A stretch of 64,000 bases of DNA, from assembly GCF_000518705.1 (NCBI RefSeq), contig NZ_JAEC01000007.1, positions 162,473 through 226,472 of the forward strand, read 5' to 3'. Both the position numbers and the translations under genes were made by a program. Shown here piece by piece: positions 1 to 64,000 of this stretch. Source of the DNA: Shewanella colwelliana ATCC 39565 (GTDB lineage Bacteria; Pseudomonadota; Gammaproteobacteria; Enterobacterales; Shewanellaceae). Numbering within the stretch: position 1 is the first letter of the stretch; each line of letters starts with the position of its first letter. Under the pieces are notes generated by a model that was not told where the DNA came from, searched no databases, and saw nothing but the letters and a program-made list of their open reading frames with translations.

Positions 1-252
1 ACCTTTCGCGCTGCCGTCACTGCGTTGGATAAACGGTTTGAGCTTTACTTCGAAACCAATATGTTTCAGTGCGTCCTGAAACTTGAGCTGCCCATCGTCA
101 CCTCGATGAATGGCATAGGCATAGGCTTTATCTATCTCTCCCTCATAACCTAAGTGTTGCCATAGTTTTCGGTAGTTGAATTGGCGACCATAGGCTTCTT
201 TACAGGTGTAGTAGATGTTTTGGACATCGACAAAGATGGCGAGTTTTTTCAC
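1..252 (-). CDS. NYN-domain (LabA/DUF88-type) protein, 3' end outside window
   Basis: The reverse strand reads in frame from a GTG at 252 to the window edge, so the gene is cut off at its 3' end. The first residues (VKKLAIFVDVQNIYYTCKEA) match the opening strand of NYN domains, a PIN-like RNase fold in which the early Asp of the FVDVQN motif helps bind a metal. The lines that follow (AYAIHRGDD...) also suit the family. No ATG lies nearby in frame, and a weak AAGG precedes the GTG. RNA cleavage is inferred from the family only. Confidence 0.7.
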   Translation of the reverse strand, partial: MKKLAIFVDVQNIYYTCKEAYGRQFNYRKLWQHLGYEGEIDKAYAYAIHRGDDGQLKFQDALKHIGFEVKLKPFIQRSDGSAKG

Positions 253-581
253 TTGAACCTTAAGGGTTAATGAGGAGGCTCAAAAACCATACCTGAGTGT
301 TTGCCGACTGTGAAGTATCTTATGGTCATTGCCTGTGTTATCACTTCGTTGCATTTCGACACTCGACCAGTAAAATAGCTTTGCTATCAGTGCTTGATAA
401 AGCCAAGTAATCGCATTTATGGCGCTGATTTTTTTAGCAAACATAGCTGGGCGTAAGTGTAAATTGTCAATAAAGACATATTGTTAATAATGCATTGCTT
501 TACGTAGGTGCATTGAAACTAATTCAGTAGATCACCTATTTCAGTTGATCGGTATAACAACAATAATAGCCGGAGTCATCA
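253..581. other. Intergenic region with a candidate promoter
   Basis: No convincing ORF lies in these 329 bases between two divergent genes. A possible plus-strand promoter is TTGTCA at 464-469 and AATAAT at 486-491, a 16-base spacer, about 90 bases before the sulfotransferase start. The stretch is AT-rich on its right half. Confidence 0.35.
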
Positions 582-2171
582 TTGAGTAGAGAAGTACGTA
601 ACTTAGAGGAAGCCAGAGCATTTTATTCTCAAGGCAAATATTCATCGGCAGGCATCTATGCGCGAAAGGTGGTGCGTAGGGCCCCTGACAACGGCGAGGC
701 GCTAGCCATTCTTGGGCATCTTGCCTTTAGAAGTCGAGATGTTGTCGAAGCAAAAAATCATTACTGCCAAGCCTTAGCTAACGGTTTTGAGAACGATGAG
801 GTATTGAATAATTTAGTGGTTTTGTCTGAAAACCGTGAAGATTATTTCACAGCTTATCAAACGCTTGCGCGGTTAGTCGCCAAAGCACCACAAGAGATAA
901 AACTGCAGTTTAGACTGGGCCTAAATGCAAGCCGCATTGGCAAGATGGATGAAGCAGAGCAAGCATTAAGTATAGCCTTGGCAGGGGGAGAGCAAACGGC
1001 ACAGGCATCGCTTAATTTAGGTCACGTATACAAAGCTAAAGGCAATACAGCTAAAGCCGCTCAGCTGTACCATGACTATATCGCCCTCGACCCACAAAAT
1101 CAGGCGACGGGCTATTGGAGTCTTGCCGATTTAAAAAATTATCGATTTACCGAGTCGGATGAACAGGCATTGACCACTAATGTCGCATCGGCGCAATTTT
1201 CTGCAGCGAGTCAGTCACTGTTTCACTTTGCGCTTAATCGAATTTATGAGCAGCATCAGGACTATGGCAAAGCGTTCGATGCCGCTAAACGCGCAAATCA
1301 ATTGATGCAGCCCTTGCGTCCGTTTAAAGTTCAGCCTTTTACCGATCTGGTTCAGCGCTTATTAGCAAGCAAACCATTGTCACCGATTCAAACAACCTCA
1401 CCACAAAAAAGCTTAATCCCCATTTTTATTGTTGGTATGCCGCGCTCTGGTACCACGCTGTCTGAGCAGATCCTGGCGAGCCATAGTTTGGTTGAAGCTA
1501 CCGATGAGCTGCCCTATATGGAACGTTTGGCACTTGAGCTAGAGATGGCAGGGGGCTATAGCAGGATGCTATCGCAACTACCGCCAGAGAAGATAGCTGC
1601 GATGCGTGCTAGCTATTTAGCGCAGGCCTCGCAATATTTGCCAAAAGAACAGCAAGCTAGCGCCCGTTATATTATCGATAAAAACCCTAATAACTTTATG
1701 CATATTGGCTTAATTAAGGTGCTGTTTCCTGAAGCCAAGATCATCAATGTCATCCGCGACGCGGCTGATAATGGCTTAGGGGTTTATAAGCAGCACTTTA
1801 GTCGCGGTCACGATTACTCATACAGCCTTGAGCATATTTGCCTGTACTGGCAAGCGTATTTACAGCTGATGAGTCATTGGCAAAACTGTTTCGCTGGGGA
1901 TATTTATCATCTTTGTTTTGAGAGCTTAGTGCATGATCCAGATGTGCAAATTCCAGCGATGCTTGATTATTGTGGTTTAGGCTTTGAAGAAAGTTGTCTG
2001 CGTTTTTATGAATCTACACGCACAGTGTTAACGCCGAGTGCTAGCCAAGTCAGGCGCCCAATGAATAAAAAGGCGATAGGGCAGAGTGAGCATTACCAGC
2101 CCTATATGGCCGATGAGTATCAAACACTTAAAGATATCACTGCCAAAGCACACCAACTTTTCCTTACTTAG
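582..2171 (+). CDS. TPR-repeat sulfotransferase
   Basis: The first ~200 residues are helical TPR-like repeats (for example the A-x-x-Y-x-Q-G-K pattern near residue 12 and similar units to about residue 175). The rest is a PAPS-dependent sulfotransferase domain: the 5'-phosphosulfate loop is at about residues 281-300 (FIVGMPRSGTTLSEQ) and the 3'-phosphate-binding strand at about 385 (INVIRDAADN). Such TPR-sulfotransferase fusions are common in marine proteobacteria; the acceptor is not known. The start is TTG at 582, chosen because CGGAG at 571-575 lies six bases before it. It converges on two genes, one also a sulfotransferase, across a shared hairpin. Function as a sulfotransferase is well supported; the substrate is not predictable. 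Confidence 0.88.
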   Translation: MSREVRNLEEARAFYSQGKYSSAGIYARKVVRRAPDNGEALAILGHLAFRSRDVVEAKNHYCQALANGFENDEVLNNLVVLSENREDYFTAYQTLARLVAKAPQEIKLQFRLGLNASRIGKMDEAEQALSIALAGGEQTAQASLNLGHVYKAKGNTAKAAQLYHDYIALDPQNQATGYWSLADLKNYRFTESDEQALTTNVASAQFSAASQSLFHFALNRIYEQHQDYGKAFDAAKRANQLMQPLRPFKVQPFTDLVQRLLASKPLSPIQTTSPQKSLIPIFIVGMPRSGTTLSEQILASHSLVEATDELPYMERLALELEMAGGYSRMLSQLPPEKIAAMRASYLAQASQYLPKEQQASARYIIDKNPNNFMHIGLIKVLFPEAKIINVIRDAADNGLGVYKQHFSRGHDYSYSLEHICLYWQAYLQLMSHWQNCFAGDIYHLCFESLVHDPDVQIPAMLDYCGLGFEESCLRFYESTRTVLTPSASQVRRPMNKKAIGQSEHYQPYMADEYQTLKDITAKAHQLFLT

Positions 2172-2186
2172 CTGTATTGATGGCTG

Positions 2187-2230
2187 GGCTGTACCTTATA
2201 CCGATTGGTATTAAGTACAGCCTCGTTTTT
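2187..2230. terminator. Terminator between convergent genes
   Basis: GGCTGTAC (2187-2194) pairs with GTACAGCC (2215-2222). An inner TATACC/GGTAT pair extends the stem. TCGTTTTTG follows on the plus strand. It sits between the stop codons at 2171 and 2235. Confidence 0.75.
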
Positions 2231-2234
2231 GTGG

Positions 2235-3344
2235 TCACACTAATTGCCCGTGACACTGTTTATATTTTTTGCCTGATCCACAAGGACATGGACTATTGCG
2301 AGTGAGCCCTGCGGGCAGTTGCTCAGTGGCAATATTCACAGCATTAGCTGCTTGGTTTGTTGGTGGCGCACTGTTTTTTGTTGCCTGCTGCTGAGCCAGC
2401 TCTGTGCTCATACAAGGTCCCATGATTAGGTGCACTAATATCTTCATTGCCGAGGTGAGCGAGTCAACCATGACCAGCGGCTCAAAAGGCGCTGCAGAGG
2501 ATAAGGTGTGTTGGCGTAGTTGGTGATAATGACTCCACCCCGCTCTGTCCTCACCAAATAATGACCAGAGCTCCTGCCAATCTAAGCTGAAATCTTCAAG
2601 CAATTGAATAAATGCTTTGCTGTTGTCGGCATTGTTACCTTGATAGCTGACAATTTGCTCTGTGAGTGTCTGGGTTAAGGCCGATACTTCACTCGGATGC
2701 ATGATGATGGGGAAGTTAACATGTTCGGTGCGGATAGTCGGTTGAGCACGGGTATCAAACATCAGGTGTTTTCGAGGCAGGTGGGTGCCTTCACCTAACA
2801 CTAATGACTGCTCGCGTATCATGCGCCAGAAACGGCTAGAGCCGATGGTGTCGATGACTAAATGTACTCGCATCTCGTTACTATCGTTAACTACTTTGTG
2901 ATATTTCCACGAGTCGAAGATCCAGCAGTCACCCTGTGCCATGTGTACCTGCTTATCGGCGCAATGGAAAATGACATCCTCGTTGGTGGTGATAGGTATA
3001 TGAATCCTGACTCGCTTATGCCAGTGGTAATTGATGTCACTATGCAGAGGTACTTCACAACCTGGGGCGAGGCGCATTAAGCGCGAGCGGCCGATAACTT
3101 CACCGAAGGAGGCAATGACCTGCTGAATGTATTGGCATTTATCGAGCGCTGGTGTTGGCTTCATCGGCCCTTTAAATTCATTATTAAAGGTACCATCTAC
3201 CGAGATTAAGGCTATCGCCGAGTTGCCTTTAAAGCTCTCGTGGTGAGCCACCCAATCAGTTTCATCAAATTGGGCTATCTCTGTCTGTAACTGCTCAATA
3301 TCAAAGGTCAGCGGTAACTGGTAAAACTCATGATCCAACTTCAT
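2235..3344 (-). CDS. Aspartyl/asparaginyl beta-hydroxylase-type dioxygenase with C-terminal SEC-C motif
   Basis: The N-terminal half is an AspH-type Fe(II)/2-oxoglutarate dioxygenase (PF05118-like). The metal ligands are readable as H101-x-D103 in CEVPLHSDINYHWH and H149 in SWKYHKVVND, with R159 as the likely 2-oxoglutarate-binding Arg. Residues 200-345 have no clear family. The last 20 residues form a SEC-C zinc motif with C353, C355, C364 and H365 (CPCGSGKKYKQCHG). The ATG at 3344 begins the recognisable fold. It lies 47 bases downstream of the next gene, a sulfotransferase with the same tail, so the two are probably co-transcribed. Hydroxylation of a peptide or small molecule is inferred from the family. 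Confidence 0.85.
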   Translation of the reverse strand: MKLDHEFYQLPLTFDIEQLQTEIAQFDETDWVAHHESFKGNSAIALISVDGTFNNEFKGPMKPTPALDKCQYIQQVIASFGEVIGRSRLMRLAPGCEVPLHSDINYHWHKRVRIHIPITTNEDVIFHCADKQVHMAQGDCWIFDSWKYHKVVNDSNEMRVHLVIDTIGSSRFWRMIREQSLVLGEGTHLPRKHLMFDTRAQPTIRTEHVNFPIIMHPSEVSALTQTLTEQIVSYQGNNADNSKAFIQLLEDFSLDWQELWSLFGEDRAGWSHYHQLRQHTLSSAAPFEPLVMVDSLTSAMKILVHLIMGPCMSTELAQQQATKNSAPPTNQAANAVNIATEQLPAGLTRNSPCPCGSGKKYKQCHGQLV

Positions 3345-3391
3345 TTAGGGTACCCGATTTGTTGCTATAGGTTTATTGGTCACAGCGCAGA

Positions 3392-4420
3392 TTAACTCAG
3401 TTTGCCATGACAATGCTTAAAGCGTTTTGTTGATCCACAAGGGCATGGTGCATTGCGTCCCACATCAGCGTAATTGGGGGAATTTAGCTCGGCACTTAGC
3501 TGACTGCGTGAGTCATCGACAGTTGGCGCTAATTCGGCAGGCCAATGTTCGCTCAGTGGTGTTTGCCCACTGCGAGTTAACCAGGTATTTATCTGTTTTA
3601 GCGTGCTTTGCATTTGTGGCCACATTGATTGTATCTCACCAAAGTTGCTAACCCATTTGTTAGGGGCTGGTTTTGATACGGTATAGCGTGAAAAGGGCAG
3701 TGGACCACGACATAAATCTTGCAGTGCATCATCGAATGGAATGTCACAAAATTGGGTTAATTTTGCAATCGCTGTTTGGGGGGATGCGATGAGTTCGTGA
3801 TAACTCATTAGCTGCCAACGTTCAGGGGCGAGTTTGGTCAATGATTGCATGATTGTTTCGTTGGCCTGTTGCCACTGAAACGTGGCAACAGATTCGAGTG
3901 GGGCACCTTTGAGCTTTTGCCACCCTTTTGGTAGCAAGAGTGACCAGTCACCATTCCAACCTGGCAGACCGGGATAGGTTCTAAAACGTTGACTGCGCCA
4001 GGCTTGCATAATACTGCTGACATTTTCCTTGGGATCTCTGACTAAAAAGATAAAACGTGCATCGGGAAAAACCTTGTTAAGAAAGTCGATACGTAAGCTG
4101 TTTTTTGGGGTTTTTTCTAGAAAGCGTATCGAGCCGACATCGGGTGTATAGGGTTCGCCCTGACTGTTTCGCAGCGCGGCCCGAAAGTCATCTTGTAGGA
4201 CATTGTTTAAGGGCTGGCTCCAATCAGATTCGTCCAGTGCGTTGGATTCAAATTGTTTATGGGTAATGTTTAGCTGGCGATGTTTTTCAATGACGCCATG
4301 GCTTTCACCACCTATGGTCCATAAGTGTTTACTTTTAGATAAAATTTCAAATAACAGCGTGCTACCAGAGCGCGGTGCTGACAAGATGATGATGGGTCTA
4401 TCGAAGCAGTTTGAGGTCAA
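3392..4420 (-). CDS. Sulfotransferase with C-terminal SEC-C motif
   Basis: The PAPS-binding loop is at residues 9-27 (PIIILSAPRSGSTLLFEIL), and a second sulfotransferase strand (ARFIFLVRDPKENVSS) binds the 3' phosphate. This places it in the Sulfotransfer_3-like group. The last 20 residues are a SEC-C motif with C326, C328, C337 and H338 (CPCGSTKRFKHCHG), nearly the same as in the downstream hydroxylase. There is no signal peptide or TPR part, unlike the plus-strand sulfotransferase at 582. It is the first gene of a likely two-gene minus-strand operon. The acceptor is unknown. Confidence 0.85.
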   Translation of the reverse strand: MTSNCFDRPIIILSAPRSGSTLLFEILSKSKHLWTIGGESHGVIEKHRQLNITHKQFESNALDESDWSQPLNNVLQDDFRAALRNSQGEPYTPDVGSIRFLEKTPKNSLRIDFLNKVFPDARFIFLVRDPKENVSSIMQAWRSQRFRTYPGLPGWNGDWSLLLPKGWQKLKGAPLESVATFQWQQANETIMQSLTKLAPERWQLMSYHELIASPQTAIAKLTQFCDIPFDDALQDLCRGPLPFSRYTVSKPAPNKWVSNFGEIQSMWPQMQSTLKQINTWLTRSGQTPLSEHWPAELAPTVDDSRSQLSAELNSPNYADVGRNAPCPCGSTKRFKHCHGKLS

Positions 4421-4502
4421 CGGAGATCACCTAATTTTGGGCGTTTTTTTATTGTTATTAGCGCCTACTTTAATGCTATTACAAAAAAACTCAACCAAGG
4501 TG

Positions 4503-4961
4503 TTACGATTTAGTTAACGTCTGTAGTTCATAACGCATTAATACCAGTTGCTTTCCCTGATTGATATAACCTTGATACAGCTGAGTTATCTCCGCTGGCA
4601 TAACACCATGCTCAACAAACCCATGTTGGGCGTAAAAGTGGGTGAGTTCAGGCAGTGAAAATAGAAAGCTCGGTGTGGTTTGAAGTGGTTTATCAATCGC
4701 TTGCATCAAGCTATGTCCAAGTCCTTGTTGGCGATAATCTGGGTGAACTAACATGCCTGTTAATAGCTGGTAAGGCCCTATAGGCCTCAGTCGAACGGCC
4801 GCTGTAATGGTGTCACTTGCCACACTTGGTTGTCGAAGTGTTGTTAACCGATAACCAACAGCGACTAGTTCTTTTTTAGTTAGTCGGGCATAGGGCATAA
4901 ATTGGCGATAAAACCGATACACCTCTGCACGTGAGTTTGGGTCTAACCAGGTGAGGATCAT
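4503..4961 (-). CDS. GNAT-family N-acetyltransferase
   Basis: The protein is 152 residues long, usual for a single GNAT domain. The acetyl-CoA-binding motif A is clear at about residues 92-107 (VHPDYRQQGLGHSLM, matching the Q/R-x-x-G-x-G/A pattern), and a later FYAQHGF element fits motif B. The ATG at 4961 is followed at once by the first strand of the fold. The gene stands alone, 82 bases upstream of the sulfotransferase on the same strand. The acceptor substrate cannot be predicted. Confidence 0.8.
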   Translation of the reverse strand: MILTWLDPNSRAEVYRFYRQFMPYARLTKKELVAVGYRLTTLRQPSVASDTITAAVRLRPIGPYQLLTGMLVHPDYRQQGLGHSLMQAIDKPLQTTPSFLFSLPELTHFYAQHGFVEHGVMPAEITQLYQGYINQGKQLVLMRYELQTLTKS

Positions 4962-5285
4962 AATGGCTTGGACTGTGGATATTATAGGCTAGGGTAGCAA
5001 AATTTGACGCAGGGCTAAATAGTTGTGGTGGCTCATTCATCCAAGAGGCTCAGCTTGATGTGATGGATTTGTTTGTCGCCTTATGTGTTGCGGTTATGTG
5101 TCGCTTCAGTCGCCTGGGGTTGCGTACTTGTTTGCTAATGGTAACAACTCATGTTTTGTTGCAATTTCAAAGTGATTTTTCAGTGTTGATTTGCGCTGCT
5201 TTACACAGCTTTACGCTATAAGCGGATTTTATTCTTTAAAATATCCCTCAACCAAATTATTGATTTGAATGGCTCAACCCTACCT
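4962..5285. other. Intergenic region upstream of efflux operon
   Basis: These 324 bases separate divergent genes and hold no ORF I can support. They probably carry promoters in both directions. A TATAAG at 5217-5222 could be a -10 element for the efflux operon, but no good -35 accompanies it. Confidence 0.3.
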
Positions 5286-6377
5286 ATGAAAAAGACTCTG
5301 TGTGTTACCGTACTGCTCATCGTGGTGCTTAGTTTATTGGCATACAGCCAGCTAGGTGAGGCGCGTAAATCCAGTGACAAACCCGTACCAGCTCGGGTTG
5401 TTCCCATCGTCAGTGGCCTTGTGTCAGCGCATCAGCTGTCACAACACATCTCGCTAATTGGCAAACTTGAGGCTTCTCGCTCAGTGCTTATTGCCGCAGA
5501 GGTTGCGGGTAAAATCAAACATATTGGCGTCGAGGCGAATCAAGCGATCAGCGCTAACCAGACGTTAGTGGTGATTAAAGACACTAAGTCTAAAGCGAAC
5601 GTGGCAGAAGCAAAGGCGTACCTGAGTGACGAGCAGCGTAAGCTGGCTGAATTTTCAAAACTAATTACTAAAAATGCCATTACCCAAACTGAAATTGATG
5701 CACAAAAAGCCAGTGTTGACATCGCTCAAGCACGTCTGCAAGCGGCACAAGCACAATTGGATTTTCATACCATTAAAGCCCCATTTGGCGGGACTGCAGG
5801 CTTAGTGGATTTTAGTTTAGGCAAGATGGTCAGTGCTGGCACTGAGCTGTTGAGTCTTGATGATCTGTCGTCGATGCGCCTCGACATTCAAGTCCCAGAA
5901 GTGTATCTCTCTCGTTTGACTATTGGCATGCAAGTCACCGCGACCAATCGTGCATGGCAAGGGGAGATCTTTACAGGCCAAGTGATCGCTATCGACCCTA
6001 GGATCAATCCAGAAACCTTAAATCTGAAGGTGCGCGTTAATTTTGATAACAGCGAGCATAAACTCAAGCCGGGCATGTTGATGTCGGCTAATGTGGGGTT
6101 TGCGCCAATCTCTGAGCCGGTCATTCCGGTGCAGGCCTTAGAATATTCTGGCACTAAACGCTTTGTTTATGTGATTGATGCAGACAACAGGGCGAAGCGT
6201 ACCGAGGTCAGTCTCGGTGCTCGTATTGGCGATGAGGTGTTGATTAGCCAAGGTGTAAAGGTTGGTGAGCGGATTGTGGTGCAAGGTCTAGTTAATATGC
6301 GTGATGGCCTGCAAGTGGACGATCTCTCTTCACAGCTTGCCGAGGGTGGTAAGGTCGATGAGAGAGGGCGCAGTTAA
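5286..6377 (+). CDS. RND efflux periplasmic adaptor (membrane fusion protein)
   Basis: An N-terminal signal anchor (MKKTLCVTVLLIVVLSLLAY) is followed by the first half of a biotinyl-lipoyl domain (AGKIKHIGVEANQAISANQT), a helical hairpin with Gln/Ala-rich coiled coil to about residue 160, the second lipoyl half (FHTIKAPFGGTAGLVDF) and beta-barrel segments. This is the standard order of HlyD/AcrA-type adaptors. I chose ATG 5286 because it opens the signal sequence; a TTG at 5265 would add seven residues. The stop overlaps the pump's start (TAATG at 6375-6379), so the two are translationally coupled. It should bridge the inner-membrane pump and an outer-membrane channel, which is not encoded here. 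Confidence 0.9.
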   Translation: MKKTLCVTVLLIVVLSLLAYSQLGEARKSSDKPVPARVVPIVSGLVSAHQLSQHISLIGKLEASRSVLIAAEVAGKIKHIGVEANQAISANQTLVVIKDTKSKANVAEAKAYLSDEQRKLAEFSKLITKNAITQTEIDAQKASVDIAQARLQAAQAQLDFHTIKAPFGGTAGLVDFSLGKMVSAGTELLSLDDLSSMRLDIQVPEVYLSRLTIGMQVTATNRAWQGEIFTGQVIAIDPRINPETLNLKVRVNFDNSEHKLKPGMLMSANVGFAPISEPVIPVQALEYSGTKRFVYVIDADNRAKRTEVSLGARIGDEVLISQGVKVGERIVVQGLVNMRDGLQVDDLSSQLAEGGKVDERGRS

Positions 6378-9300
6378 TGGTGTTGTCTGATATCTCGGTA
6401 AAACGTCCGGTAGTCGCCATCGTTTTAAGTTTGCTGTTATGTGTGTTCGGTGTGGTGTCATTTTCTAAGTTGGCCGTGCGTGAGATGCCCGACGTAGAGA
6501 GTCCTGTAGTCACTGTTATGACGACCTATGACGGCGCATCGGCAACCATTATGGAGAGCCAAATCACCACGGCATTGGAAGATGAACTTACAGGCATTAG
6601 TGGTATTGATGAGATCACCTCTGTGACCCGCAATGGTATGTCGCGTATTACAGTCACCTTTGATATGGATTGGGATCTCACCGAAGGAGTGAGTGATGTG
6701 CGCGACGCTGTAGCACGTGCCCAACGTCGTCTGCCCGATGAAGCAAATGATCCTATCGTATCGAAAGATAATGGCTCGGGAGAGCCTTCCGTTTATATCA
6801 ATTTAAGCTCGTCAACCATGGACAGAACTCAGTTAACTGACTATGCCCAACGCGTACTTGAAGACAGATTCAGCCTGATCACGGGCGTGAGTTCTGTCAA
6901 TATTTCGGGTGGCCTGTATAAGGTGATGTATGTGCAGCTTAAGCCTGAGTTGATGGCCGGTCGTAGCGTAACGACCGCCGATATCACAGCGGCATTGCGC
7001 AGCGAAAATGTCGAAACGCCAGGTGGTGAAGTGCGCAATGACACCACGGTCATGACAGTGCGTACCGCAAGGCTGTATCATCACCCCGAGGACTTTGATT
7101 ATTTAGTGGTCCGCACGGCCAGTGATGGCACGCCGATTTACCTTAAAGATGTTGCGTCGGTATTTATTGGTGCCGAAAATGAAAACTCTACCTTTAAAAG
7201 CGACGGGGTTCCCAATCTGAGCCTTGGGATTGTGGCGCAGTCAGATGCTAATCCTCTTGAAGTGGCTAAAAAAGTACACCTTGAGGTAGACCAGATCCAA
7301 AAATTCCTGCCCGAAGGAACTCAGCTGACTGTTGACTATGACTCGACAGTGTTTATTGATCGCTCTATCACCGAGGTCTACAACACCCTGTATATTACCG
7401 GGGCCTTAGTGGTGCTTGTGCTCTATATCTTTATCGGTCAGGGACGTGCCACATTGATCCCCGCCGTGACTGTACCAGTGTCGCTCATTTCAGCCTTTAT
7501 TGCGGCTAATTACTTTGGATTTTCGATTAACTTACTGACCTTGATGGCACTGATTTTGTCTATCGGTTTGGTGGTCGATGATGCCATTGTCGTGGTGGAG
7601 AATATTTTCCACCACATAGAGAAAGGCGAGTCCCCGCTGCTTGCTGCATACAAAGGTGCACAGGAGGTTGGCTTTGCCGTGGTTGCGACCACAGCTGTTT
7701 TGGTGATGGTATTCCTGCCTATCTCCTTTATGGATGGCATGGTGGGACGCCTATTTACCGAGTTTTCAGTGATGCTGGCAATGTCGGTGATCTTCTCATC
7801 TATTGTGGCGTTAACATTAACCCCGGTGTTGGGGAGCAAAATCCTTAAGGCAAATGTAAAACCTAATGGCTTTAATCGGATGATGGAGCGCATCTTTGCT
7901 CACCTAGAGATAACGTATCGCCGCGGCGTCGCCAACGCGGTCAAATATCGTATTGCAGCGCCATTTATTATTGTTGCCTGCGTAGTGGGCAGTGGTGTGT
8001 TACTGCAACAAGTACCTGCTCAACTTGCTCCTCAGGAAGATCGTGGTGTCATTTTTGCCTTCGTTAAAGGGGCTGAAGGGACTAGCTATAACCGCATGAC
8101 CGGCAATATGGATATCGTAGAGGCACGCTTAATGCCATTGCTTGGTCAAGGTGTGATTAAATCTTTTAGTATCCAAGCCCCCGCTTTTGGTGGACGAGCA
8201 GGGGATCAAACTGGCTTTGTCATCATGCAACTGGAAGATTGGCAAGACAGAGATATTAATGCCCAGCAGGCACTTGGTATTGTCGCCCAGGCGCTAAAAG
8301 GGATACCCGACGTGATGGTTCGTCCCATGTTGCCTGGCTTTAGGGGGCAGTCGAGCGAACCTGTGCAGTTTGTATTGGGCGGCTCAGATTACGATGAACT
8401 GTTTAAGTGGGCGCAAGTTCTACAAGAAGAGGCCCACCTTTCTCCCATGCTTGAGGGGGCCGATTTAGATTATGCTGAAACAACACCGGAACTGGTTGTC
8501 ACCGTCGACAGAGTGAGGGCTGCAGAGCTTGGGATTAGTGTGGCTGCGGTGTCTGAAACCCTAGAGGTGATGCTAGGTGGCCGCAGCGAAACCACCTTTA
8601 TCGAGCGCGGTGAAGAATATGATGTTTACCTGCGTGGTAATGAGAATAGTTTTAATAGTATGGCGGATCTCAGCCAGATCTATATGCGCGCCAATAATGG
8701 TGAGTTGGTCACCTTAGATGCCATTACCCAAATTGAAGAGGTGGCTTCGGCCCATAAACTGAGCCACACGAATAAGCAAAAATCGATCACCCTTAAAGCC
8801 AACTTAGGCGAAGGTTATACCTTAGGTGAGGCGCTGGACTTTCTTGATGCCAAAGCGATAGAGGTCTTACCCAGCGATATCTCTGTCAGTTACACTGGCG
8901 AGTCTAAAGATTTTAAAGAGAATCAAAGCAGTGTATTAGTGGTGTTTGGTTTGGCTTTGCTGGTGGCCTACCTGGTTTTGGCTGCGCAATTTGAAAGCTT
9001 TATCAATCCTATGGTGGTGATGTTTACTGTTCCCATGGGGGTTTTTGGTGGTTTCTTGGGGCTCTATTTGACGGGGCAAGGGCTGAATATCTACAGCCAG
9101 ATTGGGATGATCATGTTAATCGGCATGGTGACCAAGAATGGCATTCTAATTGTTGAGTTTGCCAACCAACTGCGCGACAAAGGCCTCGCTATTGAACAAG
9201 CTATTATCGATGCGTCGGCGAGACGTTTACGCCCAATTTTAATGACAGCCTTTACGACGTTAGTGGGAGCGGTGCCGTTGATCATGTCATCAGGTGCCGG

Positions 9301-9490
9301 CGCTGAGAGTCGCATTGCCGTGGGGACTGTGGTGTTTTTCGGTATGGCGTTTGCGACCTTAGTGACATTGTTTGTGATCCCAGCTATGTATCGTTTGATT
9401 TCGGGGCACACTCGCTCGCCAGGTTTTGTCGAAGCAGAGCTCGACAGAGCGATCGCGGCGCAAAAAGCGTTAATGAGCAAGGCGAGTTAA
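6377..9490 (+). CDS. RND multidrug efflux permease (AcrB/HAE1 family)
   Basis: At 1037 residues it has the normal length of an HAE1 pump. TM1 (IVLSLLLCVFGVVSF), the large first periplasmic loop, the central TM block with the proton-relay Asp pair near residues 399-400 (IGLVVDDAIVVVEN) and a second loop and TM block ending in the FxxxFVIPAMYRL segment are all in order. The start overlaps the adaptor stop. With the adaptor it forms a two-gene proton-driven efflux system; an outer-membrane partner such as TolC must come from elsewhere. Substrates cannot be told from sequence. Confidence 0.93.
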   Translation: MVLSDISVKRPVVAIVLSLLLCVFGVVSFSKLAVREMPDVESPVVTVMTTYDGASATIMESQITTALEDELTGISGIDEITSVTRNGMSRITVTFDMDWDLTEGVSDVRDAVARAQRRLPDEANDPIVSKDNGSGEPSVYINLSSSTMDRTQLTDYAQRVLEDRFSLITGVSSVNISGGLYKVMYVQLKPELMAGRSVTTADITAALRSENVETPGGEVRNDTTVMTVRTARLYHHPEDFDYLVVRTASDGTPIYLKDVASVFIGAENENSTFKSDGVPNLSLGIVAQSDANPLEVAKKVHLEVDQIQKFLPEGTQLTVDYDSTVFIDRSITEVYNTLYITGALVVLVLYIFIGQGRATLIPAVTVPVSLISAFIAANYFGFSINLLTLMALILSIGLVVDDAIVVVENIFHHIEKGESPLLAAYKGAQEVGFAVVATTAVLVMVFLPISFMDGMVGRLFTEFSVMLAMSVIFSSIVALTLTPVLGSKILKANVKPNGFNRMMERIFAHLEITYRRGVANAVKYRIAAPFIIVACVVGSGVLLQQVPAQLAPQEDRGVIFAFVKGAEGTSYNRMTGNMDIVEARLMPLLGQGVIKSFSIQAPAFGGRAGDQTGFVIMQLEDWQDRDINAQQALGIVAQALKGIPDVMVRPMLPGFRGQSSEPVQFVLGGSDYDELFKWAQVLQEEAHLSPMLEGADLDYAETTPELVVTVDRVRAAELGISVAAVSETLEVMLGGRSETTFIERGEEYDVYLRGNENSFNSMADLSQIYMRANNGELVTLDAITQIEEVASAHKLSHTNKQKSITLKANLGEGYTLGEALDFLDAKAIEVLPSDISVSYTGESKDFKENQSSVLVVFGLALLVAYLVLAAQFESFINPMVVMFTVPMGVFGGFLGLYLTGQGLNIYSQIGMIMLIGMVTKNGILIVEFANQLRDKGLAIEQAIIDASARRLRPILMTAFTTLVGAVPLIMSSGAGAESRIAVGTVVFFGMAFATLVTLFVIPAMYRLISGHTRSPGFVEAELDRAIAAQKALMSKAS

Positions 9491-9623
9491 TCGTTATGGT
9501 TCTTTATACCGGTTGACTCTTCTTGCTAATATTGATGAGCCTAGGTGATTACCGGGCTCAATGATTTGATTGGCAGCATTATGTAATGATTTACCTTTAG
9601 CATTTTGCTTTAGTACCCCATAA

Positions 9624-9935
9624 GGCGATCAGTGCTTAGCCTCGGGTAAAGGTTATTTATATAGCTTTGACCTGCACATGGGCGGGCGGACATACACACA
9701 CACCTATCTAGAAGCGGGTGATTTGGTGTTAGATACACCGCAGCTTGTTATCCCATCGGCTAATAGTGGTAGTGCGGGTAAAGATGGTGATGCCTATATG
9801 TATTTGATAGGAATTGGGGATGCCGCAAATAAAATGGTAAAAAAAGAGAGCGATGAAGATTGCCCAGCAGGCGATCAGCGTTGTATAGGTGGACGATTGC
9901 GCACGAATAAAATTTACTACTACAGTGGCAATTAA
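9624..9935 (+). pseudogene. pilY1: C-terminal remnant of a PilY1-type pilus tip protein
   Basis: An open frame runs from just after a TAA (9621-9623) to the TAA at 9933-9935. Its first part reads GKGYLYSFDLHMGGRTYTHT, followed by VLDTPQLVIPSANSG and a terminal GGRLRTNKIYYYSGN. This matches the C-terminal strands of the PilY1 beta-propeller as I know the family, but only about 100 of the usual 1000 or more residues remain. An ATG at 9678 could start an 85-residue product, but there is no good ribosome binding site. The next gene is tapY2, which normally follows pilY1 in Shewanella-type pilin loci, which supports the call. Inference: a deletion removed the rest of the pilus operon. Confidence 0.6.
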
Positions 9936-9969
9936 GCGGTTTTTGCTGTTGAAAAAGGATGATTGACGA

Positions 9970-10275
9970 ATGAAATCTAGCATTGTTTTACTGTTTGCTG
10001 TGTTTTGCTCCATATCTGCATGGGCCGAGCCCCGTGAAGATTATAAGTGCTTTTTGCTGACCACTCAGGGGGAGCGTGTTTTGAACTTCTCTTGGCAACC
10101 TAGTTTAGCGAAACAGTATCAACACCAATTGGTGGGCACTAAAATGCCTGCTCAGCCTCACTCCAATGGAATGCCTTTGTACGTAAAGCAGGTTTATGAA
10201 TGTATTAAGGGTATTGAAGCGTTCAAAAGCAGTAAAGCACGTCAGTTTGAGCGGGAAAACTTTGTGGGTGGTTAG
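9970..10275 (+). CDS. tapY2: TapY2-family type IV pilus locus protein
   Basis: This 101-residue protein has a cleavable signal peptide (MKSSIVLLFAVFCSISAWA). The mature part has two Cys in the family pattern (YKC near residue 25 and VYEC near 77) and a Trp between them. The family normally lies next to pilY1 in a minor-pilin operon; here a pilY1 fragment ends 34 bases upstream. AAAAAGGA precedes the start. The protein looks complete, but without a full PilY1 and minor pilins nearby its role is doubtful. The family call is from memory of the pattern. Confidence 0.65.
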   Translation: MKSSIVLLFAVFCSISAWAEPREDYKCFLLTTQGERVLNFSWQPSLAKQYQHQLVGTKMPAQPHSNGMPLYVKQVYECIKGIEAFKSSKARQFERENFVGG

Positions 10276-10283
10276 CCGATTAA

Positions 10284-10318
10284 CCAGACCAAGTCGTCGT
10301 GACTTGGTCTGGATGTTT
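10284..10318. terminator. Terminator between convergent genes
   Basis: CCAGACCAAGTC (10284-10295) and GACTTGGTCTGG (10301-10312) form a perfect 12-bp stem with a five-base loop. Only a short T-rich tail (ATGTTT) follows. It lies between tapY2 and the phosphatase stop codons. Confidence 0.65.
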
Positions 10319-10323
10319 AACGA

Positions 10324-11397
10324 TTATAGTGGCACTTGTTGACCATCATATTTACCGCGAATTAAGCCGTTCTCGTTTATCAATAGCAGCTCCCCAGAGT
10401 GGCCCAGTTTGATGCTGCTATCAATCGCGATCACTCGGTTATTAAACAAGCCGAGCACTCGCTCTTGAGAGGTGTGGCCAACGACGACCCGGTTCACCTT
10501 GAAATAGGCCAAGATGGTGTCGAGTTCAGCTTGGGTAAATTCCGCCTTAAAATAGCCTCTATACCAAGTGGGACCATTGCCAAAAAACAGGAAGTTAAGC
10601 AGTTCATTTTCCTTTAATTCGGCTTTACTCTTATCGATATTTTGACGGTAGAGGGCATTGGCTTGCTCAAGCGTGAGTTGGCGCTCAACCCACTCTTTAC
10701 TGATACCGCCGTGAAGAAATAGCATATCGTTGATTTTCACTATGGTGTGTTTGCTGCGAAGCCACTGGCCAATCTCGGTGTCATCGCCATAGAGCTTGTC
10801 ATAACTGCGCTCAAGGAGCTTAACAGCAGTATCGTACCTTGGGTGGACATAGCGCAGGTCACCACGCATAACCATCTGCTCATGATTACCCATTAACAGG
10901 TGCAGCTGTCCACCGGCTTCGCTGGCCTGTTTATCGAGCTGATAGATAAACCAAAGCACTTCGTTAACCTGGTGGCCTCTGTCAAACATGTCACCCGTTA
11001 TCACCATATGTCCATCACCGAAAGACCAATTGTTGTGCTCGTCGATAATTTGATGATTACGCAGCAAGGTGATGAGTACGTCATATTGGCCATGTACATC
11101 GCTTAGGGCGACAATCTTCTTAACCCCTTGATAAGTATCGGCAAGTACCTGCCTAGCCACTGGGTTGAGCACCGGCTCAGGTAGTTCGGTACAGGTTTTA
11201 GGTCGGTTAAATTTGACCTGATTGTTATGGGGGGCCGCAGAGCTTTGCTTGAGTTGGCTGTCACAGATCCAATAAGCGCTTTGCTGGCTAGGTGAACTTT
11301 GTATTAGATAAGGGCCATCATTAATGCTTGGCCCGTTAGCCGATACACTTAGGGCAAACAGGCTAAAGGCTACTGGAAGTAAATTTAATATTCTCAA
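10324..11397 (-). CDS. Periplasmic 'Shewanella-like' PPP-type metallophosphatase
   Basis: A signal peptide (MRILNLLPVAFSLFALSVSA) is followed by the PPP/calcineurin metal-site motifs in order: LSDVHGQYD, TGDMFDRGHQ, LLMGNHEQM, then later HGG and VVGHT. These give a di-metal phosphoesterase. The layout, about 330 residues after the signal and an extended N-terminal lead, resembles the cold-active tyrosine-directed phosphatase known from Shewanella and the SLP family named after it. It should act on phosphoproteins or phosphoesters in the periplasm. It is a single gene with a shared terminator at its 3' end. Confidence 0.85.
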   Translation of the reverse strand: MRILNLLPVAFSLFALSVSANGPSINDGPYLIQSSPSQQSAYWICDSQLKQSSAAPHNNQVKFNRPKTCTELPEPVLNPVARQVLADTYQGVKKIVALSDVHGQYDVLITLLRNHQIIDEHNNWSFGDGHMVITGDMFDRGHQVNEVLWFIYQLDKQASEAGGQLHLLMGNHEQMVMRGDLRYVHPRYDTAVKLLERSYDKLYGDDTEIGQWLRSKHTIVKINDMLFLHGGISKEWVERQLTLEQANALYRQNIDKSKAELKENELLNFLFFGNGPTWYRGYFKAEFTQAELDTILAYFKVNRVVVGHTSQERVLGLFNNRVIAIDSSIKLGHSGELLLINENGLIRGKYDGQQVPL

Positions 11398-11454
11398 TGT
11401 GTTATCTCTATTTTCATCAATTCGGTCACGTGCTTACGTTTGACAGATAAAGGC

Positions 11455-12549
11455 TTACCAACCGATTAAGTATCGACTGCGCTGCTTAAATAATGCTTTA
11501 ACTGTGACGGCAATAGCGTAAGAGATAGCTATCACAGCGAGGGTGACCAATAGGGTCGTGATGACGTTGCCTTGTCCCTGAAGGTTAAAGAGATCAGGGC
11601 TGCCATACAGCATCCACCACGGTGTTGTCAGCCATGGATGAATGAAATAGATAGCAAAACTCACTTCGGCCAGTTTTTGTAATGGCTTAATATTGATATG
11701 TTCAATTTTGTTGAGTAAGGCTAATAGCACTAGGGTCAACAGCAGTTTTTGTGGCAACATCAGATCGGGAACCGTCAAGTCAAACGCTTGCTTATTGAGT
11801 ACGCCAGCGCCAAAGTAGTGGGCTTGGCCAAATGCCAGAGCTATCGCTGCAAGTAACATCACTAGCCAGTATTTTTCAATAAATGGAAACAGCCTATCTC
11901 TGTGCTCTGAGCTCCATACACCAAAAAGATAAACTGGTAAAAAATACACTAGAGATTGAATGGCATTAAGATTGGATTCAGGGCGGTGGATCACCATAGC
12001 GATGATTAACAAGGGCAGTGCATAATGCATTAAACGATGATTTCTTAGTAAGTGCATTACCCAAGGCGATAAGGCAAACAGCATCATACCCATGGGAATA
12101 TACCAATATGCGGTTAAGGTGCGCCCAGTGATCACGTACCAACTGGCTATTTGAATGGGGTCGGTTAATTCGGTGTAGTTAAGATGCATCAGTGGATTGG
12201 TACCCGCGGTGATGTGCCAAATAATCCACGGCAGCGATAACAAAAGATAGGGAAGAAAAACAAATTTGGTTTTGTTTTTCATGTATTTCTTGTAATCCCA
12301 GCGATGTGAGAAAACGTGATGAAAAAGAAACCCCGAGATAAAGACAAAAAAAACCGTGCCATTCATCATCAGGTTAAACCAAGTTTTATCACTTAAGGTT
12401 TCAACTTGCCAACCCGCCGGCCGATAACAGTGCGCCATGACGATAAAGATAATCGCAATACCACGAAAGTGATTGATACTGTTTAAGAAGGCTTTCTTAG
12501 TTGGTGCTTGCTGCTCTGTTTGGGACTGAGTTGATGGCGTTAAGCTCAC
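11455..12549 (-). CDS. Acyltransferase 3-family membrane protein
   Basis: The protein has about ten hydrophobic segments and the family's early catalytic pattern: NHFRGIAIIFIVMAHCYRP near residue 27 holds the R and the H needed for acyl transfer. An F-F-x-S-G-F-L-like element (VFFVFISGFLFHHVF) follows. Members O-acylate polysaccharides, peptidoglycan or glycolipids from acyl-CoA at the inner membrane. The start is ATG at 12549. There is no glycan gene cluster around it, so the acceptor is unknown. Confidence 0.85.
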   Translation of the reverse strand: MSLTPSTQSQTEQQAPTKKAFLNSINHFRGIAIIFIVMAHCYRPAGWQVETLSDKTWFNLMMNGTVFFVFISGFLFHHVFSHRWDYKKYMKNKTKFVFLPYLLLSLPWIIWHITAGTNPLMHLNYTELTDPIQIASWYVITGRTLTAYWYIPMGMMLFALSPWVMHLLRNHRLMHYALPLLIIAMVIHRPESNLNAIQSLVYFLPVYLFGVWSSEHRDRLFPFIEKYWLVMLLAAIALAFGQAHYFGAGVLNKQAFDLTVPDLMLPQKLLLTLVLLALLNKIEHINIKPLQKLAEVSFAIYFIHPWLTTPWWMLYGSPDLFNLQGQGNVITTLLVTLAVIAISYAIAVTVKALFKQRSRYLIGW

Positions 12550-12648
12550 GTCACTTCCTTGAATTTTTTACGCTTTTGCAACATGTTAGCATTTTATCTG
12601 TCGACCTTGCTATGGTCGGCGCAGAGATTAATTTTGACGATTTAAGCA

Positions 12649-12676
12649 TAAAAAAAGGCAACCCCTAAGGTTGCCT
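12649..12676 (-). terminator. Terminator-like hairpin downstream of gpx
   Basis: AGGCAACC (12656-12663) pairs with GGTTGCCT (12669-12676). The A7 run at 12650-12656 is a T tract when read on the minus strand. It would end the glutathione peroxidase transcript about 155 bases past its stop. A second 7-bp hairpin (TTGATCG/CGATCAA, 12678-12695) and a GGGGAC/GTCCCT pair (12696-12717) follow on the right. Confidence 0.6.
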
Positions 12677-12723
12677 ATTGATCGAGTGCGATCAAGGGGA
12701 CCGCGCTAGAAGTCCCTGGGAGA

Positions 12724-12852
12724 ATGATGAACATGAAAAAGCAATTCGTGTTCAATATTTGGAGCTTAAAAGCAGGGTTAAGTTCAAAATTTAAGCAATT
12801 ATTTTTTGCTTTATTTCTAGTCAATTTATATCTATTTGGATTTATTGATTAA
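12724..12852 (+). CDS. Possible small membrane protein, 42 aa
   Basis: A plus-strand reading frame starts MMNMKKQFVFNIWSLKAG and ends in a hydrophobic run (LFFALFLVNLYLFGFI). CTGGGAG at 12717-12722 gives a fair ribosome binding site for the ATG at 12727 or 12733. The leader holds three consecutive hairpins (12656-12717). The frame overlaps the last 21 bases of the opposite-strand gpx. I do not recognise the protein. It may be a real one-segment membrane peptide with a structured leader, or chance within a gpx 3' UTR. Confidence 0.35.
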   Translation: MMNMKKQFVFNIWSLKAGLSSKFKQLFFALFLVNLYLFGFID

Positions 12853-13320
12853 AGTGTCAATCTTTTGCGTTAATGACTCTGGAGTCGTTGTCGGCGCAAA
12901 CCGTTCAACGACATTACCTTGGGCATCCACTAAGAATTTGGTGAAGTTCCACTTAATTGATTCACTGCCGAGCAAACCTTTGGCCTGCTGTTTCAAATGC
13001 CGGTATAGCGCAGGAGTTTGCTCACCATTAACCTCAATTTTGGCAAACATGGGGAAGTTAACCCCAAAATTGAGTTCGCAAAACTCACTGATCTCAGTTT
13101 CATCACCTTGCTCTTGTTTACCAAATTGATTACAGGGAAACCCCAGCACCGCAAATTTATCGGCACCGTATCTATCATAGAGCGCCTGCAGCGCTTTATA
13201 TTGTGGCGTAAAGCCGCATTTACTCGCCGTGTTGACAATAAGCAGTACCTTGCCCGCATATTGGCTCATCGACTGCTCATTGCCTTGAATGTCGGTCACT
13301 AAAAAATCATAAATAGACAT
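12832..13320 (-). CDS. Glutathione peroxidase-family thiol peroxidase
   Basis: At 162 residues it has normal length. The peroxidatic Cys is C35 in VNTASKCGFTPQY. The other catalytic-site residues are Q69 in NQFGKQE, and W124-N125 in IKWNFTKFLV. A second Cys, C81 in EFCELNF, is in the place of the resolving Cys of bacterial BtuE-like enzymes, which use thioredoxin rather than glutathione. There is no signal peptide, so it is cytoplasmic. It reduces hydroperoxides. A single gene, with a hairpin terminator at 12649-12676. Confidence 0.92.
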   Translation of the reverse strand: MSIYDFLVTDIQGNEQSMSQYAGKVLLIVNTASKCGFTPQYKALQALYDRYGADKFAVLGFPCNQFGKQEQGDETEISEFCELNFGVNFPMFAKIEVNGEQTPALYRHLKQQAKGLLGSESIKWNFTKFLVDAQGNVVERFAPTTTPESLTQKIDTLINKSK

Positions 13321-13581
13321 ATTGTTCTCCCATTGCTATTGATGGCATCAGAATAACCTGAATTTAGGTTGCGCGCAATTTAAATTGAGAAAGGGGATCC
13401 GTCTGCATGTGCAAGGCTTGTGCGTTTGCTTACGGTGACTCTTGTATTGGGTTTGTTATCTTTGTTGGGTGTGGGTAAGGTTTATGTAGAACATTTCTTA
13501 TTTAACCCTGTGATATATATCGTTTTATAGCTGTTAGGATTGTTTGTTGCTACCCTAATACCAACATCTTAAGGGGTAACT

Positions 13582-14115
13582 ATGAAACTAAAATTTGCTG
13601 CGCTGCTACTAAGTTCTGTGGCTGTCACCGCCACAGCGAACGATTTCAATTTAGGATTGAATGACGATGTCCTCTCTACCGAAATTGGATTCGATTTAAA
13701 CAAGCAGAGTAACCTTGTAATGGGGTATATCTATTCTGACGATGAGGGACATGCGCTATCCGCAGCTGCTCACATTAGCCATGATGCGGGTATTCACCAT
13801 TTTGAGATTGGCCCAAAGTTTACTCATTATTGGGCGAACATCAGTTCTAATGGCGGTGCCGTCGCGGTAGGCGGGCGTTATAGCATAGATCTTGGTTCTA
13901 ACGTGGCATTTAAAACGTCCGCATATTACGCACCATCAGTATTAAGTTTTGGCAGTTTAGATGGGCAGTATGAGATTGATAGCAAGGTCCAGTTTCAACT
14001 AAACCCCGCTCTGGGTCTATTTGTCGGTTACCGCAATATTCGTTTGCAATATGATGATAGCCGTAATAATACCTTCGATACTGGCTTTTATATTGGTGGC
14101 TCAGCAACATTTTAA
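13582..14115 (+). CDS. YfaZ-family outer membrane protein
   Basis: A signal peptide (MKLKFAALLLSSVAVTATA) leads into a 157-residue mature protein made of alternating beta strands, ending in Phe (GFYIGGSATF) as is typical of outer-membrane barrels. The size and the glycine/aromatic pattern fit the YfaZ family (PF07437). AAGGGG lies eight bases before ATG 13582. It stands alone, with its own terminator. The family's function is unknown. Confidence 0.8.
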   Translation: MKLKFAALLLSSVAVTATANDFNLGLNDDVLSTEIGFDLNKQSNLVMGYIYSDDEGHALSAAAHISHDAGIHHFEIGPKFTHYWANISSNGGAVAVGGRYSIDLGSNVAFKTSAYYAPSVLSFGSLDGQYEIDSKVQFQLNPALGLFVGYRNIRLQYDDSRNNTFDTGFYIGGSATF

Positions 14116-14139
14116 TGATACCTAACGGTATCAACTAAC

Positions 14140-14163
14140 AAGGCAGCATTCGCTGCCTTTTTT
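14140..14163 (+). terminator. Rho-independent terminator of the yfaZ-type gene
   Basis: AAGGCAGC (14140-14147), loop ATTC, GCTGCCTT (14152-14159), then a T run. Confidence 0.85.
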
Positions 14164-14181
14164 ATTTGTATAAAGTGGTGT

Positions 14182-14352
14182 CTAACGCCATAGTAACGTT
14201 TGGTGGTCTTCATCAAATTCACTGTGCTTTTGCTGAGATGTTCTCTGGCGCTTGCGCTGCTTACTGCGTTTGCTTCTAAGCTTATCATCACTTTCAAACT
14301 CCCGATGGGGCATCTCATCTGTGTGCATTTCATGGTCATAAAACTGTGACAT
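14182..14352 (-). CDS. Small highly charged hypothetical protein, 56 aa
   Basis: The frame starts at ATG 14352 (MSQFYDHEMHTDEMPH) and is rich in Asp/Glu at the ends and Lys/Arg in the middle (LRSKRSKQRKRQR). It is followed on the same strand by the yfaZ terminator region. I chose this ATG over an upstream one that would add 65 residues of poor, Ser/His-rich sequence. The shape recalls small charged Pseudomonas/Shewanella proteins of the PA3496 type, but I cannot confirm this. Confidence 0.4.
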   Translation of the reverse strand: MSQFYDHEMHTDEMPHREFESDDKLRSKRSKQRKRQRTSQQKHSEFDEDHQTLLWR

Positions 14353-14591
14353 TGGGGCTGTCTCTCTAACATTGTGTCTGTTTGGGCATGCTAAAAATTT
14401 TGTATGACAGGGGTGTGACAGTAACAAGACAATTGGGTGTCTGAAAGACGAGAAGGAGTTGGCGGTAATATAGATGAAGCTTAACCCCGCAAGTGACTTG
14501 TGAAAGTCACTAATAAAGTCACTGAGAAAGTCACATCGGGAGTTCACAATAAAGGTGATAATAGAACCCCGCGATTATTGTGGTTCTGTTA

Positions 14592-15995
14592 TTAACCTGG
14601 TTTTTTAATCATCTTAGCGACAAACATGCCGTCACTGTTTGCCTGATAAGGCATTACTGTCAACATAGTGGTGGTGAGTCCAGTAAAGGGGTGGACCAGA
14701 GGTTGCAGTTCAAACTGCGGATAGTTGGCCAAAAAAGCATTAACGACCGCTTCATTTTCACTTGGGCTGATTGAGCAAGTCGCGTATACCAAGGTGCCTC
14801 CTGATCGCACAGCGGCAGACGCACGGCTTAAGATATCGAGTTGCAATGCGGGTTTGTCGGTGATCGCATGTTCATCATCGAGCCAACGCATGTCAGGGTT
14901 CCGTCGCCAAGTGCCTGTGCAGCTGCAAGGGGCATCGACCAACACACCGTCAAAATGATCGCCAGTCACAGGCAAGGCATCCGACAACCAAGGTGCAACA
15001 GTGATCTGCTTGAACTTTGCCCGTTTTGCGCGTTTCATTAGCTCTTCTAATGGTCTCTTGCGGATATCTGATGCAAGGATACTGCCTTTGCTGTGCTTAT
15101 CTTGCAAAAGCATATGTGAGCGCAGTTGCAGCGTTTTACCGCCGGCGCCGCTACAAGCATCCCACCACGATTCGTTCGGTTTTGGGGCACATATATTGCC
15201 AATGACCTGAGAGCCTAAGTCTTGTATCTCTAACTCCCCCTGGTTATAAAGCCCTAAAGCGTTAAGGTTGATACTTTTATGGCCAAGGTTAATGGCATCG
15301 ACAAAAAACTCACTCATTTTTGCCTCGATATCTAGCTTAGACAGCTTATCGATTGCGTTGGCTGCTGAGATACCCTGTAGACGCCCCCAAATGGGTGGAC
15401 GACAAGAGAGCGCGTCAACGAGTGCATATTGCTCATTGTCAGTGAGCTGCTGGGAATGACGCCAGTACCATTCAGGAGCGAGCTCGGTGACTGCAAAGTT
15501 AAATTGGTTGAAACAGCGCTGTAGTAGCTGCTGTTTAGCATGCAAACTATCGAGATCGTCAATACTGTCTAACGCTTTAAGCTCTGTTAATGTTGAAAAA
15601 GCCTGCCATGCAGCGCTGATATCTTGCCAGCGATGGTCTTCAATTTTAGCGGTTAAAGCCAGTGAAGCAAACCAGGCTTGAGGCGCAGTGTATGCCGTCG
15701 TTAGCTGCTTAAGCCAACCATGCCAACGAAATAAGCCAAATAGAGACTCACGTATGACTCGTCTATCTTTAGAACCATGTTTTTTATGGCTACGAAAATA
15801 GTCAGCTAAGATACGATCAGCGGGCTGTTTTGCGTCCATGACTTGTGTGAACAATTGATGAATTGTATTGCTATAGCTAAGGGCACGCTTTTGGGCTGGC
15901 GTTTCCACGACGACTGATTGATGAATATGGTGTGTCGCTGCGCTTGCCTCAGACGGTGAAGCTTGCGTTGATTGAGATGGTGTGGAATCGCCCAT
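14592..15995 (-). CDS. RsmB/NOP-family 16S rRNA cytosine methyltransferase-like protein
   Basis: The C-terminal half has the m5C RNA methyltransferase motifs: SAM-binding DACSGAGGKTLQL, motif IV VDAPCSCTGTWRRNP with its Cys, and motif VI LVYATCSISPSENE with the second, nucleophilic Cys. The N-terminal ~200 residues fit the helical RNA-binding extension of the family. The extreme N-terminus (residues 1-30) is Ser/Thr/Gln-rich and probably disordered; the first good fold residue is near residue 35, so the start could be later. RsmB modifies C967 in E. coli; this protein is a relative, and the exact target is not certain. Confidence 0.85.
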   Translation of the reverse strand: MGDSTPSQSTQASPSEASAATHHIHQSVVVETPAQKRALSYSNTIHQLFTQVMDAKQPADRILADYFRSHKKHGSKDRRVIRESLFGLFRWHGWLKQLTTAYTAPQAWFASLALTAKIEDHRWQDISAAWQAFSTLTELKALDSIDDLDSLHAKQQLLQRCFNQFNFAVTELAPEWYWRHSQQLTDNEQYALVDALSCRPPIWGRLQGISAANAIDKLSKLDIEAKMSEFFVDAINLGHKSINLNALGLYNQGELEIQDLGSQVIGNICAPKPNESWWDACSGAGGKTLQLRSHMLLQDKHSKGSILASDIRKRPLEELMKRAKRAKFKQITVAPWLSDALPVTGDHFDGVLVDAPCSCTGTWRRNPDMRWLDDEHAITDKPALQLDILSRASAAVRSGGTLVYATCSISPSENEAVVNAFLANYPQFELQPLVHPFTGLTTTMLTVMPYQANSDGMFVAKMIKKPG

Positions 15996-16551
15996 GAATA
16001 GTTGCCTAGCGTTATATCAATTTTTGAAGCGGCAAGTTTAACAGATGTGACTGCCTTTGGTATCTCCGCTTGATAGATTAATCCCTATTTGAGTGTATAT
16101 TTCAGCCATCGGCTTTGCCTACTCACTCACAGCACAGGCAGATCTGCCTTTATCGGTACAACGCATAGCTTTGGCAAGCGATTGAGTCGCGCCAGCCTAA
16201 ATCTCCTCGCGTTTAAATCCAGTTTTTTATTACCAAGATGTGACAACAAAAGTTATGGCTGTAACTACTTATGGTTTTTTACGTGCAGAGGTAAGTTGCA
16301 GCTAAAACTAATGTTTAGTCGGAAATTATTTGATTTTTTATTTGTAGCAACAGGTTATGGGTGAAGGTTGATTTTTAGTTTAATGAAATCAACGATTTGC
16401 GAGAGAGCGTCTCCTTGCATTTTGTTGTGGGAAAATCTGTGACTTGTGTCGCAAAACGCGCGGCGGGGTTGATAGTTATAGCCCTAACTATTATGATTGC
16501 GTTGATTGAACGTTCAATTAACTATTTTAGAACAACAAGAGAGCAGTGTTT
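15996..16551. other. Long intergenic region upstream of betI
   Basis: This gap of 556 bases separates divergent genes. A frame at 16089-16364 (91 codons) lacks a ribosome binding site and has an unconvincing Cys/Ser/Phe-rich composition, so I do not call it. The region contains two inverted repeats next to betI: ATAGTTA/TAACTAT at 16472-16491, and the BetI-like operator listed separately. The rest is AT-rich with no recognised element. Confidence 0.4.
16501..16522. promoter_or_regulatory. BetI operator
   Basis: ATTGAACGTTCAAT (16505-16518) is a perfect 14-base palindrome that extends imperfectly to 22 bases. It closely resembles the known bet operator in E. coli. It lies 34 bases before the betI start. 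Choline is the known inducer that releases BetI. Confidence 0.75.
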
Positions 16552-17157
16552 ATGCCTAGACCGCCAATGAAAACAGTCAGACAGCAGCAGTTAATTGATG
16601 CGACCTTAGTTTCTGTTGAACGTCACGGTTTACATCACACTACAATCAATACTATCAGCGGGTTAGCGGGTATGTCCTCTGGCATTATCAGCCACTACTT
16701 TGGTGGGAAACAAGGGTTAATCGAAGCAACGCTTAAATATTTGCTCGATGAACTTAAACAAGCCCTGCTTCGTCGCACACAAGGTAAGGTTCTGACGCCA
16801 GCACAGCGACTGTCGCTTATCGTTGATGCCAATTTCACAGAGTTACAACGTTCAAATGCTGCAACCAAAACCTGGTTAAGTTTCTGGTCTCAAGCGATGC
16901 ATGATCCCGGTCTTGCCAGACTTCAACATATCAACTGTCAACGTCTATATAGCAATTTACTGTTCTCTTTTAAGCCGCTCATCGGCAAACCTGCGGCAAT
17001 TGAAGCTGCAAAACAGACTGCAGCAATGATTGATGGTTTTTGGTTACGCAGTGCGTTAAGTGTTTCGCCCGAAAAAGAGTTCGAGCAAGCGCAATATTTA
17101 TGTAAGAGCTTTATAGAGGCTGTGATCGTGCAGCACGGAGAAAATCAATGTCACTAG
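16552..17157 (+). CDS. betI: BetI, choline-responsive TetR-family repressor
   Basis: The N-terminus ([19 protein letters not shown]) lines up with BetI. The HTH reads [21 protein letters not shown], followed by the BetI-like [11 protein letters not shown]. The length of 201 residues is usual. I chose ATG 16552 over the in-frame GTG at 16546 because AAGAGAG at 16537-16543 is well placed and BetI proteins start with MP. It overlaps betB by ten bases and has the operator upstream, so it autoregulates the operon. Confidence 0.93.
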
Positions 17158-18611
17158 TTGTTCATCAAAATTATATTCATGGTCAATATCTTTCCAATGG
17201 CACAGGCGAGACTTTTGAAGTTATTAACCCTGCTACCGGTCAGATTAGCTACCTTGTTGAAGTGGCAAACGACGAGATTAAGCAAGCGGCAATAGCAAGC
17301 GCTAAACAGGGTTTTGCTGTCTGGTCAAAAATGACAGCCATGGAGCGCAGCCGTATTTTGCAAAAAGCGGTAGCCTTGTTGCGTGAGCAAAATGATGTGT
17401 TAGCCGCCATTGAAGTGCTCGATACTGGTAAACCTTGGCAAGAAGCCTCTGTAGTGGATGTGGTAACGGGTGCCGATGCCATAGAATTTTTTGCAGGGCT
17501 TGCCCCCAGTATTGAGGGCAACCAGCAGCCAGTAGGGGATGACTTTTATTATACTCGTCGTGAGCCACTTGGTATTTGCGCTGGAATTGGCGCATGGAAC
17601 TACCCACTACAAATAGCATGTTGGAAAGCCGCGCCAGCGTTAGCTTGCGGCAACGTGATGGTATTTAAACCTTCAGAAGAGACACCTCTAGGGGCGCTAA
17701 AACTGGCTGAAATCTTTACCCAAGCAGGTGTCCCTGATGGGGTATTTAATGTGGTGCAAGGTGATGGTCGAGTGGGGGCTTGGTTAACCTTACATGATGA
17801 GATAGCCAAAGTGTCATTCACCGGCGAAGTTGGAACCGGCACTAAGGTGATGGCTGCTGCTGCGACAACGCTCAAAGAGGTCACCATGGAGCTAGGTGGA
17901 AAATCACCTTTGATTATTTTCGATGATGCCGATGTCGACAACGCTGTCTCTGCGGCGATGTTAGCCAACTTTTATACCCAAGGTGAAATTTGCACAAACG
18001 GTACGCGCGTATTTGTGCAGAAAGGGATCTATCCTCGTTTTATTCAAAAGCTCGTTGAGCGAACCCAGAATAATATTGTATGCGGTGATCCTATGGATGA
18101 GGCAACCAATTTTGGCGCGCTCATTTCACAGGCTCATCAACAAAAAGTGCTTGAGTATATTGAGCAAGGCAAATCACAAGGCGCAACCTTGGTGGCTGGT
18201 GGCCATGCGCTAACACCTGAAAACGCACCGAATGGTTATTTCGTCGCCCCCACCATTTTTACTGATTGCAGCGATGAGATGAGCATAGTGAAAGAGGAGA
18301 TCTTTGGTCCTGTGATGTCCGTGTTGACGTTTGATGATGAAGCGGAAGTGATAGCGCGAGCTAATGATACTCATCTTGGGCTAGCGGCTGGGGTCTTTAC
18401 CCAAGATATCACTCGTGCTCATCGTGTTATCCACCAAATGCAAGCAGGTATTTGCTGGATAAATGCCTACGGAGCTTCGCCTTCGGAGATGCCTGTTGGC
18501 GGTTATAAAATGTCAGGGATTGGTCGTGAGAATGGCAGTGAAACCTTAAAAGCATATACCCAAATTAAAGCGGTCTATGTCGGCATGACAACGCTTGAAA
18601 GCCCATTTTAA
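17148..18611 (+). CDS. betB: Betaine aldehyde dehydrogenase
   Basis: The 487-residue ALDH fold carries the catalytic Cys at about residue 282 ([11 protein letters not shown]), the general-base Glu in TMELGGKSP and the NAD-binding [10 protein letters not shown]. It oxidises betaine aldehyde to glycine betaine with NAD(P)+. It starts inside the end of betI (overlap of ten bases) with CGGAG before the ATG, and betA follows nine bases after its stop. Position in a betIBA operon fixes the role. Confidence 0.95.
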
Positions 18612-18620
18612 GGAGTGCCC

Positions 18621-20318
18621 ATGGACCAGATTAATCCAAAACAGGAATACGATTACATCATAGTCGGCGCTGGCAGTGCGGGTTGTGTATTAGCCAACCG
18701 CTTGTCGGCAGACTCTGCCAATAAAGTGTTGCTGTTAGAGACAGGGGGCAGCGATAAGAGCATCTTTATCCAGATGCCAACAGCGCTATCGATTCCCATG
18801 AACACTAAGAAGTATGCCTGGCAGTTTGAGACAGAAGCTGAGCCATCTTTAGATAATCGCCGTATGCATTGCCCGCGGGGCAAAGTGTTGGGCGGTTCGT
18901 CATCGATCAATGGCATGGTATACGTGAGAGGCCATGCGCGTGACTTTGATGAGTGGCAGCAATCGGGGGCCAAAGATTGGGATTACGCACACTGTTTACC
19001 CTATTTTAAAAAGGCTGAGACTTGGGCGTTTGGTGCAGACGACTACCGTGGTGATAGCGGACCACTTGGCGTCAATAATGGCAATCAGATGAAGAATCCC
19101 CTGTATCAAGCGTTTGTTGATGCTGGCGTTGATGCGGGTTACCTAGCAACCGCTGATTACAATGGTGCGCAGCAAGAGGGTTTTGGTCCTATGCATATGA
19201 CGGTCAAAAATGGGGTGCGTTGGTCAACGTCTAACGCTTACCTAAGGCCAGCAATGCAGCGTAGTAACTTAACGGTTATTACTCATGCACTTGTGCACAA
19301 AGTATTGCTCGATGGTAAACGTGCTGTTGGCGTGCGCTATGAGCGTAAAGGCAAAATTCTTGATGTGGGTTGTAGTAAAGAGGTTGTGTTATCGGCTGGG
19401 TCAATTGGTTCGCCACATATCTTGCAACTGTCAGGTATCGGCGCGGCGAAAACCCTTGGTGCTGCCGGCATCGAACCCCTACATGAGTTACCGGGTGTTG
19501 GGCAAAACTTACAAGATCATCTTGAGTTCTACTTTCAATTTAAGTGCTTAAAGCCTATTTCCCTCAATGGCAAACTTGACCCACTCAATAAGTTATTTAT
19601 CGGTACGCGTTGGATCCTCAACAAGTCGGGATTAGGCGCAACCAATCACTTTGAGTCCTGTGGATTTATTCGTTCCAAACCAGGGCTTGAGTGGCCGGAT
19701 TTACAATACCATTTTTTACCCGCGGCGATGCGCTACGACGGTAAGGAGGCGTTTGCCGGTCATGGTTTTCAGGTACATATTGGGCATAACAAACCCAAGA
19801 GCCGTGGCGCTGTCACTGTGGTATCGAGTGATCCCAAGGCCGCTCCTAAAATTCAGTTTAACTATCTGTCGCATCAGGATGATATTGAAGGGTTTCGTGC
19901 CTGTGTGCGTTTGACTCGCGAAATAATTAATCAGCCGGCACTAGATGAATATCGCGGTGAAGAGATCCAACCCGGAATCCAAGTGCAAAGTGATGAGGCG
20001 ATCGATCGCTTTGTTAGGCAATCAGTAGAGAGTGCCTATCATCCATCATGCTCTTGCAAGATGGGTGAAGACTCAATGGCGGTGGTAGACAGTCAAACTA
20101 AGGTACATGGCATGATGGGATTGCGAGTGGTTGATTCATCTATTTTTCCAACCATTCCAAACGGTAACTTAAATTCACCGACCATTATGGTCGCAGAGCG
20201 TGCCGCTGATCTGATTTTAGGTAAGATGCCGCTGGCGGCAAGTGACGCTCCTGTGGTTATTGCCGATGAGTGGCAAGTCCATCAGCGCCAGCAGTCTCCA
20301 AAGAGACACAGTGTTTAA
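18621..20318 (+). CDS. betA: Choline dehydrogenase
   Basis: A GMC oxidoreductase: the FAD-binding [14 protein letters not shown] lies at about residues 15-28, the GMC signature around [13 protein letters not shown], and the C-terminal active-site His in the [12 protein letters not shown] region. It oxidises choline to betaine aldehyde at the membrane. ATG 18621 is preceded by AAGGAG with ideal spacing; the in-frame GTG at 18615 lies inside that ribosome binding site and is rejected. It completes betIBA. Confidence 0.95.
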
Positions 20319-20554
20319 TCCTTGTTGGATTAGCACTTTCTAGGTTGACGGCCTACCTAAGTCACATTGACTAAAAGGCCTTAATTGTCAGGGTAAAACT
20401 ATAACGGTTTGTATCAGGGTTTAAATATCGCAGAAACGATATTTAAGGCTTGAGGGGTTGTTGCAGCCTAAAAATGGCACCTTGACGTAATATAAAATCA
20501 ATAAAATGGAGCTAACAGTATGTTTGCATTAATATTTTGTTCAAGGGGGAACAA

Positions 20555-21772
20555 ATGACCACGTGGTTAACTATAGGGATTTTATTTACCTTTGCGGCTA
20601 TCGCTTTTGTCATCTATCGCTGGGGAAATATAGAGTGTGTCGGGGTGACACCAGTGCGTACCTTTACCTTTATCGCGATTCTCTTTACCTCGGGTCTCGA
20701 TGTGGGGTTGATTATGTTCCCGTTGACTGAGTTTGCAGGTTACGCCGATCTGGCGGCCAATCCTGAGTATGGTTTTTCTAACCCTCTCGCGATTGAGTTC
20801 GGCTTCTGGGCCTTTCTGATTTGGGCATTCTATTTCTTAACTTGTTTCTATTTCTGTGTGATTGAACCAAGGGTGAAATTTTTTGAAATTCCCGTGATTA
20901 AGTTCATCAATAACTTAGTCATCATAGGTACCTGTGCGTTTACTGCCTATTTGTTACTGACTAATTTGCCTTGGTATCTGCCTGAATTAGGTGATGGTGA
21001 AACCATCGTTAGCAGCTTTTACTTAATTGTATTTGTTGTGATTGCGGCCGCTGTGTATTCGAGCACCAGTATTCGCTATGTGCGTACGTTAAGCCTTGCA
21101 AGTACTTGGTTGTTTCTAGGCCTTATTGCACTGATGTGGGCTGGTGCGTTTATGTCTGCAGAGTCAGGTGTGGGTGAGTTTGTCACCACGTTTGCCTTGA
21201 TTGGTGATTACTTTGGTAATTTGCACCACTTTGTATTGCCGCTCAATGACTATCATGAGTTCTATCTATTCTGGTGGTTTGCATGGAGCATTATGATTGG
21301 TCAATTTACCTCTCGTTTCGTTGGCGGTATGAAAACCTATCAGGTATTAGTGGCAATGATGGTGTTTCCATCTATCCCAATCGCTATCTGGTTTAGCGTG
21401 CTCTATTACTACAGTGCCAATGCCATACCGACGGCAGGTTTTTATAACTTAGCCATGGTAGTGGTTGGTATTACCTTTGTGATCAACTCGCTCGACTCAT
21501 TGATCCGTTTGTATACCGATAACCTAAACTTGACTGTGCAACGATTTGGCAAGGTTAAGTACATCACAGGCAACCTAGTCTTGATGTGCGGTCTCACCTT
21601 GTTATTTAGCTTAGATTTCCTACAAATTCAGTGGGTGGGCGCATTAGCCATTGCACTCATTTTAGGTTGTTTTGGCTATATCATGGCGACCAAGTATCGA
21701 CGTGTGGCAGAAATTGAGCGTTCGCCTAAAGAGAATAAAATCGACTTCGGCAAAATTGAGCTGGCTAGCTAA
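20555..21772 (+). CDS. Short BCCT-like transporter, probably for choline or betaine
   Basis: About eleven hydrophobic helices make up this 405-residue protein. The segment YLFWWFAWSIMIGQFTSRFV followed by GGMKTYQ resembles the BCCT signature (a Trp-rich helix, then F-I-A-R-I-S-x-G-R-T). BCCT carriers usually have 480-680 residues, so the protein is short and divergent. AAGGGGGA precedes ATG 20555; a TTG at 20537 is rejected. It follows betA by 236 bases and probably has its own promoter. Choline or betaine uptake is inferred from the position; no substrate-site proof can be seen. Confidence 0.65.
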   Translation: MTTWLTIGILFTFAAIAFVIYRWGNIECVGVTPVRTFTFIAILFTSGLDVGLIMFPLTEFAGYADLAANPEYGFSNPLAIEFGFWAFLIWAFYFLTCFYFCVIEPRVKFFEIPVIKFINNLVIIGTCAFTAYLLLTNLPWYLPELGDGETIVSSFYLIVFVVIAAAVYSSTSIRYVRTLSLASTWLFLGLIALMWAGAFMSAESGVGEFVTTFALIGDYFGNLHHFVLPLNDYHEFYLFWWFAWSIMIGQFTSRFVGGMKTYQVLVAMMVFPSIPIAIWFSVLYYYSANAIPTAGFYNLAMVVVGITFVINSLDSLIRLYTDNLNLTVQRFGKVKYITGNLVLMCGLTLLFSLDFLQIQWVGALAIALILGCFGYIMATKYRRVAEIERSPKENKIDFGKIELAS

Positions 21773-21862
21773 TTAGCGACCTGTTCAACAAAATTATACT
21801 GATTGATATTAAACACCCTGAACTCATGGTTTTGAGTTCAGGTCTAATAAAAATGAAGGAAA

Positions 21863-22570
21863 ATGATGAATACAACAATTAAACGCATCGCATTTGCAGG
21901 CCTACTAGCATTACCATCTACAGCTATGGCAGGATTAAGTTCAACCGTTAACTTAACCTCTGATTATACATTCAATGGTGTCAGTCAAACAGACAACGGC
22001 CCAGCACTGCAAGCGAGTTTAGATTATGGCTTCGACAGTGGTTGGTACGTGGGTTCTTGGGCGTCAAATGTGGATTTTGGATCAGGTGATGATACTTGGT
22101 TAGAGTTAGATTTTTATGGTGGTAAGTATTTCGAGCTGACCGACCGCTTTTCGCTTGATGCCGGTATTGCTTACTATACCTATCATGGTGATTCATACTC
22201 TGATGAGTACAAATATCCAGAAGCGTATACCAAATTTGGTTATGGCTCATCATTGGGTCAAACTGAGCTGAACTTTTGGTACTCGTGGGACTATTTTGGT
22301 TTAGATGCAGGGCACTACATCATGATGGCTGCGCACACTTTTACAGTGGCAGAGGGACATGATATACGTGTGAGCTTCGATCGTTCAACTTCGCAAGATG
22401 AAGACAAATGGTCTTGGAATGGTAAAGACGCTTATAATCACTACCGTGTTGAATATATGACTAGCTGGAAAGGCTTTGACTTTAACCTTGCTGCAGAAGA
22501 TACCAGTATGGATACTGACAGCAGCGATACTCGCGCCGTGTTGTCTGTGTCACGTACCTTTGAATTTTAA
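21863..22570 (+). CDS. TorF-family putative outer membrane porin
   Basis: The signal peptide (IAFAGLLALPSTAMA) is followed by a mature part that begins GLSSTVNLTSDYTFNGVSQT, which is the opening of the TIGR02001/Gcw_chp (TorF) family. The rest is beta strands ending in VSRTFEF, a C-terminal Phe typical of outer-membrane barrels. It begins 90 bases after the BCCT-like gene, so it may share its transcript and supply the outer-membrane step for the same solute; that is inference. ATG 21866 is an alternative start. Confidence 0.85.
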   Translation: MMNTTIKRIAFAGLLALPSTAMAGLSSTVNLTSDYTFNGVSQTDNGPALQASLDYGFDSGWYVGSWASNVDFGSGDDTWLELDFYGGKYFELTDRFSLDAGIAYYTYHGDSYSDEYKYPEAYTKFGYGSSLGQTELNFWYSWDYFGLDAGHYIMMAAHTFTVAEGHDIRVSFDRSTSQDEDKWSWNGKDAYNHYRVEYMTSWKGFDFNLAAEDTSMDTDSSDTRAVLSVSRTFEF

Positions 22571-22589
22571 GTGTGACTTAACTTTCACT

Positions 22590-22653
22590 GTTTAACATCT
22601 GAATGTTAAACACACAAAAAGCAGAACAACCGAGCGTGTTGTTCTGCTTTTTT
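22590..22653. terminator. Double-hairpin terminator
   Basis: The first hairpin is GTTTAACAT/ATGTTAAAC (22590-22611). The second is a 14-bp stem, 22617-22630 with 22638-22651, flanked by A and T tracts, so it can work in both directions. Confidence 0.85.
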
Positions 22654-22715
22654 GCATTTGAAGCATGAGTTGGTTGCGTATTTCTGTTATGGTGCAGCTC
22701 AAATGAGAGGGGATT

Positions 22716-23192
22716 ATGGAAAAGTACGAACAACTATTAATATCGTTGCGCCGTGTGATCAGAGCCATCGATATACATTCTCGGCAACTCAATAAGCAAT
22801 CGGGCTTAACGGGGCCGCAGTTGATGGTGATTCAAACCATCGCCAACCCAGATAGACCGCTTGCTAAAGAGGTCGCACAAGAGGTTGCATTAAGTCCTGC
22901 GACAGTCGCGACAATTATTGATCGACTCGAAGCGCGAGACCTTGTGGTGCGCACCCGAAGTGAAACTGATAAGCGGAAATGGCATTTATCACTGAGTGAA
23001 GCCGGGGTCGCAATATTAAGTGCTGCACCTAAGCCGTTACAAGATCACTTTATCAAACGTTATCAAAATCTTGAAGAATGGGAGCAGAGTCAGCTTCTAT
23101 CGGCGGTAGAACGTATTGCCTCAATGATGGATGCAAATGAACTTGACGCTGCGCCAGTGCTCTTAGTGGGCCAAATCCAAGCTGAAGAGTAG
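22716..23192 (+). CDS. MarR-family transcriptional regulator
   Basis: The 158 residues contain a winged HTH: LAKEVAQEVALSPATVATIIDRL is the recognition region, and LVVRTRSETDKRKWHLSLSEAG is the wing with the family's D-x-R/K-R pattern. GAGAGGGGA precedes ATG 22716. It begins after the porin terminator and 155 bases before a patatin-like gene. Relatives of this type govern osmolyte genes in other bacteria, which would suit the neighbouring bet genes, but that link is only a suggestion. Confidence 0.85.
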   Translation: MEKYEQLLISLRRVIRAIDIHSRQLNKQSGLTGPQLMVIQTIANPDRPLAKEVAQEVALSPATVATIIDRLEARDLVVRTRSETDKRKWHLSLSEAGVAILSAAPKPLQDHFIKRYQNLEEWEQSQLLSAVERIASMMDANELDAAPVLLVGQIQAEE

Positions 23193-23346
23193 TAATCCGT
23201 ATGATTGGTTACTTAACGCAGCGATTTAACGTAAAAGGCAACGCTTAAATGTCGGTGATATTTACACCTCGATGGTTGTGGCAAATGGCGGGCAAGTTAC
23301 TTCGTCGAATTGTTCAGCGCTAATGTGCAGTGGATGTTGTCGTAAT

Positions 23347-24225
23347 ATGGATGTCAGGGCGGATAGTTTAACAGGCAATACGGCGTTAGTGCTTGAGGGC
23401 GGTGGTCTGCGTGCCATCTATACCGCTGGCGTACTCGATGCCTTTCTTGAGGTTGATGTTCACTTCGATTACCTTGTTGGCGTCTCCGCCGGCGCTATCT
23501 ATCCCGCATCATACTTATCACGCCAATACGGACGTAACCTCAAAATTCAGCAAGGTTTTTTAGCCGATAAACGCTACATGGGATTCAGTCATTTTTTACG
23601 TGATGGCAATTATGTCAACACTGATTTTACCTATCGACGTATGGCTAATGAACTGATTCCTTATGATTTTGATGCGTTTACTCAAAGTGGCGCAGAGTTT
23701 AAGGTCGGTGCCTTTAATTGCGAAACTGGAGAGACTAATTTTTTCAGTCGCGCCGACTTTGCTAACCACGACCGATTTTTAGCCGTCTTGATCGCATCAA
23801 GCAGTTTGCCTTTTATCTCTCAGCCGACCACCATTGATGGCGTCCCCTATTTAGATGGCGGCATCGGCGCACCTATCCCTTTGGCGCAGGCGCGCAGTGA
23901 TGGTTACCCGCGCCAAGTAGTGATTCTGACCCAAGAACCTGCCTACCGTAAGTCTGCATTTAAATTTAAATGGTTAGCGAATCGTGTTTACCGCCAATAT
24001 CCCCATGTTGCAGCAGCCTTGCTTGAGCGTCATCGGGTATACAACCAAGCACTTGCTGACTTATTAGCCGCCCAAGCCGATGGCAGTGCATTAGTGTTGC
24101 AGCCACAGACGCCACTCGGTTTATCGCGCTTAGAACGTGATGTGTCCAAAGTTGAAGCGGTTTATCATCGTGGTGTCATAGAGGGAAGAGCATTTATCCC
24201 TCAACTCTTGGCGTTCATTGATTAG
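23347..24225 (+). CDS. Patatin-like phospholipase (YjjU type)
   Basis: The family motifs are complete: oxyanion loop LEGGGLRAIYTAGVL, nucleophile elbow GVSAGA, and the catalytic Asp in DGGIGAP. It should hydrolyse acyl esters of lipids. The frame is open from an ATG at 23272, but the first 25 residues are Cys/Ser-rich and unlike the family; ATG 23347 (MDVRADS) starts close to the first strand and is preferred, though its ribosome binding site is weak. It is a cytoplasmic protein, with no signal peptide. Confidence 0.82.
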   Translation: MDVRADSLTGNTALVLEGGGLRAIYTAGVLDAFLEVDVHFDYLVGVSAGAIYPASYLSRQYGRNLKIQQGFLADKRYMGFSHFLRDGNYVNTDFTYRRMANELIPYDFDAFTQSGAEFKVGAFNCETGETNFFSRADFANHDRFLAVLIASSSLPFISQPTTIDGVPYLDGGIGAPIPLAQARSDGYPRQVVILTQEPAYRKSAFKFKWLANRVYRQYPHVAAALLERHRVYNQALADLLAAQADGSALVLQPQTPLGLSRLERDVSKVEAVYHRGVIEGRAFIPQLLAFID

Positions 24226-24377
24226 ATACTTTTCCCCCGCTTCTTCGCATTTGGCATCCTTCAACTCGTTTAATTATCTAATTTGTTATCACCTTGTAAA
24301 ATAAGTGCGTTTACTTTAAATTTGATGCAGTGAACTGAATTGGTTGAGTTTTGGTCGTTTTTAGAAAGGAGTCAGTA

Positions 24378-24764
24378 ATGGATAGCGAAAAGTTTCAGCG
24401 CGGTATCGCAAAACGACGCGAGGTGATGGGGGATGAATTTGTCGATAGAGCATTAGCATCGGCGACTGACTTCACGCAACCACTGCAAGAACTGGTCAGT
24501 AGAAATGCTTGGGGCGAGGTTTGGGTGCGTGAGGGCATTTCAAAGCAAACGCGCAGCCTGATCACGATCGCTACCTTGGCAGCGCTAAAGGCATCAAATG
24601 AGCTAAAAGGGCATGTTAGGGGCGCACTTCGTAATGGTTGCACAATTGAAGAGATCCAAGAGGTGTTGCTGCATTCAACGGTTTATTGCGGTATGCCATC
24701 AGGCGTAGAGGCTTTTAGGGCTGCGAATGAAGCGATTGAAGCGTGGAAAAAGGAAACCGACTAA
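24378..24764 (+). CDS. Carboxymuconolactone decarboxylase-family protein
   Basis: At 128 residues it has the PcaC length. The family core is clear: GEVWVREGISKQTRSLITIA, then HVRGALRNGCTIEEIQEVLLH and the family's C-G-x-P pattern (YCGMPSGVEAF). PcaC decarboxylates 4-carboxymuconolactone in protocatechuate breakdown, but no pca genes are near, so it could have another substrate. AAAGGAG lies before ATG 24378; an earlier GTG at 24351 is rejected. Confidence 0.85.
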   Translation: MDSEKFQRGIAKRREVMGDEFVDRALASATDFTQPLQELVSRNAWGEVWVREGISKQTRSLITIATLAALKASNELKGHVRGALRNGCTIEEIQEVLLHSTVYCGMPSGVEAFRAANEAIEAWKKETD

Positions 24765-24787
24765 CGGGAAAGTTTCCAATAGCCAAG

Positions 24788-24812
24788 GGAAAGCCGATTT
24801 CTCAGGCTTTCC
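24788..24812. terminator. Weak terminator between convergent genes
   Basis: GGAAAGCC (24788-24795) pairs with GGCTTTCC (24805-24812). There is no T tract. It lies between the CMD and GST stop codons. Confidence 0.4.
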
Positions 24813-24843
24813 AATAAGTTCACATCATGGCCAAAGGTGAGGG

Positions 24844-25464
24844 TTAACCGTTGACCGCTAGTACCGAGGGGCGTTGCTCCATGGTTGCCAGCCACTTACT
24901 TAAATTGATTTGGGTATCATCAGGGCTGATCTCAAGGTGTTTAATAAAGCTCATCATCACATAAGCGGTGATGTCGGCGACGGAGAAATGCTGGCCCGCG
25001 ACGAAAGGGTGTTCACTCAACTGTTTCTCAAGTGTGGGTAAAAACTCAATTACACGTTGGCGCGACTCTTCGCCCCACGCTTCGACACAGCGCTCGCGGT
25101 CTTGGTAGACTTTGGTGATATTTCTAAAGGCTTGAAACGCGATAAATAAGCCTTGTAACTCACAGATGCGCTGCCACATCTCTACTTGCGCTTTCTCTAA
25201 TGGTGAGCGACCAAACAGCGAGTGATCGCTTGGGATTAGTTCATCGAAATAACGGCAGATCGCGATGGATTCGCAAAGGGTTTGACCATCATCGAGCTCA
25301 AGTACTGGAATGCGACCATTGACGCTCAGTGCTTTAAACTCATCACTGAGGTTGTCACCTGCACGCAGGTTGAGGCTTTGGCGGTCGAGTTCTATTCCCA
25401 TTTCATTAAGGAAGATATTGACTCGTCTGGCGCTGGGGGTCATGGCTAATTCGTAGAGTTTCAT
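24844..25464 (-). CDS. Glutathione S-transferase-family protein
   Basis: The N-terminal thioredoxin-like part (MKLYELAMTPSARRVNIFLN) has a Ser in the active-site place. The glutathione-binding region follows as GRIPVLELDDGQTLCESIAI with the E-S pair, and the helical C-terminal domain ends with VADITAYVMM, the family N-capping box region. It is 206 residues long. It diverges from a TetR-type gene with paired operator sites between, so it is probably the regulated target. Confidence 0.9.
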   Translation of the reverse strand: MKLYELAMTPSARRVNIFLNEMGIELDRQSLNLRAGDNLSDEFKALSVNGRIPVLELDDGQTLCESIAICRYFDELIPSDHSLFGRSPLEKAQVEMWQRICELQGLFIAFQAFRNITKVYQDRERCVEAWGEESRQRVIEFLPTLEKQLSEHPFVAGQHFSVADITAYVMMSFIKHLEISPDDTQINLSKWLATMEQRPSVLAVNG

Positions 25465-25528
25465 CTATCCCTCTTTGGCTCTCGTTAAAGTTGTAGTATT
25501 TGGGTTCAGATAGTGTCTTTTTCTTTAT

Positions 25529-25576
25529 CTGAACGTTCGGTTAGAATAGAATCTAAATCATATCGGAACGTTCGGT
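25529..25576. promoter_or_regulatory. Two direct copies of a TetR-type operator
   Basis: GAACGTTCGG occurs at 25531-25540 and again at 25566-25575, 35 bases apart. Each has the palindromic core GAACGTTC. They lie in the divergent region between the GST and TetR genes. The spacing of 35 bases puts both on nearly the same DNA face. Binding by the adjacent TetR protein is inferred. Confidence 0.65.
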
Positions 25577-25625
25577 CAAGAACCTTGTATTGATCGGTTT
25601 TTAATAGCTAAGAGTAAAATCATCT

Positions 25626-26210
25626 ATGGCAAGAAGTTGTAATTTTGATAGACAGGACAAGCTAATAGCGGCGATGGAGCTATTTTGGCAAAAAGGCTAC
25701 GCCGACACCTCTGTGTCAGATCTTGTGGCGCACCTTAAGATTAATCGTTTTAGTTTGTATAACAGTTTCGGTGATAAGTTGAGCCTGTACCGCGAGTCTT
25801 TAAGCTACTATTTAGCGCATTACTCACAGCCAAAATTAGCGCCACTACTTGTTGATGACGCAGACTTGGATACGATCAAGGATTATATTACGGCGTTTAT
25901 TGCGCAGCAGGTTGATCAGCCTTATGGTTGTTTTTTACAAAATGCGATACTGGAAAAATACCTGAAAGATGAGGTGGTGCAGCAGCTTTGCGGTCGGTTA
26001 TTTGATGGTCTGCATCAAGCCTTTACTCAGGTGTTGGCAGATGCACAGCGCCGTGGGCGGTTATCTAGCGCCCTGAATACGCAAGAGGTGGCGAGCTTTT
26101 TAGTCATGCAATTGCAGGGCATTCGTGTGCTGGGTAAGGCTGAACAATATCAACTTATCGAGCAGGCCCGCCGTGTGCTGATGAGCTACTTGGACGGGCT
26201 ACGCAGATAA
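25626..26210 (+). CDS. TetR-family transcriptional regulator
   Basis: The HTH is TSVSDLVAHLKINRFSLYNSFGDK, residues about 28-51, with the family's Y-x-x-F-x-x-K end. The C-terminal helical domain of ~140 residues binds an unknown ligand; it resembles the TetR_C group that has a conserved Gly-Cys-F (YGCFLQN) at about residue 100. It diverges from the GST gene over two GAACGTTC sites and probably represses both. Confidence 0.88.
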   Translation: MARSCNFDRQDKLIAAMELFWQKGYADTSVSDLVAHLKINRFSLYNSFGDKLSLYRESLSYYLAHYSQPKLAPLLVDDADLDTIKDYITAFIAQQVDQPYGCFLQNAILEKYLKDEVVQQLCGRLFDGLHQAFTQVLADAQRRGRLSSALNTQEVASFLVMQLQGIRVLGKAEQYQLIEQARRVLMSYLDGLRR

Positions 26211-26223
26211 GACGCTAAGCGTT

Positions 26224-27066
26224 TTATTTGGTCCCCTTAATCAGCGGAATACCATTGGTGCCAACAGGAATATACACTGTGGTGTGGTTGGGCGAATCGG
26301 CCATTTTTAACTGCGCATTAATTGCTTCATGCTGCAGGTAGTTTGGTGTGAGGGTAGTGTTGATGATCTTTTGCGCCTCGGCAATACCTTTGGCCTCTTC
26401 AATACGGATCTCCGCATCTTTTTGCGCGATCTCTTTTTGGGTTTCCTTCTCCGATAGCAGCTGCTGCGCGGCGAGTTTCTTCTCTACCGCAATGGCAACA
26501 ATTTCAGGATAGTTGATGTTGCCGATCACCACGTTTCTTAACTGAAACGGCGAACTTTTAAGGTATTCTTTAAGCTTCACTTCAACTGATTCGGCAATTT
26601 TAGAGCGATTCTCCTTCAATGCGACACTGTCGTAGCGCTGTACTTCATCACGCACAAAGGTTCTAAAGGTTTCGCGAACAAAGCGGATATACCAGTTTTC
26701 TGCGCCATACTTTTCTACCACCTCTTTTACTGAGCCTGATTTTATGGCGAGGACTGCATGAAAGTTAAAGCTAATGTTAAGGTCATCATTGGCCAAAATT
26801 TTAAAGTTCTCAGTATAGGTATTTGGACGCATATCTATGTTAATGATCTCGTTACGCCACAATGAAACGCCGTAATTACTCGGCCCAATCAAGCTGCCAC
26901 GGTAGCCTCCAACACCAAAAATGCGAGGTTGTTCAAAAACATAGCCCTCTTCACCCGCTGGAGTGTTTGGGTTGGTGCAGCCAGTGAGAACCGCACTGGT
27001 AATGGTTAGTGTGACGATAGTCGCTAAAGGTTTAATTATGGTTTTAAGTGTTAGTGGTTTATTCAC
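26224..27066 (-). CDS. SPFH/prohibitin-family lipoprotein
   Basis: A lipobox ends the signal peptide (SAVLTGC, Cys about residue 30), so the protein is anchored by lipid rather than by the usual N-terminal helix. The SPFH fold spans about residues 40-200 (ISFNFHAVLAIKSG, FVRETFRTFVRDEV), and an Ala/Glu/Lys-rich coiled coil covers about 205-245 (KEIAQKDAEIRIEEAKG). Members form large membrane rings. It lies 19 bases after the DUF2461 stop on the same strand. Confidence 0.82.
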   Translation of the reverse strand: MNKPLTLKTIIKPLATIVTLTITSAVLTGCTNPNTPAGEEGYVFEQPRIFGVGGYRGSLIGPSNYGVSLWRNEIINIDMRPNTYTENFKILANDDLNISFNFHAVLAIKSGSVKEVVEKYGAENWYIRFVRETFRTFVRDEVQRYDSVALKENRSKIAESVEVKLKEYLKSSPFQLRNVVIGNINYPEIVAIAVEKKLAAQQLLSEKETQKEIAQKDAEIRIEEAKGIAEAQKIINTTLTPNYLQHEAINAQLKMADSPNHTTVYIPVGTNGIPLIKGTK

Positions 27067-27085
27067 AAAATATCCCTATTTTCTA

Positions 27086-27784
27086 TTAATAGTCGAGCGA
27101 TAAGGCAAAGCACAGGTAGGCCATCAGTTTGTTGGTCTCCTTAAATTGCTCGGCACACCAAGTATCGAAATGTTGACCGAGCAATTGCTCTGTGGTGATC
27201 GGTTTAATGGCGATAAAATCTTTGCGTTTCAGTTCATCAATCATAGGGTGTTCTTTATCGAACCCTTTTGGTGGCCTGATTAAACAGTCCCCCTCCATGG
27301 CAAACCCCGCATCTGCGAGTTGCGCTAATGCCTGTTTATAGGCATTGGGGTTGTCATCGATGCAAGTGCGAATTTGATTAAGTGCTTGGCTGTCGGGGTG
27401 CCAAATCCCAGCCCCTAAGAAACAACCATCATTGGCGATATGTAAATATAAACCTGGCGCATGCACATCTTTGCCCTGAAAGTGGCGAAACTGAATGCCA
27501 ACATTTATTTTGTAGGGTGTTTTGTCTTTGCTAAAACGCGCATCACGTTGAGGGCGCATGAGGCTACCCCCCACCTTTTTGGCCACGCAGGTTAATCTTG
27601 GCGATAGCTGATGAATATAAGGGGTCATCGTTTCGATAAACGCTAATGCAGGAGCGCGTACCTTAGCTTCATATTCGGCTTGATTTGCTTTAAACCAATC
27701 GCGACTGTTGTTGGCTTGTAATTGCTGTAAAAAAGTCAGGCAATCGACATTAAAAGCTGATTGACTAGCGGTTTTTTTGCTCAT
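27086..27784 (-). CDS. DUF2461 (TIGR02453) family protein
   Basis: The start of the fold reads FLQQLQANNSRDWFKANQ, then SLMRPQRDARFSKDKTPYK and a GLYLHIANDGCFLGAGIW segment, all typical of DUF2461. The function of the family is unknown. I start it at ATG 27784 (MSKKTAS) because the family fold begins about 15 residues later; an ATG at 27853 would add 23 residues with no family match. Neither has a strong ribosome binding site. Confidence 0.85.
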   Translation of the reverse strand: MSKKTASQSAFNVDCLTFLQQLQANNSRDWFKANQAEYEAKVRAPALAFIETMTPYIHQLSPRLTCVAKKVGGSLMRPQRDARFSKDKTPYKINVGIQFRHFQGKDVHAPGLYLHIANDGCFLGAGIWHPDSQALNQIRTCIDDNPNAYKQALAQLADAGFAMEGDCLIRPPKGFDKEHPMIDELKRKDFIAIKPITTEQLLGQHFDTWCAEQFKETNKLMAYLCFALSLDY

Positions 27785-28038
27785 AATCGACGTAATATTG
27801 AAACCAGTATTGTTGGCTAAAACTATCATACCTGTGGGAAGATTGTTAATCATTGCTAATCTATCTTTGTTGTTGGCTTACAAGAGTACATTATGCACAA
27901 GGGGAGGGCTGATGGTGGCTATCGTCAAATGGTGTTTAATGCTATAGTCGTTGGCATTTTTATTATTGATATCATAGCCGTGCATCAATAATGAGGGCGC
28001 GCTTAAGTGCCAATAGTTGCCCGTAAGAGGAAAGAAAA

Positions 28039-28491
28039 ATGAAAATTTGGGTCGATGCTGATGCCTGTCCTGGTGTAATTAAAGAGATGTTATTTCGTGC
28101 TGCCGATCGTGCTGAGGTTGAGGTCACTTTGGTGGCGAATCATGTGATGCGCATTCCCCCCTCTCGTTTTATCAATTTAGTCACAGTGCCATCTGGCTTT
28201 GATGTGGCCGATGATGAGATCGTTAAACGTCTTGATGTGGGAGATTTAGTGATAACCGCTGATATCCCATTGGCATCAGAGGTTATCGACAAAGGCGGTT
28301 TTGCACTCAACCCAAGGGGTGAGTTATATACCACGCAAAATATTAAATCGATTCTTAATATGCGTGATTTCATGGACACTATGCGAGCCAGCGGCGTGCA
28401 AACGGGTGGGCCCGCAGCGATAGGTCAAAGTGAGAAGCAAGCCTTTGGTAACCAATTAGACAGGTTCATCACTAAACATCACAAACGCTAA
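28039..28491 (+). CDS. yaiI: YaiI/YqxD-family protein (UPF0178)
   Basis: The 150-residue protein has the DUF188 signature [18 protein letters not shown] at its start, then [13 protein letters not shown] and [13 protein letters not shown], which resemble PIN-like nuclease metal sites. The C-terminus ([20 protein letters not shown]) is also diagnostic. AGAGGAAAG precedes ATG 28039. No enzymatic activity is established for the family. It stands alone. Confidence 0.92.
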
Positions 28492-28861
28492 TTCTAGGCG
28501 TTAGTCACTTGCGGCCATTACATGCTGCAGTACCAGTTTTAGATAGTCTAAGCAAAAAGGAGCGCATTGCACCTTTTTGCGTTCCTGCACTCGCTTCATC
28601 ATTTCAGTAACTGTATGTCATTTTTCTATTCTAAGCAGTCTATTAGCCTGCTTATCACCTCAACACTTTTGTGTTTCATCATTTTGACTGCGAGATTTTT
28701 TGTGATCTAGCACAACTTCTTTTAGCTCGATGGCGATCGCGATCACATAATGAGCTGTCGAGGGGGCAGTTTGGGTTGCGCGTTTAGATAATCTGGATTA
28801 GTTTGAACAAAAGTTTGGTGTGCAAACATTTGTTTGTTTAATTCTTATAGAGATCGCTCAA
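28492..28861. other. Intergenic region upstream of psuK
   Basis: This gap has a hairpin (GCAAAAAGG.GC / GC.CCTTTTTGC, 28552-28580) that may end the yaiI transcript, though no T tract follows. GGCGATCGCGATCACA at 28732-28747 has one perfect half (TCACA) and one poor half of a CRP site; it is a weak candidate for catabolite control of psuKG. I see no ORF. Confidence 0.35.
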
Positions 28862-29953
28862 ATGACTGAACGTGAATTAGAAATCTTAGCACTACTCAAG
28901 CAAGACCCGTTAATCGCTCAGCAAGACTTAGCCGACAAGCTAGGTATTAGTCGCTCTGCGGTAGCGGGACATATCATGAACTTAACCAACAAAGGCGTAA
29001 TTCGCGGCAAGGGCTATATCTTAGCGGAAAACCGTTATGCGGTGGTTATTGGCGGCGCCAACATGGATATTCTCGGTAGACCTGCGGCAAATCTTAGAGT
29101 TGGTGACTCAAACCCTGGTAGCGTCAGTTGTTCACCTGGCGGTGTCGGACGCAACATTGCTGAAAACCTCGCTAGATTAGGTTCCGATACCCGTTTGGTC
29201 ACGGCAGTGGGTAAAGATGCTTACGGGCAACAAATTATCGAGCATTGCCAACGTGCTGGCATCGATATGAAGAACACGTTACAACTTAACGATGCGTTAA
29301 CCTCAACCTACCTGTCAGTGCTAGACGGTGACAGTGATATGCATGTCGCAATTAATGACATGGCGATTTTAGAGCGACTCAGTGTCGACGTGCTGAAATC
29401 TCAACAAGCGATGTTAAAGCGTGCCGAGTTGATTATTGTTGATGCCAATCTTTCAGAAGCCGCGTTAGCGTATCTCTTAAGTAATTACGCCGAGATCCCT
29501 CTGTTTGTTGATACCGTTTCTTGCGCTAAAGCCACCAAGCTAAAACCTTACCTCAACGCTATCCATACGCTAAAGCCCAACCTTAAAGAAGCTGAACAGC
29601 TCTCAGGCATGGTTATCGAAAACTACAGCGAGCTTCCGGGTTTAGCCAACTGGTTTCATAACCAAGGGGTTGAGCGGATCTTTTTAAGCTTAGGTGCCGA
29701 CGGTGTCTTCTATAGCGAACCCAATGAACAAGCCTTAATTCCTGCAATGCCAGTTGCCATGGTAAATGCCAATGGTGCAGGGGATGCTTTTCTTGCTGGG
29801 CTTGCACACGGTTTTATTCAAGATTGGCCGACCAGAAAGTCAACCGAGTTTGCCATGGCGGCGGCTGTTGTTGCCTTGTCTGATCTGGCGACTATCAATC
29901 CAAATATGTCTGAAATATCTGTTAATCGAGTTATCAAGGAGTCTCTATGTTAG
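28862..29953 (+). CDS. psuK: Pseudouridine kinase with N-terminal winged HTH
   Basis: Residues 1-60 are a winged HTH ([20 protein letters not shown]). From residue 61 the PfkB/ribokinase fold follows: [12 protein letters not shown], the substrate-site [15 protein letters not shown] and the catalytic anion-hole motif [13 protein letters not shown] with its Asp. PsuK phosphorylates pseudouridine to PsiMP. The family commonly has this DNA-binding head. The start is ATG 28862; a GTG at 28820 would add 14 residues. The stop overlaps psuG, and the paired order confirms the call. Confidence 0.92.
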
Positions 29954-30861
29954 CGCAGTACCTAGATATCAACCCTGAAGTTAAAGCGGCGCTGGATGCC
30001 GGACAACCTGTTGTGGCATTGGAATCAACCATTATTTCCCACGGCATGCCGTACCCACAAAATGTTGAAACGGCACGTAAAGTTGAACAGATCATCCGTG
30101 ACAATGGCGCCATTCCTGCGACGATTGCTATCTTAAAAGGTCGACTCAAGGTGGGCATGACCCATGACGAGATTGAGTATTTAGGTAAAGCGGGCCAAGC
30201 GGTCATTAAAACTAGCCGCCGTGATATTCCGTTTATTGTGGCCAAGCAAGCCGATGGCGCAACCACAGTGGCCTCGACCATGATTTTAGCGGACATGGCA
30301 GGTATTAAAGTGTTTGCTACTGGTGGTATTGGTGGTGTGCACCGTGGAGCGCAGCAAACCTTTGATATCTCAGCTGATCTACAAGAGCTGGCTAATACAG
30401 ATGTTGCCGTAGTGTGCGCTGGTGCTAAATCGATATTGGATATTGGTTTAACCCTTGAGTATTTAGAAACCCAAGGCGTGCCAGTGGTCGGTTATCGAAC
30501 TGATACCTTGCCCGCGTTCTACACGTGTGAGAGTGACTTTGGTGTTGATTACCGTTTGGATGAGCCAAAGCAGATTGCGGCGGCAATGGCGGCAAAATGG
30601 CAGATGGGCTTGAAAGGCGGTGTGGTGGTTGCCAATCCTATTCCTGCTCAGTTCGCATTGGACAAAGCGATGATCGATCAGGTGATTAAAGATGCGGTTG
30701 CCGAGATGGACAGTAATGGGATTTCTGGTAAAGCCTCAACGCCATTCCTGTTAGCCAAAGTGGCTGAAAAAACCGAAGGTAGTAGCTTAGCTGCGAACAT
30801 TGAGCTGGTATTTAATAATGCCAAGTTGGCCGCGCAAATCGCCTGTGAATACCATAGTTAA
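29947..30861 (+). CDS. psuG: Pseudouridine-5'-phosphate glycosidase
   Basis: The protein is 304 residues long, as usual. Family blocks include [16 protein letters not shown] near the start, [13 protein letters not shown] in the middle and a [14 protein letters not shown] near the end. It splits PsiMP into uracil and ribose 5-phosphate in a reversible, manganese-dependent reaction. It overlaps the end of psuK by seven bases, so the two steps of pseudouridine breakdown are coupled. A strong terminator follows. Confidence 0.95.
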
Positions 30862-30886
30862 CGAGATTAATGTTTAATTGCTTTCT

Positions 30887-30913
30887 AAAATAGCGCCTCA
30901 GGGCGCTATTTTT
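30887..30913 (+). terminator. Rho-independent terminator after psuG
   Basis: A ten-base stem, AAATAGCGCC (30888-30897) with GGCGCTATTT (30902-30911), is followed by T. The left arm begins with an A run, so it may also work in reverse. Confidence 0.85.
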
Positions 30914-31031
30914 GTTTATCGTAAGCACTTTTTTAAACTAACCTTTAAAATTAGTAATCTAATCAAGTCTTTGGTCGTTATTTTTCTGTAATTTTGTTAT
31001 CATTTTGTAAATTGTTGTGCCAGGACTCAAT

Positions 31032-32261
31032 ATGGATCCCCAAGTCATTGAAATTAAAGATTTCGTCTCTTTTACCTTAGCGATTATTGCGCTATTTATC
31101 GGTAAGCATATTATTTCTCGTTATGAATTGCTGCGTAAGTACAGTATTCCTGAGCCCGTCGTGGGTGGCTTTGCCTGTGCGGCGATAGTCGGCATCCTTT
31201 ACTACGGGTTTGACCTGCAGGTCGAATTTAATCTCGATGTTCGTGATATTTTGCTGTTGTACTTTTTTGCCGGTATTGGGCTTAAAGCTGATATAGCTAC
31301 CCTATTAAAGGGCGGTAAGCCTTTATTGATTCTATTGTTGCTCTCTTCAAGCTTTATCTTTATTCAAAACGTTATGGGCGTTAGTGTTGCAACCCTGTTT
31401 GGCCTCGATCCCAAGGCGGGATTAATGTCTGGGTCAATAGCGCTCATTGGAGGTGTGGGAACCGCAATGGCCTGGACGCCTACATTTGTTGAGGAGTTGG
31501 GGATTGCCAATGCGGCCGAGTTGGGGATTGCATCCAACACCCTAGGTTTAATTGCGGCGTGTGTGATTGGTGGTCCCATTGCAGCGTATTTAATGAAACG
31601 TCACAACCTTAAAGCCAGCGGTAATGATGAGCTCGATATCGGTACCAGTCATCAAGAGAGTAGCCAGCATCTACAGGTTGATTACTTTGGTGTATTGCGG
31701 GCCTGGTTGTGGCTCAATGTTACGCTTATTATGGGCTATTTCATTGATATTGGATTAGCCGAACTAGGGCTTAAGTTACCCATGTTTGTGAGCTGTTTGC
31801 TGGCGGGTATTATCATTGGTAACCTTGGGCGCTTATATCTTGAGCACAAAGGCCGAGAGAAAAGCGCCTATGTTATTGAAGCGAGTCGCGGCTTAACGCT
31901 GATCCAAGATATCTGTTTGGGGATGTTTTTAACCATGGCGTTGATGAGCTTGAAAATCTGGGAGCTCGAAGGCAGTTTGCTGTATATCTCTACGGTAATG
32001 GGCTTACAGGTAGTCATATCAGTGGTTTTTACCATCTTTGTGGTGTTTCGTGCCATGGGTAAAGATTATGAATCTGCAGTGATCTGTTCAGGTTTTGGCG
32101 GTGTCACATTAGGCTCAACGGCCACGGCGATTGTCAACATGACGGCGGTGACACAGCAATATGGCGCCGCGCACCGAGCCTTTATTATTGTGCCACTGGT
32201 GTGTGGGTTCTTTATTGATATCATCAACGCGATGATCATCAATCTGTTTGTTAATTTCTAA
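31032..32261 (+). CDS. gltS: Sodium/glutamate symporter
   Basis: About twelve hydrophobic segments in 409 residues, in two inverted halves. The GltS features are visible: SIPEPVVGGFACA in the N-half, GGVGTAMAWTPTF in the first re-entrant region and GFGGVTLGSTATAIVNMT in the second. It imports glutamate with sodium, which suits an organism with a sodium-pumping NQR. AGGA stands six bases before ATG 31032; the GTG at 31017 is rejected. A terminator separates it from psuG. Confidence 0.9.
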   Translation: MDPQVIEIKDFVSFTLAIIALFIGKHIISRYELLRKYSIPEPVVGGFACAAIVGILYYGFDLQVEFNLDVRDILLLYFFAGIGLKADIATLLKGGKPLLILLLLSSSFIFIQNVMGVSVATLFGLDPKAGLMSGSIALIGGVGTAMAWTPTFVEELGIANAAELGIASNTLGLIAACVIGGPIAAYLMKRHNLKASGNDELDIGTSHQESSQHLQVDYFGVLRAWLWLNVTLIMGYFIDIGLAELGLKLPMFVSCLLAGIIIGNLGRLYLEHKGREKSAYVIEASRGLTLIQDICLGMFLTMALMSLKIWELEGSLLYISTVMGLQVVISVVFTIFVVFRAMGKDYESAVICSGFGGVTLGSTATAIVNMTAVTQQYGAAHRAFIIVPLVCGFFIDIINAMIINLFVNF

Positions 32262-32280
32262 GGTTTTTTACGGGCGGCGT

Positions 32281-32309
32281 TAAGAGGGAGAGTCATCTCC
32301 CTCTTATTG
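32281..32309. terminator. Bidirectional terminator between gltS and NUDIX gene
   Basis: A perfect 11-bp stem: TAAGAGGGAGA (32281-32291), loop GTCA, TCTCCCTCTTA (32296-32306). It lies between two convergent stops and serves both. Confidence 0.75.
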
Positions 32310-32312
32310 ACA

Positions 32313-32843
32313 TCATAATAGTTGTTGGATGATCTGCTTTAACAAGTAAGTTTCGCGCTCTATCGACATCCCTTTCTTCTCGCTATGGGCCATGGTGTGC
32401 TCATTGTGACGGATCGCATCATGGATATTTATCCACACAGGGCGCATGCCGTTTTGAATCTCGTGGGCTTCAAGTCGCGTCTCTTTGAGTGTTTCATCTA
32501 TGGTGCACACAAAGCAAAATGACTCCATATGTACAAAGTCAAAATTGTCTTTGTACCAAGGACGAAACTCTTCATAGCGCCCAAACTCTGCCACAATATT
32601 AATATTGTGCGCGCCAGTTTCCTCTTCGAGTTCACGGATTAATCCTTGGCGAATATCTTCGCCTTCATCCACTCCGCCGCCAGGAATACTGTAATCATGG
32701 TAGCGCTCGGTGTAGAGTATGAGGATCGCTTCGCCTTTAATAATAATGCCGCGTGCAGCTTGGCGATGAAACCCTCTCCCTACAAGAGCTTGGCGGTGCT
32801 CAGCATTGAGCGCAGGGTGGATGGTCGATTTTAATAGGCGCAT
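32313..32843 (-). CDS. NUDIX hydrolase
   Basis: The Nudix box is complete: GGVDEGEDIRQGLIRELEEE then TGA, matching G-x5-E-x7-R-E-U-x-E-E-x-G-U. The flanking YHDYSIPGGG strand fits. The protein is 176 residues and hydrolyses a nucleoside-diphosphate-linked compound or similar; the exact substrate cannot be told. The leading ATG is 32843. It stands 46 bases downstream of the TrmK-like gene on the same strand. Confidence 0.9.
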   Translation of the reverse strand: MRLLKSTIHPALNAEHRQALVGRGFHRQAARGIIIKGEAILILYTERYHDYSIPGGGVDEGEDIRQGLIRELEEETGAHNINIVAEFGRYEEFRPWYKDNFDFVHMESFCFVCTIDETLKETRLEAHEIQNGMRPVWINIHDAIRHNEHTMAHSEKKGMSIERETYLLKQIIQQLL

Positions 32844-32889
32844 GAAGTCTATCGCTTGGTAAAGGGCGCAAGTATACGCAAAAAGTAAA

Positions 32890-33591
32890 TTATTGTTGAG
32901 GGGTTAATGCTTGGTAAGCACTAATCGCCTCGCGAAGTATGGCAGCGTGTGTCTCATCTGTAGCGCCTTTAATCGCGAGACAATAATGGTTCAGCAGCCG
33001 AGTAAGGTAGTGTTGGTTGATGTCGGTATTGTGGTGTGACCATATTTTGTCGCCCACGAGTGAAACAGGCGTTGTGGCGTCACTCGACAGGTGCAGTACT
33101 TCGTAGAAACGTTTGTTTTCAGTGATTAAGTGCTCATTAACTAAGCCTAGCGTTAGCGACGAGAGCGCTTCCCTTAACTGATAGGTATGGTGAACAGGGC
33201 AGAGAATAAACTCCACACTTTGGCCGATAGCCAAGGCGTGTTGCTGTATCGCCTTAACAAAGCTTGCAGTGAGTTCACCACCCACTCCTGCAATAATCAC
33301 TAATTGAGGAGACTGACTGCGGTATTGTGCCAAAGGCAGCTTGTGAACGTCGTGACAGTGAACATGCCATGTTTGCTGTGATAAAGCGGTCAAGGGATAG
33401 AACTGCTCAAGCTTTGCAATCAAGGTATTGGTGATAGATGGCACAATATCGACAAAATGTATGGCATCGCATCGCCCTTGTTTAAGCAAGGTGGCACCTA
33501 GCAAGCCATGATCGCAACAGCAATCCCAAATATGGCTATAGCGGCCTTCTATCATGCTGGCGATAGTCTGTAAGCGTTGACTTAATTTCAA
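32890..33591 (-). CDS. TrmK-family tRNA (adenine-N1)-methyltransferase-like protein
   Basis: The N-terminus fits the DUF633/TrmK family: LSQRLQTIASMI, then the SAM-binding IWDCCCDHGLLGATLL and later VIIAGVGGELTASFV. The C-terminal helical part is present. TrmK in Bacillus methylates A22 of tRNA; the gammaproteobacterial relatives are less well characterised. It lies 36 bases after the Rossmann-fold gene on the same strand, in a likely four-gene run. Confidence 0.85.
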   Translation of the reverse strand: MKLSQRLQTIASMIEGRYSHIWDCCCDHGLLGATLLKQGRCDAIHFVDIVPSITNTLIAKLEQFYPLTALSQQTWHVHCHDVHKLPLAQYRSQSPQLVIIAGVGGELTASFVKAIQQHALAIGQSVEFILCPVHHTYQLREALSSLTLGLVNEHLITENKRFYEVLHLSSDATTPVSLVGDKIWSHHNTDINQHYLTRLLNHYCLAIKGATDETHAAILREAISAYQALTPQQ

Positions 33592-33627
33592 TCGTGTGGA
33601 CTCTGGTTAATCTGTGTGGCACTAAAA

Positions 33628-34317
33628 TTACTGGGTAGGCTTGCAGGTGTTTGCGTTGGCTAATGCCAGCATGGCAGCGTTATCTATGGTTGTTGCGTAG
33701 GAGCCGCTACCGGTATGGATATTAGCACTAAAGTGCACAATGGCCTCGGCGACTTGAACAGCATGAATAGGGCGATACTTTGCCCACTGACCAAACATAA
33801 AAGGGGCGAGTAGCGGCAGGAGTGTTTGGCCTATATCTTCGGCCAAGCGACTCTGCTTGCGTTTACCTAACAATAAACTTGGCTGAAAGCACTGCAGCTG
33901 TTTTTGGCCGTCATGGGCCCACTGCTGCAGTGCAACTTCAGTCTCTCCTTTAACGCGGTTATAGAACACCTTGCTATTGGCATCGGCACCTAAGGCGGTT
34001 ACCACGGCGCTGTATTTTGCGTCGCACAAGGTGACGAAGTCGATTGCGCCCCGCTGATCGACTGCAACAAAAGCTGCTTGGCTGCCCGCTTGTTTAATGG
34101 TGGTGCCTAACGTGCAAAAGCTATGGTCAATAGCAAAGGGCGGCGTTAACAGAGGTAATTGATTTAGCCTAGTCGCGGTAAATACTAGGCTTGGGTGGAT
34201 CAGTGCTGGCGGCGTTCTGCCAAGCACCCAAATATGACGGTAGCGACCGCAATCAATCAGTTTTTGCAATAAGTGTTGGCCAACCAGTCCGGTTGCGCCA
34301 ATGATGGCAGCATTCAT
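33628..34317 (-). CDS. NAD(P)H-binding Rossmann-fold protein (HTATIP2-like)
   Basis: The dinucleotide-binding GATGLVGQHLLQKL lies at residues 7-20. A conserved FCTLGTTIKQAGSQAAFVAV block and a YNRVKGETE region (with the SDR-type Y-x-x-x-K) follow. This pattern is that of the HTATIP2/YwnB-like atypical SDRs. The 229-residue length is usual. The substrate is unknown. It begins twelve bases after the stop of the zinc-finger gene. Confidence 0.82.
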   Translation of the reverse strand: MNAAIIGATGLVGQHLLQKLIDCGRYRHIWVLGRTPPALIHPSLVFTATRLNQLPLLTPPFAIDHSFCTLGTTIKQAGSQAAFVAVDQRGAIDFVTLCDAKYSAVVTALGADANSKVFYNRVKGETEVALQQWAHDGQKQLQCFQPSLLLGKRKQSRLAEDIGQTLLPLLAPFMFGQWAKYRPIHAVQVAEAIVHFSANIHTGSGSYATTIDNAAMLALANANTCKPTQ

Positions 34318-34329
34318 CTCACGTACTCG

Positions 34330-34581
34330 TTAAATAATCAGATCCATTTCAAGTTGGATATCAGTACACCCTTTTTTGCAAAATACTCCATATTGGCCTG
34401 TTTGTGCTTTTTCTGTGGGCACAACCAAATGCAGGGGTTGGTGACATGTCTCACACATGACGGTGTTACCTTTGAATAAGCGCTTAATCAGGTTTTTCTG
34501 ATCATTAAATGATTTAGCTGTGGTTTTATTGATGGCGGAAAAGTCTAGTTTTTGGGTTTTGTTGGCTGCGCTATCTGTCAT
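34330..34581 (-). CDS. Small putative zinc-binding protein, 83 aa
   Basis: The C-terminal half has two Cys pairs: VMCETCHQPL and, 20 residues on, VFCKKGCTDIQLEMDL. This looks like a small zinc ribbon. The N-terminal 40 residues are polar and Lys/Asn-rich. It is the first gene of a run of four on the minus strand, 12 bases before the next, so it is probably translated. I do not recognise the family. Confidence 0.65.
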   Translation of the reverse strand: MTDSAANKTQKLDFSAINKTTAKSFNDQKNLIKRLFKGNTVMCETCHQPLHLVVPTEKAQTGQYGVFCKKGCTDIQLEMDLII

Positions 34582-34776
34582 TGTTTAGGTCGCTGTAATA
34601 CACATGATGTCGTTAGTATATCAGTGTTGCTGGCAGGCAACAGGGATTCTAAGGGGAGATCAATAATTTCCACCCGAGTTGCTTATTAATTCATCAGCAA
34701 GTGGAGCTTTAGGGGGGAGGTAGCCCCAATTTCCGTTTTGCCACAGACGGCATAACTGCTGCTATGCTTTACAAAG

Positions 34777-35526
34777 ATGAATATCAATAATCAATGGACG
34801 TTTAATACCATGGGTCATCCAATGGGCTATGTTGCCGCATTTATTTGCCTTGGTGCGTTAATCGCGCCTTCCGCGCTCGTGGCTGCTAAGGCGGAACTAA
34901 AGGTTATTGCCATTGACTATCCGCCATTTACTACAGAGAACATCGAGGGGGACAACGGTATTGCTTTTAGACTGTTACAACAGGCACTGTCCGACAGTGA
35001 GTTAAGGGTAAACCCCGACATCTACTCAACAGCAAGAGCGCACAAATTAATCCGTACCGGGCACTGGTGTGCCAGTTTTTACCCGCCGAAAGAAGCCTCC
35101 GAGCAATTGGTCAATATTCCATTAGCAGAGCAACCTATTAAGCTTGGGTTATATCGTAAGCGTCAAGAAGGCCCGTTTCGTTGGGATGACTTAAGGGAGC
35201 TAAGTGGATCGCAAGTGGCCTATCTGCGCGCAGTTGCGAGAGATGGTATTGGGTTAGATATGACCAACGCAGGGTTGGTTATCTTTAATGTTGAATCGGT
35301 AAGGCAGGGCTTGCAACTCTTGGCTAAAGGGAGAGTCGATTATGCGTTTGCCGATAATGTATCGGGAGCCATCATACTTAATGAGCTTGGCTTAGATACC
35401 AATGATTATCAATTTTCACAGAATCTGTTTCGCGCACTCCCCATGGGAATTTGGCTGAATCTTTCTTGTGAGCAAGCTTTAAAAGCTCACCAAGTGCTTA
35501 CCCAACGAGGACAGGGCATCCAGTAA
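34777..35526 (+). CDS. Periplasmic substrate-binding-like protein (SBP_bac_3 type)
   Basis: A signal sequence (MGYVAAFICLGALIAPSALVAA) is followed by KVIAIDYPPFTTENIEGDNG, the opening of amino-acid-type binding proteins, then a two-lobe pattern ending in GRVDYAFADNVSGAI. No transporter permease lies nearby, so it may be an orphan sensor or binding protein. Several Shewanella genomes have many such orphans. The ATG at 34777 is used; ATG 34810 (MGHPMGY) is possible. Ligand unknown. Confidence 0.78.
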   Translation: MNINNQWTFNTMGHPMGYVAAFICLGALIAPSALVAAKAELKVIAIDYPPFTTENIEGDNGIAFRLLQQALSDSELRVNPDIYSTARAHKLIRTGHWCASFYPPKEASEQLVNIPLAEQPIKLGLYRKRQEGPFRWDDLRELSGSQVAYLRAVARDGIGLDMTNAGLVIFNVESVRQGLQLLAKGRVDYAFADNVSGAIILNELGLDTNDYQFSQNLFRALPMGIWLNLSCEQALKAHQVLTQRGQGIQ

Positions 35527-35819
35527 TTGCCCTGTAGGTTCAGCGACGCTTTTATCAACCTGACGTGCCATAGTGCTCGACTCAGTGTCATCTAATCCAA
35601 CCTCATTTTCAATCTAGGCTTAATATGTACGCCTGTGCAACATATGTTTAATTTTTGTTAAATGCTTGTTGCCTTATGGTTGCTGTGGTAGGTTTTCTCT
35701 TGTTGTGTAGTCGCAAACGCCAAAAATGGTCGCAAAGGAAGTTAGATGTATCGTGGCATTTGCAGATGAAAATCAAAATAAATAACTCTAAACATAAAAA
35801 ATATAATGGAGAGACTTTT

Positions 35820-37643
35820 ATGAAGTTAACCAAATTGGCAAGTGCAGTAATGGCGTTAAGCGTTGGCATCTCAACACAAGCTTTTGCTGACGATGATCGT
35901 TATGTCATTCAGGTTGAAAATGGCAAAAAAGGTGTGGTTAAAGCACTGGCCAAAAAATTAGGTGCTCAAGTTCATGTTGATGGCAATGGGTTTATCGCCG
36001 CAACTTTTAGTGGTAAGGACCTAGCAACAGTTAAGGGCTTACTTAACAATCCTCACGTTAAGCTAGTCGAAGCTGACCAGCGTCGTCATCTAATGGGCTT
36101 TAGCGATACTAAAGATGCAGACCCAAGCAATCAGATAACACCTTACGCTGTATTTCAATCACAAGCTGATCAAGTTAACTTTAATAGCGCTGCAGGCATG
36201 AAAGTTTGTGTGATCGATTCAGGCTTAGATGCTTCAAACCAAGATTTTGTATGGAATAACATTACTGGCGACAACGATTCGGGTACCGGTAACTGGAACG
36301 AGAACGGTGGTCCACACGGCACTCACGTTGCGGGTACGATTGGCGCTGCTGACAACAATATAGGTGTTGTGGGTATGGCGCCTGGCGTCGATATGCATAT
36401 TATTAAAGTATTCAATGCCGAAGGCTGGGGTTACTCGTCTGATTTAGCCCATGCGACAAACTTATGTAGTGCTGCTGGTGCTAACATCATTAGCATGAGT
36501 TTAGGTGGCGGCGGTTCAAACTCTATTGAATCTAATGCATTTCAATCATTTGTTGATGCGGGTGGCTTAGTGGTTGCCGCAGCAGGTAACGACGGTAACA
36601 ACGTACGCTCTTACCCAGCAGGCTATCCATCAGTCATGATGGTTGGTGCAAACGATGCGAACAACAACATTGCAGACTTCTCACAGTTCCCATCTTGTAT
36701 TTCAGGCCGTGGTAAGCGTGCGACAGCAGATGAGTATAGCTGTGTTGAGGTGACAGCGGGTGGTGTTGATACGTTATCGACCTATCCAGCAGGTATGGCG
36801 ACTTCATCGAGCTTAGTTGCAGATGGGGCATACTTTGCCAGCAGCGCTATGGAAAACGCAGGTACGGTAAGTGGGACTCTGTATTACATGGGCACAGCCG
36901 AGGGCACAGATGCTGGTGCTAATGGCAATGTGTGTTTAATCGACCGCGGCGTTATCTCTTTCCATGACAAAGTGGCTAACTGTGAAAACTCTGGCGGTAT
37001 CGGGGCTATCATAGTTAATAATGAGCCAGGCATGTTGTATGGCACCTTAGGCGATACCAATGCAACGAGTATTCCAGCTGTGGGCGCCGCGCAGGAAGAT
37101 CAAGCAACACTGCTTGCAGCATCAAGTGCGACTATTGATATTGGTGCATCTGATTATGGCTTTATGAGCGGTACTTCAATGGCAACCCCAGCGGTATCGG
37201 GTATTGCAGCCTTAGTTTGGTCTAACCATAACGAATGTACAGGTAGCGAGATCTGTGAAGCGCTTAAAGCAACCGCTCTTGATGGCGGTGCAGCAGGTAA
37301 TGATGTCTACTTCGGTTACGGCATTGTTCAGGCGGCTGCGGCTGATGCGTACCTAACGGCCAATGGTTGTGCGGGTGGCGACAATGGCGGTGGAACCGGT
37401 GGTGATTTCTCTATTTCTGCTAATGGGTATAAAAGTAAGGGTGTGAAGATGGTTGATTTAACCTTCTCTGGCGCAGCGGGTGCAAGTGTTGATGTTTACC
37501 GCAACAGCAGTAAGATTGCCACGACTTCAGCGAGCACCACCTATACCGATACCATTAGCGGTAAAGGCGGCGGAACTTACACTTACAAAGCGTGTGATGC
37601 TGGGACTTCGACCTGTACTGCTGATGTGACTGTTGTCTTCTAA
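35820..37643 (+). CDS. Secreted S8 subtilisin-like serine protease with PA insert
   Basis: Order of parts in 607 residues: a signal peptide (LASAVMALSVGISTQAFA), an inhibitor-type propeptide to about residue 95, and the peptidase S8 domain. The catalytic triad is readable as D133 (CVIDSGLDA), H166 (GPHGTHVAG) and S453 (GTSMATPAV). A PA domain is inserted between the His and Ser blocks (about 310-430). A Gly/Asp linker (GGDNGGGTGG) leads to an Ig-like C-terminal domain. ATG 35820 follows GGAGAG; the frame is open further upstream but with no signal peptide there. It is exported. Confidence 0.93.
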   Translation: MKLTKLASAVMALSVGISTQAFADDDRYVIQVENGKKGVVKALAKKLGAQVHVDGNGFIAATFSGKDLATVKGLLNNPHVKLVEADQRRHLMGFSDTKDADPSNQITPYAVFQSQADQVNFNSAAGMKVCVIDSGLDASNQDFVWNNITGDNDSGTGNWNENGGPHGTHVAGTIGAADNNIGVVGMAPGVDMHIIKVFNAEGWGYSSDLAHATNLCSAAGANIISMSLGGGGSNSIESNAFQSFVDAGGLVVAAAGNDGNNVRSYPAGYPSVMMVGANDANNNIADFSQFPSCISGRGKRATADEYSCVEVTAGGVDTLSTYPAGMATSSSLVADGAYFASSAMENAGTVSGTLYYMGTAEGTDAGANGNVCLIDRGVISFHDKVANCENSGGIGAIIVNNEPGMLYGTLGDTNATSIPAVGAAQEDQATLLAASSATIDIGASDYGFMSGTSMATPAVSGIAALVWSNHNECTGSEICEALKATALDGGAAGNDVYFGYGIVQAAAADAYLTANGCAGGDNGGGTGGDFSISANGYKSKGVKMVDLTFSGAAGASVDVYRNSSKIATTSASTTYTDTISGKGGGTYTYKACDAGTSTCTADVTVVF

Positions 37644-37684
37644 ATCAAGATGGTTAGCCGCACACTTATGTTGAGTGGCAAATG

Positions 37685-37712
37685 AAAAAACGCAGCCTAG
37701 GCTGCGTTTTTT
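37685..37712. terminator. Terminator after the subtilase gene
   Basis: AAAAAACGCAGCC (37685-37697), two-base centre TA, then GGCTGCGTTTTTT (37700-37712). It is nearly the same as those at 51543 and 56607. Confidence 0.88.
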
Positions 37713-37766
37713 AATGCTTATGCGTGTGAACTTCGCGGTTCATAGGAGCTGTTAAAGTGTTCGTCG

Positions 37767-37949
37767 TCAGCCTTTGCTTAATTTCGATTGTAGATCGCGT
37801 TCAACAATCTCTAATGCTGCCAGTGCGACGGCGGGGGCTATACCGTGGGTTTCTAGCAGGTAAATGAGATCAACGGCTAACTTAACTTCATCGCTTGCTT
37901 GATTAAGACCACTATCCGCGGTTTCGCTGTTATCTGATTGCTGTGTCAT
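37767..37949 (-). CDS. rsmS: RsmS/YbaM-family (DUF2496) protein
   Basis: The core SDEVKLAVDLIYLLETHG followed by APAVALAALEIVERDL is the RsmS/YbaM signature. RsmS acts on secondary metabolism and virulence in Pectobacterium by an unclear route. I start it at ATG 37949 (MTQQSDN), which has AGAGGA five bases before it; the frame is open to 38003, but those 18 residues do not fit. It is about 60 residues, as usual. Confidence 0.85.
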   Translation of the reverse strand: MTQQSDNSETADSGLNQASDEVKLAVDLIYLLETHGIAPAVALAALEIVERDLQSKLSKG

Positions 37950-38140
37950 ATCGTCCTCTATTTCTATCGCGTCGATTTTTACACAGCTCACCAGCATGAA
38001 CAAGTGACTTGCTCACTTTGAATCGCCACTAAGTTACTCGCCAGAGACTCGATACTCTAACGTGTTTTTGTCCAAAAACGATTTAACTTTTGATTGCCAA
38101 GTGATACGAACAAGGCTAAATCGGAGAGAAATATAAGTCG

Positions 38141-38281
38141 GTGTAGGTATGGCGGTGGGGATTACCGCATGGCCGCTCTCTGACATCCATATCATCGCGG
38201 CATTTGTGAATCCATTCACGTCAGATGCCACCGTCGTGCGTATAGGGATATACTTGCAGCGTTCCACCGAAATACCTACAC
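38141..38281. repeat. Hairpin-rich intergenic element with short terminal inverted repeats
   Basis: GTGTAGGTAT (38141-38150) and ATACCTACAC (38272-38281) are exact inverted ends, continuing imperfectly (CGGTGG / CCACCG). Inside are the palindromes GTGAATCCATTCAC and GTATAGGGATATAC. The open frames in both strands here have no ribosome binding sites and I take them as non-coding. Similar motifs lie at 61731-61814 (ACGGTGGCATC is shared). This looks like a Shewanella-type palindromic intergenic repeat; a non-autonomous transposon is an alternative. The rest of 37950-38550 holds nothing I can name. Confidence 0.55.
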
Positions 38282-38550
38282 GAAAGGCATGCTGCAGGCA
38301 ATTGGTTGCCATGAAGGTTAACGCTACCATCAATAAATAAAAACAACTTCGTCAAATGTTATAAGCCAAAAATGCCAACACCTTCATTCGAAGGTCAACT
38401 TATTTTTGTTCAAAATCAATTGAGCTTTAGCTGGCCAGTGAAGCCCAGTGCAGTTAACTCTCAGAGTGGTTAGCCTGGTGGACAGCGAAGTCTGCCATGG
38501 CGGCTAGATGGCATCAGACTCATCGCCAAATGAGTCTGTGCCAGTGTGTA

Positions 38551-38946
38551 CTACTCTTGCTCACATTGGGTATGGGCGAGCGGCGCGCTGCGCTGGTTGT
38601 CAGCAGTGGCGATAAAGCAGGTCTTATCACTTATCCATAGCTGCACCGTTTGTGGTAGCTCAAAATTACGCCCCATGAGCAACTGGCCGTTAGGGTCTGT
38701 ATGGGGCGCGCGTTCAAGTGAGAGACGGCTGCTGCGGGTAAACGCATCATCGGCAATGGTTACGCGATCCATCTTCAGTAAGTCTGCAATTGCCGTTTCT
38801 AGCTCTGCAATACTCGCTGCGCTCGGTTCACTGACCAATGCCGGTAACGGTGCAGACTGCTGGCTATCGTCGGCTTGCAGGCTACACCCCATTATCAGTA
38901 ATGGGGTCAGGCTTAGCAGTGTCTTTACTCGATGCAGTGTCATCAT
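38551..38946 (-). CDS. Putative lipoprotein, unknown function
   Basis: A signal peptide with lipobox (LTPLLIMGC, Cys at about residue 21) starts this 131-residue protein. The mature part has no family I know. The start is five bases after the S41 protease stop (ATGATG at 38946/38943), so it belongs to the same transcript and may assist that outer or periplasmic protease. Both are lipid-anchored. Confidence 0.65.
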   Translation of the reverse strand: MMTLHRVKTLLSLTPLLIMGCSLQADDSQQSAPLPALVSEPSAASIAELETAIADLLKMDRVTIADDAFTRSSRLSLERAPHTDPNGQLLMGRNFELPQTVQLWISDKTCFIATADNQRSAPLAHTQCEQE

Positions 38947-38951
38947 AAGTA

Positions 38952-40535
38952 CTATTTCACCTGGGTTAAGATGCGGTTATTGAGTAACACATTCTGCATA
39001 CGTGTGTCTTCTAGCGTAAAGCCGTGGTCGATAAATTGCGGCTTAGGCGCGCTTTTGGCCATCGATGCACTGACAGCAGGGCAGCGATTATTGTCGCGAT
39101 AATAAAGCGCTGCTGACAGCATGGCTTCGTTTTTATCACCTAAAGGCTTTGAAAAATCATCAGCCATGTCACAGCCTGGGATTTCGCTGGCCAAGGTTGG
39201 ACTGGTACTCGGGATAAAGCCATCAGAGTAGTCGCCAAATCCTTTATCATTTTCCCCCTTAAACTGAATAGTGAAATAGGTGGTGCCGCAGTTGGGGGTT
39301 GGGTAGAAACCGTAAGGCTTACCACAGGTGGTGCCGCCTATTTGGATCACCTCAATATCGATGCCGCGTAAACTATTCATTAGCGCTTCACTGGCCGAGC
39401 AGGTGTTATCTGTGGTTAGAACGAAGAGTCGATTAAGGTTAAGCGATGGCAGTGCCTGTCCTGCGCCTAATAGACCTGCGTTAAACCCAATACTCTCGTC
39501 AATAAAAGGCATAGGTGTGAGTGCTGCACCAGTGACGGGATCTGTGGTCGGGTATTTACTGTTAAAACTACTGCGCTCAAAAATACGGTTTTGAGTCGCT
39601 TGTTCGCCAGCAACCATGTAGCCCAGCTGACTGGCGAGAGCGAGAAGACCACCGCCGTTGTAACGCAGATCAAGTACTAGGTCGTTAACACCGCTACTGC
39701 GCAGGCTATTGATGGCGTCAACGAGACCGCGCTCTGCAGTGGCGATATGTGAGTTGAACTGGATATAACCGACGGTGCCTGTGTCGGTAGCAATTAGATT
39801 GACGTTTTGCACCGGGGTTGAGACCACTGTTTGCGCACTCAGGGTGACATCACGGGTTTGGCTTTCGCCTAGGTCCAACAACGTGAAGCGGGTTTGTTGC
39901 CCACTGCTGCTGGGGAACAAGCCTTGGTTAAGCACGCTAATGCTGGCTGTGTCATTGGCATCTTTAACGCTGACACCATTGATACTGACGATAACTGCGC
40001 CACGGGCAATATTGGCAGAGGTCGCTGGAGAGTTTGGTTCTGTGTAGGTGACTGTGACCTTTCTGTCAGTACTGGCACTGGCTTGTTGCAGGTGGAAGTT
40101 AAGGCCGTAACTGACCGAGGCACCAGATTGATTAAGTTGTTCCCACTCGGCTGTTGACATGGAGAAGTGGAACTTGTCTTTCTCATTACCTGTCTCTGAA
40201 AGCTCAGTAGTTTTTAAGGTATCGAAGTAATCGCCAACGCTGTAGGGCGCTGGGTCTCTGTCGGGTATTTCGCTGTACCAAAGGTAAGTGTCATTGCTCC
40301 ATGAGCGCAGCCACAGCTTTTCTTTTAGAGCGGCATCGCATTGATTGGCCAATTGAGGGTAAGGGGTAAACTCGCCTGCCACCCACTTTATGGTGCTACC
40401 GCCAGATCCAGTGCCGATAGAGCCGCTTGTATTGCCTGAATTGGTTTCGCTGCCAGGGCCTCCACCGCTACATCCACAAAGGAGTAGTCCTGAGGCGATG
40501 ACAGTGGTTAACAGAGTCGTTGAGAGTAACTTCAT
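38952..40535 (-). CDS. S41-family (C-terminal processing) peptidase lipoprotein
   Basis: The signal peptide ends in a lipobox (ASGLLLCGC). A Gly/Ser-rich linker comes next, then a PDZ-like part (SPATSANIARGAVIVSINGV, with VGYIQFNSH after it). The S41 core shows LDLRYNGGGLLALASQL and the catalytic Ser in NTCSASEALMNSL at about residue 380; the Lys/Gln partner is less clear in the GTTCGKPYGF region. At 527 residues it is somewhat longer than CtpA. The next gene, a lipoprotein, is translated right behind. Confidence 0.88.
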   Translation of the reverse strand: MKLLSTTLLTTVIASGLLLCGCSGGGPGSETNSGNTSGSIGTGSGGSTIKWVAGEFTPYPQLANQCDAALKEKLWLRSWSNDTYLWYSEIPDRDPAPYSVGDYFDTLKTTELSETGNEKDKFHFSMSTAEWEQLNQSGASVSYGLNFHLQQASASTDRKVTVTYTEPNSPATSANIARGAVIVSINGVSVKDANDTASISVLNQGLFPSSSGQQTRFTLLDLGESQTRDVTLSAQTVVSTPVQNVNLIATDTGTVGYIQFNSHIATAERGLVDAINSLRSSGVNDLVLDLRYNGGGLLALASQLGYMVAGEQATQNRIFERSSFNSKYPTTDPVTGAALTPMPFIDESIGFNAGLLGAGQALPSLNLNRLFVLTTDNTCSASEALMNSLRGIDIEVIQIGGTTCGKPYGFYPTPNCGTTYFTIQFKGENDKGFGDYSDGFIPSTSPTLASEIPGCDMADDFSKPLGDKNEAMLSAALYYRDNNRCPAVSASMAKSAPKPQFIDHGFTLEDTRMQNVLLNNRILTQVK

Positions 40536-40782
40536 AAATAATCCTTTATTATTAAACTCTTAATTTTATTTTTAAGTGCTAGTAGTGAGCTTTTTTCGTC
40601 CAAAACAAGTGTATAACATTAACTTGGGCTGTGTCAGGCAAGATCTTTACTAATGATGAAATATTCTAAGGCAATTATGGATATAACCCTTGTCCCAGAT
40701 GTTCTCAAGCGGATCAGGTTATGATTTAATGGCATATTGCTATTTAGTCAGCGTCACTAGGTGCGGAGTACCGTTTTATCTT

Positions 40783-41505
40783 ATGGGTTATTCACTGCTC
40801 GATCTTACTGCTGTGTTGTGCTTTTTTTGTTGTTGGGTTGGCTATGCTCGTTTTGCGCGGCAAAAGGCGAAAACCACCAATTGTATTGCTAGGTGTTTGC
40901 ATCAACACCGAATCCATTGGATGGAGCAACTCATTGGTCGTGAAGTACGGGTGGCAGAAGCGGCGTTACTGGCTAACTTAGAGCGGAATATTACCTTTTT
41001 TGCCAGTACCACCATGCTGGTGCTAGCGGGTGTGTTAACGCTATTTGCTCAAGTTGAGCGTCTCGAAGCGGTGATCGCTTCCATTCCACTGACAGCGCCC
41101 CCTGTGCACCTGTTGATTCAGCTAAAACTCGGTCTGTTAACCTTTATCTTTGTGATGGCGTTTTTTCAGTTTACTTGGTCGATGCGCCAGTATGGATTTT
41201 TAAATGTGATGATAGGCGCAGCCCCTATCGACAAAAGTGGCACTAACAGTCACCTTAGGGATTACGCCAATCAGATGGCCGTGGTGCAAGATCAAGCGGC
41301 TCACTCCTATAATTATGGTTTGCGCTCCTACTATTTTGCGATGGCTGTGCTGTGTTGGTTTTTCCATCCACTACTGTTTATCGTGGCCAGCTTGGTCGTG
41401 GTATACACCTTGTATCGCCGTGAATTTAAATCTAAAGCTGTGATGGCCATTACGGCAGGGATGCAATTACTCAATGAAGAACGGCAGAAGTTAAGTAAGA
41501 ATTAA
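40783..41505 (+). CDS. DUF599-family membrane protein
   Basis: Four to five hydrophobic segments (DLTAVLCFFCCWVGYARF; TMLVLAGVLTLFAQV; LGLLTFIFVMAFFQFTWSMR; AMAVLCWFFHPLLFIVASLVVV) and the family core LERNITFFASTTML place it in DUF599. The starting ATG at 40783 gives 240 residues, the family length; an earlier ATG at 40690 would add 31 residues not seen in the family. It has no known function. It converges on the HD-GYP gene. Confidence 0.82.
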   Translation: MGYSLLDLTAVLCFFCCWVGYARFARQKAKTTNCIARCLHQHRIHWMEQLIGREVRVAEAALLANLERNITFFASTTMLVLAGVLTLFAQVERLEAVIASIPLTAPPVHLLIQLKLGLLTFIFVMAFFQFTWSMRQYGFLNVMIGAAPIDKSGTNSHLRDYANQMAVVQDQAAHSYNYGLRSYYFAMAVLCWFFHPLLFIVASLVVVYTLYRREFKSKAVMAITAGMQLLNEERQKLSKN

Positions 41506-41518
41506 AACTGGCTATGTG

Positions 41519-42697
41519 TCAGTAGGGACTTGCTGCAGATGGCAGTTGTTGAAAGGTTTGTTGTATTGTCGATATCTCATCTGCGCCGTCGATCAATGCC
41601 GTAACGCAATCGGTATCAAGCTTTGTGCCTGCCAGTTTTCTTAGTTCGGCAAATGCGACATCGTTGCTCCAAGCACTCTTATAGGGTCTTTCGCTTGTGA
41701 GTGCGTCAAAAATGTCGGCAACGGCAACGATTTTGGCTTCAATAGGGATCTGTTTATCCAACAAGCCTTTTGGGTAGCCTTTACCATCCAAGGTTTCATG
41801 ATGATATACCACTACATTACGCAAGATTTGCACATGATCTAAATTCGTCAAATGGTAGTTATCGAGCATTTTGTCAATCAGGTGTAGGCCTGACTCACAA
41901 TGCTCTTGCATCGCTTTACGCTCAACTTTATTTAAAGGCCCTTGCTTAAAGAGAATGTTGTTGGAGACGGTAATTTTTCCAATGTCATGTAAAGGTGCAA
42001 ACAGAAAGAGGTGTTCGACAAAATTGTCATTTAGCTGATGACGGTCAGCGACGTTTAAACAGATAAGGCGAGAATAGTGCGCCATTCTGGCAAGGTGTTC
42101 GGCGGTTTCTGGGTCACGAAAATGGGTCACATCAATGGCGGTTTTCATGGTTGACGCTAAGGTTGTTATGTCGGATAGCTCGTTAATGATCAACAGGGCA
42201 ACGAGATTACCAATAAGGTTTAAGTGCTGAATACATGCACTGTCAAACACGCCTTCTCTTTCTGCATTAAAAAAGATGAACCCAATCAGTTCATCGCCAT
42301 AACGTATCGGTAAGGTATAGCTGCTGCGATAACCTGCTTGGTAAATAAGCTGTGCATGTTGGTGCTTACTGCCGTTAAAAACGCGTAAATCCTGTTCGAT
42401 ACGACCGTTGTGAGACGTTGCTATGTTTCTCAGTGAGTAACAGTCACTGAGTTTTGCCTCGTAGTGATTTAAAGGCGATGGTTTTCCGCTGTAGATAAAG
42501 GTTTTAATCTTGTCTGTGTTTTTGTCATACAGTGCAACGGCAATACGTGAAATATCGGCAAACTTTTCCTGTGTCGTCACGTGCAAATATACCAGTTTGC
42601 TCATCACTGAGGGGTGATCGTTCAGATCCATAGGTTTTGCATACATTAGGTCGCTCCATTGACACTCAGCTGTTGCTTTGACTGCGGCTTTACTCAT
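41519..42697 (-). CDS. GAF-like and HD-GYP cyclic-di-GMP phosphodiesterase
   Basis: Residues 40-175 look like a GAF-type sensor (SRIAVALYDKNTDKIKTFIY, then YTLPIRYGDELIGFIFFNAE). The HD-GYP domain covers about 190-370: H237-D238 in APLHDIGKI, H299-H300 in VVYHHETLDGKGYP with the GYP at 307-309, and VADIFDALTSERPYK. Members split c-di-GMP to GMP. There is no membrane segment, so it is a soluble sensor. Its ligand is unknown. Confidence 0.9.
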   Translation of the reverse strand: MSKAAVKATAECQWSDLMYAKPMDLNDHPSVMSKLVYLHVTTQEKFADISRIAVALYDKNTDKIKTFIYSGKPSPLNHYEAKLSDCYSLRNIATSHNGRIEQDLRVFNGSKHQHAQLIYQAGYRSSYTLPIRYGDELIGFIFFNAEREGVFDSACIQHLNLIGNLVALLIINELSDITTLASTMKTAIDVTHFRDPETAEHLARMAHYSRLICLNVADRHQLNDNFVEHLFLFAPLHDIGKITVSNNILFKQGPLNKVERKAMQEHCESGLHLIDKMLDNYHLTNLDHVQILRNVVVYHHETLDGKGYPKGLLDKQIPIEAKIVAVADIFDALTSERPYKSAWSNDVAFAELRKLAGTKLDTDCVTALIDGADEISTIQQTFQQLPSAASPY

Positions 42698-42769
42698 GTT
42701 TATTCAAGTATAGGTTGGGATTGCAAAAGTGGGGGGAAGGCAGATTAATTAGTTATGGCATCATGACCG

Positions 42770-42807
42770 ACATCAATAAACGCCAAGTGGTGTTACACCA
42801 CTTGGCG
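42770..42807 (-). terminator. Terminator after metY
   Basis: A 27-base perfect palindrome with a single central T (42781-42807): arms CGCCAAGTGGTGT and ACACCACTTGGCG. On the minus strand it is followed by TTTATTG. Confidence 0.75.
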
Positions 42808-42849
42808 TGATTAAAGTGCTTCTATCTATGCTAAAGCGGTTACCTCATT

Positions 42850-44139
42850 TTATATCGCTTTATTCAACGCTTGGGCCACATCCGCAATAATATCGTCGAT
42901 ATGTTCAATCCCCACAGAAATACGAACTAGATCTTCTGATACGCCAGCTTTAGCTAACTCGTTGGCATCTAGCTGTCGATGAGTGGTTGTAGCAGGGTGG
43001 CAAGCCAGTGATTTAGCATCACCAATGTTCACTAAGCGTAAAATCATTTGCAGTGCATCGATAAAGCGCCCGCCAGCTTCTTTTGCTTCATCGCTAGAGT
43101 TGGCTTTGATTCCAAAACTGATGATGCCACTGGCTTTACCGCCAGTGATTTTATGACAGTTGTCTTGATAGGGGCTGTTGGCTAATGCGCCATAATTGAC
43201 CCAGCTGACATTGGGGTGTTGTTCAAGGTATTGTGCCAGCGCTAGGGCATTGCTGCAATGGCGCTCCATTCTTAAAGCCAAGGTTTCTAACCCTTGCAGC
43301 AGTAGAAAAGCACTTTGTGGTGCCAGCGCCGCGCCGGTGTTGCGCAGCGGTACCACGCGGCACCGACCAATAAAGGCCGCTGGTCCAAAGGCTTCTGTAT
43401 AAACAACGCCATGATAGGAGGCATCTGGCTCATTGAGTAGGGCAAAGCGTTTAGATTGAGCCGCCCAGTCAAACTTGCCTGAATCGATTATTGCACCACC
43501 TATAGTCGTGCCATGACCACCAATATATTTAGTCAATGAGTGGATAACGATGTCGGCGCCATGTTCAAAGGGGCGGCACAATACCGGGGTTGCCACCGTA
43601 TTATCGACCATAAGGGGAACGCCATGTTTATGGGCAATTTCAGCGAGGCGCTGAATATCGACAATATTGCCCGCAGGGTTACCAATGGATTCACAAAACA
43701 GCGCTTTGGTCTTGTCGTCAATCAAGGCTTCGAGACCTGCGAAGTCATCAAAGGCCGCCATCCGCACGTCGACACCTTGGCGGGGTAAGGTGTGAGCAAA
43801 GAGGTTGTAAGTGCCGCCATATAGCTGACTGGTGCTAACAATGTTATCGCCTACTTGAGTCAGCGCCTGAATCGCATAGGTGATAGCAGCCATGCCAGAA
43901 GCCACCGCCAGCGCACCGATACCGCCCTCAATCGCTGCGAGACGTTGCTCTAATACATGGGTGGTGGGGTTCATAATACGGGTATAGATATTGCCCGCGA
44001 CTTTTAGATCGAAAAGGTCTGCACCGTGCTGTGTATCATCAAAGGTATAGGAGGTGGTTTGGTAAATCGGGACGGCAGCGGCCTTGGTGGTCGCTTCAGA
44101 TTCATATCCATGATGCAGTGCTAATGATTCAAGTTTCAT
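42850..44139 (-). CDS. metY: O-acetylhomoserine sulfhydrylase (aminocarboxypropyltransferase)
   Basis: A Cys/Met-metabolism PLP enzyme of 429 residues, the MetY length, longer than MetB/MetC. Marks are [16 protein letters not shown]-type [15 protein letters not shown], and the PLP Lys in [12 protein letters not shown]. It makes homocysteine from O-acetylhomoserine and sulfide. I start it at ATG 44139 ([13 protein letters not shown]), after GGAAT; the frame is open to 44178. Three tandem MetJ-box-like sequences lie 38 bases upstream. It is probably a methionine-repressed gene. Confidence 0.92.
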
Positions 44140-44177
44140 TGTTATTCCATTCCTAACCATTGAGTAAAATCTGACCA

Positions 44178-44201
44178 TAACATCTGGCCATCTAGATGTC
44201 T
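44178..44201 (-). promoter_or_regulatory. Tandem MetJ boxes upstream of metY
   Basis: Three adjoining 8-base units read on the plus strand: TAACATCT, GGCCATCT and AGATGTCT. Against the MetJ consensus AGACGTCT they match at 5, 5 and 7 of 8 positions. MetJ with S-adenosylmethionine represses met genes by binding such tandem boxes. Confidence 0.6.
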
Positions 44202-44367
44202 AAGTGTTTTTCTACTGTATGATGATAGACTCGTTATGCTTAAGGTTATGGTTTGATTATTAGGCGGTGAATGTTGTTGTGGTAACTGAAAGATGTAGCG
44301 CTAACAGCTTGTATATCTTTGTGATATCGTGAGCCAGTAGTTAATAAACCTCATCACTGGATAGACA

Positions 44368-45159
44368 ATGATAAGCCCAATTTGTAAAGGAACATTAGTA
44401 CGCTGGAAAGATGATAAAGGCTATGGCTTTATTGCCGTGGAGGGCGGTGATACAACCTCGTCTCAGGAGCTCTTTATCCACGCGCAGACTTTGCGTCATA
44501 TGAGTCGGCGTCCGCAAGTTGGCGATAGGCTCTTTTTTCAAATTGAAACCCAAGCCAATGGTAAGCGTGCCGCAGTAAATGCCCGTATCGATGGAGTGAC
44601 AGTCAAGCAAGTGGCTCACCATAATGTTCCCCCCAAGCGGCCGATAAAGCGTAAGCGTAAAGCTGACTCTCCCTTGATGGGGATCATGCTGCGTATCGTG
44701 ATAATGATGTTATTGCTCGCACTCGGTAGTCAGTTATATCAAGGTTTTTGGTTGGGGGCAGGAGAGCCGAGCCAAACGACTAGCAGCGCCTTACCCGATA
44801 CAAGGCAAGTGGATGTTGAGACTAACGCTGATAGGGTTATTGCTCGTGCGTTTGAGCTGCAACAAAGTGGTGTGATGGTGCAAAGCCAAGGCCGGGTAAG
44901 CAAGCTGTTAGCCGATGACAATGACGGTAGTCGTCACCAAAAGTTTATCTTGCGTTTGTCGAGCGGCCAGACCCTGCTAGTCGCGCACAATATCGATTTG
45001 GCGCCACGTATCGATAGTTTAAATGTGGGCGATCAGGTGAGCTTTGCGGGTCAATATGAGTGGAACAACCGCGGAGGTGTGCTGCATTGGACACATCTCG
45101 ATCCGAATGGACGCCATCAAGGTGGCTGGCTTAAACATAATGGTCGTATTTATCAGTAG
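44368..45159 (+). CDS. Fusion of cold-shock domain, membrane helix and DUF3465
   Basis: Residues 1-75 are a cold-shock OB fold (GTLVRWKDDKGYGFIAVEGG with RNP1-like KGYGFI, then ELFIHAQTL). Residues 90-105 are very basic (KRPIKRKRKAD). One helix follows at about 110-130 (LRIVIMMLLLALGSQLYQGF). The C-terminal ~110 residues (FILRLSSGQTLLVAHNIDLA, then GVLHWTHLDPNGRHQGGWL) look like DUF3465, which is usually a separate secreted protein. The order suggests a cytoplasmic nucleic-acid-binding head and a periplasmic tail. The function of DUF3465 is unknown. Confidence 0.75.
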   Translation: MISPICKGTLVRWKDDKGYGFIAVEGGDTTSSQELFIHAQTLRHMSRRPQVGDRLFFQIETQANGKRAAVNARIDGVTVKQVAHHNVPPKRPIKRKRKADSPLMGIMLRIVIMMLLLALGSQLYQGFWLGAGEPSQTTSSALPDTRQVDVETNADRVIARAFELQQSGVMVQSQGRVSKLLADDNDGSRHQKFILRLSSGQTLLVAHNIDLAPRIDSLNVGDQVSFAGQYEWNNRGGVLHWTHLDPNGRHQGGWLKHNGRIYQ

Positions 45160-45176
45160 TGAGTAAAGCTTGGCTA

Positions 45177-45211
45177 GGGCTCAATCTAGGTTATCTATTG
45201 AGTCCTTTTTT
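45177..45211 (+). terminator. Terminator after the cold-shock/DUF3465 gene
   Basis: GGGCTCAAT (45177-45185) pairs with ATTGAGTCC (45197-45205), with one G-T wobble, followed by T6. Confidence 0.8.
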
Positions 45212-45403
45212 GTTTGGCGTTAATGCTCGACGACTCGTCTACAGCGGCTCGACCTTACCCTTGTTCAGCATTCTATCCAACTTGTCATCAAAGTTTCTTA
45301 TGTTCGCTATAGTATCACTTAACTAAAACCTAATTAAGCTGGCCGAGCTTTACATTTTTTATTGTTATAAAACTACATTGTTAACAGTATTAATTATTTT
45401 GGG

Positions 45404-45417
45404 GTGATCAATATCAC
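45404..45417. promoter_or_regulatory. CRP/FNR-like palindrome upstream of nqrA
   Basis: GTGATCAATATCAC is a near-perfect inverted repeat. It has GTGA-N6-TCAC of the CRP consensus and also TGAT-N4-ATCA of the FNR (EtrA) consensus. It lies about 125 bases before nqrA in a 382-base gap (45160-45541) that otherwise holds only the terminator above. Control of nqr by CRP, the main regulator of respiration in Shewanella, is an inference. Confidence 0.45.
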
Positions 45418-45541
45418 GTTGCAGCGGAAAAAAACGTTGCTTAGTTACAATGCGGTGTCGGAATGTGACCTTAATATCGGTATTTTAGTTAATAATCTAT
45501 TACTATTAACCATCCCCAATTTTTAACGGTTGATGTTTGTG

Positions 45542-46903
45542 ATGGCAGATTTCTCAGACAAGATTAAAACGATTAAGAAGGGCCTTGATGTGCCCATCGC
45601 CGGTGAGCCTAGGCAAGTTATTGATATTGCTCCTAGCCCAGCCAAAGTAGCGCTGCTTGGCGAAGAGTATGTTGGCCTAAAGCCCACCTTATTAGTGGAG
45701 GTTGGTGACAAAGTCGTCAAAGGGCAAACACTTTTCGAAGATAAGAAAACCCCTGGTGTGCAATTTACTGCACCAGCCAGTGGTGAAATTGTCGAAATCA
45801 ACCGTGGTGAACGTCGTGTTTTGCAGTCGGTTGTGATTGCGGTGGCGGGTGACGAGCAGATTTTATTTGATGCTTATAATGATTTCACCCAACTTAATCG
45901 TGAATCGGTACAAGAGAACTTAGTCAACAGCGGTCTGTGGACTGCATTACGGACGCGTCCTTTCTCTCGTGTACCTGAGTTAAACACGCAACCAGCAGCC
46001 ATTTTTGTTAATGCCATGGACAGTAATCCACTGGCGGCAGATCCTCGGATTATTATTGCCGAGCAACCTGATGCGTTTGCGGCGGGTCTGCAAGTCTTAT
46101 CTCATCTCACCGAAGGCAAAATCCATCTGTGTCATGATGCGGGTGACGCACTGCCTGGTAGCGATATTACGCAGGTGAAAAGCCATCGTTTTGCAGGGGT
46201 TCATCCAGCAGGCTTAGTGGGTACTCATATTCACTTTATTCAACCTGCTAGTTTAGAACGCCCAGTGTGGCACCTTAACTATCAGGATGTTATCGCCTAC
46301 GGTAAACTTTTCCAGACTGGTGAGCTTTATACTGACCGTGTTGTCGCTCTCGGTGGGCCTACCACCGTAAATCCTCGTTTGTTAAGAACACAGCTTGGTG
46401 CTCAGCTTAGCGGTATTGTCGAAGGTGAAGTGAAACCGGGTGATAACCGTGTGGTATCGGGTTCAATATTAGCGGGTCATACTGCCACTGGCCCCCATGA
46501 TTACCTTGGTCGCTTCCATCAGCAGATCTCTGTGTTAGAAGAAGACTCTCAGCACCAGTTCCTGTCGTGGGTGCGTGGTGGGTCCAATAAATTCTCTATT
46601 ACACGTGCGGTGACATCGCGTTTTCGCGGTACCAAGCGATTATTTAATTTAACTACTCATGCTGGCGGTTCGGTACGCGCGATGATCGCATTTGGTCAAC
46701 TAGACCGTGTCATGCCGCTCGATATCTTACCTATGCTATTGATGCGTGACCTTGTGGTAAGAGATACCGATGAGGCGCAACTGCTTGGCGCATTAGAGTT
46801 AGATGAAGAAGATTTGGCGTTATGTACGTTTGTTTCTCCTGGTAAATATGACTACGGACAAGAACTACGTATCTGCCTAGATATTATTGAGAGGGAAGGT
46901 TAA
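45542..46903 (+). CDS. nqrA: Na+-translocating NADH:quinone reductase subunit A
   Basis: [20 protein letters not shown] near the start is the NqrA signature, and [18 protein letters not shown] is the lipoyl-like strand. The subunit is a soluble protein on the cytoplasmic side of the complex. Length 453 residues is normal. I start at ATG 45542 (MADFSDK); in-frame TTG/ATG codons at 45530-45535 are possible but add only MMFV-like residues. It overlaps nqrB by one base (TAATG). Confidence 0.95.
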
Positions 46904-48117
46904 TGAGTAAGCAAGATAAAAAGCCTGACGTTCAATCTGACTACTATGCACATGGTCAGTCGATGCGCAGCTTCTTCCGTTCACTACTCTATTTGCATGG
47001 CCGCAGCACCAAGGGGAAGGTGCATGTACGCGACGCAATTGATGTAAAGCGCACCATGACCTTGGTCGGCTTATGCCTGCTGCCAGCTATTTTATTTGGT
47101 ATCTACAATTTAGGCGTACAAGCACAAGTGGCGTTGACTTCTGGGCTTAGCACGCCAGATGTATGGCAGCTGTTTGTCTTTAACGGCTTAACGGGTGGAT
47201 TAACAGAGCAATCAGGTTTGATTGGTTTGTTTGGCTACGGCTTAAGTTTTTACCTTCCTATCTATTTTACCGCGCTGGTGGTGAGTCTGTTCTGGGAAGT
47301 GGTGTTTGCAAAAGTGCGCCGCCAAGAACTCCATGAGGGCTTCTTTGTTACCGCATTGCTGTTTACCCTGATTTTACCTGTGTCGACGCCGCTTTGGATT
47401 GTGGCATTAGGTATCACCTTTGGGGTGATCATGGCCAAAGAGGTGTTTGGTGGTATGGGGTATAACTTCCTCAACCCTGCACTGGCTGGTTATGCCTTTA
47501 TCTATTTTGCTTACCCAACAGAAGTGGCCGCATTATCTCAGTTTGTGGCGGTTGACGGATTTGCTGGCGCAACAACGTTAACGCAAGCTGCAGCAGGTAA
47601 CTTGAGCTTTGCTGACTATAGCTGGTACCAGGCGTTTAGTGACCCAACTTGGTGGAATGCTTTCTTTGGTTTCACCGTAGGTACGATGGCAGAAACCAGT
47701 ACGCTTGCCATTTTACTGGGTGGCCTGATGCTGATTCTGACGCGTTTAGCAGATTGGCGCATTGTTGCGGGTGTCATGCTCGGTATGATTTTGACCGCTG
47801 TGATGTTTAATCTGATTGGCTCGGCAAAAAATGAGATGTTTGCTATGCCTTGGACGTGGCACCTAGTCACGGGCGGTTTTGCGCTGGGTATGATGTTTAT
47901 GGCAACAGACCCGGTTACTACAGCTTATACCCGCAAAGGTAAGTTTATTTACGGCATCATGATCGGCTTTATGACAGTGCTGATTCGGGTACTTAACCTG
48001 AAAATGCCAGAAGGCATAATGCTCGCCATCCTATTTGCCAACCTTTGGGCACCGCTGTTTGACTACGTGGTTGCACGCAGCAACATGAAGCGGAGGCTAA
48101 AACGTAATGCCTTATAA
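46903..48117 (+). CDS. nqrB: Na+-translocating NADH:quinone reductase subunit B
   Basis: A 404-residue membrane protein with about ten helices. The covalent FMN site is the Thr in DGFAGATTLTQ, in the motif D-x-x-S/A-G-A-T. It also shows MAKEVFGGMGYNFLNPALAGYAF-like helices in the expected place and ends DYVVARSNMKRRLKRNAL, complete compared with Vibrio NqrB. It carries the sodium path. It overlaps nqrA by one base; a small ORF begins inside its last codons. Confidence 0.96.
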   Translation: MSKQDKKPDVQSDYYAHGQSMRSFFRSLLYLHGRSTKGKVHVRDAIDVKRTMTLVGLCLLPAILFGIYNLGVQAQVALTSGLSTPDVWQLFVFNGLTGGLTEQSGLIGLFGYGLSFYLPIYFTALVVSLFWEVVFAKVRRQELHEGFFVTALLFTLILPVSTPLWIVALGITFGVIMAKEVFGGMGYNFLNPALAGYAFIYFAYPTEVAALSQFVAVDGFAGATTLTQAAAGNLSFADYSWYQAFSDPTWWNAFFGFTVGTMAETSTLAILLGGLMLILTRLADWRIVAGVMLGMILTAVMFNLIGSAKNEMFAMPWTWHLVTGGFALGMMFMATDPVTTAYTRKGKFIYGIMIGFMTVLIRVLNLKMPEGIMLAILFANLWAPLFDYVVARSNMKRRLKRNAL

Positions 48118-48232
48118 ATCAGAACATATGCTTAGGGTGCAAACCGCAAACTTGTGGTCATCAATATTCGCATCCTTTTTGTTTCGCCTTTCTAGCCGCT
48201 CTGAGCGCGTCAATACGGAGAATAAATCGTAA
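48107..48232 (+). CDS. Possible 41-aa protein between nqrB and nqrC
   Basis: A frame begins at ATG 48107, inside the end of nqrB, and runs without a stop to TAA 48230-48232, which overlaps the nqrC ATG by one base (TAATG). It thus fills the 114-base gap exactly. GGAGG at 48092-48096 lies ten bases before the ATG. The peptide begins MPYKSEHMLRVQ, has a short hydrophobic stretch (LWSSIFASFLF) and a polar tail. I know no family. The double overlap suggests translational coupling; chance remains possible for 41 codons. Confidence 0.45.
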   Translation: MPYKSEHMLRVQTANLWSSIFASFLFRLSSRSERVNTENKS

Positions 48233-49002
48233 TGGCATTTAAGAAAGATACCGTTGTGGGGACCATGATCTTCACTATTATCCTTTGCTTGTCTTGTTCT
48301 TTCATGATCACCGGGACAGCCGAGGTACTTAAAGAACGTAAGCTGGCGAAAAAACGTGATGAATTAAAACGTTACGTCTTGATGGCTGCAGATGTCGACA
48401 TCAGTGGTGACAAAGATTTTCGTCAGATTTTTGAAAAGTCAGTCACACCATTGTTAGTTGAGCTGGACACAGGTGTGGTTGATACCGAAGCCAACGTGCT
48501 CGACTTCGATGACCGCATGGCGGCGATTAATCCAGAGACATCAAGCAAGCCGAAAAAAGATACTGCGAAAATTCGTAGTCGTGCTGACAAGGCGCGTGCA
48601 TTTAAGGTGTTTGACGACAATGGCCAGCTCCATGCCGTGGTACTGCCTATTTACGGAAAAGGCTTATGGTCGATGATTTATGGTTATGTGGCGGTGAAGC
48701 CTGACTTTAATACCATCGAAAATGTGGTGTTTTATGAGCATGGTGAAACCCCTGGTATTGGCGATTTCCTTAACGATACCGAATGGACTGACAAGTTTAA
48801 AGGTAAGCAGCTATTTGATGAGAAAGGTAAAGTCTCATTCAAAGTGGTTAAAGGCGGCGCGAAAGCAGGCGATGTTCACGGGGTGGACGCGGTGAGCGGT
48901 GCAACCATGACAGGACGCGGCGTACAGCGTGCGGTGCAGTTCTGGTTTGGCAGCGAAGGTTTTGAAACCTTCCTACACAAGCTAAAAGCGTCGGAGGTTT
49001 AA
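48232..49002 (+). CDS. nqrC: Na+-translocating NADH:quinone reductase subunit C
   Basis: A single N-terminal helix ([20 protein letters not shown]) leads to a periplasmic FMN-binding domain. The covalent FMN site is the last Thr of [15 protein letters not shown], at about residue 223. The length of 256 is normal. ACGGAG at 48215-48220 precedes the ATG at a long spacing, so coupling to the upstream small ORF may help its initiation. Confidence 0.96.
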
Positions 49003-49003
49003 G

Positions 49004-49627
49004 ATGAGTAAAAGTATGACAGCGACTCGGGATATTTTGACCAGTCCTATTTTTGCTAACAACCCTGTTGCGATGCAGGTACTGGGTGTCTGTTCGGCGC
49101 TAGCGGTCAGTAACTCAATGCAAACAGCATTGGTGATGACATTAGCCGTGACGTTTGTATTGGTGTTCTCAAACCTGATCATCTCTACTATTCGTAACTT
49201 TATCCCTAACAGCGTGCGGATTATTGCGCAGATGACGGTTATCGCCTCATTGGTGATTATCGTCGACATGATTTTGCAAGACGTGGCCTATGAGCTATCG
49301 CGTCAGCTATCGGTTTTTGTTGGGTTGATTATCACCAACTGTATCATCATGGGCCGCGCCGAAGCGTATGCCATGAAGATGCCGCCGCACCTAGCTGTGG
49401 TCGATGCATTGGGTAATGCAATGGGGTATGGCGTGATCTTATTAGGGGTGGCTTTTGTCCGAGAACTACTTGGTAGCGGCACCCTGTTTGGCCATGAGAT
49501 TTTTGCCACGATTGAAAATGGCGGCTGGTATTTGGCTAACGAGATGTTTAAGTTGCCACCGAGCGCTTTCTTCTTGATTGGTTTGATGATTTGGGCCATC
49601 AACGTCATTCAGCGTAAGCGAGGGTAA
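49004..49627 (+). CDS. nqrD: Na+-translocating NADH:quinone reductase subunit D
   Basis: Six hydrophobic helices in 207 residues. The family pattern with a conserved Cys in a half-membrane helix is present ([20 protein letters not shown]), used by NqrD and NqrE to hold the intramembrane 2Fe-2S centre. [14 protein letters not shown] supplies the other Cys. It starts two bases after nqrC ends. Confidence 0.96.
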
Positions 49628-49636
49628 GGAACGGAT

Positions 49637-50245
49637 ATGGAACACTATATTAATCTTTTTGTTCAAGCTGTCTTTATCGACAACATGGCGCTCTCCTTCT
49701 TTATGGGGATGTGTACCTTCCTTGCGGTATCGAAAAAGGTATCAACCTCATTTGGTCTAGGTATCGCCGTTATCGTGGTGATGATGTTAGCGGTACCGTT
49801 AAACCAGTTGATCTATGCCAACGTGTTAGCGCCTGGCGCGCTTGCCTGGGCTGGCTACCCTGAACTGGATCTGAGCTATCTACAGTTGATCACCTTTATT
49901 GGAGTGATTGCTGCCTTGGTACAGATTTTGGAAATGTTCTTAGATAAGTACATTCCGAGCCTCTACCAAAGCCTAGGTATCTTCTTGCCACTGTTAACCG
50001 TGAACTGCGCGATTTTTGCAGGGGTAATTTTCATGGCAAACCGTGACTATACCTTAGCCGAGTCAACCGTTTTTGCTGCGGGTTCTGGTTTAGGTTGGGC
50101 AATGGCAATTGTGATGCTGGCGGGTCTGCGTGAGCGAATGAAGTTTCATGCGATTCCGGCAGGGCTGCAAGGCGTAGGTATCACCTTTATAACTACGGGC
50201 TTGATGGCGTTAGGCTTTATGTCTTTCTCTGGGATTTCGTTTTAA
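49637..50245 (+). CDS. nqrE: Na+-translocating NADH:quinone reductase subunit E
   Basis: A 202-residue six-helix subunit. Cys-containing segments [15 protein letters not shown] and [17 protein letters not shown] correspond to those of NqrD and complete the membrane iron-sulfur site. AAGGAACGGA lies before ATG 49637. It follows nqrD by nine bases. Confidence 0.96.
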
Positions 50246-50296
50246 GTGGTGTGTTTTCCAACTTAATTCAGATGCATTAAAGAAAAGGGTTATTAG

Positions 50297-51514
50297 ATGG
50301 AAATGGCAATAGGCATAGGCATGTTCACCATAGTGGTGTGTGTGCTGGTTATGGTGATACTACTCGCCAAAAGCAAGTTGGTGATCAGTGGCGATGTCAC
50401 TATCGGCATCAACGATGATGCAGAAAAAAGCATTACCACTGGCGCTGGCGATAAGCTACTGGGCGCACTTGCAGGTAAAAATATCTTTATTCCATCGGCA
50501 TGTGGTGGTGGCGGTACTTGCGGTCAGTGCCGCGTGACAGTTAAATCTGGTGGGGGAGATATCCTGCCGACAGAGCTTGACCATATCACTAAAAAAGAGG
50601 CTAAAGAGGGCTGTCGTTTAGCCTGCCAAGTGGCGGTTAAAACTGACATGGAGCTTGAGATTGAAGAGGAGATCTTTGGCGTGAAGAAGTGGCAATGTGA
50701 GGTGATCTCTAACGATAACCAAGCCACCTTCATTAAAGAGTTACTCTTAAAACTACCAGAAGGCGAAGATGTTAAGTTTAAGGCCGGTGGTTATATTCAG
50801 ATTGAAGCACCTGCTCATGAGGTGAAATACAGTAATTTCGATATTCCTGCTGAGTATCGTGATGACTGGGAAAAGTATCAGTTGTTTGATTTAGTCTCAA
50901 CCTGCGATGAAGATGTACTGCGTGCTTACTCAATGGCAAACTATCCAGAAGAGAAAGGACTGATCATGCTGAACGTGCGTATCGCTACGCCGCCATCAGA
51001 AGGTCTACCACCTGGTAAAATGTCCTCGTATATCTTTAACCTTAAAGCGGGTGATAAGGTGACTATCTCAGGTCCATTTGGTGAGTTCTTCGTCAAAGAA
51101 ACCAATGCTGAAATGGTGTTTGTTGGTGGTGGTGCTGGTATGGCACCGATGCGCTCACATATCTTTAATCAGCTAAAGGGTGAGCAGACTAAACGTAAGA
51201 TGACCTTCTGGTACGGTGCACGTTCTCGCCGTGAGATCTTCTATAAAGAGGATTTCGATACCCTAGCTGCAGAGAATGACAATTTTGAATGGCATGTTGC
51301 CCTGTCAGATCCGCTCCCAGAAGATAATTGGGATGGCTACACAGGCTTTATTCATAATGTGCTTTATGAGAACTACTTGAAGAATCATAAAGCGCCAGAG
51401 GATTGTGAGTTCTACATGTGTGGCCCTCCAATCATGAACTCTTCAGTGATCAGCATGCTGGAAAGCCTAGGTGTTGAGCAAGAGAATATCTTACTCGATG
51501 ACTTTGGTGATTAG
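50297..51514 (+). CDS. nqrF: Na+-translocating NADH:quinone reductase subunit F
   Basis: One N-terminal helix ([18 protein letters not shown]) is followed by a ferredoxin domain with the 2Fe-2S ligands in [15 protein letters not shown] and C in GCRLACQV, then FAD-binding ([12 protein letters not shown], with R-x-Y-S) and NADH-binding ([14 protein letters not shown], and [11 protein letters not shown]). It takes in electrons from NADH. It ends the operon, and a strong terminator follows. The 51-base spacing from nqrE is the widest among the cognate subunits. Confidence 0.96.
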
Positions 51515-51542
51515 ACTCAATTGAGTCACATCTAGCTCAATG

Positions 51543-51570
51543 AAAAAACGCAGCCAATGGCTGCGTTTTT
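51543..51570. terminator. Terminator after nqrF, shared with the convergent Sel1 gene
   Basis: AAAAAACGCAGCC (51543-51555), centre AAT, then GGCTGCGTTTTT (51559-51570). The A and T tracts on both sides allow action in both directions. Confidence 0.9.
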
Positions 51571-51574
51571 GTAT

Positions 51575-53641
51575 CTAAAGGTTTGTACTTTGATATTTTA
51601 AGGCGTTTTCATTACCGGCTTTTGCACTTTTGTTTATCCAGCTCTCGCCGAGCGTTCGGTTTTCAGTTGAGAGTAACCGTTTACCCAGTATAAATTGTGC
51701 TTCACTGTCATTGTTTTCGGCCGCATTTTTCAACCACTCTAATCCTTTAACATCATCGACAGGCACGCCTTCACCGTTTAAATATATTTCACTCAGGTTT
51801 AGCATCGCAGTCGTTGACCCCCAGTTTGCTGCTGAGATATAGCGTCCAATCGCTTGTTGAATATCTTGCTCTACACCTGTGCCTAAACGATACATTTCAC
51901 CCAAATTGTTTGCTGCAATAGAACTTTTTTTCTCGATGGCTATCTCAAAGTAGTGACGGGCTTTTTGGTAATCTTGTGTCACGTAATTGCCAAAAAAGTA
52001 TAAGTTTCCAATCATCTGGTCAGCATTTTGGTTTCGAATTAGAGAGAACTTTCGATATAAGCTTAAACCATGCTCAATGTTTTTGGGGACACCATTGCCG
52101 GTGAGATAGAGCTTAGCTAAACGGCTATAGGCAAACCCATTATTTTTTTCGATAGCCTTGTTGTACCAATCTATTGCCAGCGCGATATTGTGGTGAGGTT
52201 TACTGCCTGACTCATAAATAAGACCTAAGTAAGCTGCTGAATCTCCTTCTCCTTGAGCATAAGCTTTCTCGAAATAGCTAATGGCTTTATCAATGTCATG
52301 CTCGATGACTGGGCTTTTAAAGTAGATCTCCCCTAGATAGTGTGCTGAGCGGGAGCTCGAATTGTCTGCTTTTAATAGGTAAGGGAGTGCTGCTTGGTCA
52401 TCTTTTTCTGTACCTATCCCTAAATGGTAGGCTCTGCCAACGCTTCGATATGCTTTTTCATAACCTAAGTCGGCTGCTTGCGTGAAAAAGGTCAAAGCCT
52501 TTTCATGGTCTTGCTCTACTGCGTTGCCATCTCGATAGATTATACCTAAGTTATTCATTGCATTTGGGTTGTTAAGCGATGCCGCTTTATAAAAGAGTGC
52601 TAACCCCGTTTTCGTGTCTTTTTTGACTTGCTCGCCATAAAAAAAGATTGAGGCAATATTATTAATAGCTAGCGCATTTCCTTGCTTGGCTGCCAAAGTA
52701 TAAAGTTGTAGGGCAGTCTCAATGTTCTGGTTAATATATTCACCAGATTCGTAAAAAGTACCTAAATTGACTTGGGCATCAGCATCACCTAGCGTTGCTG
52801 TTTGATGGTAGAGTTCTATAGCAAACCCTTTATTTACAGGGACATTCCACCCGAAGTCATACATACTTGCTAAATAGCTGATTGCAGGGAGGTACGCTTG
52901 TTCAGCAGCTAAGTCTAGATAATGATGACCTAACTTAATGTCAATGTTTGTGCCTCTGCCTTCTAAGTACATATTGGCGAGATTATATTGCGCTCCTGGT
53001 TCACCACCCTCTGCAGCGAGTTTGTACCATTTAAATGCCTGTTCATTTTGTTGCAGTTCGAAATCATAGAGATAAGCTAAGCCTAAATAACAGGAAGCTT
53101 GCTGTTCATTTGCACCGCGTAAAAATGTCTGTTTGGCTTGTGTAAGATCTTTATGGCTTGGCTCATCTAAATAGATAAAACCGAGTTCACACGCTGCCAT
53201 GGAATAGTCTTGCGCTATTGCTTGTCGATAGTAGTCGATTGCTTGGTCGAGATTTTGTTCGACGAATTCACCTTCTCGATAGAAAGCCGCGAGATTTACG
53301 AAAGCTTGAGGATCATTTTGCTTAGCTGCGCGTTGATACCATTGGAAAGCGAGTTCATTATTCTCAGTGGTACCCAGCGCGCCTACATCATATATCAGCC
53401 CTAGCTCACTTTGGGCTCTAGGATGTCCTTCATTAGCTGCTTGTTGATATAGTTCGAGGGCTTGCTGTGGCATGTTATTGTTGTAGTAATCTTCCGCTAG
53501 CAATAGCTTTTCTTGACTTGTCATAGCAAGTCGTTCTGTTGAGGGTGTGTTTAGATCAATATGGGAATTTTTATTTTCGTTTGTAGATGTACAAGCGGCC
53601 AAAAGGCTTATGCATACGAGCAGTGGGATCGGGCGATACAT
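51575..53641 (-). CDS. Sel1-repeat lipoprotein
   Basis: A lipobox (LLAAC, Cys about residue 16) follows a short signal. The remaining ~650 residues are about 17 Sel1-like repeats of 36 residues, each with the A-x-x-x-L-G-x-x-Y-x-x-G pattern and an A-x-x-W/Y-Y-x-x-A-A pattern (for example ALELYQQAANEGHPRAQSEL). Such solenoids bind other proteins. It is probably held in a membrane facing the periplasm. It stands alone; partner unknown. Confidence 0.9.
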   Translation of the reverse strand: MYRPIPLLVCISLLAACTSTNENKNSHIDLNTPSTERLAMTSQEKLLLAEDYYNNNMPQQALELYQQAANEGHPRAQSELGLIYDVGALGTTENNELAFQWYQRAAKQNDPQAFVNLAAFYREGEFVEQNLDQAIDYYRQAIAQDYSMAACELGFIYLDEPSHKDLTQAKQTFLRGANEQQASCYLGLAYLYDFELQQNEQAFKWYKLAAEGGEPGAQYNLANMYLEGRGTNIDIKLGHHYLDLAAEQAYLPAISYLASMYDFGWNVPVNKGFAIELYHQTATLGDADAQVNLGTFYESGEYINQNIETALQLYTLAAKQGNALAINNIASIFFYGEQVKKDTKTGLALFYKAASLNNPNAMNNLGIIYRDGNAVEQDHEKALTFFTQAADLGYEKAYRSVGRAYHLGIGTEKDDQAALPYLLKADNSSSRSAHYLGEIYFKSPVIEHDIDKAISYFEKAYAQGEGDSAAYLGLIYESGSKPHHNIALAIDWYNKAIEKNNGFAYSRLAKLYLTGNGVPKNIEHGLSLYRKFSLIRNQNADQMIGNLYFFGNYVTQDYQKARHYFEIAIEKKSSIAANNLGEMYRLGTGVEQDIQQAIGRYISAANWGSTTAMLNLSEIYLNGEGVPVDDVKGLEWLKNAAENNDSEAQFILGKRLLSTENRTLGESWINKSAKAGNENALKYQSTNL

Positions 53642-53846
53642 ACTATTCCTTTAACATAGTTGTAAAACTTTCCAATCATATCGTTTTGGTCTTAAAGAAT
53701 AAATGCTTACCTATCAAAGCAATATTTAATTTTTGTCTTTCATTTGTTATGACCACTTATGCTTGATCCATGTCATGGAGCTTAGAAAGCGTGCGCTTTA
53801 TAGTGGATTGTTACTTAAAGGTTAAAAAAAACTAACAGCGACCATT

Positions 53847-54539
53847 ATGACTCTACCCATTAGCCAAGTTAATCTTGCGGCGCAGTGCCAGCCACCATTA
53901 AATACCTACACGATTTCCGTGCGAGGTAAGCCCGATCATCAATCTGTGATGAAGTTTCTCAGACAAAACTTTGGTTCAGTGCCACTTAAACAAGTTGAGA
54001 GTGTATTTGGTTTTGTGGAGCGGTCGACCCTTTACGGGGGGCGGTTTTATCTGATGCGTCAGCTGTCCGACCGAGATGTAGGGCAACTGCGCGACAATGG
54101 GTTAGGTTTACGTATTCCACTGACCAATCATTTTGCCACCAAGGCTGAGTTTGAAGACAACCGTGGCCTATTAGCAAAATATCACCATCGCCGAAACTCC
54201 ATCATCTGTACCAATGATGATTTAGCATACTGGATAAAACAGGAGTTTCCTGACTACGATATCGAGGCCAGTGTGATTAAGAACCTGACTAAAGCGGAGC
54301 AGATTGAAGAAGCATTGGCTCTCTACGACACCGTGGTATTGCCCATGGTGCTCAATGATGATGACGAGTTACTCACTCATCTTAAGCAAAAAGATAGAAT
54401 ACGCCTGTTTGCTAATGCGGGGTGCGCGTATACCTGCCCAGCTAAGATCTGCTACAAATCAATCTCCAAGTTGAACAAAGGTGAGGGGGGGAGTTTAAGT
54501 GTTCGCAAGATCTCAAAGTGCGTGAGATGCAAGGAATGA
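53847..54539 (+). CDS. Uncharacterised protein, possibly U32/TIM-barrel-like
   Basis: The 230-residue protein has no signal peptide. Its middle reads LGLRIPLTNHFATKAEF, and later ASVIKNLTKAEQIEEALALY and IRLFANAGCAYTCPAKICYK, in which a four-Cys set (C-x-x-x-C, C, and a C-terminal KCVRCKE) could bind a metal or iron-sulfur centre. The N-then-Cys-rich layout recalls parts of U32 peptidase-like TIM barrels, but the match is faint. The ATG at 53847 is used. It stands alone. Function unknown. Confidence 0.6.
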   Translation: MTLPISQVNLAAQCQPPLNTYTISVRGKPDHQSVMKFLRQNFGSVPLKQVESVFGFVERSTLYGGRFYLMRQLSDRDVGQLRDNGLGLRIPLTNHFATKAEFEDNRGLLAKYHHRRNSIICTNDDLAYWIKQEFPDYDIEASVIKNLTKAEQIEEALALYDTVVLPMVLNDDDELLTHLKQKDRIRLFANAGCAYTCPAKICYKSISKLNKGEGGSLSVRKISKCVRCKE

Positions 54540-54713
54540 TAGATTTTGATATAGCTAGGCTCAGTGGTTTGGGGTTCCATAAGTTTAAATTACTGCGGGC
54601 GAGGGCGGGTCAGCAGACTGGCTATTAACCATGATGTGCAATGGCCCTAATTGGGGAGCGAGCCGCGTACTGCCATAATGGACCCGCTAAATGTTAAGCT
54701 AGTTTTTGGGAAG

Positions 54714-55070
54714 CTATTTACCTAAGATCTCACTTCTTAATGAGTAGGCCGCCATTAAGAGTTCCTGCTGCTCCTGTTGGCCGACATCATGTTTGTCGAG
54801 TACTGCTAAAATATCATCAATCACCGCCATATACTCTCGCTCGTTGATATTCATGCCTTTGTGGGTATCACTCATGTTTTTGCCTTTGTACTCCTGCGGT
54901 CCACCCGTTGCCATACAAAGAAATTCAGTGACGCGTCTGACGACTTTGCTTCGGTCTGAATCAATATAACGGCTTGCAATGGTTGGGTTAGCGGCGTGGG
55001 TATCAAAAATGTCAGCTGCCATGCTGGCAATTTGGGGTTCGCCGCCTAGGCGTTCATAAAGGCTAGTCAT
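54714..55070 (-). CDS. Group I truncated haemoglobin
   Basis: The N-terminus [20 protein letters not shown] and the block [27 protein letters not shown] (proximal and distal region, with the Tyr-rich B helix replaced by FDTH) fit TrHbI. The proximal His lies in the [10 protein letters not shown] stretch. It is 118 residues long, as usual. These proteins bind oxygen or nitric oxide. AGGAGATAAG-like sequence precedes the ATG on the minus strand. Confidence 0.88.
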
Positions 55071-55487
55071 TATCTTATCTCCTATTGATGCTTACGCTGT
55101 ACCTGTTTGACTCATTAAGTGTAGTGCCTACAGGTTATTTAATGGTGGGGGCAGTGCTTGAACAGAGGTGAGTCGTCAAAGGATTTGTAAGCGGATAATT
55201 CTTTGTTCATTAAAGGAATTAAAATCGTTATCGGCCAACCATCCTAGTCTTAAAAAGCAGCAATATGGCATTGACCACGCTTTGTTTTAGCTGAGATTCT
55301 ATTATTAACGTCAGCCCGCTATTTACATTCTGTTTACATTTGGGGTTTACATCATTCAAAAGTTACGTATATTGTATAAAGAATACTTTATCGGTTTGGT
55401 AATGTTGTTATTCAAAAAGGGTGAGATCGCAGGAGGGCGATTAACCGCCCACGTACCCTGAAACGAATAATTAGAGAGATATATAAT
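55071..55487. other. Regulatory region with TTTACAT repeats upstream of the M43 protease
   Basis: These 417 bases hold three direct repeats of TTTACAT at 55322-55328, 55333-55339 and 55346-55352, spaced 11 and 13 bases apart. An inverted repeat ATAAAG-AATA-CTTTAT lies at 55376-55391, and GGGCG/CGCCC around 55436-55450. The repeats look like an operator for an OmpR/PhoP-type regulator. No ORF is supported. Confidence 0.4.
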
Positions 55488-56555
55488 ATGATTAGTAAAC
55501 TAAGCCTTTCGATCTTAGCCGCACTCATGGCTACCTCTAGCGCAGTTGAGGCGAAGCAGCCTGAATTTGCTGCTAACCATTGTAAAGCCGCAGAGACCAA
55601 TGCTCAGCATTATCGTAATTTTCCCGCTGCACTGACCGAAGCCAAAGCGCGTCATGCTAAGCTCAAAGATGCTAATCAAGCCCAAGCTAAGCCTGGTAGT
55701 GGTGACCTGGTATCAGATGGCACAACGCCTGATGCGTTAGCGATTATTGACAATCCAACTTTTATTATTCCTGTGGTTTTCCACGTTTATGGTACGGTAC
55801 ACAATGGTGATACGGTTAACGATGCCGTGATCATTGATGCACTGAACAAGACGAATGAAGATTTTCAAGGCCGTACTGCGGACTTTGCCGATATTGACCC
55901 TGAGTTTGAAAACGTAAAAGACGCACTTAATATTGAGTTCCGCTTAGTCAGCATAGATCCAAATGGTAATCCAACCTCTGGTATTATTTACCATCCCGAA
56001 TCCTCTGGGGCTGGTAACTATTCTAGCTCTGATGTAAAACGCGATCATTGGGATAACTACAAGTACATGAATGTGTATATCCAAAATGATCTCTATGCCG
56101 ATGGCGTAACTAATAACTCAGGCGTCGCTTGGTACCCTGACTCAGGCATGTCTGATGAAGGCTTGGCACGTGTGGCATATAATGGGGCCTACCTTGGTAC
56201 CAATACTGATGAAAACTTTCGTTCTGTGCTGACCCATGAGTTTGGTCATTTCCTCGATCTAATTCATACCTTCGAAGGAGGCTGTAAGCGTGGCTTTGAA
56301 CGTCGCTGTGCGATAACGGGTGATGAGAACTGTGATACGCCACAGCAAAATAGCTGGCAAATGAACCCTGGTGACGGTGGTATTCTCAACTGTATGGGAC
56401 AGACCATTAACTGGCAGAACTTTATGGCCTACTCAGATCAATATGCCAACTTTACCCAAGATCAAGTTGCTCGTATGCAGAACGGTCTCAATAGCGGGGC
56501 GCGAGTGACGCTTTGGTCTGCATCCAACTTAGCGGCAACGGGTGTAGCTAATTAA
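55488..56555 (+). CDS. Secreted M43-family (cytophagalysin-type) zinc metalloprotease
   Basis: A signal peptide (LSLSILAALMATSSAVEA) starts the 355-residue protein. The zinc site is HEFGHFLDLIH at about residues 249-259, of the form H-E-x-x-H-x-x-x-x-x-H typical of M43 (metzincin-like). FVMAYSD-type QNFMAYSDQYANFTQDQV is the Met-turn and following helix. Cys pairs CKRGFERRC and CDTP are typical. The propeptide spans about 20-75. It is exported, and should digest protein or peptide outside the cell. Confidence 0.9.
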   Translation: MISKLSLSILAALMATSSAVEAKQPEFAANHCKAAETNAQHYRNFPAALTEAKARHAKLKDANQAQAKPGSGDLVSDGTTPDALAIIDNPTFIIPVVFHVYGTVHNGDTVNDAVIIDALNKTNEDFQGRTADFADIDPEFENVKDALNIEFRLVSIDPNGNPTSGIIYHPESSGAGNYSSSDVKRDHWDNYKYMNVYIQNDLYADGVTNNSGVAWYPDSGMSDEGLARVAYNGAYLGTNTDENFRSVLTHEFGHFLDLIHTFEGGCKRGFERRCAITGDENCDTPQQNSWQMNPGDGGILNCMGQTINWQNFMAYSDQYANFTQDQVARMQNGLNSGARVTLWSASNLAATGVAN

Positions 56556-56606
56556 TCCTGATTAATCACACATCGGCCATGCTGGTGGTTTAATCGGTGG
56601 TCCAAT

Positions 56607-56636
56607 AAAAAACGCAGCCAATGGCTGCGTTTCTTT
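56607..56636. terminator. Terminator after the M43 protease gene
   Basis: AAAAAACGCAGCC, centre AAT, GGCTGCGTTTCTTT. It has the same core as the nqrF terminator at 51543. Confidence 0.88.
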
Positions 56637-56653
56637 ATCTTAAGCGGGCGCCG

Positions 56654-57004
56654 TTAAAGAAAAACGGGAGCGTCGTAGTCATAACCCTCGTCTGTATAAG
56701 CGGTAACAATCGCATCGTCAACTAAGCCGTCAGCGGCAGCAACTTGGGTGTCAAAAAAGTGCTGTATCTGTTTACGGCGTCCATGGGCCGCCCAACTCTC
56801 ACCGTCATTCCAGATCTCATTAAACACGATAGGGTAGTCGGTACGTGTGGCACTTGGGTGGTCAATTTGACGAGTCAAAATGTACTGAATGCAACCCTGC
56901 TCTCGCAGTGCGTCGGGCTCTAAAGCTTTAAGTACTTCAAACAGTTGCGCTTCTTTACCTGCTTTGGGACGAAATTGAGCAATAACAAAAACACGTGATG
57001 ACAT
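56654..57004 (-). CDS. Antibiotic biosynthesis monooxygenase (ABM)-family quinol monooxygenase-like protein
   Basis: An ABM ferredoxin-like fold: VFVIAQFRPKAGKEAQLFEVL, then FNEIWNDGESWAAHG and RKQIQHFF. It is a small protein of 116 residues. Members such as YgiN oxidise quinols without a cofactor. I start at ATG 57004 (MSSRVFV) with AAGG before it; the frame is open to 57058. It diverges from a Crp/Fnr-type regulator gene. Confidence 0.85.
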   Translation of the reverse strand: MSSRVFVIAQFRPKAGKEAQLFEVLKALEPDALREQGCIQYILTRQIDHPSATRTDYPIVFNEIWNDGESWAAHGRRKQIQHFFDTQVAAADGLVDDAIVTAYTDEGYDYDAPVFL

Positions 57005-57154
57005 AGCGTGGCCTTTTCTTTGGTAAAAGCGAGATTGTAAGCCAAGAGTGTAAACCAAGATGGGTCAGCGCTCTAGGGTTGATATATTGGTCATCGATAC
57101 AAGTAATGATAGAGTTCAAACTTTAATGCAGCGATTCCCTCAAGGGCCTAAGGA

Positions 57155-57748
57155 ATGACGTTAGTGTGTCAATTAGAGGATTTTAAGCGCTATCTAAAAC
57201 AGAACGGGCTAGACGACAGCTTAATGGCAACGGTTACAGGGCAGGCGAAGCCGCTGCGACTGGTTGCTGACGAGGTACTGTTACATCAAGGGCGTCGCCA
57301 AGAGTTTGCCTATTTTATTAGTGAAGGTTTGCTTAAGGCCTGTCACTACAATGACAAAGGTGCCCCCTTGGTCAAGGAGTATTATTTTGAACAGGAGTTA
57401 TGCTTTTTATATGGCAGTTGGTTAACAGGCGAGCTTGCGCAGTATCAGATTGAGGTGATGCAAGAAGCCAATGTTGTCAGGCTTCCATTAGCGCTGCTTG
57501 ATGATCCCCGTTTGCACAAGGTTAAAATCAGCTTACTGAGTCAACAACTGATCTACAAAGAGCAAAAAGAAGCCTTTTTGTTACTGCATACGCCTGAGCA
57601 GCGCTATCTCCACTTGCTTGAACATAGGCCGATATGGCTTGATAGATTGAATAATCAGCAACTGGCTTATTATATCGGGATTAGCCCTGTGAGCTTGTCT
57701 CGACTAAAAGCGCGGCTTGCTGGCGAATCTAATGTCGCCGTCTGCTAG
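57155..57748 (+). CDS. Crp/Fnr-family transcriptional regulator
   Basis: The cyclic-nucleotide-binding-like beta roll is at about residues 25-115 (LLHQGRRQEFAYFISEGLLK). The C-terminal HTH is QQLAYYIGISPVSLSRLKARL, at about 168-188. The short 197-residue form is common among Bacteroidetes-like Crp homologues in marine bacteria. There is no Cys cluster for iron-sulfur, so it does not sense oxygen as FNR does. It diverges from the ABM gene and may regulate it. Confidence 0.85.
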   Translation: MTLVCQLEDFKRYLKQNGLDDSLMATVTGQAKPLRLVADEVLLHQGRRQEFAYFISEGLLKACHYNDKGAPLVKEYYFEQELCFLYGSWLTGELAQYQIEVMQEANVVRLPLALLDDPRLHKVKISLLSQQLIYKEQKEAFLLLHTPEQRYLHLLEHRPIWLDRLNNQQLAYYIGISPVSLSRLKARLAGESNVAVC

Positions 57749-57998
57749 CTAATACGCCTGCACCGTTATTGTCTTTGTTCTGTAACCAATATTGGCGGGA
57801 GGTTTGCTATCAGCGGCGATGTTTTATCACTCAACTTCATCTCAATCGTTACCGTTGAACTATTTACTGTTAAAACCGGGCGTAGCCTGTCGTTATTAAC
57901 TTAAGTTAATGCTTAGACTTGGTGTAATAATCATACTTTGACCACTTCTTTTACCATTGTCTCAACTGAGTTAGGGCGATGTTTTCAACAGGTGGTTT

Positions 57999-58502
57999 AT
58001 GTCAGAATTTATGGTATCGCAATGGCTTATAGGCATTGCAATTATCTTTGACCTAGTGTCATTTCAGTTTAAACAAAAGCGCCATATTGTCGCGTGTCTA
58101 GCTGTGTCGGGTGTGCTCATTAGTAGCCACTTTGCTCTGCTGCAGCAATGGACCGCTGCAGGTTTAATGCTGGTGGCAGCGATACGTTATGTTGTCACTA
58201 TTTTTAGCCATTCAAAGTTATTGATGTCACTATTCTTGGCCATTAGTAGCTTTGTGACTTTAGTGACCTTTGCAGGCCCACTTAGCCTGATTAGTTTTGC
58301 TGGCAGTGCCACGCAAACCGTCGCGGCATTTAGCCAAAGCGATCAACGTTTACGCCAGCTAATGATCATAGGTACTAGCCTTTGGTTACTCAACAATACT
58401 CTCGTTGGATCACCAACAGCTGTACTGATGGAGTTACTGTTTATTGCTAGTAACTTGGTGGGCTATTACCGGTTTTATGGCACACGGTTAGCGCTAGATT
58501 AA
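57999..58502 (+). CDS. YgjV-family inner membrane protein
   Basis: Five hydrophobic segments in 167 residues. The core MVSQWLIGIAIIFDLVSFQF and KQKRHIVACLAVSGVLISSHF fit the YgjV family (PF10688). The function is unknown. The ATG at 57999 (MSEFMVSQ) is used, though ATG 58011 is in frame. It stands between the Crp/Fnr gene and rsuA. Confidence 0.82.
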   Translation: MSEFMVSQWLIGIAIIFDLVSFQFKQKRHIVACLAVSGVLISSHFALLQQWTAAGLMLVAAIRYVVTIFSHSKLLMSLFLAISSFVTLVTFAGPLSLISFAGSATQTVAAFSQSDQRLRQLMIIGTSLWLLNNTLVGSPTAVLMELLFIASNLVGYYRFYGTRLALD

Positions 58503-58571
58503 TGCTTGGATATCAGACCAACAATACTCATAATGCAGAGCTTAATCACCCAAGGCTGAGTGGCAGATTCA

Positions 58572-59315
58572 ATGCGATTAGACAAATTTGTGTGCAAGAG
58601 TACCGCGCTTAATCGCCAGCAGGCGCTATTGGCGATTACAGCAGGAGAGTTAACCGTTAATGGTAAGGTTGCATTTGATGCAGGCATGCAGGTGCACGAA
58701 AGTAATTGTATTGAGTTAGGTGGTCGGTTACTGGTATTGAGGCCGTTTCGTTATCTACTGCTCAATAAGCCAATGGATACGCTCTGCTCTAATGTTGACG
58801 GTGATTACCCCTCCATCTTTAATTTAATTGATGTGCCTAATCCTCATGAACTGCATATCGCTGGCAGGCTGGATGCCGACACCACTGGATTGGTGCTAAT
58901 CACCGATGATGGCCGATGGTCGTTTAATGTATTTAACCCCAAGTATCATTGCCAAAAAGTGTACCGGGTAAGATTGAGAAATAGCATAGAAGGTGAGCGC
59001 AAAGGTGAGATTGATCGCCAGCTGGTGGCTAGGTTTGAACAGGGGTTACAGTTACCCGGTGAGACAAAGCCTACCTTGCCGGCTACGCTGGTTTATGTCA
59101 GTGACCACGAAGTGTTACTGACGATTGGTGAGGGGCGTTATCATCAGGTCAAGCGGATGTTTGCCTCCGTGGGTAACCGAGTCAAGGCGTTACACCGAGA
59201 GCGAGTTGGTAATATTCAGTGCGATGTGGCCAGCGGTGCGTGGCGCTACTTGAGCGATGATGAGGTGACAGGCTTTGGCTTTTCTCCGTTAAGTGAGCTA
59301 GATGGCCAGATTTAG
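58572..59315 (+). CDS. rsuA: 16S rRNA pseudouridine(516) synthase
   Basis: An S4 RNA-binding domain at residues 1-55 (MRLDKFVCKSTALNRQQALL) precedes the pseudouridine synthase fold. The catalytic Asp lies in IAGRLDADTTGLVLIT, and the GEGRYHQVKRMFASVGNRV block is the last conserved element. KPMDTLCSNVDGDYPSIFNLI-type region is like RsuA. The start is ATG 58572; the GTG at 58560 is not used. It modifies U516 of 16S rRNA. Confidence 0.9.
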   Translation: MRLDKFVCKSTALNRQQALLAITAGELTVNGKVAFDAGMQVHESNCIELGGRLLVLRPFRYLLLNKPMDTLCSNVDGDYPSIFNLIDVPNPHELHIAGRLDADTTGLVLITDDGRWSFNVFNPKYHCQKVYRVRLRNSIEGERKGEIDRQLVARFEQGLQLPGETKPTLPATLVYVSDHEVLLTIGEGRYHQVKRMFASVGNRVKALHRERVGNIQCDVASGAWRYLSDDEVTGFGFSPLSELDGQI

Positions 59316-59359
59316 ATAACCTGTGAGTTAGATAATCTGTGAGTTAGATAATCAGAGTC
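59312..59359. repeat. Short tandem repeat, 16-base unit
   Basis: TTAGATAACCTGTGAG (59312-59327), TTAGATAATCTGTGAG (59328-59343) and a decayed third copy to 59359. The first copy contains the rsuA stop codon. Confidence 0.8.
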
Positions 59360-59425
59360 AGATGGCTTGAGCTTGGCATACTCACTGGCGTCGTTGACTA
59401 TCACTGTGTATCAATAATGAACATC

Positions 59426-59455
59426 GGCTCAAACATTGGTTTGAGCCTATTTTTT
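59426..59455. terminator. Terminator between rsuA and DUF3300 genes
   Basis: GGCTCAAAC (59426-59434), loop ATTG, GTTTGAGCC (59439-59447), then TATTTTTT. Confidence 0.85.
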
Positions 59456-59471
59456 ATGGCAAGCTTCAGCC

Positions 59472-60932
59472 TTAATGATCGCGCTGTTTAGTGCGAGAGG
59501 GTTGGCTTCGCTGTGGTGAGCGAGCCTGTGCCGACTGGCTGCGCTGCTGGCTTTTGGCTTGCTGTTGACGATAATCTTTTTTCTGATCAGAAGCTCGTTG
59601 ACGCGATTGCTGAGTATTTTTACTCTTCTGCTTGCTCCTTTCTGGCTGCTGGCTCCTCTCTCGCTGAGTACTTTTGTATGGCTGCTGGCTCTTCTCTCGC
59701 TGAGTACTTTTGTATTGCTGCTGGCTCCTCTCTCGCTGAGTACTTTTGTATGGCTGCTGGCTCCTCTCTCGCTGAGTACTTTTATACTGCTGATGGCTCT
59801 TATCTGGCTGGTGCCTCATATCTCGCTGGTGATTGTTATTCCGCTGTTGGCGGCTCTCTTTAGCACCTTGCTTAACACCTTTATGCTGACTGTTATTAAT
59901 ATTACTGTGCTGTGCCTTAGCCAGTTTTTGGCTGAATCTTTGCTCACGGCTTTGTTTTACTTGTGCTGTGCTGTAGTGCTTAGGTTTAGCACTGTTTCCG
60001 TGACGCTCGACACTTCTTAATTGCTTAGTTTGTAGTGTTGAGGGTCTATGGCTGTGATAGCGCTGTTTTACGCTGGTTGAGCGATAAGCCACACCGCGGC
60101 GATGAGCCGGTTTATGGTTCCAACGCTGTGCGCCACTGCTGGTCACAATACGTTTATGTGAGCGATAGCGATTAGCGCTATGGTGGTGAGTGACCACGAT
60201 ATGGCGTTTGTGCCAATGGAACGCACTGAAGTAATAGTTAAAGCTGATGTGAATACCACTATGCCAATAAAAGCGGCTTGAGTAATGGCTAGGGTAGTGC
60301 ACAGGATATCGCGGTGGGTAGACCCAATACACTGGTGGATAGTTATACCAGCGCCAATGACCATAAACCACACGTGTATCATACACAGGTACGTAAACAA
60401 TCTCTTTTTGCACCGGTTCTATGATGATCTGCTGATTCACCTTAGTCACCTTCATATTGTCCATATCATCAAAGGTGTTGGCGTTATCAGCTTGCTGACG
60501 CAGGGTTTGAATACTGGCCAGTACACGCGCTTCATCTTGTAAGAAGGCATCACCTAATTTCTGTGTCCAATCTAAATCGTCACTGAGTTTTTCAAGTACC
60601 GTGGGGAAGGCCAATAGCGCTAGAATGCTCGGGTCCCAGCCCTTATCTTCGGCGCGTTTAACCGCGGCTTCAGCTTCGAGGGCTTGATATTTATTGCGCC
60701 AGCGGTTGGCTTGTACCACCTCTAAAGGGTAGGTCGAGGCGATCAGTATGTGCGTCAGTAGGCTATCTGGGTAGAGCGCGATCGGTGCTAATACCTGCGC
60801 AAGTTCCGCTTCACTAAATTGTATCTCTTCGATACGCTCTGCTGGGTCGTTCAGTGCTAATGCTGAAGGTGCCAGCAGTAGCTGCGATAGGGCGACAAGC
60901 AGGATTAAAGTTCCTTGTTTGATACTGTTCAT
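59472..60932 (-). CDS. DUF3300-domain protein with repeat-rich tail
   Basis: A signal peptide (GTLILLVALSQLLLAPSALA) is followed by the DUF3300 domain at about residues 35-210 (AELAQVLAPIALYPDSLLTH, then ASTYPLEVVQANRW). A Tyr/His/Trp-rich part (HWHKRHIVVTHHHS) lies at about 240-260. The last ~200 residues are Gln/Arg/Ser/Lys-rich and disordered, with four copies of a 12-residue unit of the type YKSTQRERSQQP. It is exported. No function is known for the domain. The downstream end is bounded by a terminator shared with rsuA. Confidence 0.88.
   Translation of the reverse strand: MNSIKQGTLILLVALSQLLLAPSALALNDPAERIEEIQFSEAELAQVLAPIALYPDSLLTHILIASTYPLEVVQANRWRNKYQALEAEAAVKRAEDKGWDPSILALLAFPTVLEKLSDDLDWTQKLGDAFLQDEARVLASIQTLRQQADNANTFDDMDNMKVTKVNQQIIIEPVQKEIVYVPVYDTRVVYGHWRWYNYPPVYWVYPPRYPVHYPSHYSSRFYWHSGIHISFNYYFSAFHWHKRHIVVTHHHSANRYRSHKRIVTSSGAQRWNHKPAHRRGVAYRSTSVKQRYHSHRPSTLQTKQLRSVERHGNSAKPKHYSTAQVKQSREQRFSQKLAKAQHSNINNSQHKGVKQGAKESRQQRNNNHQRDMRHQPDKSHQQYKSTQRERSQQPYKSTQRERSQQQYKSTQREKSQQPYKSTQRERSQQPERSKQKSKNTQQSRQRASDQKKDYRQQQAKSQQRSQSAQARSPQRSQPSRTKQRDH
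59645..59800 (-). repeat. Tandem 36-base repeat inside the DUF3300 gene
   Basis: About four copies of a 36-base unit (CTGCTGGCTCCTCTCTCGCT plus GAGTACTTTTGTATGG), with few changes between copies. In the protein each gives 12 residues. Copy number is likely to vary between strains. Confidence 0.85.
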
Positions 60933-61103
60933 ATCGTCTCCAACTCTTCACTGTCATTTGATTTACCTCGATAGTAGATGAGTGAAGATGAACATAAGCT
61001 GAAAGCATTAGTGTGTTTGATTTTTTACGAAAAATTAGATTGTTGATAGATCTGAAATCCATTAGTGTGGCTAGCACAATGAATAATTTCATAAGGAGAT
61101 GTA

Positions 61104-61484
61104 ATGTTTAGCCATGTAATGCTCGGTGCTAATGATATTGAAAAATCAAAACTATTTTATGATGCGATACTCGGTGCGCTAGGTTATGACGCTGGTGTTT
61201 TTGATGAGAAAGGTCGCTGTTTTTATTTTTCTGCAAGTGGGGTGTTTGCGTTAACAAAACCTATTGATGGCGAACCCGCGACTCACGGAAATGGAAGCAC
61301 TATGGGCTTCAATGCAAAAGATACCGATTTAGTCGATGCTTGGCATGCTGCTGGCTTGGCAAATGGTGGTACTGCTTGTGAACAGCCTCCAGGCCTTAGA
61401 GAAGGAGCGGTAGGTCAGTTGTATTTGGCTTATCTAAGAGATCCTTCAGGAAATAAAATTTGTGCACTTCATCGAGTAGCTTAG
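61104..61484 (+). CDS. VOC-family (glyoxalase-like) protein
   Basis: The single-domain VOC fold opens with MFSHVMLGANDIEKSKLFYD (first metal-ligand His at residue 4) and ends YLRDPSGNKICALH (the D-P-x-G-N region with the final His). The 126-residue length is usual. It could be a small lyase, dioxygenase or isomerase-like protein. AAGGAGATG-like sequence (61092-61100) precedes the ATG. It is the last ordinary chromosomal gene before the cassette-like region. Confidence 0.85.
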   Translation: MFSHVMLGANDIEKSKLFYDAILGALGYDAGVFDEKGRCFYFSASGVFALTKPIDGEPATHGNGSTMGFNAKDTDLVDAWHAAGLANGGTACEQPPGLREGAVGQLYLAYLRDPSGNKICALHRVA

Positions 61485-62019
61485 TGTCGGTTAATGACTC
61501 GTTTATGTTGAGGCCGATTAGCGTTGTGACTAGGTAACCTGAACGCGGGTTAAGTGAGCAATCACAAGCTAATCCGCTTTTTTTTGATAAAAGTTAACAG
61601 GTTTTTTTCCCCAAAGTTGGGTGGCCTTGGAATGAAGGTTTGGCATTTTTTTAAGTTTGCTTGAGTAGCGTTATGCTGAATTCTCACTTATTGATTGGCT
61701 TTGAAAACGCACCTTGATGACTGTTAATTGCCTGCCGCAGGCTTTATGTGCAAGCGCTCTTTTGGCTCGCTGTGAATATGTCCCTATACGCTCCACGGTG
61801 GCATCCCTGCCACCAAGGGCCAAAACCGCGCTTACACTGGGTTATTTTATCTCTTCGATTTAACTTCATTTGGGACTAATAACGCATTAAAAGCTAACGT
61901 GCTTTTGCCCCAAAATGAGTTAACACGTTGTCGGTGGATCAGTACCTAACGGGCTTTCTGGCCTAGACATTTTCATCGCTACACCAGCGAGATGTAATTC
62001 ACTACTTCCCAACCAAAAA

Positions 62020-62035
62020 CTGGATAACTATACAG
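62020..62035. promoter_or_regulatory. LexA-like box
   Basis: CTGGATAACTATACAG fits the SOS box CTGT-N8-ACAG with one mismatch, in an AT-rich spacer. It lies about 120-275 bases before the first attC-type cores. In integrons the integrase promoter carries a LexA site near attI, but no integrase gene follows here. Confidence 0.4.
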
Positions 62036-62162
62036 TCATATTCAAATTATCAGGATTTTGAACGATTTTCATCCTGTATTCGTGCGCGTTTTCTCATGTT
62101 GATTTTAATAAATGGCATTAGAATTAATCACTTATACTATTTGTTAAGTAGATAATAGGTTT

Positions 62163-62187
62163 GGAAAACGCGCATGCGCGTTTTTCC
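62163..62187. repeat. GCGCATGCGC palindrome
   Basis: AAAACGCGCATGCGCGTTTT (62165-62184) is a perfect 20-base palindrome, extended by GG/CC with one extra T. Related arms lie at 62243-62252 and 62270-62285. Confidence 0.7.
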
Positions 62188-62233
62188 AGATGGTATATTT
62201 AGCAAAATGCTGATAAGTTCATTATATACAGAT

Positions 62234-62301
62234 AGTTAACTGTGCGCGTTTTCACTGGTCCAACGAGGTAAACGCGCATGCGCACTAATAAAATGTTAAG
62301 T
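62234..62301 (+). repeat. Candidate attC site before cassette 1 (attC0)
   Basis: AGTTAAC (62234-62240) and GTTAAGT (62295-62301) are the outer cores. Between them GTGCGCGTTT (62242-62251) pairs with AAACGCGC...GCGCAC (62270-62284). The left core differs at one base from the ACTTAAC expected if an ORF-less cassette began at the GTTAAGT of 62143. The structure is attC-like, but the left core does not fit RYYYAAC fully. Confidence 0.5.
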
Positions 62302-62305
62302 GCTA

Positions 62306-62698
62306 ATGATAATTAGAGAATATTTCGAAAAATTAGATTTACATGATGCATCAATCGAAAAGGTTGAGCGGCTAGGTGATGATGTTATATTGAGCATAAG
62401 AGGTGTACTTGTCCTCAAAGATCACCCTATGTCACAAGGCGATAACCTGTTCATTGAAGATTGTAAGCTAAAAATTGTAGGAGTCTCATCTGAAGTCGCG
62501 AAATTCTGGGAGAATGATGTTGCTCCAATAAGTCACCCTGAACCAGATTATCCACTCGATGAAATTATGAATGCTTCTTTTGAAAATGGTGTTTTTCATT
62601 TCGATGGTTTCAAAAATACAACTCCATGGTACGAGTGGTTTCTTCATGCAAATGGATTCGAATTAGATGTTTACAATTATAAAAAGGGTGGCACTTAA
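62306..62698 (+). CDS. Cassette 1 hypothetical protein, 130 aa
   Basis: The ATG at 62306 (MIIREYFEKLDLHDASIEKV) lies ten bases past the cassette's left crossover point; an in-frame GTG at 62300 is less likely. The stop TAA is inside the core ACTTAAC of the next attC. The L-H-D-A-x-I start recalls a loose group of small proteins often found in cassettes, but I can name no family. It is acidic and has no signal peptide. It has the lower GC content of foreign cassettes. Confidence 0.75.
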   Translation: MIIREYFEKLDLHDASIEKVERLGDDVILSIRGVLVLKDHPMSQGDNLFIEDCKLKIVGVSSEVAKFWENDVAPISHPEPDYPLDEIMNASFENGVFHFDGFKNTTPWYEWFLHANGFELDVYNYKKGGT

Positions 62699-62794
62699 CA
62701 AGGGCAAGCAACGGACTCGTCAAACTGTCACTTTTTGTGCATGGAGCCGCACAAAAACCGCCAGTTTAACTCACCGCTGTTGCCGGCGTTATAC
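62693..62794 (+). repeat. attC recombination site 1
   Basis: The left core ACTTAAC (62693-62699) is the exact complement of GTTAAGT (62295-62301) at the other end of the same cassette, as in circular integron cassettes. The right core is GTTATAC (62788-62794). Between them lie complementary arms GGCAAGCAACGG / CCGCTGTTGCC, AAACTG/CAGTTT, and a perfect TTTTTGTGC/GCACAAAAA. Total length 102 bases. Confidence 0.78.
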
Positions 62795-62811
62795 GAAAAA
62801 GATAGAGAGCT

Positions 62812-63144
62812 ATGAAAATAGGTAACTCAGTCAAGCTATCAGGAGGATATGATTACGAACCTAAATGGCTTCCTTATGACGAGCATGTTATTGGTGAGGT
62901 AATTAAATTTATTCCTGGCCAAAACTCAGAACTTGCTGCTGTTATTAAATTGCCTAAATCTATAACTGTAGATTCAACTACTGGTAATATATTGGTATTA
63001 GAGTTACGCCATGAAGGAGCTAAATGGGTTGAAGAAGGTATAGTCCATTTAGAGTTATGTGATTTCATGCCTGATGACATTAGGTGGCAAGATAGAAGGC
63101 AAGGGCTGTGGGCAGAGGCAGCGGCATCCTATGTGGTTCAATAA
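62812..63144 (+). CDS. Cassette 2 hypothetical protein, 110 aa
   Basis: The ATG at 62812 follows GAGAG and starts 24 bases after the crossover point (G62788|T62789). The protein (MKIGNSVKLSGGYDYEPKWL) is acidic, with beta-strand-like character and a helical end (GLWAEAAASYVV). No family is recognised. Its stop lies six bases before attC 2, a compact fit typical of cassette genes. Confidence 0.75.
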   Translation: MKIGNSVKLSGGYDYEPKWLPYDEHVIGEVIKFIPGQNSELAAVIKLPKSITVDSTTGNILVLELRHEGAKWVEEGIVHLELCDFMPDDIRWQDRRQGLWAEAAASYVVQ

Positions 63145-63149
63145 AAAAC

Positions 63150-63207
63150 GTATAAAAAGGCAAAGCATTAGGACTCGCTGCGCTCGCCTATGTTTGCGGC
63201 GTTATGT
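63150..63207 (+). repeat. attC recombination site 2
   Basis: Left core GTATAAA (63150-63156) matches six of seven bases of the complement (GTATAAC) of the cassette's own opening core GTTATAC. Right core GTTATGT (63201-63207). Between are pairing arms GGCAAAGCATTAGG and CCTATGTTTGCGGC with bulges. Length 58 bases. Confidence 0.68.
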
Positions 63208-63219
63208 TTAAGGAGAGGT

Positions 63220-63699
63220 ATGGCTACCTGGCAATTTTCAGTAGTATTAATTCCAACTTCTTGGGTTAAGGGAAATAGTTATAATTCTTCATTACTTTAT
63301 GATGAGGATGGCTATGATGCTGAGATTGCTTGGAAAGATAGACAGCCTGAATCAGGATTTAAGTCTTTTCTTGATGATATTCTCTCTCCATCAGAATCAT
63401 GGGACGATGACTTACTGATTTGGGGAAATGAGAAGGGTAATGATATTCAAGTTTGGTTTGAAAATGATGAGATTGATGGCATACATATTCGTTTAGATTT
63501 AAATCAGAATTTAAATGATATTATCGACAAAATAGTTAATGCTGCTCAATCCCTCAGTTGCTCATTTTTCTTTCCAGAGTTTAAGTCAATTGTTGATGCG
63601 AATGAATTTGAAATAAAAAAGGCTATTAGAGAGTCAAATGCGGCTAAGTTCGTTCTTAATCCACAAGGTTTTCTAAATGGGCTTAGCAAAAAAACATAA
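63220..63699 (+). CDS. Cassette 3 hypothetical protein, 159 aa
   Basis: I start it at ATG 63220 (MATWQFSVVLIPTSW), with AAGGAGAGG just before it; an upstream in-frame ATG at 63190 lies in the attC. The stop TAA is inside the ACATAAC core. It is acidic, with a SESWDDDLLIWGNEKGNDIQ segment and a helical end. I do not recognise a family. It has no signal peptide. Confidence 0.77.
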   Translation: MATWQFSVVLIPTSWVKGNSYNSSLLYDEDGYDAEIAWKDRQPESGFKSFLDDILSPSESWDDDLLIWGNEKGNDIQVWFENDEIDGIHIRLDLNQNLNDIIDKIVNAAQSLSCSFFFPEFKSIVDANEFEIKKAIRESNAAKFVLNPQGFLNGLSKKT

Positions 63700-63749
63700 C
63701 AAATAAGGATAGGCCGCGCGTAGCCGCGTCCTTATCCCGAGTGTTGAAC
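63694..63749 (+). repeat. attC recombination site 3
   Basis: Left core ACATAAC (63694-63700) is the exact complement of GTTATGT (63201-63207), the opening core of the same cassette. Right core GTTGAAC (63743-63749) fits GTTRRRY perfectly. Arms AATAAGGATAGG and CCTTATCC pair, with an inner CCGCG/CGCG. Length 56 bases. Confidence 0.78.
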
Positions 63750-64000
63750 AAGCCCGGGTTTGTAGGAAGTGATACCTTTATATAGTAAATAGCGGCGTGA
63801 GAGCTCACGCTGGTTTAGGTCGGGGAGCTTAATTTACACTTTTGGCTAGCCATAGCTATCCCTTAGCACTGACAGCCAATAAGTAAGCCTATAGTTTCAA
63901 AAGCTTAATCACCTCCTGCGTTTCACTTCTAGCGATCTAAAATTTCAAAATCCTGTTATCTTACCGCTTAAACAGTGGCGTTAGATTGCTAAGTGCTCTG
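63750..64000. other. Right end, possible fourth cassette
   Basis: No ORF of useful size is seen. A hairpin GCGTGAG/CTCACGC lies at 63795-63810. GGCGTTAGAT with core GTTAGAT (63980-63986, fitting GTTRRRY) resembles the right ends of attC 1 and 2, so a cassette of about 237 bases without an ORF may end here. I cannot find its expected left core GTTCAAC. Confidence 0.35.

What the first reader, a model, noticed from the sequence alone, without database searches (positions are those of the whole stretch)
62143..63986. Integron-type gene cassette cluster without a visible integrase
Three plus-strand hypothetical genes lie one per unit, each closed by an attC-like hairpin. The strongest point is internal consistency: GTTAAGT opening cassette 1 (62295) is the exact complement of ACTTAAC closing it (62693); GTTATGT opening cassette 3 (63201) is the exact complement of ACATAAC closing it (63694); for cassette 2 (GTTATAC and GTATAAA) six of seven bases fit. 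That is the known rule for circularised cassettes. Stops lie in or next to the cores. No tyrosine recombinase is readable in the window. The three proteins have no recognised family.
Basis: partly seen in the sequence, partly recalled or inferred. Interest (0 to 1): 0.78.

Follow-up and report, generated by a model that had tools for sequence, protein, structure and literature searches.

The report
Scattered attI docking sites for cassettes
In this Shewanella genome a three-gene integron cassette array starts at one of at least five scattered copies of the cassette-docking site attI, apart from the integrase gene, and in related species such docking sites stay in place while the genes behind them mostly differ, so one integrase likely serves many gene-capture points around the chromosome.

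Summary
The cassette cluster is real: three one-gene units; attC1 is strong, attC3 fair, attC2 weak. The array starts at an exact copy (28 of 28 bases, 62270-62297) of the published Shewanella attI site, inside a 149-bp unit that lies beside intI in five relatives. Four more such copies lie on other contigs of this genome, and one integron integrase gene lies elsewhere, on C34. Relatives have up to 13 copies by a strict pattern. At 24 orthologous positions (43 genome pairs, flanks at least 85% identical) the unit right after attI differs in 40 of 43 pairs; in 26 of those 40 the right flank is conserved too. Of 79 non-recurrent first units, 3 have a relative in any other fetched array. So attI positions are stable while cassettes turn over. 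Best reading: a distributed integron, one integrase serving many attI platforms in trans. Trans action is inferred: 8 of 15 searched genomes lack an integron integrase match, and this genome's own copy looks impaired. One prophage precedent is published; my searches found no genome-wide description.

The parts
61731..61919 (+). REP-like repeat (edges approximate) that abuts the left end of the attI leader
   Evidence: Read; the same kind of repeat occurs in many copies in relatives, many of them without attI; its TTGCCCC end lies upstream of attI in 41 of 102 loci.
61920..62148 (+). Leader of the dispersed attI copy (edges approximate), with a LexA-like box CTGGATAACTATACAG at 62020-62035
   Evidence: The box lies 113 bases before the attI unit; in five intI-linked copies the CTG-N10-CAG box lies 112 bases before it. 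CTG-N10-CAG in 28 of 100 leaders, TATACAG in 63 of 100, against 3% and 4% of random stretches. Function untested.
62149..62297 (+). 149-bp attI unit; the 28-base attI site is 62270-62297
   Evidence: 28 of 28 bases equal to the attI printed in PMC9892861; same unit beside and divergent from intI in G011, G012, G053, G064, G074.
62295..62787 (+). Cassette 1; ORF 62306-62698 (130 aa, no family)
   Evidence: two relatives besides itself in the protein search.
62693..62794 (+). attC1
   Evidence: DNA fold z -4.6, 0 of 200 shuffles as good.
62788..63200 (+). Cassette 2; ORF 62812-63144 (110 aa, no family)
   Evidence: 96 proteins listed, itself included.
63150..63207 (+). attC2, weak
   Evidence: Six of seven core bases fit; DNA fold no better than shuffles, z -0.03.
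63201..63742 (+). Cassette 3; ORF 63220-63699 (159 aa, no family)
   Evidence: 50 proteins listed, itself included.
63694..63749 (+). attC3
   Evidence: Core sites exact complement; DNA fold z -2.3, 6 of 200.
63743..64000 (+). Right repeat from GTTGAAC to the contig end, probably the end of an IS91-like element
   Evidence: 99% copy closes another cassette array on C14; in G058 L096 the same kind of terminus runs into an IS91-type transposase remnant (Y2_Tnp over cut-off; IS91 model 43.7 bits, under its cut-off of 125). Inferred for the window.

Best explanation
The cassette array at 62295-63742 begins at an exact copy of the Shewanella attI site, and this attI is one of at least five in the genome that lie apart from the integron integrase gene, which likely loads cassettes into them in trans. 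The dispersed copies are position-stable platforms: a leader with a LexA-like box, a 149-bp attI unit, then one or more cassettes or a non-coding unit. Shown: their identity to intI-linked attI, their number, their shared positions in related species, and the differing cassettes behind them. Inferred: that IntI does the inserting, that the leader matters for expression or control, and that attI copies are gained by a process that favours the ends of REP-like repeats.
For: attI identity: 28 of 28 bases with the published site and the same 149-bp unit next to five intI genes. The five IntI beside it are 87-98% identical to this genome's IntI; four IntI loci at 41-46% identity lack the unit in the fetched stretch. 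Dispersal: five GTT-ended copies in this genome on C3, C5, C15, C21, C40; 42 of 129 genus genomes match the strict pattern, reversed-pattern control 0 of 129. Cassette rule 55 of 79 against 4.5. Stable site, changing content: 40 of 43 strict ortholog pairs differ in the first unit, 26 of those 40 with the right flank conserved. New arrivals rather than shuffling among loci: 3 of 79 first units have a relative in another fetched array. Constraint: attI unit 88% identical between unrelated copies of different genomes, the 140 bp before it 57%.
Against: No recombination was observed. 8 of 15 genomes with the sites have no integron integrase match at E <= 1e-60; G113 has only other types and G058's cognate one is shortened with HTFSHS for HT(F/L)RHS. 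In two loci with cognate-type IntI (G058 L114; the own C34) no attI unit is in the fetched stretch (own cut by contig end and insertion sequence). The own IntI has G where 11 of 11 other aligned integron integrases have E near the catalytic arginine, and an ISL3-type insertion sequence end has replaced half of its LexA box. attC2 is weak. 24 of 79 first units fail the exact rule. In G053 the dispersed copies are not closest to the resident intI-linked attI. No sigma-70 consensus promoter was found in the leader.
Confidence: 0.8

Rival explanations
1. Graveyard: each dispersed attI array is the remnant of a once complete integron that lost intI, and the cassettes behind it are leftovers that no longer change.
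For: 8 of 15 genomes lack an integrase match; the own integrase looks impaired; arrays are short; CALINs have been proposed to be degraded integrons (passage of PMC9024848).
Against: First units differ at 40 of 43 orthologous positions, with both flanks kept in 26, which static leftovers would not give; the leader differs from the intI flank and is shared among dispersed copies, so they are not independent intI deletions; the attI unit is more conserved than its leader.
Confidence: 0.13
2. Cassettes reach these places by ordinary homologous recombination between repeated attI/REP sequences, which swaps arrays between loci and strains, without IntI acting there.
For: attI units and REP-like repeats are long enough repeats to recombine; the right flank of the window's locus differs between G058 (sensor kinase) and G074 (xseA); one unit recurs behind 10 of 100 attI copies in three genomes.
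Against: Apart from that recurrent unit, 3 of 79 first units are found in any other fetched array, so swapping within the sampled set does not supply the diversity; changes start at the G/TT point and obey the cassette rule.
Confidence: 0.05
3. attG-type insertion: cassettes entered ordinary genomic sites that only by chance look like attI.
For: attG sites are a described route of cassettes into genomes (Loot et al. 2024, seen only as cited in passages of PMC12444791 and PMC12901181).
Against: The target is an exact attI within a 149-bp unit shared with intI-linked copies.
Confidence: 0.02

Closest known systems
CALIN with its own attI in Shewanella prophage M16-3 (PMC9892861, section 3.3 read)
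   Same: A cassette array without adjacent intI that starts at the same 28-base Shewanella-type attI
   Different: One case, on a cryptic prophage that also carries the complete integron; here several chromosomal copies per genome at positions shared between species
CALINs and single orphan cassettes (SALINs) of Shewanella (PMC9229058, results section and passages read)
   Same: Short cassette clusters away from intI, in genomes with and without intI
   Different: The parts read do not mention attI at their heads, shared positions or content turnover
CALINs at conserved loci in Xanthomonas (PMC12444791, passages read)
   Same: Cassette clusters at several recurrent positions away from intI
   Different: The passages read do not report attI copies there
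Sedentary chromosomal integron with one intI-linked attI (general knowledge; here G011, G012, G053, G064, G074)
   Same: Same attI unit, same cassette rule
   Different: One platform beside intI instead of many apart from it

Membership tests
Complete integron | attI site at the head of the array | tested here: met
   Exact 28-base attI at 62270-62297
Complete integron | intI adjacent to attI | tested here: not met
   No TIGR02249 match on contig C5; integrase on C34. What lies right of 64000 is unknown.
Complete integron | Cassettes closed by attC sites | tested here: met
   attC1 strong, attC3 fair, attC2 weak
Complete integron | Cassette promoter Pc | tested here: inconclusive
   No sigma-70 consensus in 61880-62320; only a consensus scan
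CALIN | At least two attC sites without integrase nearby | tested here: met
CALIN | Detection by an attC covariance model (IntegronFinder) | not tested
attG insertion | Target site unlike attI and attC | tested here: not met
   Target is an exact attI
Distributed integron (proposed) | Several attI copies, each followed by cassettes, at positions shared between species with differing content | tested here: met
Distributed integron (proposed) | One integrase acts in trans on the dispersed attI | not testable with these tools
   Needs a recombination assay

The most novel reading that the evidence does not exclude
Shewanella runs a distributed integron: a single stress-controlled integrase feeds about ten or more attI platforms fixed around the chromosome, each with its own LexA-boxed leader, so newly caught cassettes land in a first, expressed position in many places at once instead of queuing in one array.
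Probability: 0.5. Interest if true: 0.86.

Novelty: new variant of a known kind. Interest (0 to 1): 0.72.

Why it matters
Integrons are usually described as one integrase, one attI, one array. Many fixed attI platforms would multiply the first cassette positions in a genome, would explain the many short CALINs and single cassettes reported in Shewanella (PMC9229058), and would make trans action of IntI testable on natural sites. IntegronFinder 2 does not look for attI outside class 1 by its authors' account (PMC9024848, passage), so such platforms can be overlooked. The attI unit is also on plasmids (20 of 72,556 records); the two looked at have fosG or dfrA1 directly behind it.

Tried and rejected
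Tried without result: Rfam on the window (0 matches), on six related loci (only an RNA-OUT antisense RNA) and on the recurrent GTTCTTG unit (one chance-level match); Pfam, NCBIfam, PADLOC and PHROGs on the three cassette proteins (nothing at or near cut-off); solved-structure sequence search and fold search for cassette proteins 2 and 3 (no match at E <= 0.001; protein 1 was not modelled); plasmids sharing the cassettes (2 records, only about 60 bases at the terminal attC).

Considered and rejected: that the left and right repeats are two ends of one transposon: the right repeat matched in 8 of 15 genomes, mostly as a short attC piece, and looks like the end of an IS91-like element. That attI copies are homogenised toward the resident intI-linked attI: not seen in G053. 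That the REP-like repeat is part of attI: it occurs in many places without attI, and at the flavocytochrome locus G074 has the repeat without attI where this genome has repeat plus attI. The search for words such as 'orphan attI' with word-start matching returned mostly 'attitude' papers and is no evidence.

Selection and dropped rows: of the matches I fetched only part (for example 12 loci for 25 matches in G058, 7 for 11 in G074, 10 for 15 in G039, 10 for 14 in G051, 10 for 12 in G083, 10 for 11 in G053). L084 and L104 had no attI and were not counted. L082 and L168 are second views of L066 and L159: they are in the 102 loci and removed. One search left out copies without a GTT end, with little downstream sequence, or with the GTTCTTG unit. 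Without the strict flank limits the count is 3 alike and 51 different of 54 pairs.

Full report
WHAT WAS CHECKED. The window is the last 64,000 bases of contig C5 (226,472 bases) of a 4.58-Mb draft genome. The genus is Shewanella: the same-genus set includes G112, whose contig lengths (4,972,204 and 278,942) equal those of Shewanella sp. ANA-3. The three ORFs and the core sites are there. As single-stranded DNA attC1 folds far better than its shuffles (z -4.6, 0 of 200), attC3 moderately (z -2.3, 6 of 200), attC2 not (z -0.03, 82 of 200).

THE HEAD OF THE ARRAY IS attI. A search of 129 genus genomes with the 3.1 kb around the array showed that the sequence left of 62297 is a repeat, and in many matches the homology stops at the GTT of the first core site. 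The 28 bases ending there, 62270-62297, equal the 'Shewanella-type attI site' printed in PMC9892861 (passages and section 3.3 read), which the paper says differs from the S. oneidensis MR-1 site by one base. In five genomes (G011, G012, G053, G064, G074) the same 149-bp unit lies beside and divergent from an integron integrase gene. Those five IntI are 87-98% identical to this genome's IntI; four IntI loci at 41-46% identity have no such unit in the fetched stretch. Two further loci with the cognate type show no unit in the fetched stretch: a shortened one in G058 (L114), and the own C34, which is cut by the contig end.

IT IS ONE OF SEVERAL. This genome has GTT-ended copies on C3, C5 (the window), C15, C21 and C40 and a degenerate one on C6. 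C3 is followed by three units that obey the cassette rule. C40 starts with the recurrent GTTCTTG unit, then an HNH-endonuclease cassette. C15 has one gene and an attC that lacks its right end. C21 has the GTTCTTG unit running into the contig end. Fifteen genomes, mostly closed, gave 2 to 25 matches to the 410-bp repeat, partial ones included (G065 only weak ones). A 30-base pattern with up to 3 mismatches hit 42 of 129 genus genomes, at most 13 per genome (G058, G112, G113), and the reversed pattern hit none. In 257 genomes of the order, the 28-mer with up to 3 mismatches hit 12, four of them outside the genus with 1 to 3 copies. An exact degenerate scan of the 84,980-species collection found 33 stretches: 28 Shewanella, 3 Pseudoalteromonas, 2 Vibrio. 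Plasmids: 20 of 72,556 records; phages: one phage in two records.

CASSETTES FOLLOW, AND THEY DIFFER. I fetched 100 distinct attI loci from nine genomes (102 counted, two of them second views). Of 79 with a GTT end, enough downstream sequence and a non-recurrent first unit, 55 obey the exact cassette rule with a hairpin; with 7-mers swapped among loci the mean is 4.5 and the maximum 11 of 79. Orthologous positions were called from the upstream flank beyond the repeat. With flanks of at least 370 bp and 85% identity there are 24 locus groups, 57 loci (52 still ending in GTT) and 43 genome pairs, never two loci of one genome in a group. The first unit is alike in 3 pairs and different in 40; in 26 of those 40 the right flank is also conserved (at least 450 bp, 85%) within the fetched 4 kb. 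Example: G112 L077 and G053 L188 share 95% on the left and 94% over 3 kb on the right, with 924 and 338 bp of different DNA between. Of the three alike pairs one has a decayed attI (L081/L167), one has the recurrent GTTCTTG unit (L096/L101) and one has an intact attI with the same cassettes (L071/L158). Of 79 first units only 3 have a relative in any other fetched array. At the window's own locus, with the same glyoxalase on the left, G058 and G074 have attI followed by the GTTCTTG unit and other genes.

MECHANISM. Most likely the integrase, encoded elsewhere in the genome or earlier in the lineage, inserts incoming cassettes at any of the attI copies. Shown: attI identity, dispersal, shared positions, differing cassettes, and conservation of the attI unit (88% between unrelated copies of different genomes, 57% for the 140 bp before it). 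Inferred: that IntI acts on these copies in trans. The window's leader has a LexA-like box 113 bases before the attI unit; in five intI-linked copies the box is 112 bases before it. CTG-N10-CAG occurs in 28 of 100 leaders and TATACAG in 63 of 100 (the intI-linked loci included), against about 3% and 4% of random stretches of the same loci. Whether it controls anything is untested, and no sigma-70 consensus was found there. How attI copies arise is open. A REP-like repeat end lies just upstream in 41 of 102 loci, and at the flavocytochrome locus G074 has the repeat without attI where this genome has repeat plus attI, so copies are gained or lost at repeat ends.

AGAINST IT. Eight of 15 genomes have no integron integrase match at E <= 1e-60. 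G113 has only other types, and G058's cognate one is shortened and reads HTFSHS where the others have HT(F/L)RHS. The own IntI has G where 11 of 11 other aligned integron integrases have E near the catalytic arginine (the importance of that residue is recalled, not tested), and the end of an ISL3-type insertion sequence has replaced half of its LexA box. So integrases come and go faster than attI copies, and many strains may be silent now. In G053 the dispersed attI copies are not closest to the resident intI-linked one.

NOVELTY. CALINs and single cassettes are reported in Shewanella (PMC9229058; results section and passages read); the parts read do not mention attI at their heads. One prophage CALIN with its own attI is reported (PMC9892861). 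My paper searches (one search was spoiled by word matching) listed no paper that describes genome-wide dispersed attI with cassette turnover. Of the papers listed I opened five (PMC9229058, PMC9892861, PMC9024848, PMC12444791, PMC12901181). The library holds open-licence papers only, so this is no proof of absence.

THE CASSETTE PROTEINS. None matches a family. Protein 1 has two relatives besides itself; proteins 2 and 3 have 96 and 50 listed hits, themselves included. Proteins 2 and 3 are predicted with high confidence (mean pLDDT 93.7 and 94.8) but match no solved fold at E <= 0.001. Their functions remain unknown.

Noticed in passing
window 63743-64000; L063, L076, L084, L085, L087, L088, L096, L103, L107, L111, L130: Several arrays end in the same attC followed by GTTGAACAAGCCCG, directly after TAAC of the cassette's closing core site; this looks like the end of an IS91-like element that supplies the rest of the last attC.
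   Followed up: partly
L059, L062, L085, L087, L090, L096, L100-L103: A recurrent non-coding unit of about 280 bp starting GTTCTTGACCTGCGG stands first behind 10 of 100 attI copies (G074 4 of 7, G058 4 of 12, own 2 of 5), none in the other six genomes; no Rfam match at gathering score.
   Followed up: partly
G000 C34:1-1084 (L001, L009): The own integron integrase ORF is intact (319 aa) but has RVSG for RVSE, and an ISL3-type insertion sequence end sits in its LexA box.
   Followed up: yes
L148 (IncC plasmid pN069_1), L149 (Moellerella plasmid pNX2019-MW2): attI-like unit on conjugative plasmids with fosG or dfrA1 directly behind it; no integron integrase is annotated in the 10-kb stretches shown.
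   Followed up: no
G078 (six places): Six copies of a variant attI end (ATATGCGCATGCGCACTATTAAAATGTT) in one genome: a second attI lineage may be dispersed too.
   Followed up: no
window about 61923-61980, minus strand; same place in L097, L062, L085: A small ORF of about 18 codons beside the LexA-like box reads MK-SR-ES-L-T-P-T-C in several leaders and may be a real SOS peptide or a remnant (reading).
   Followed up: no
window locus in G058 (L096) and G074 (L101): Same left flank (glyoxalase, attI) but different right flank (sensor kinase versus xseA), suggesting rearrangement at attI arrays.
   Followed up: no
L159/L168 (G113) and L186 (G053): The same DNA (AATGAAATGGACACCCC...) interrupts the attI end at one locus in each of two genomes, perhaps an insertion sequence that targets the attI end.
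   Followed up: no
L075 (G112) and L174 (G083): The first cassette at one attI locus of G112 is found at 99% identity in the array of a different attI locus of G083, a likely cassette transfer between platforms of two species.
   Followed up: no
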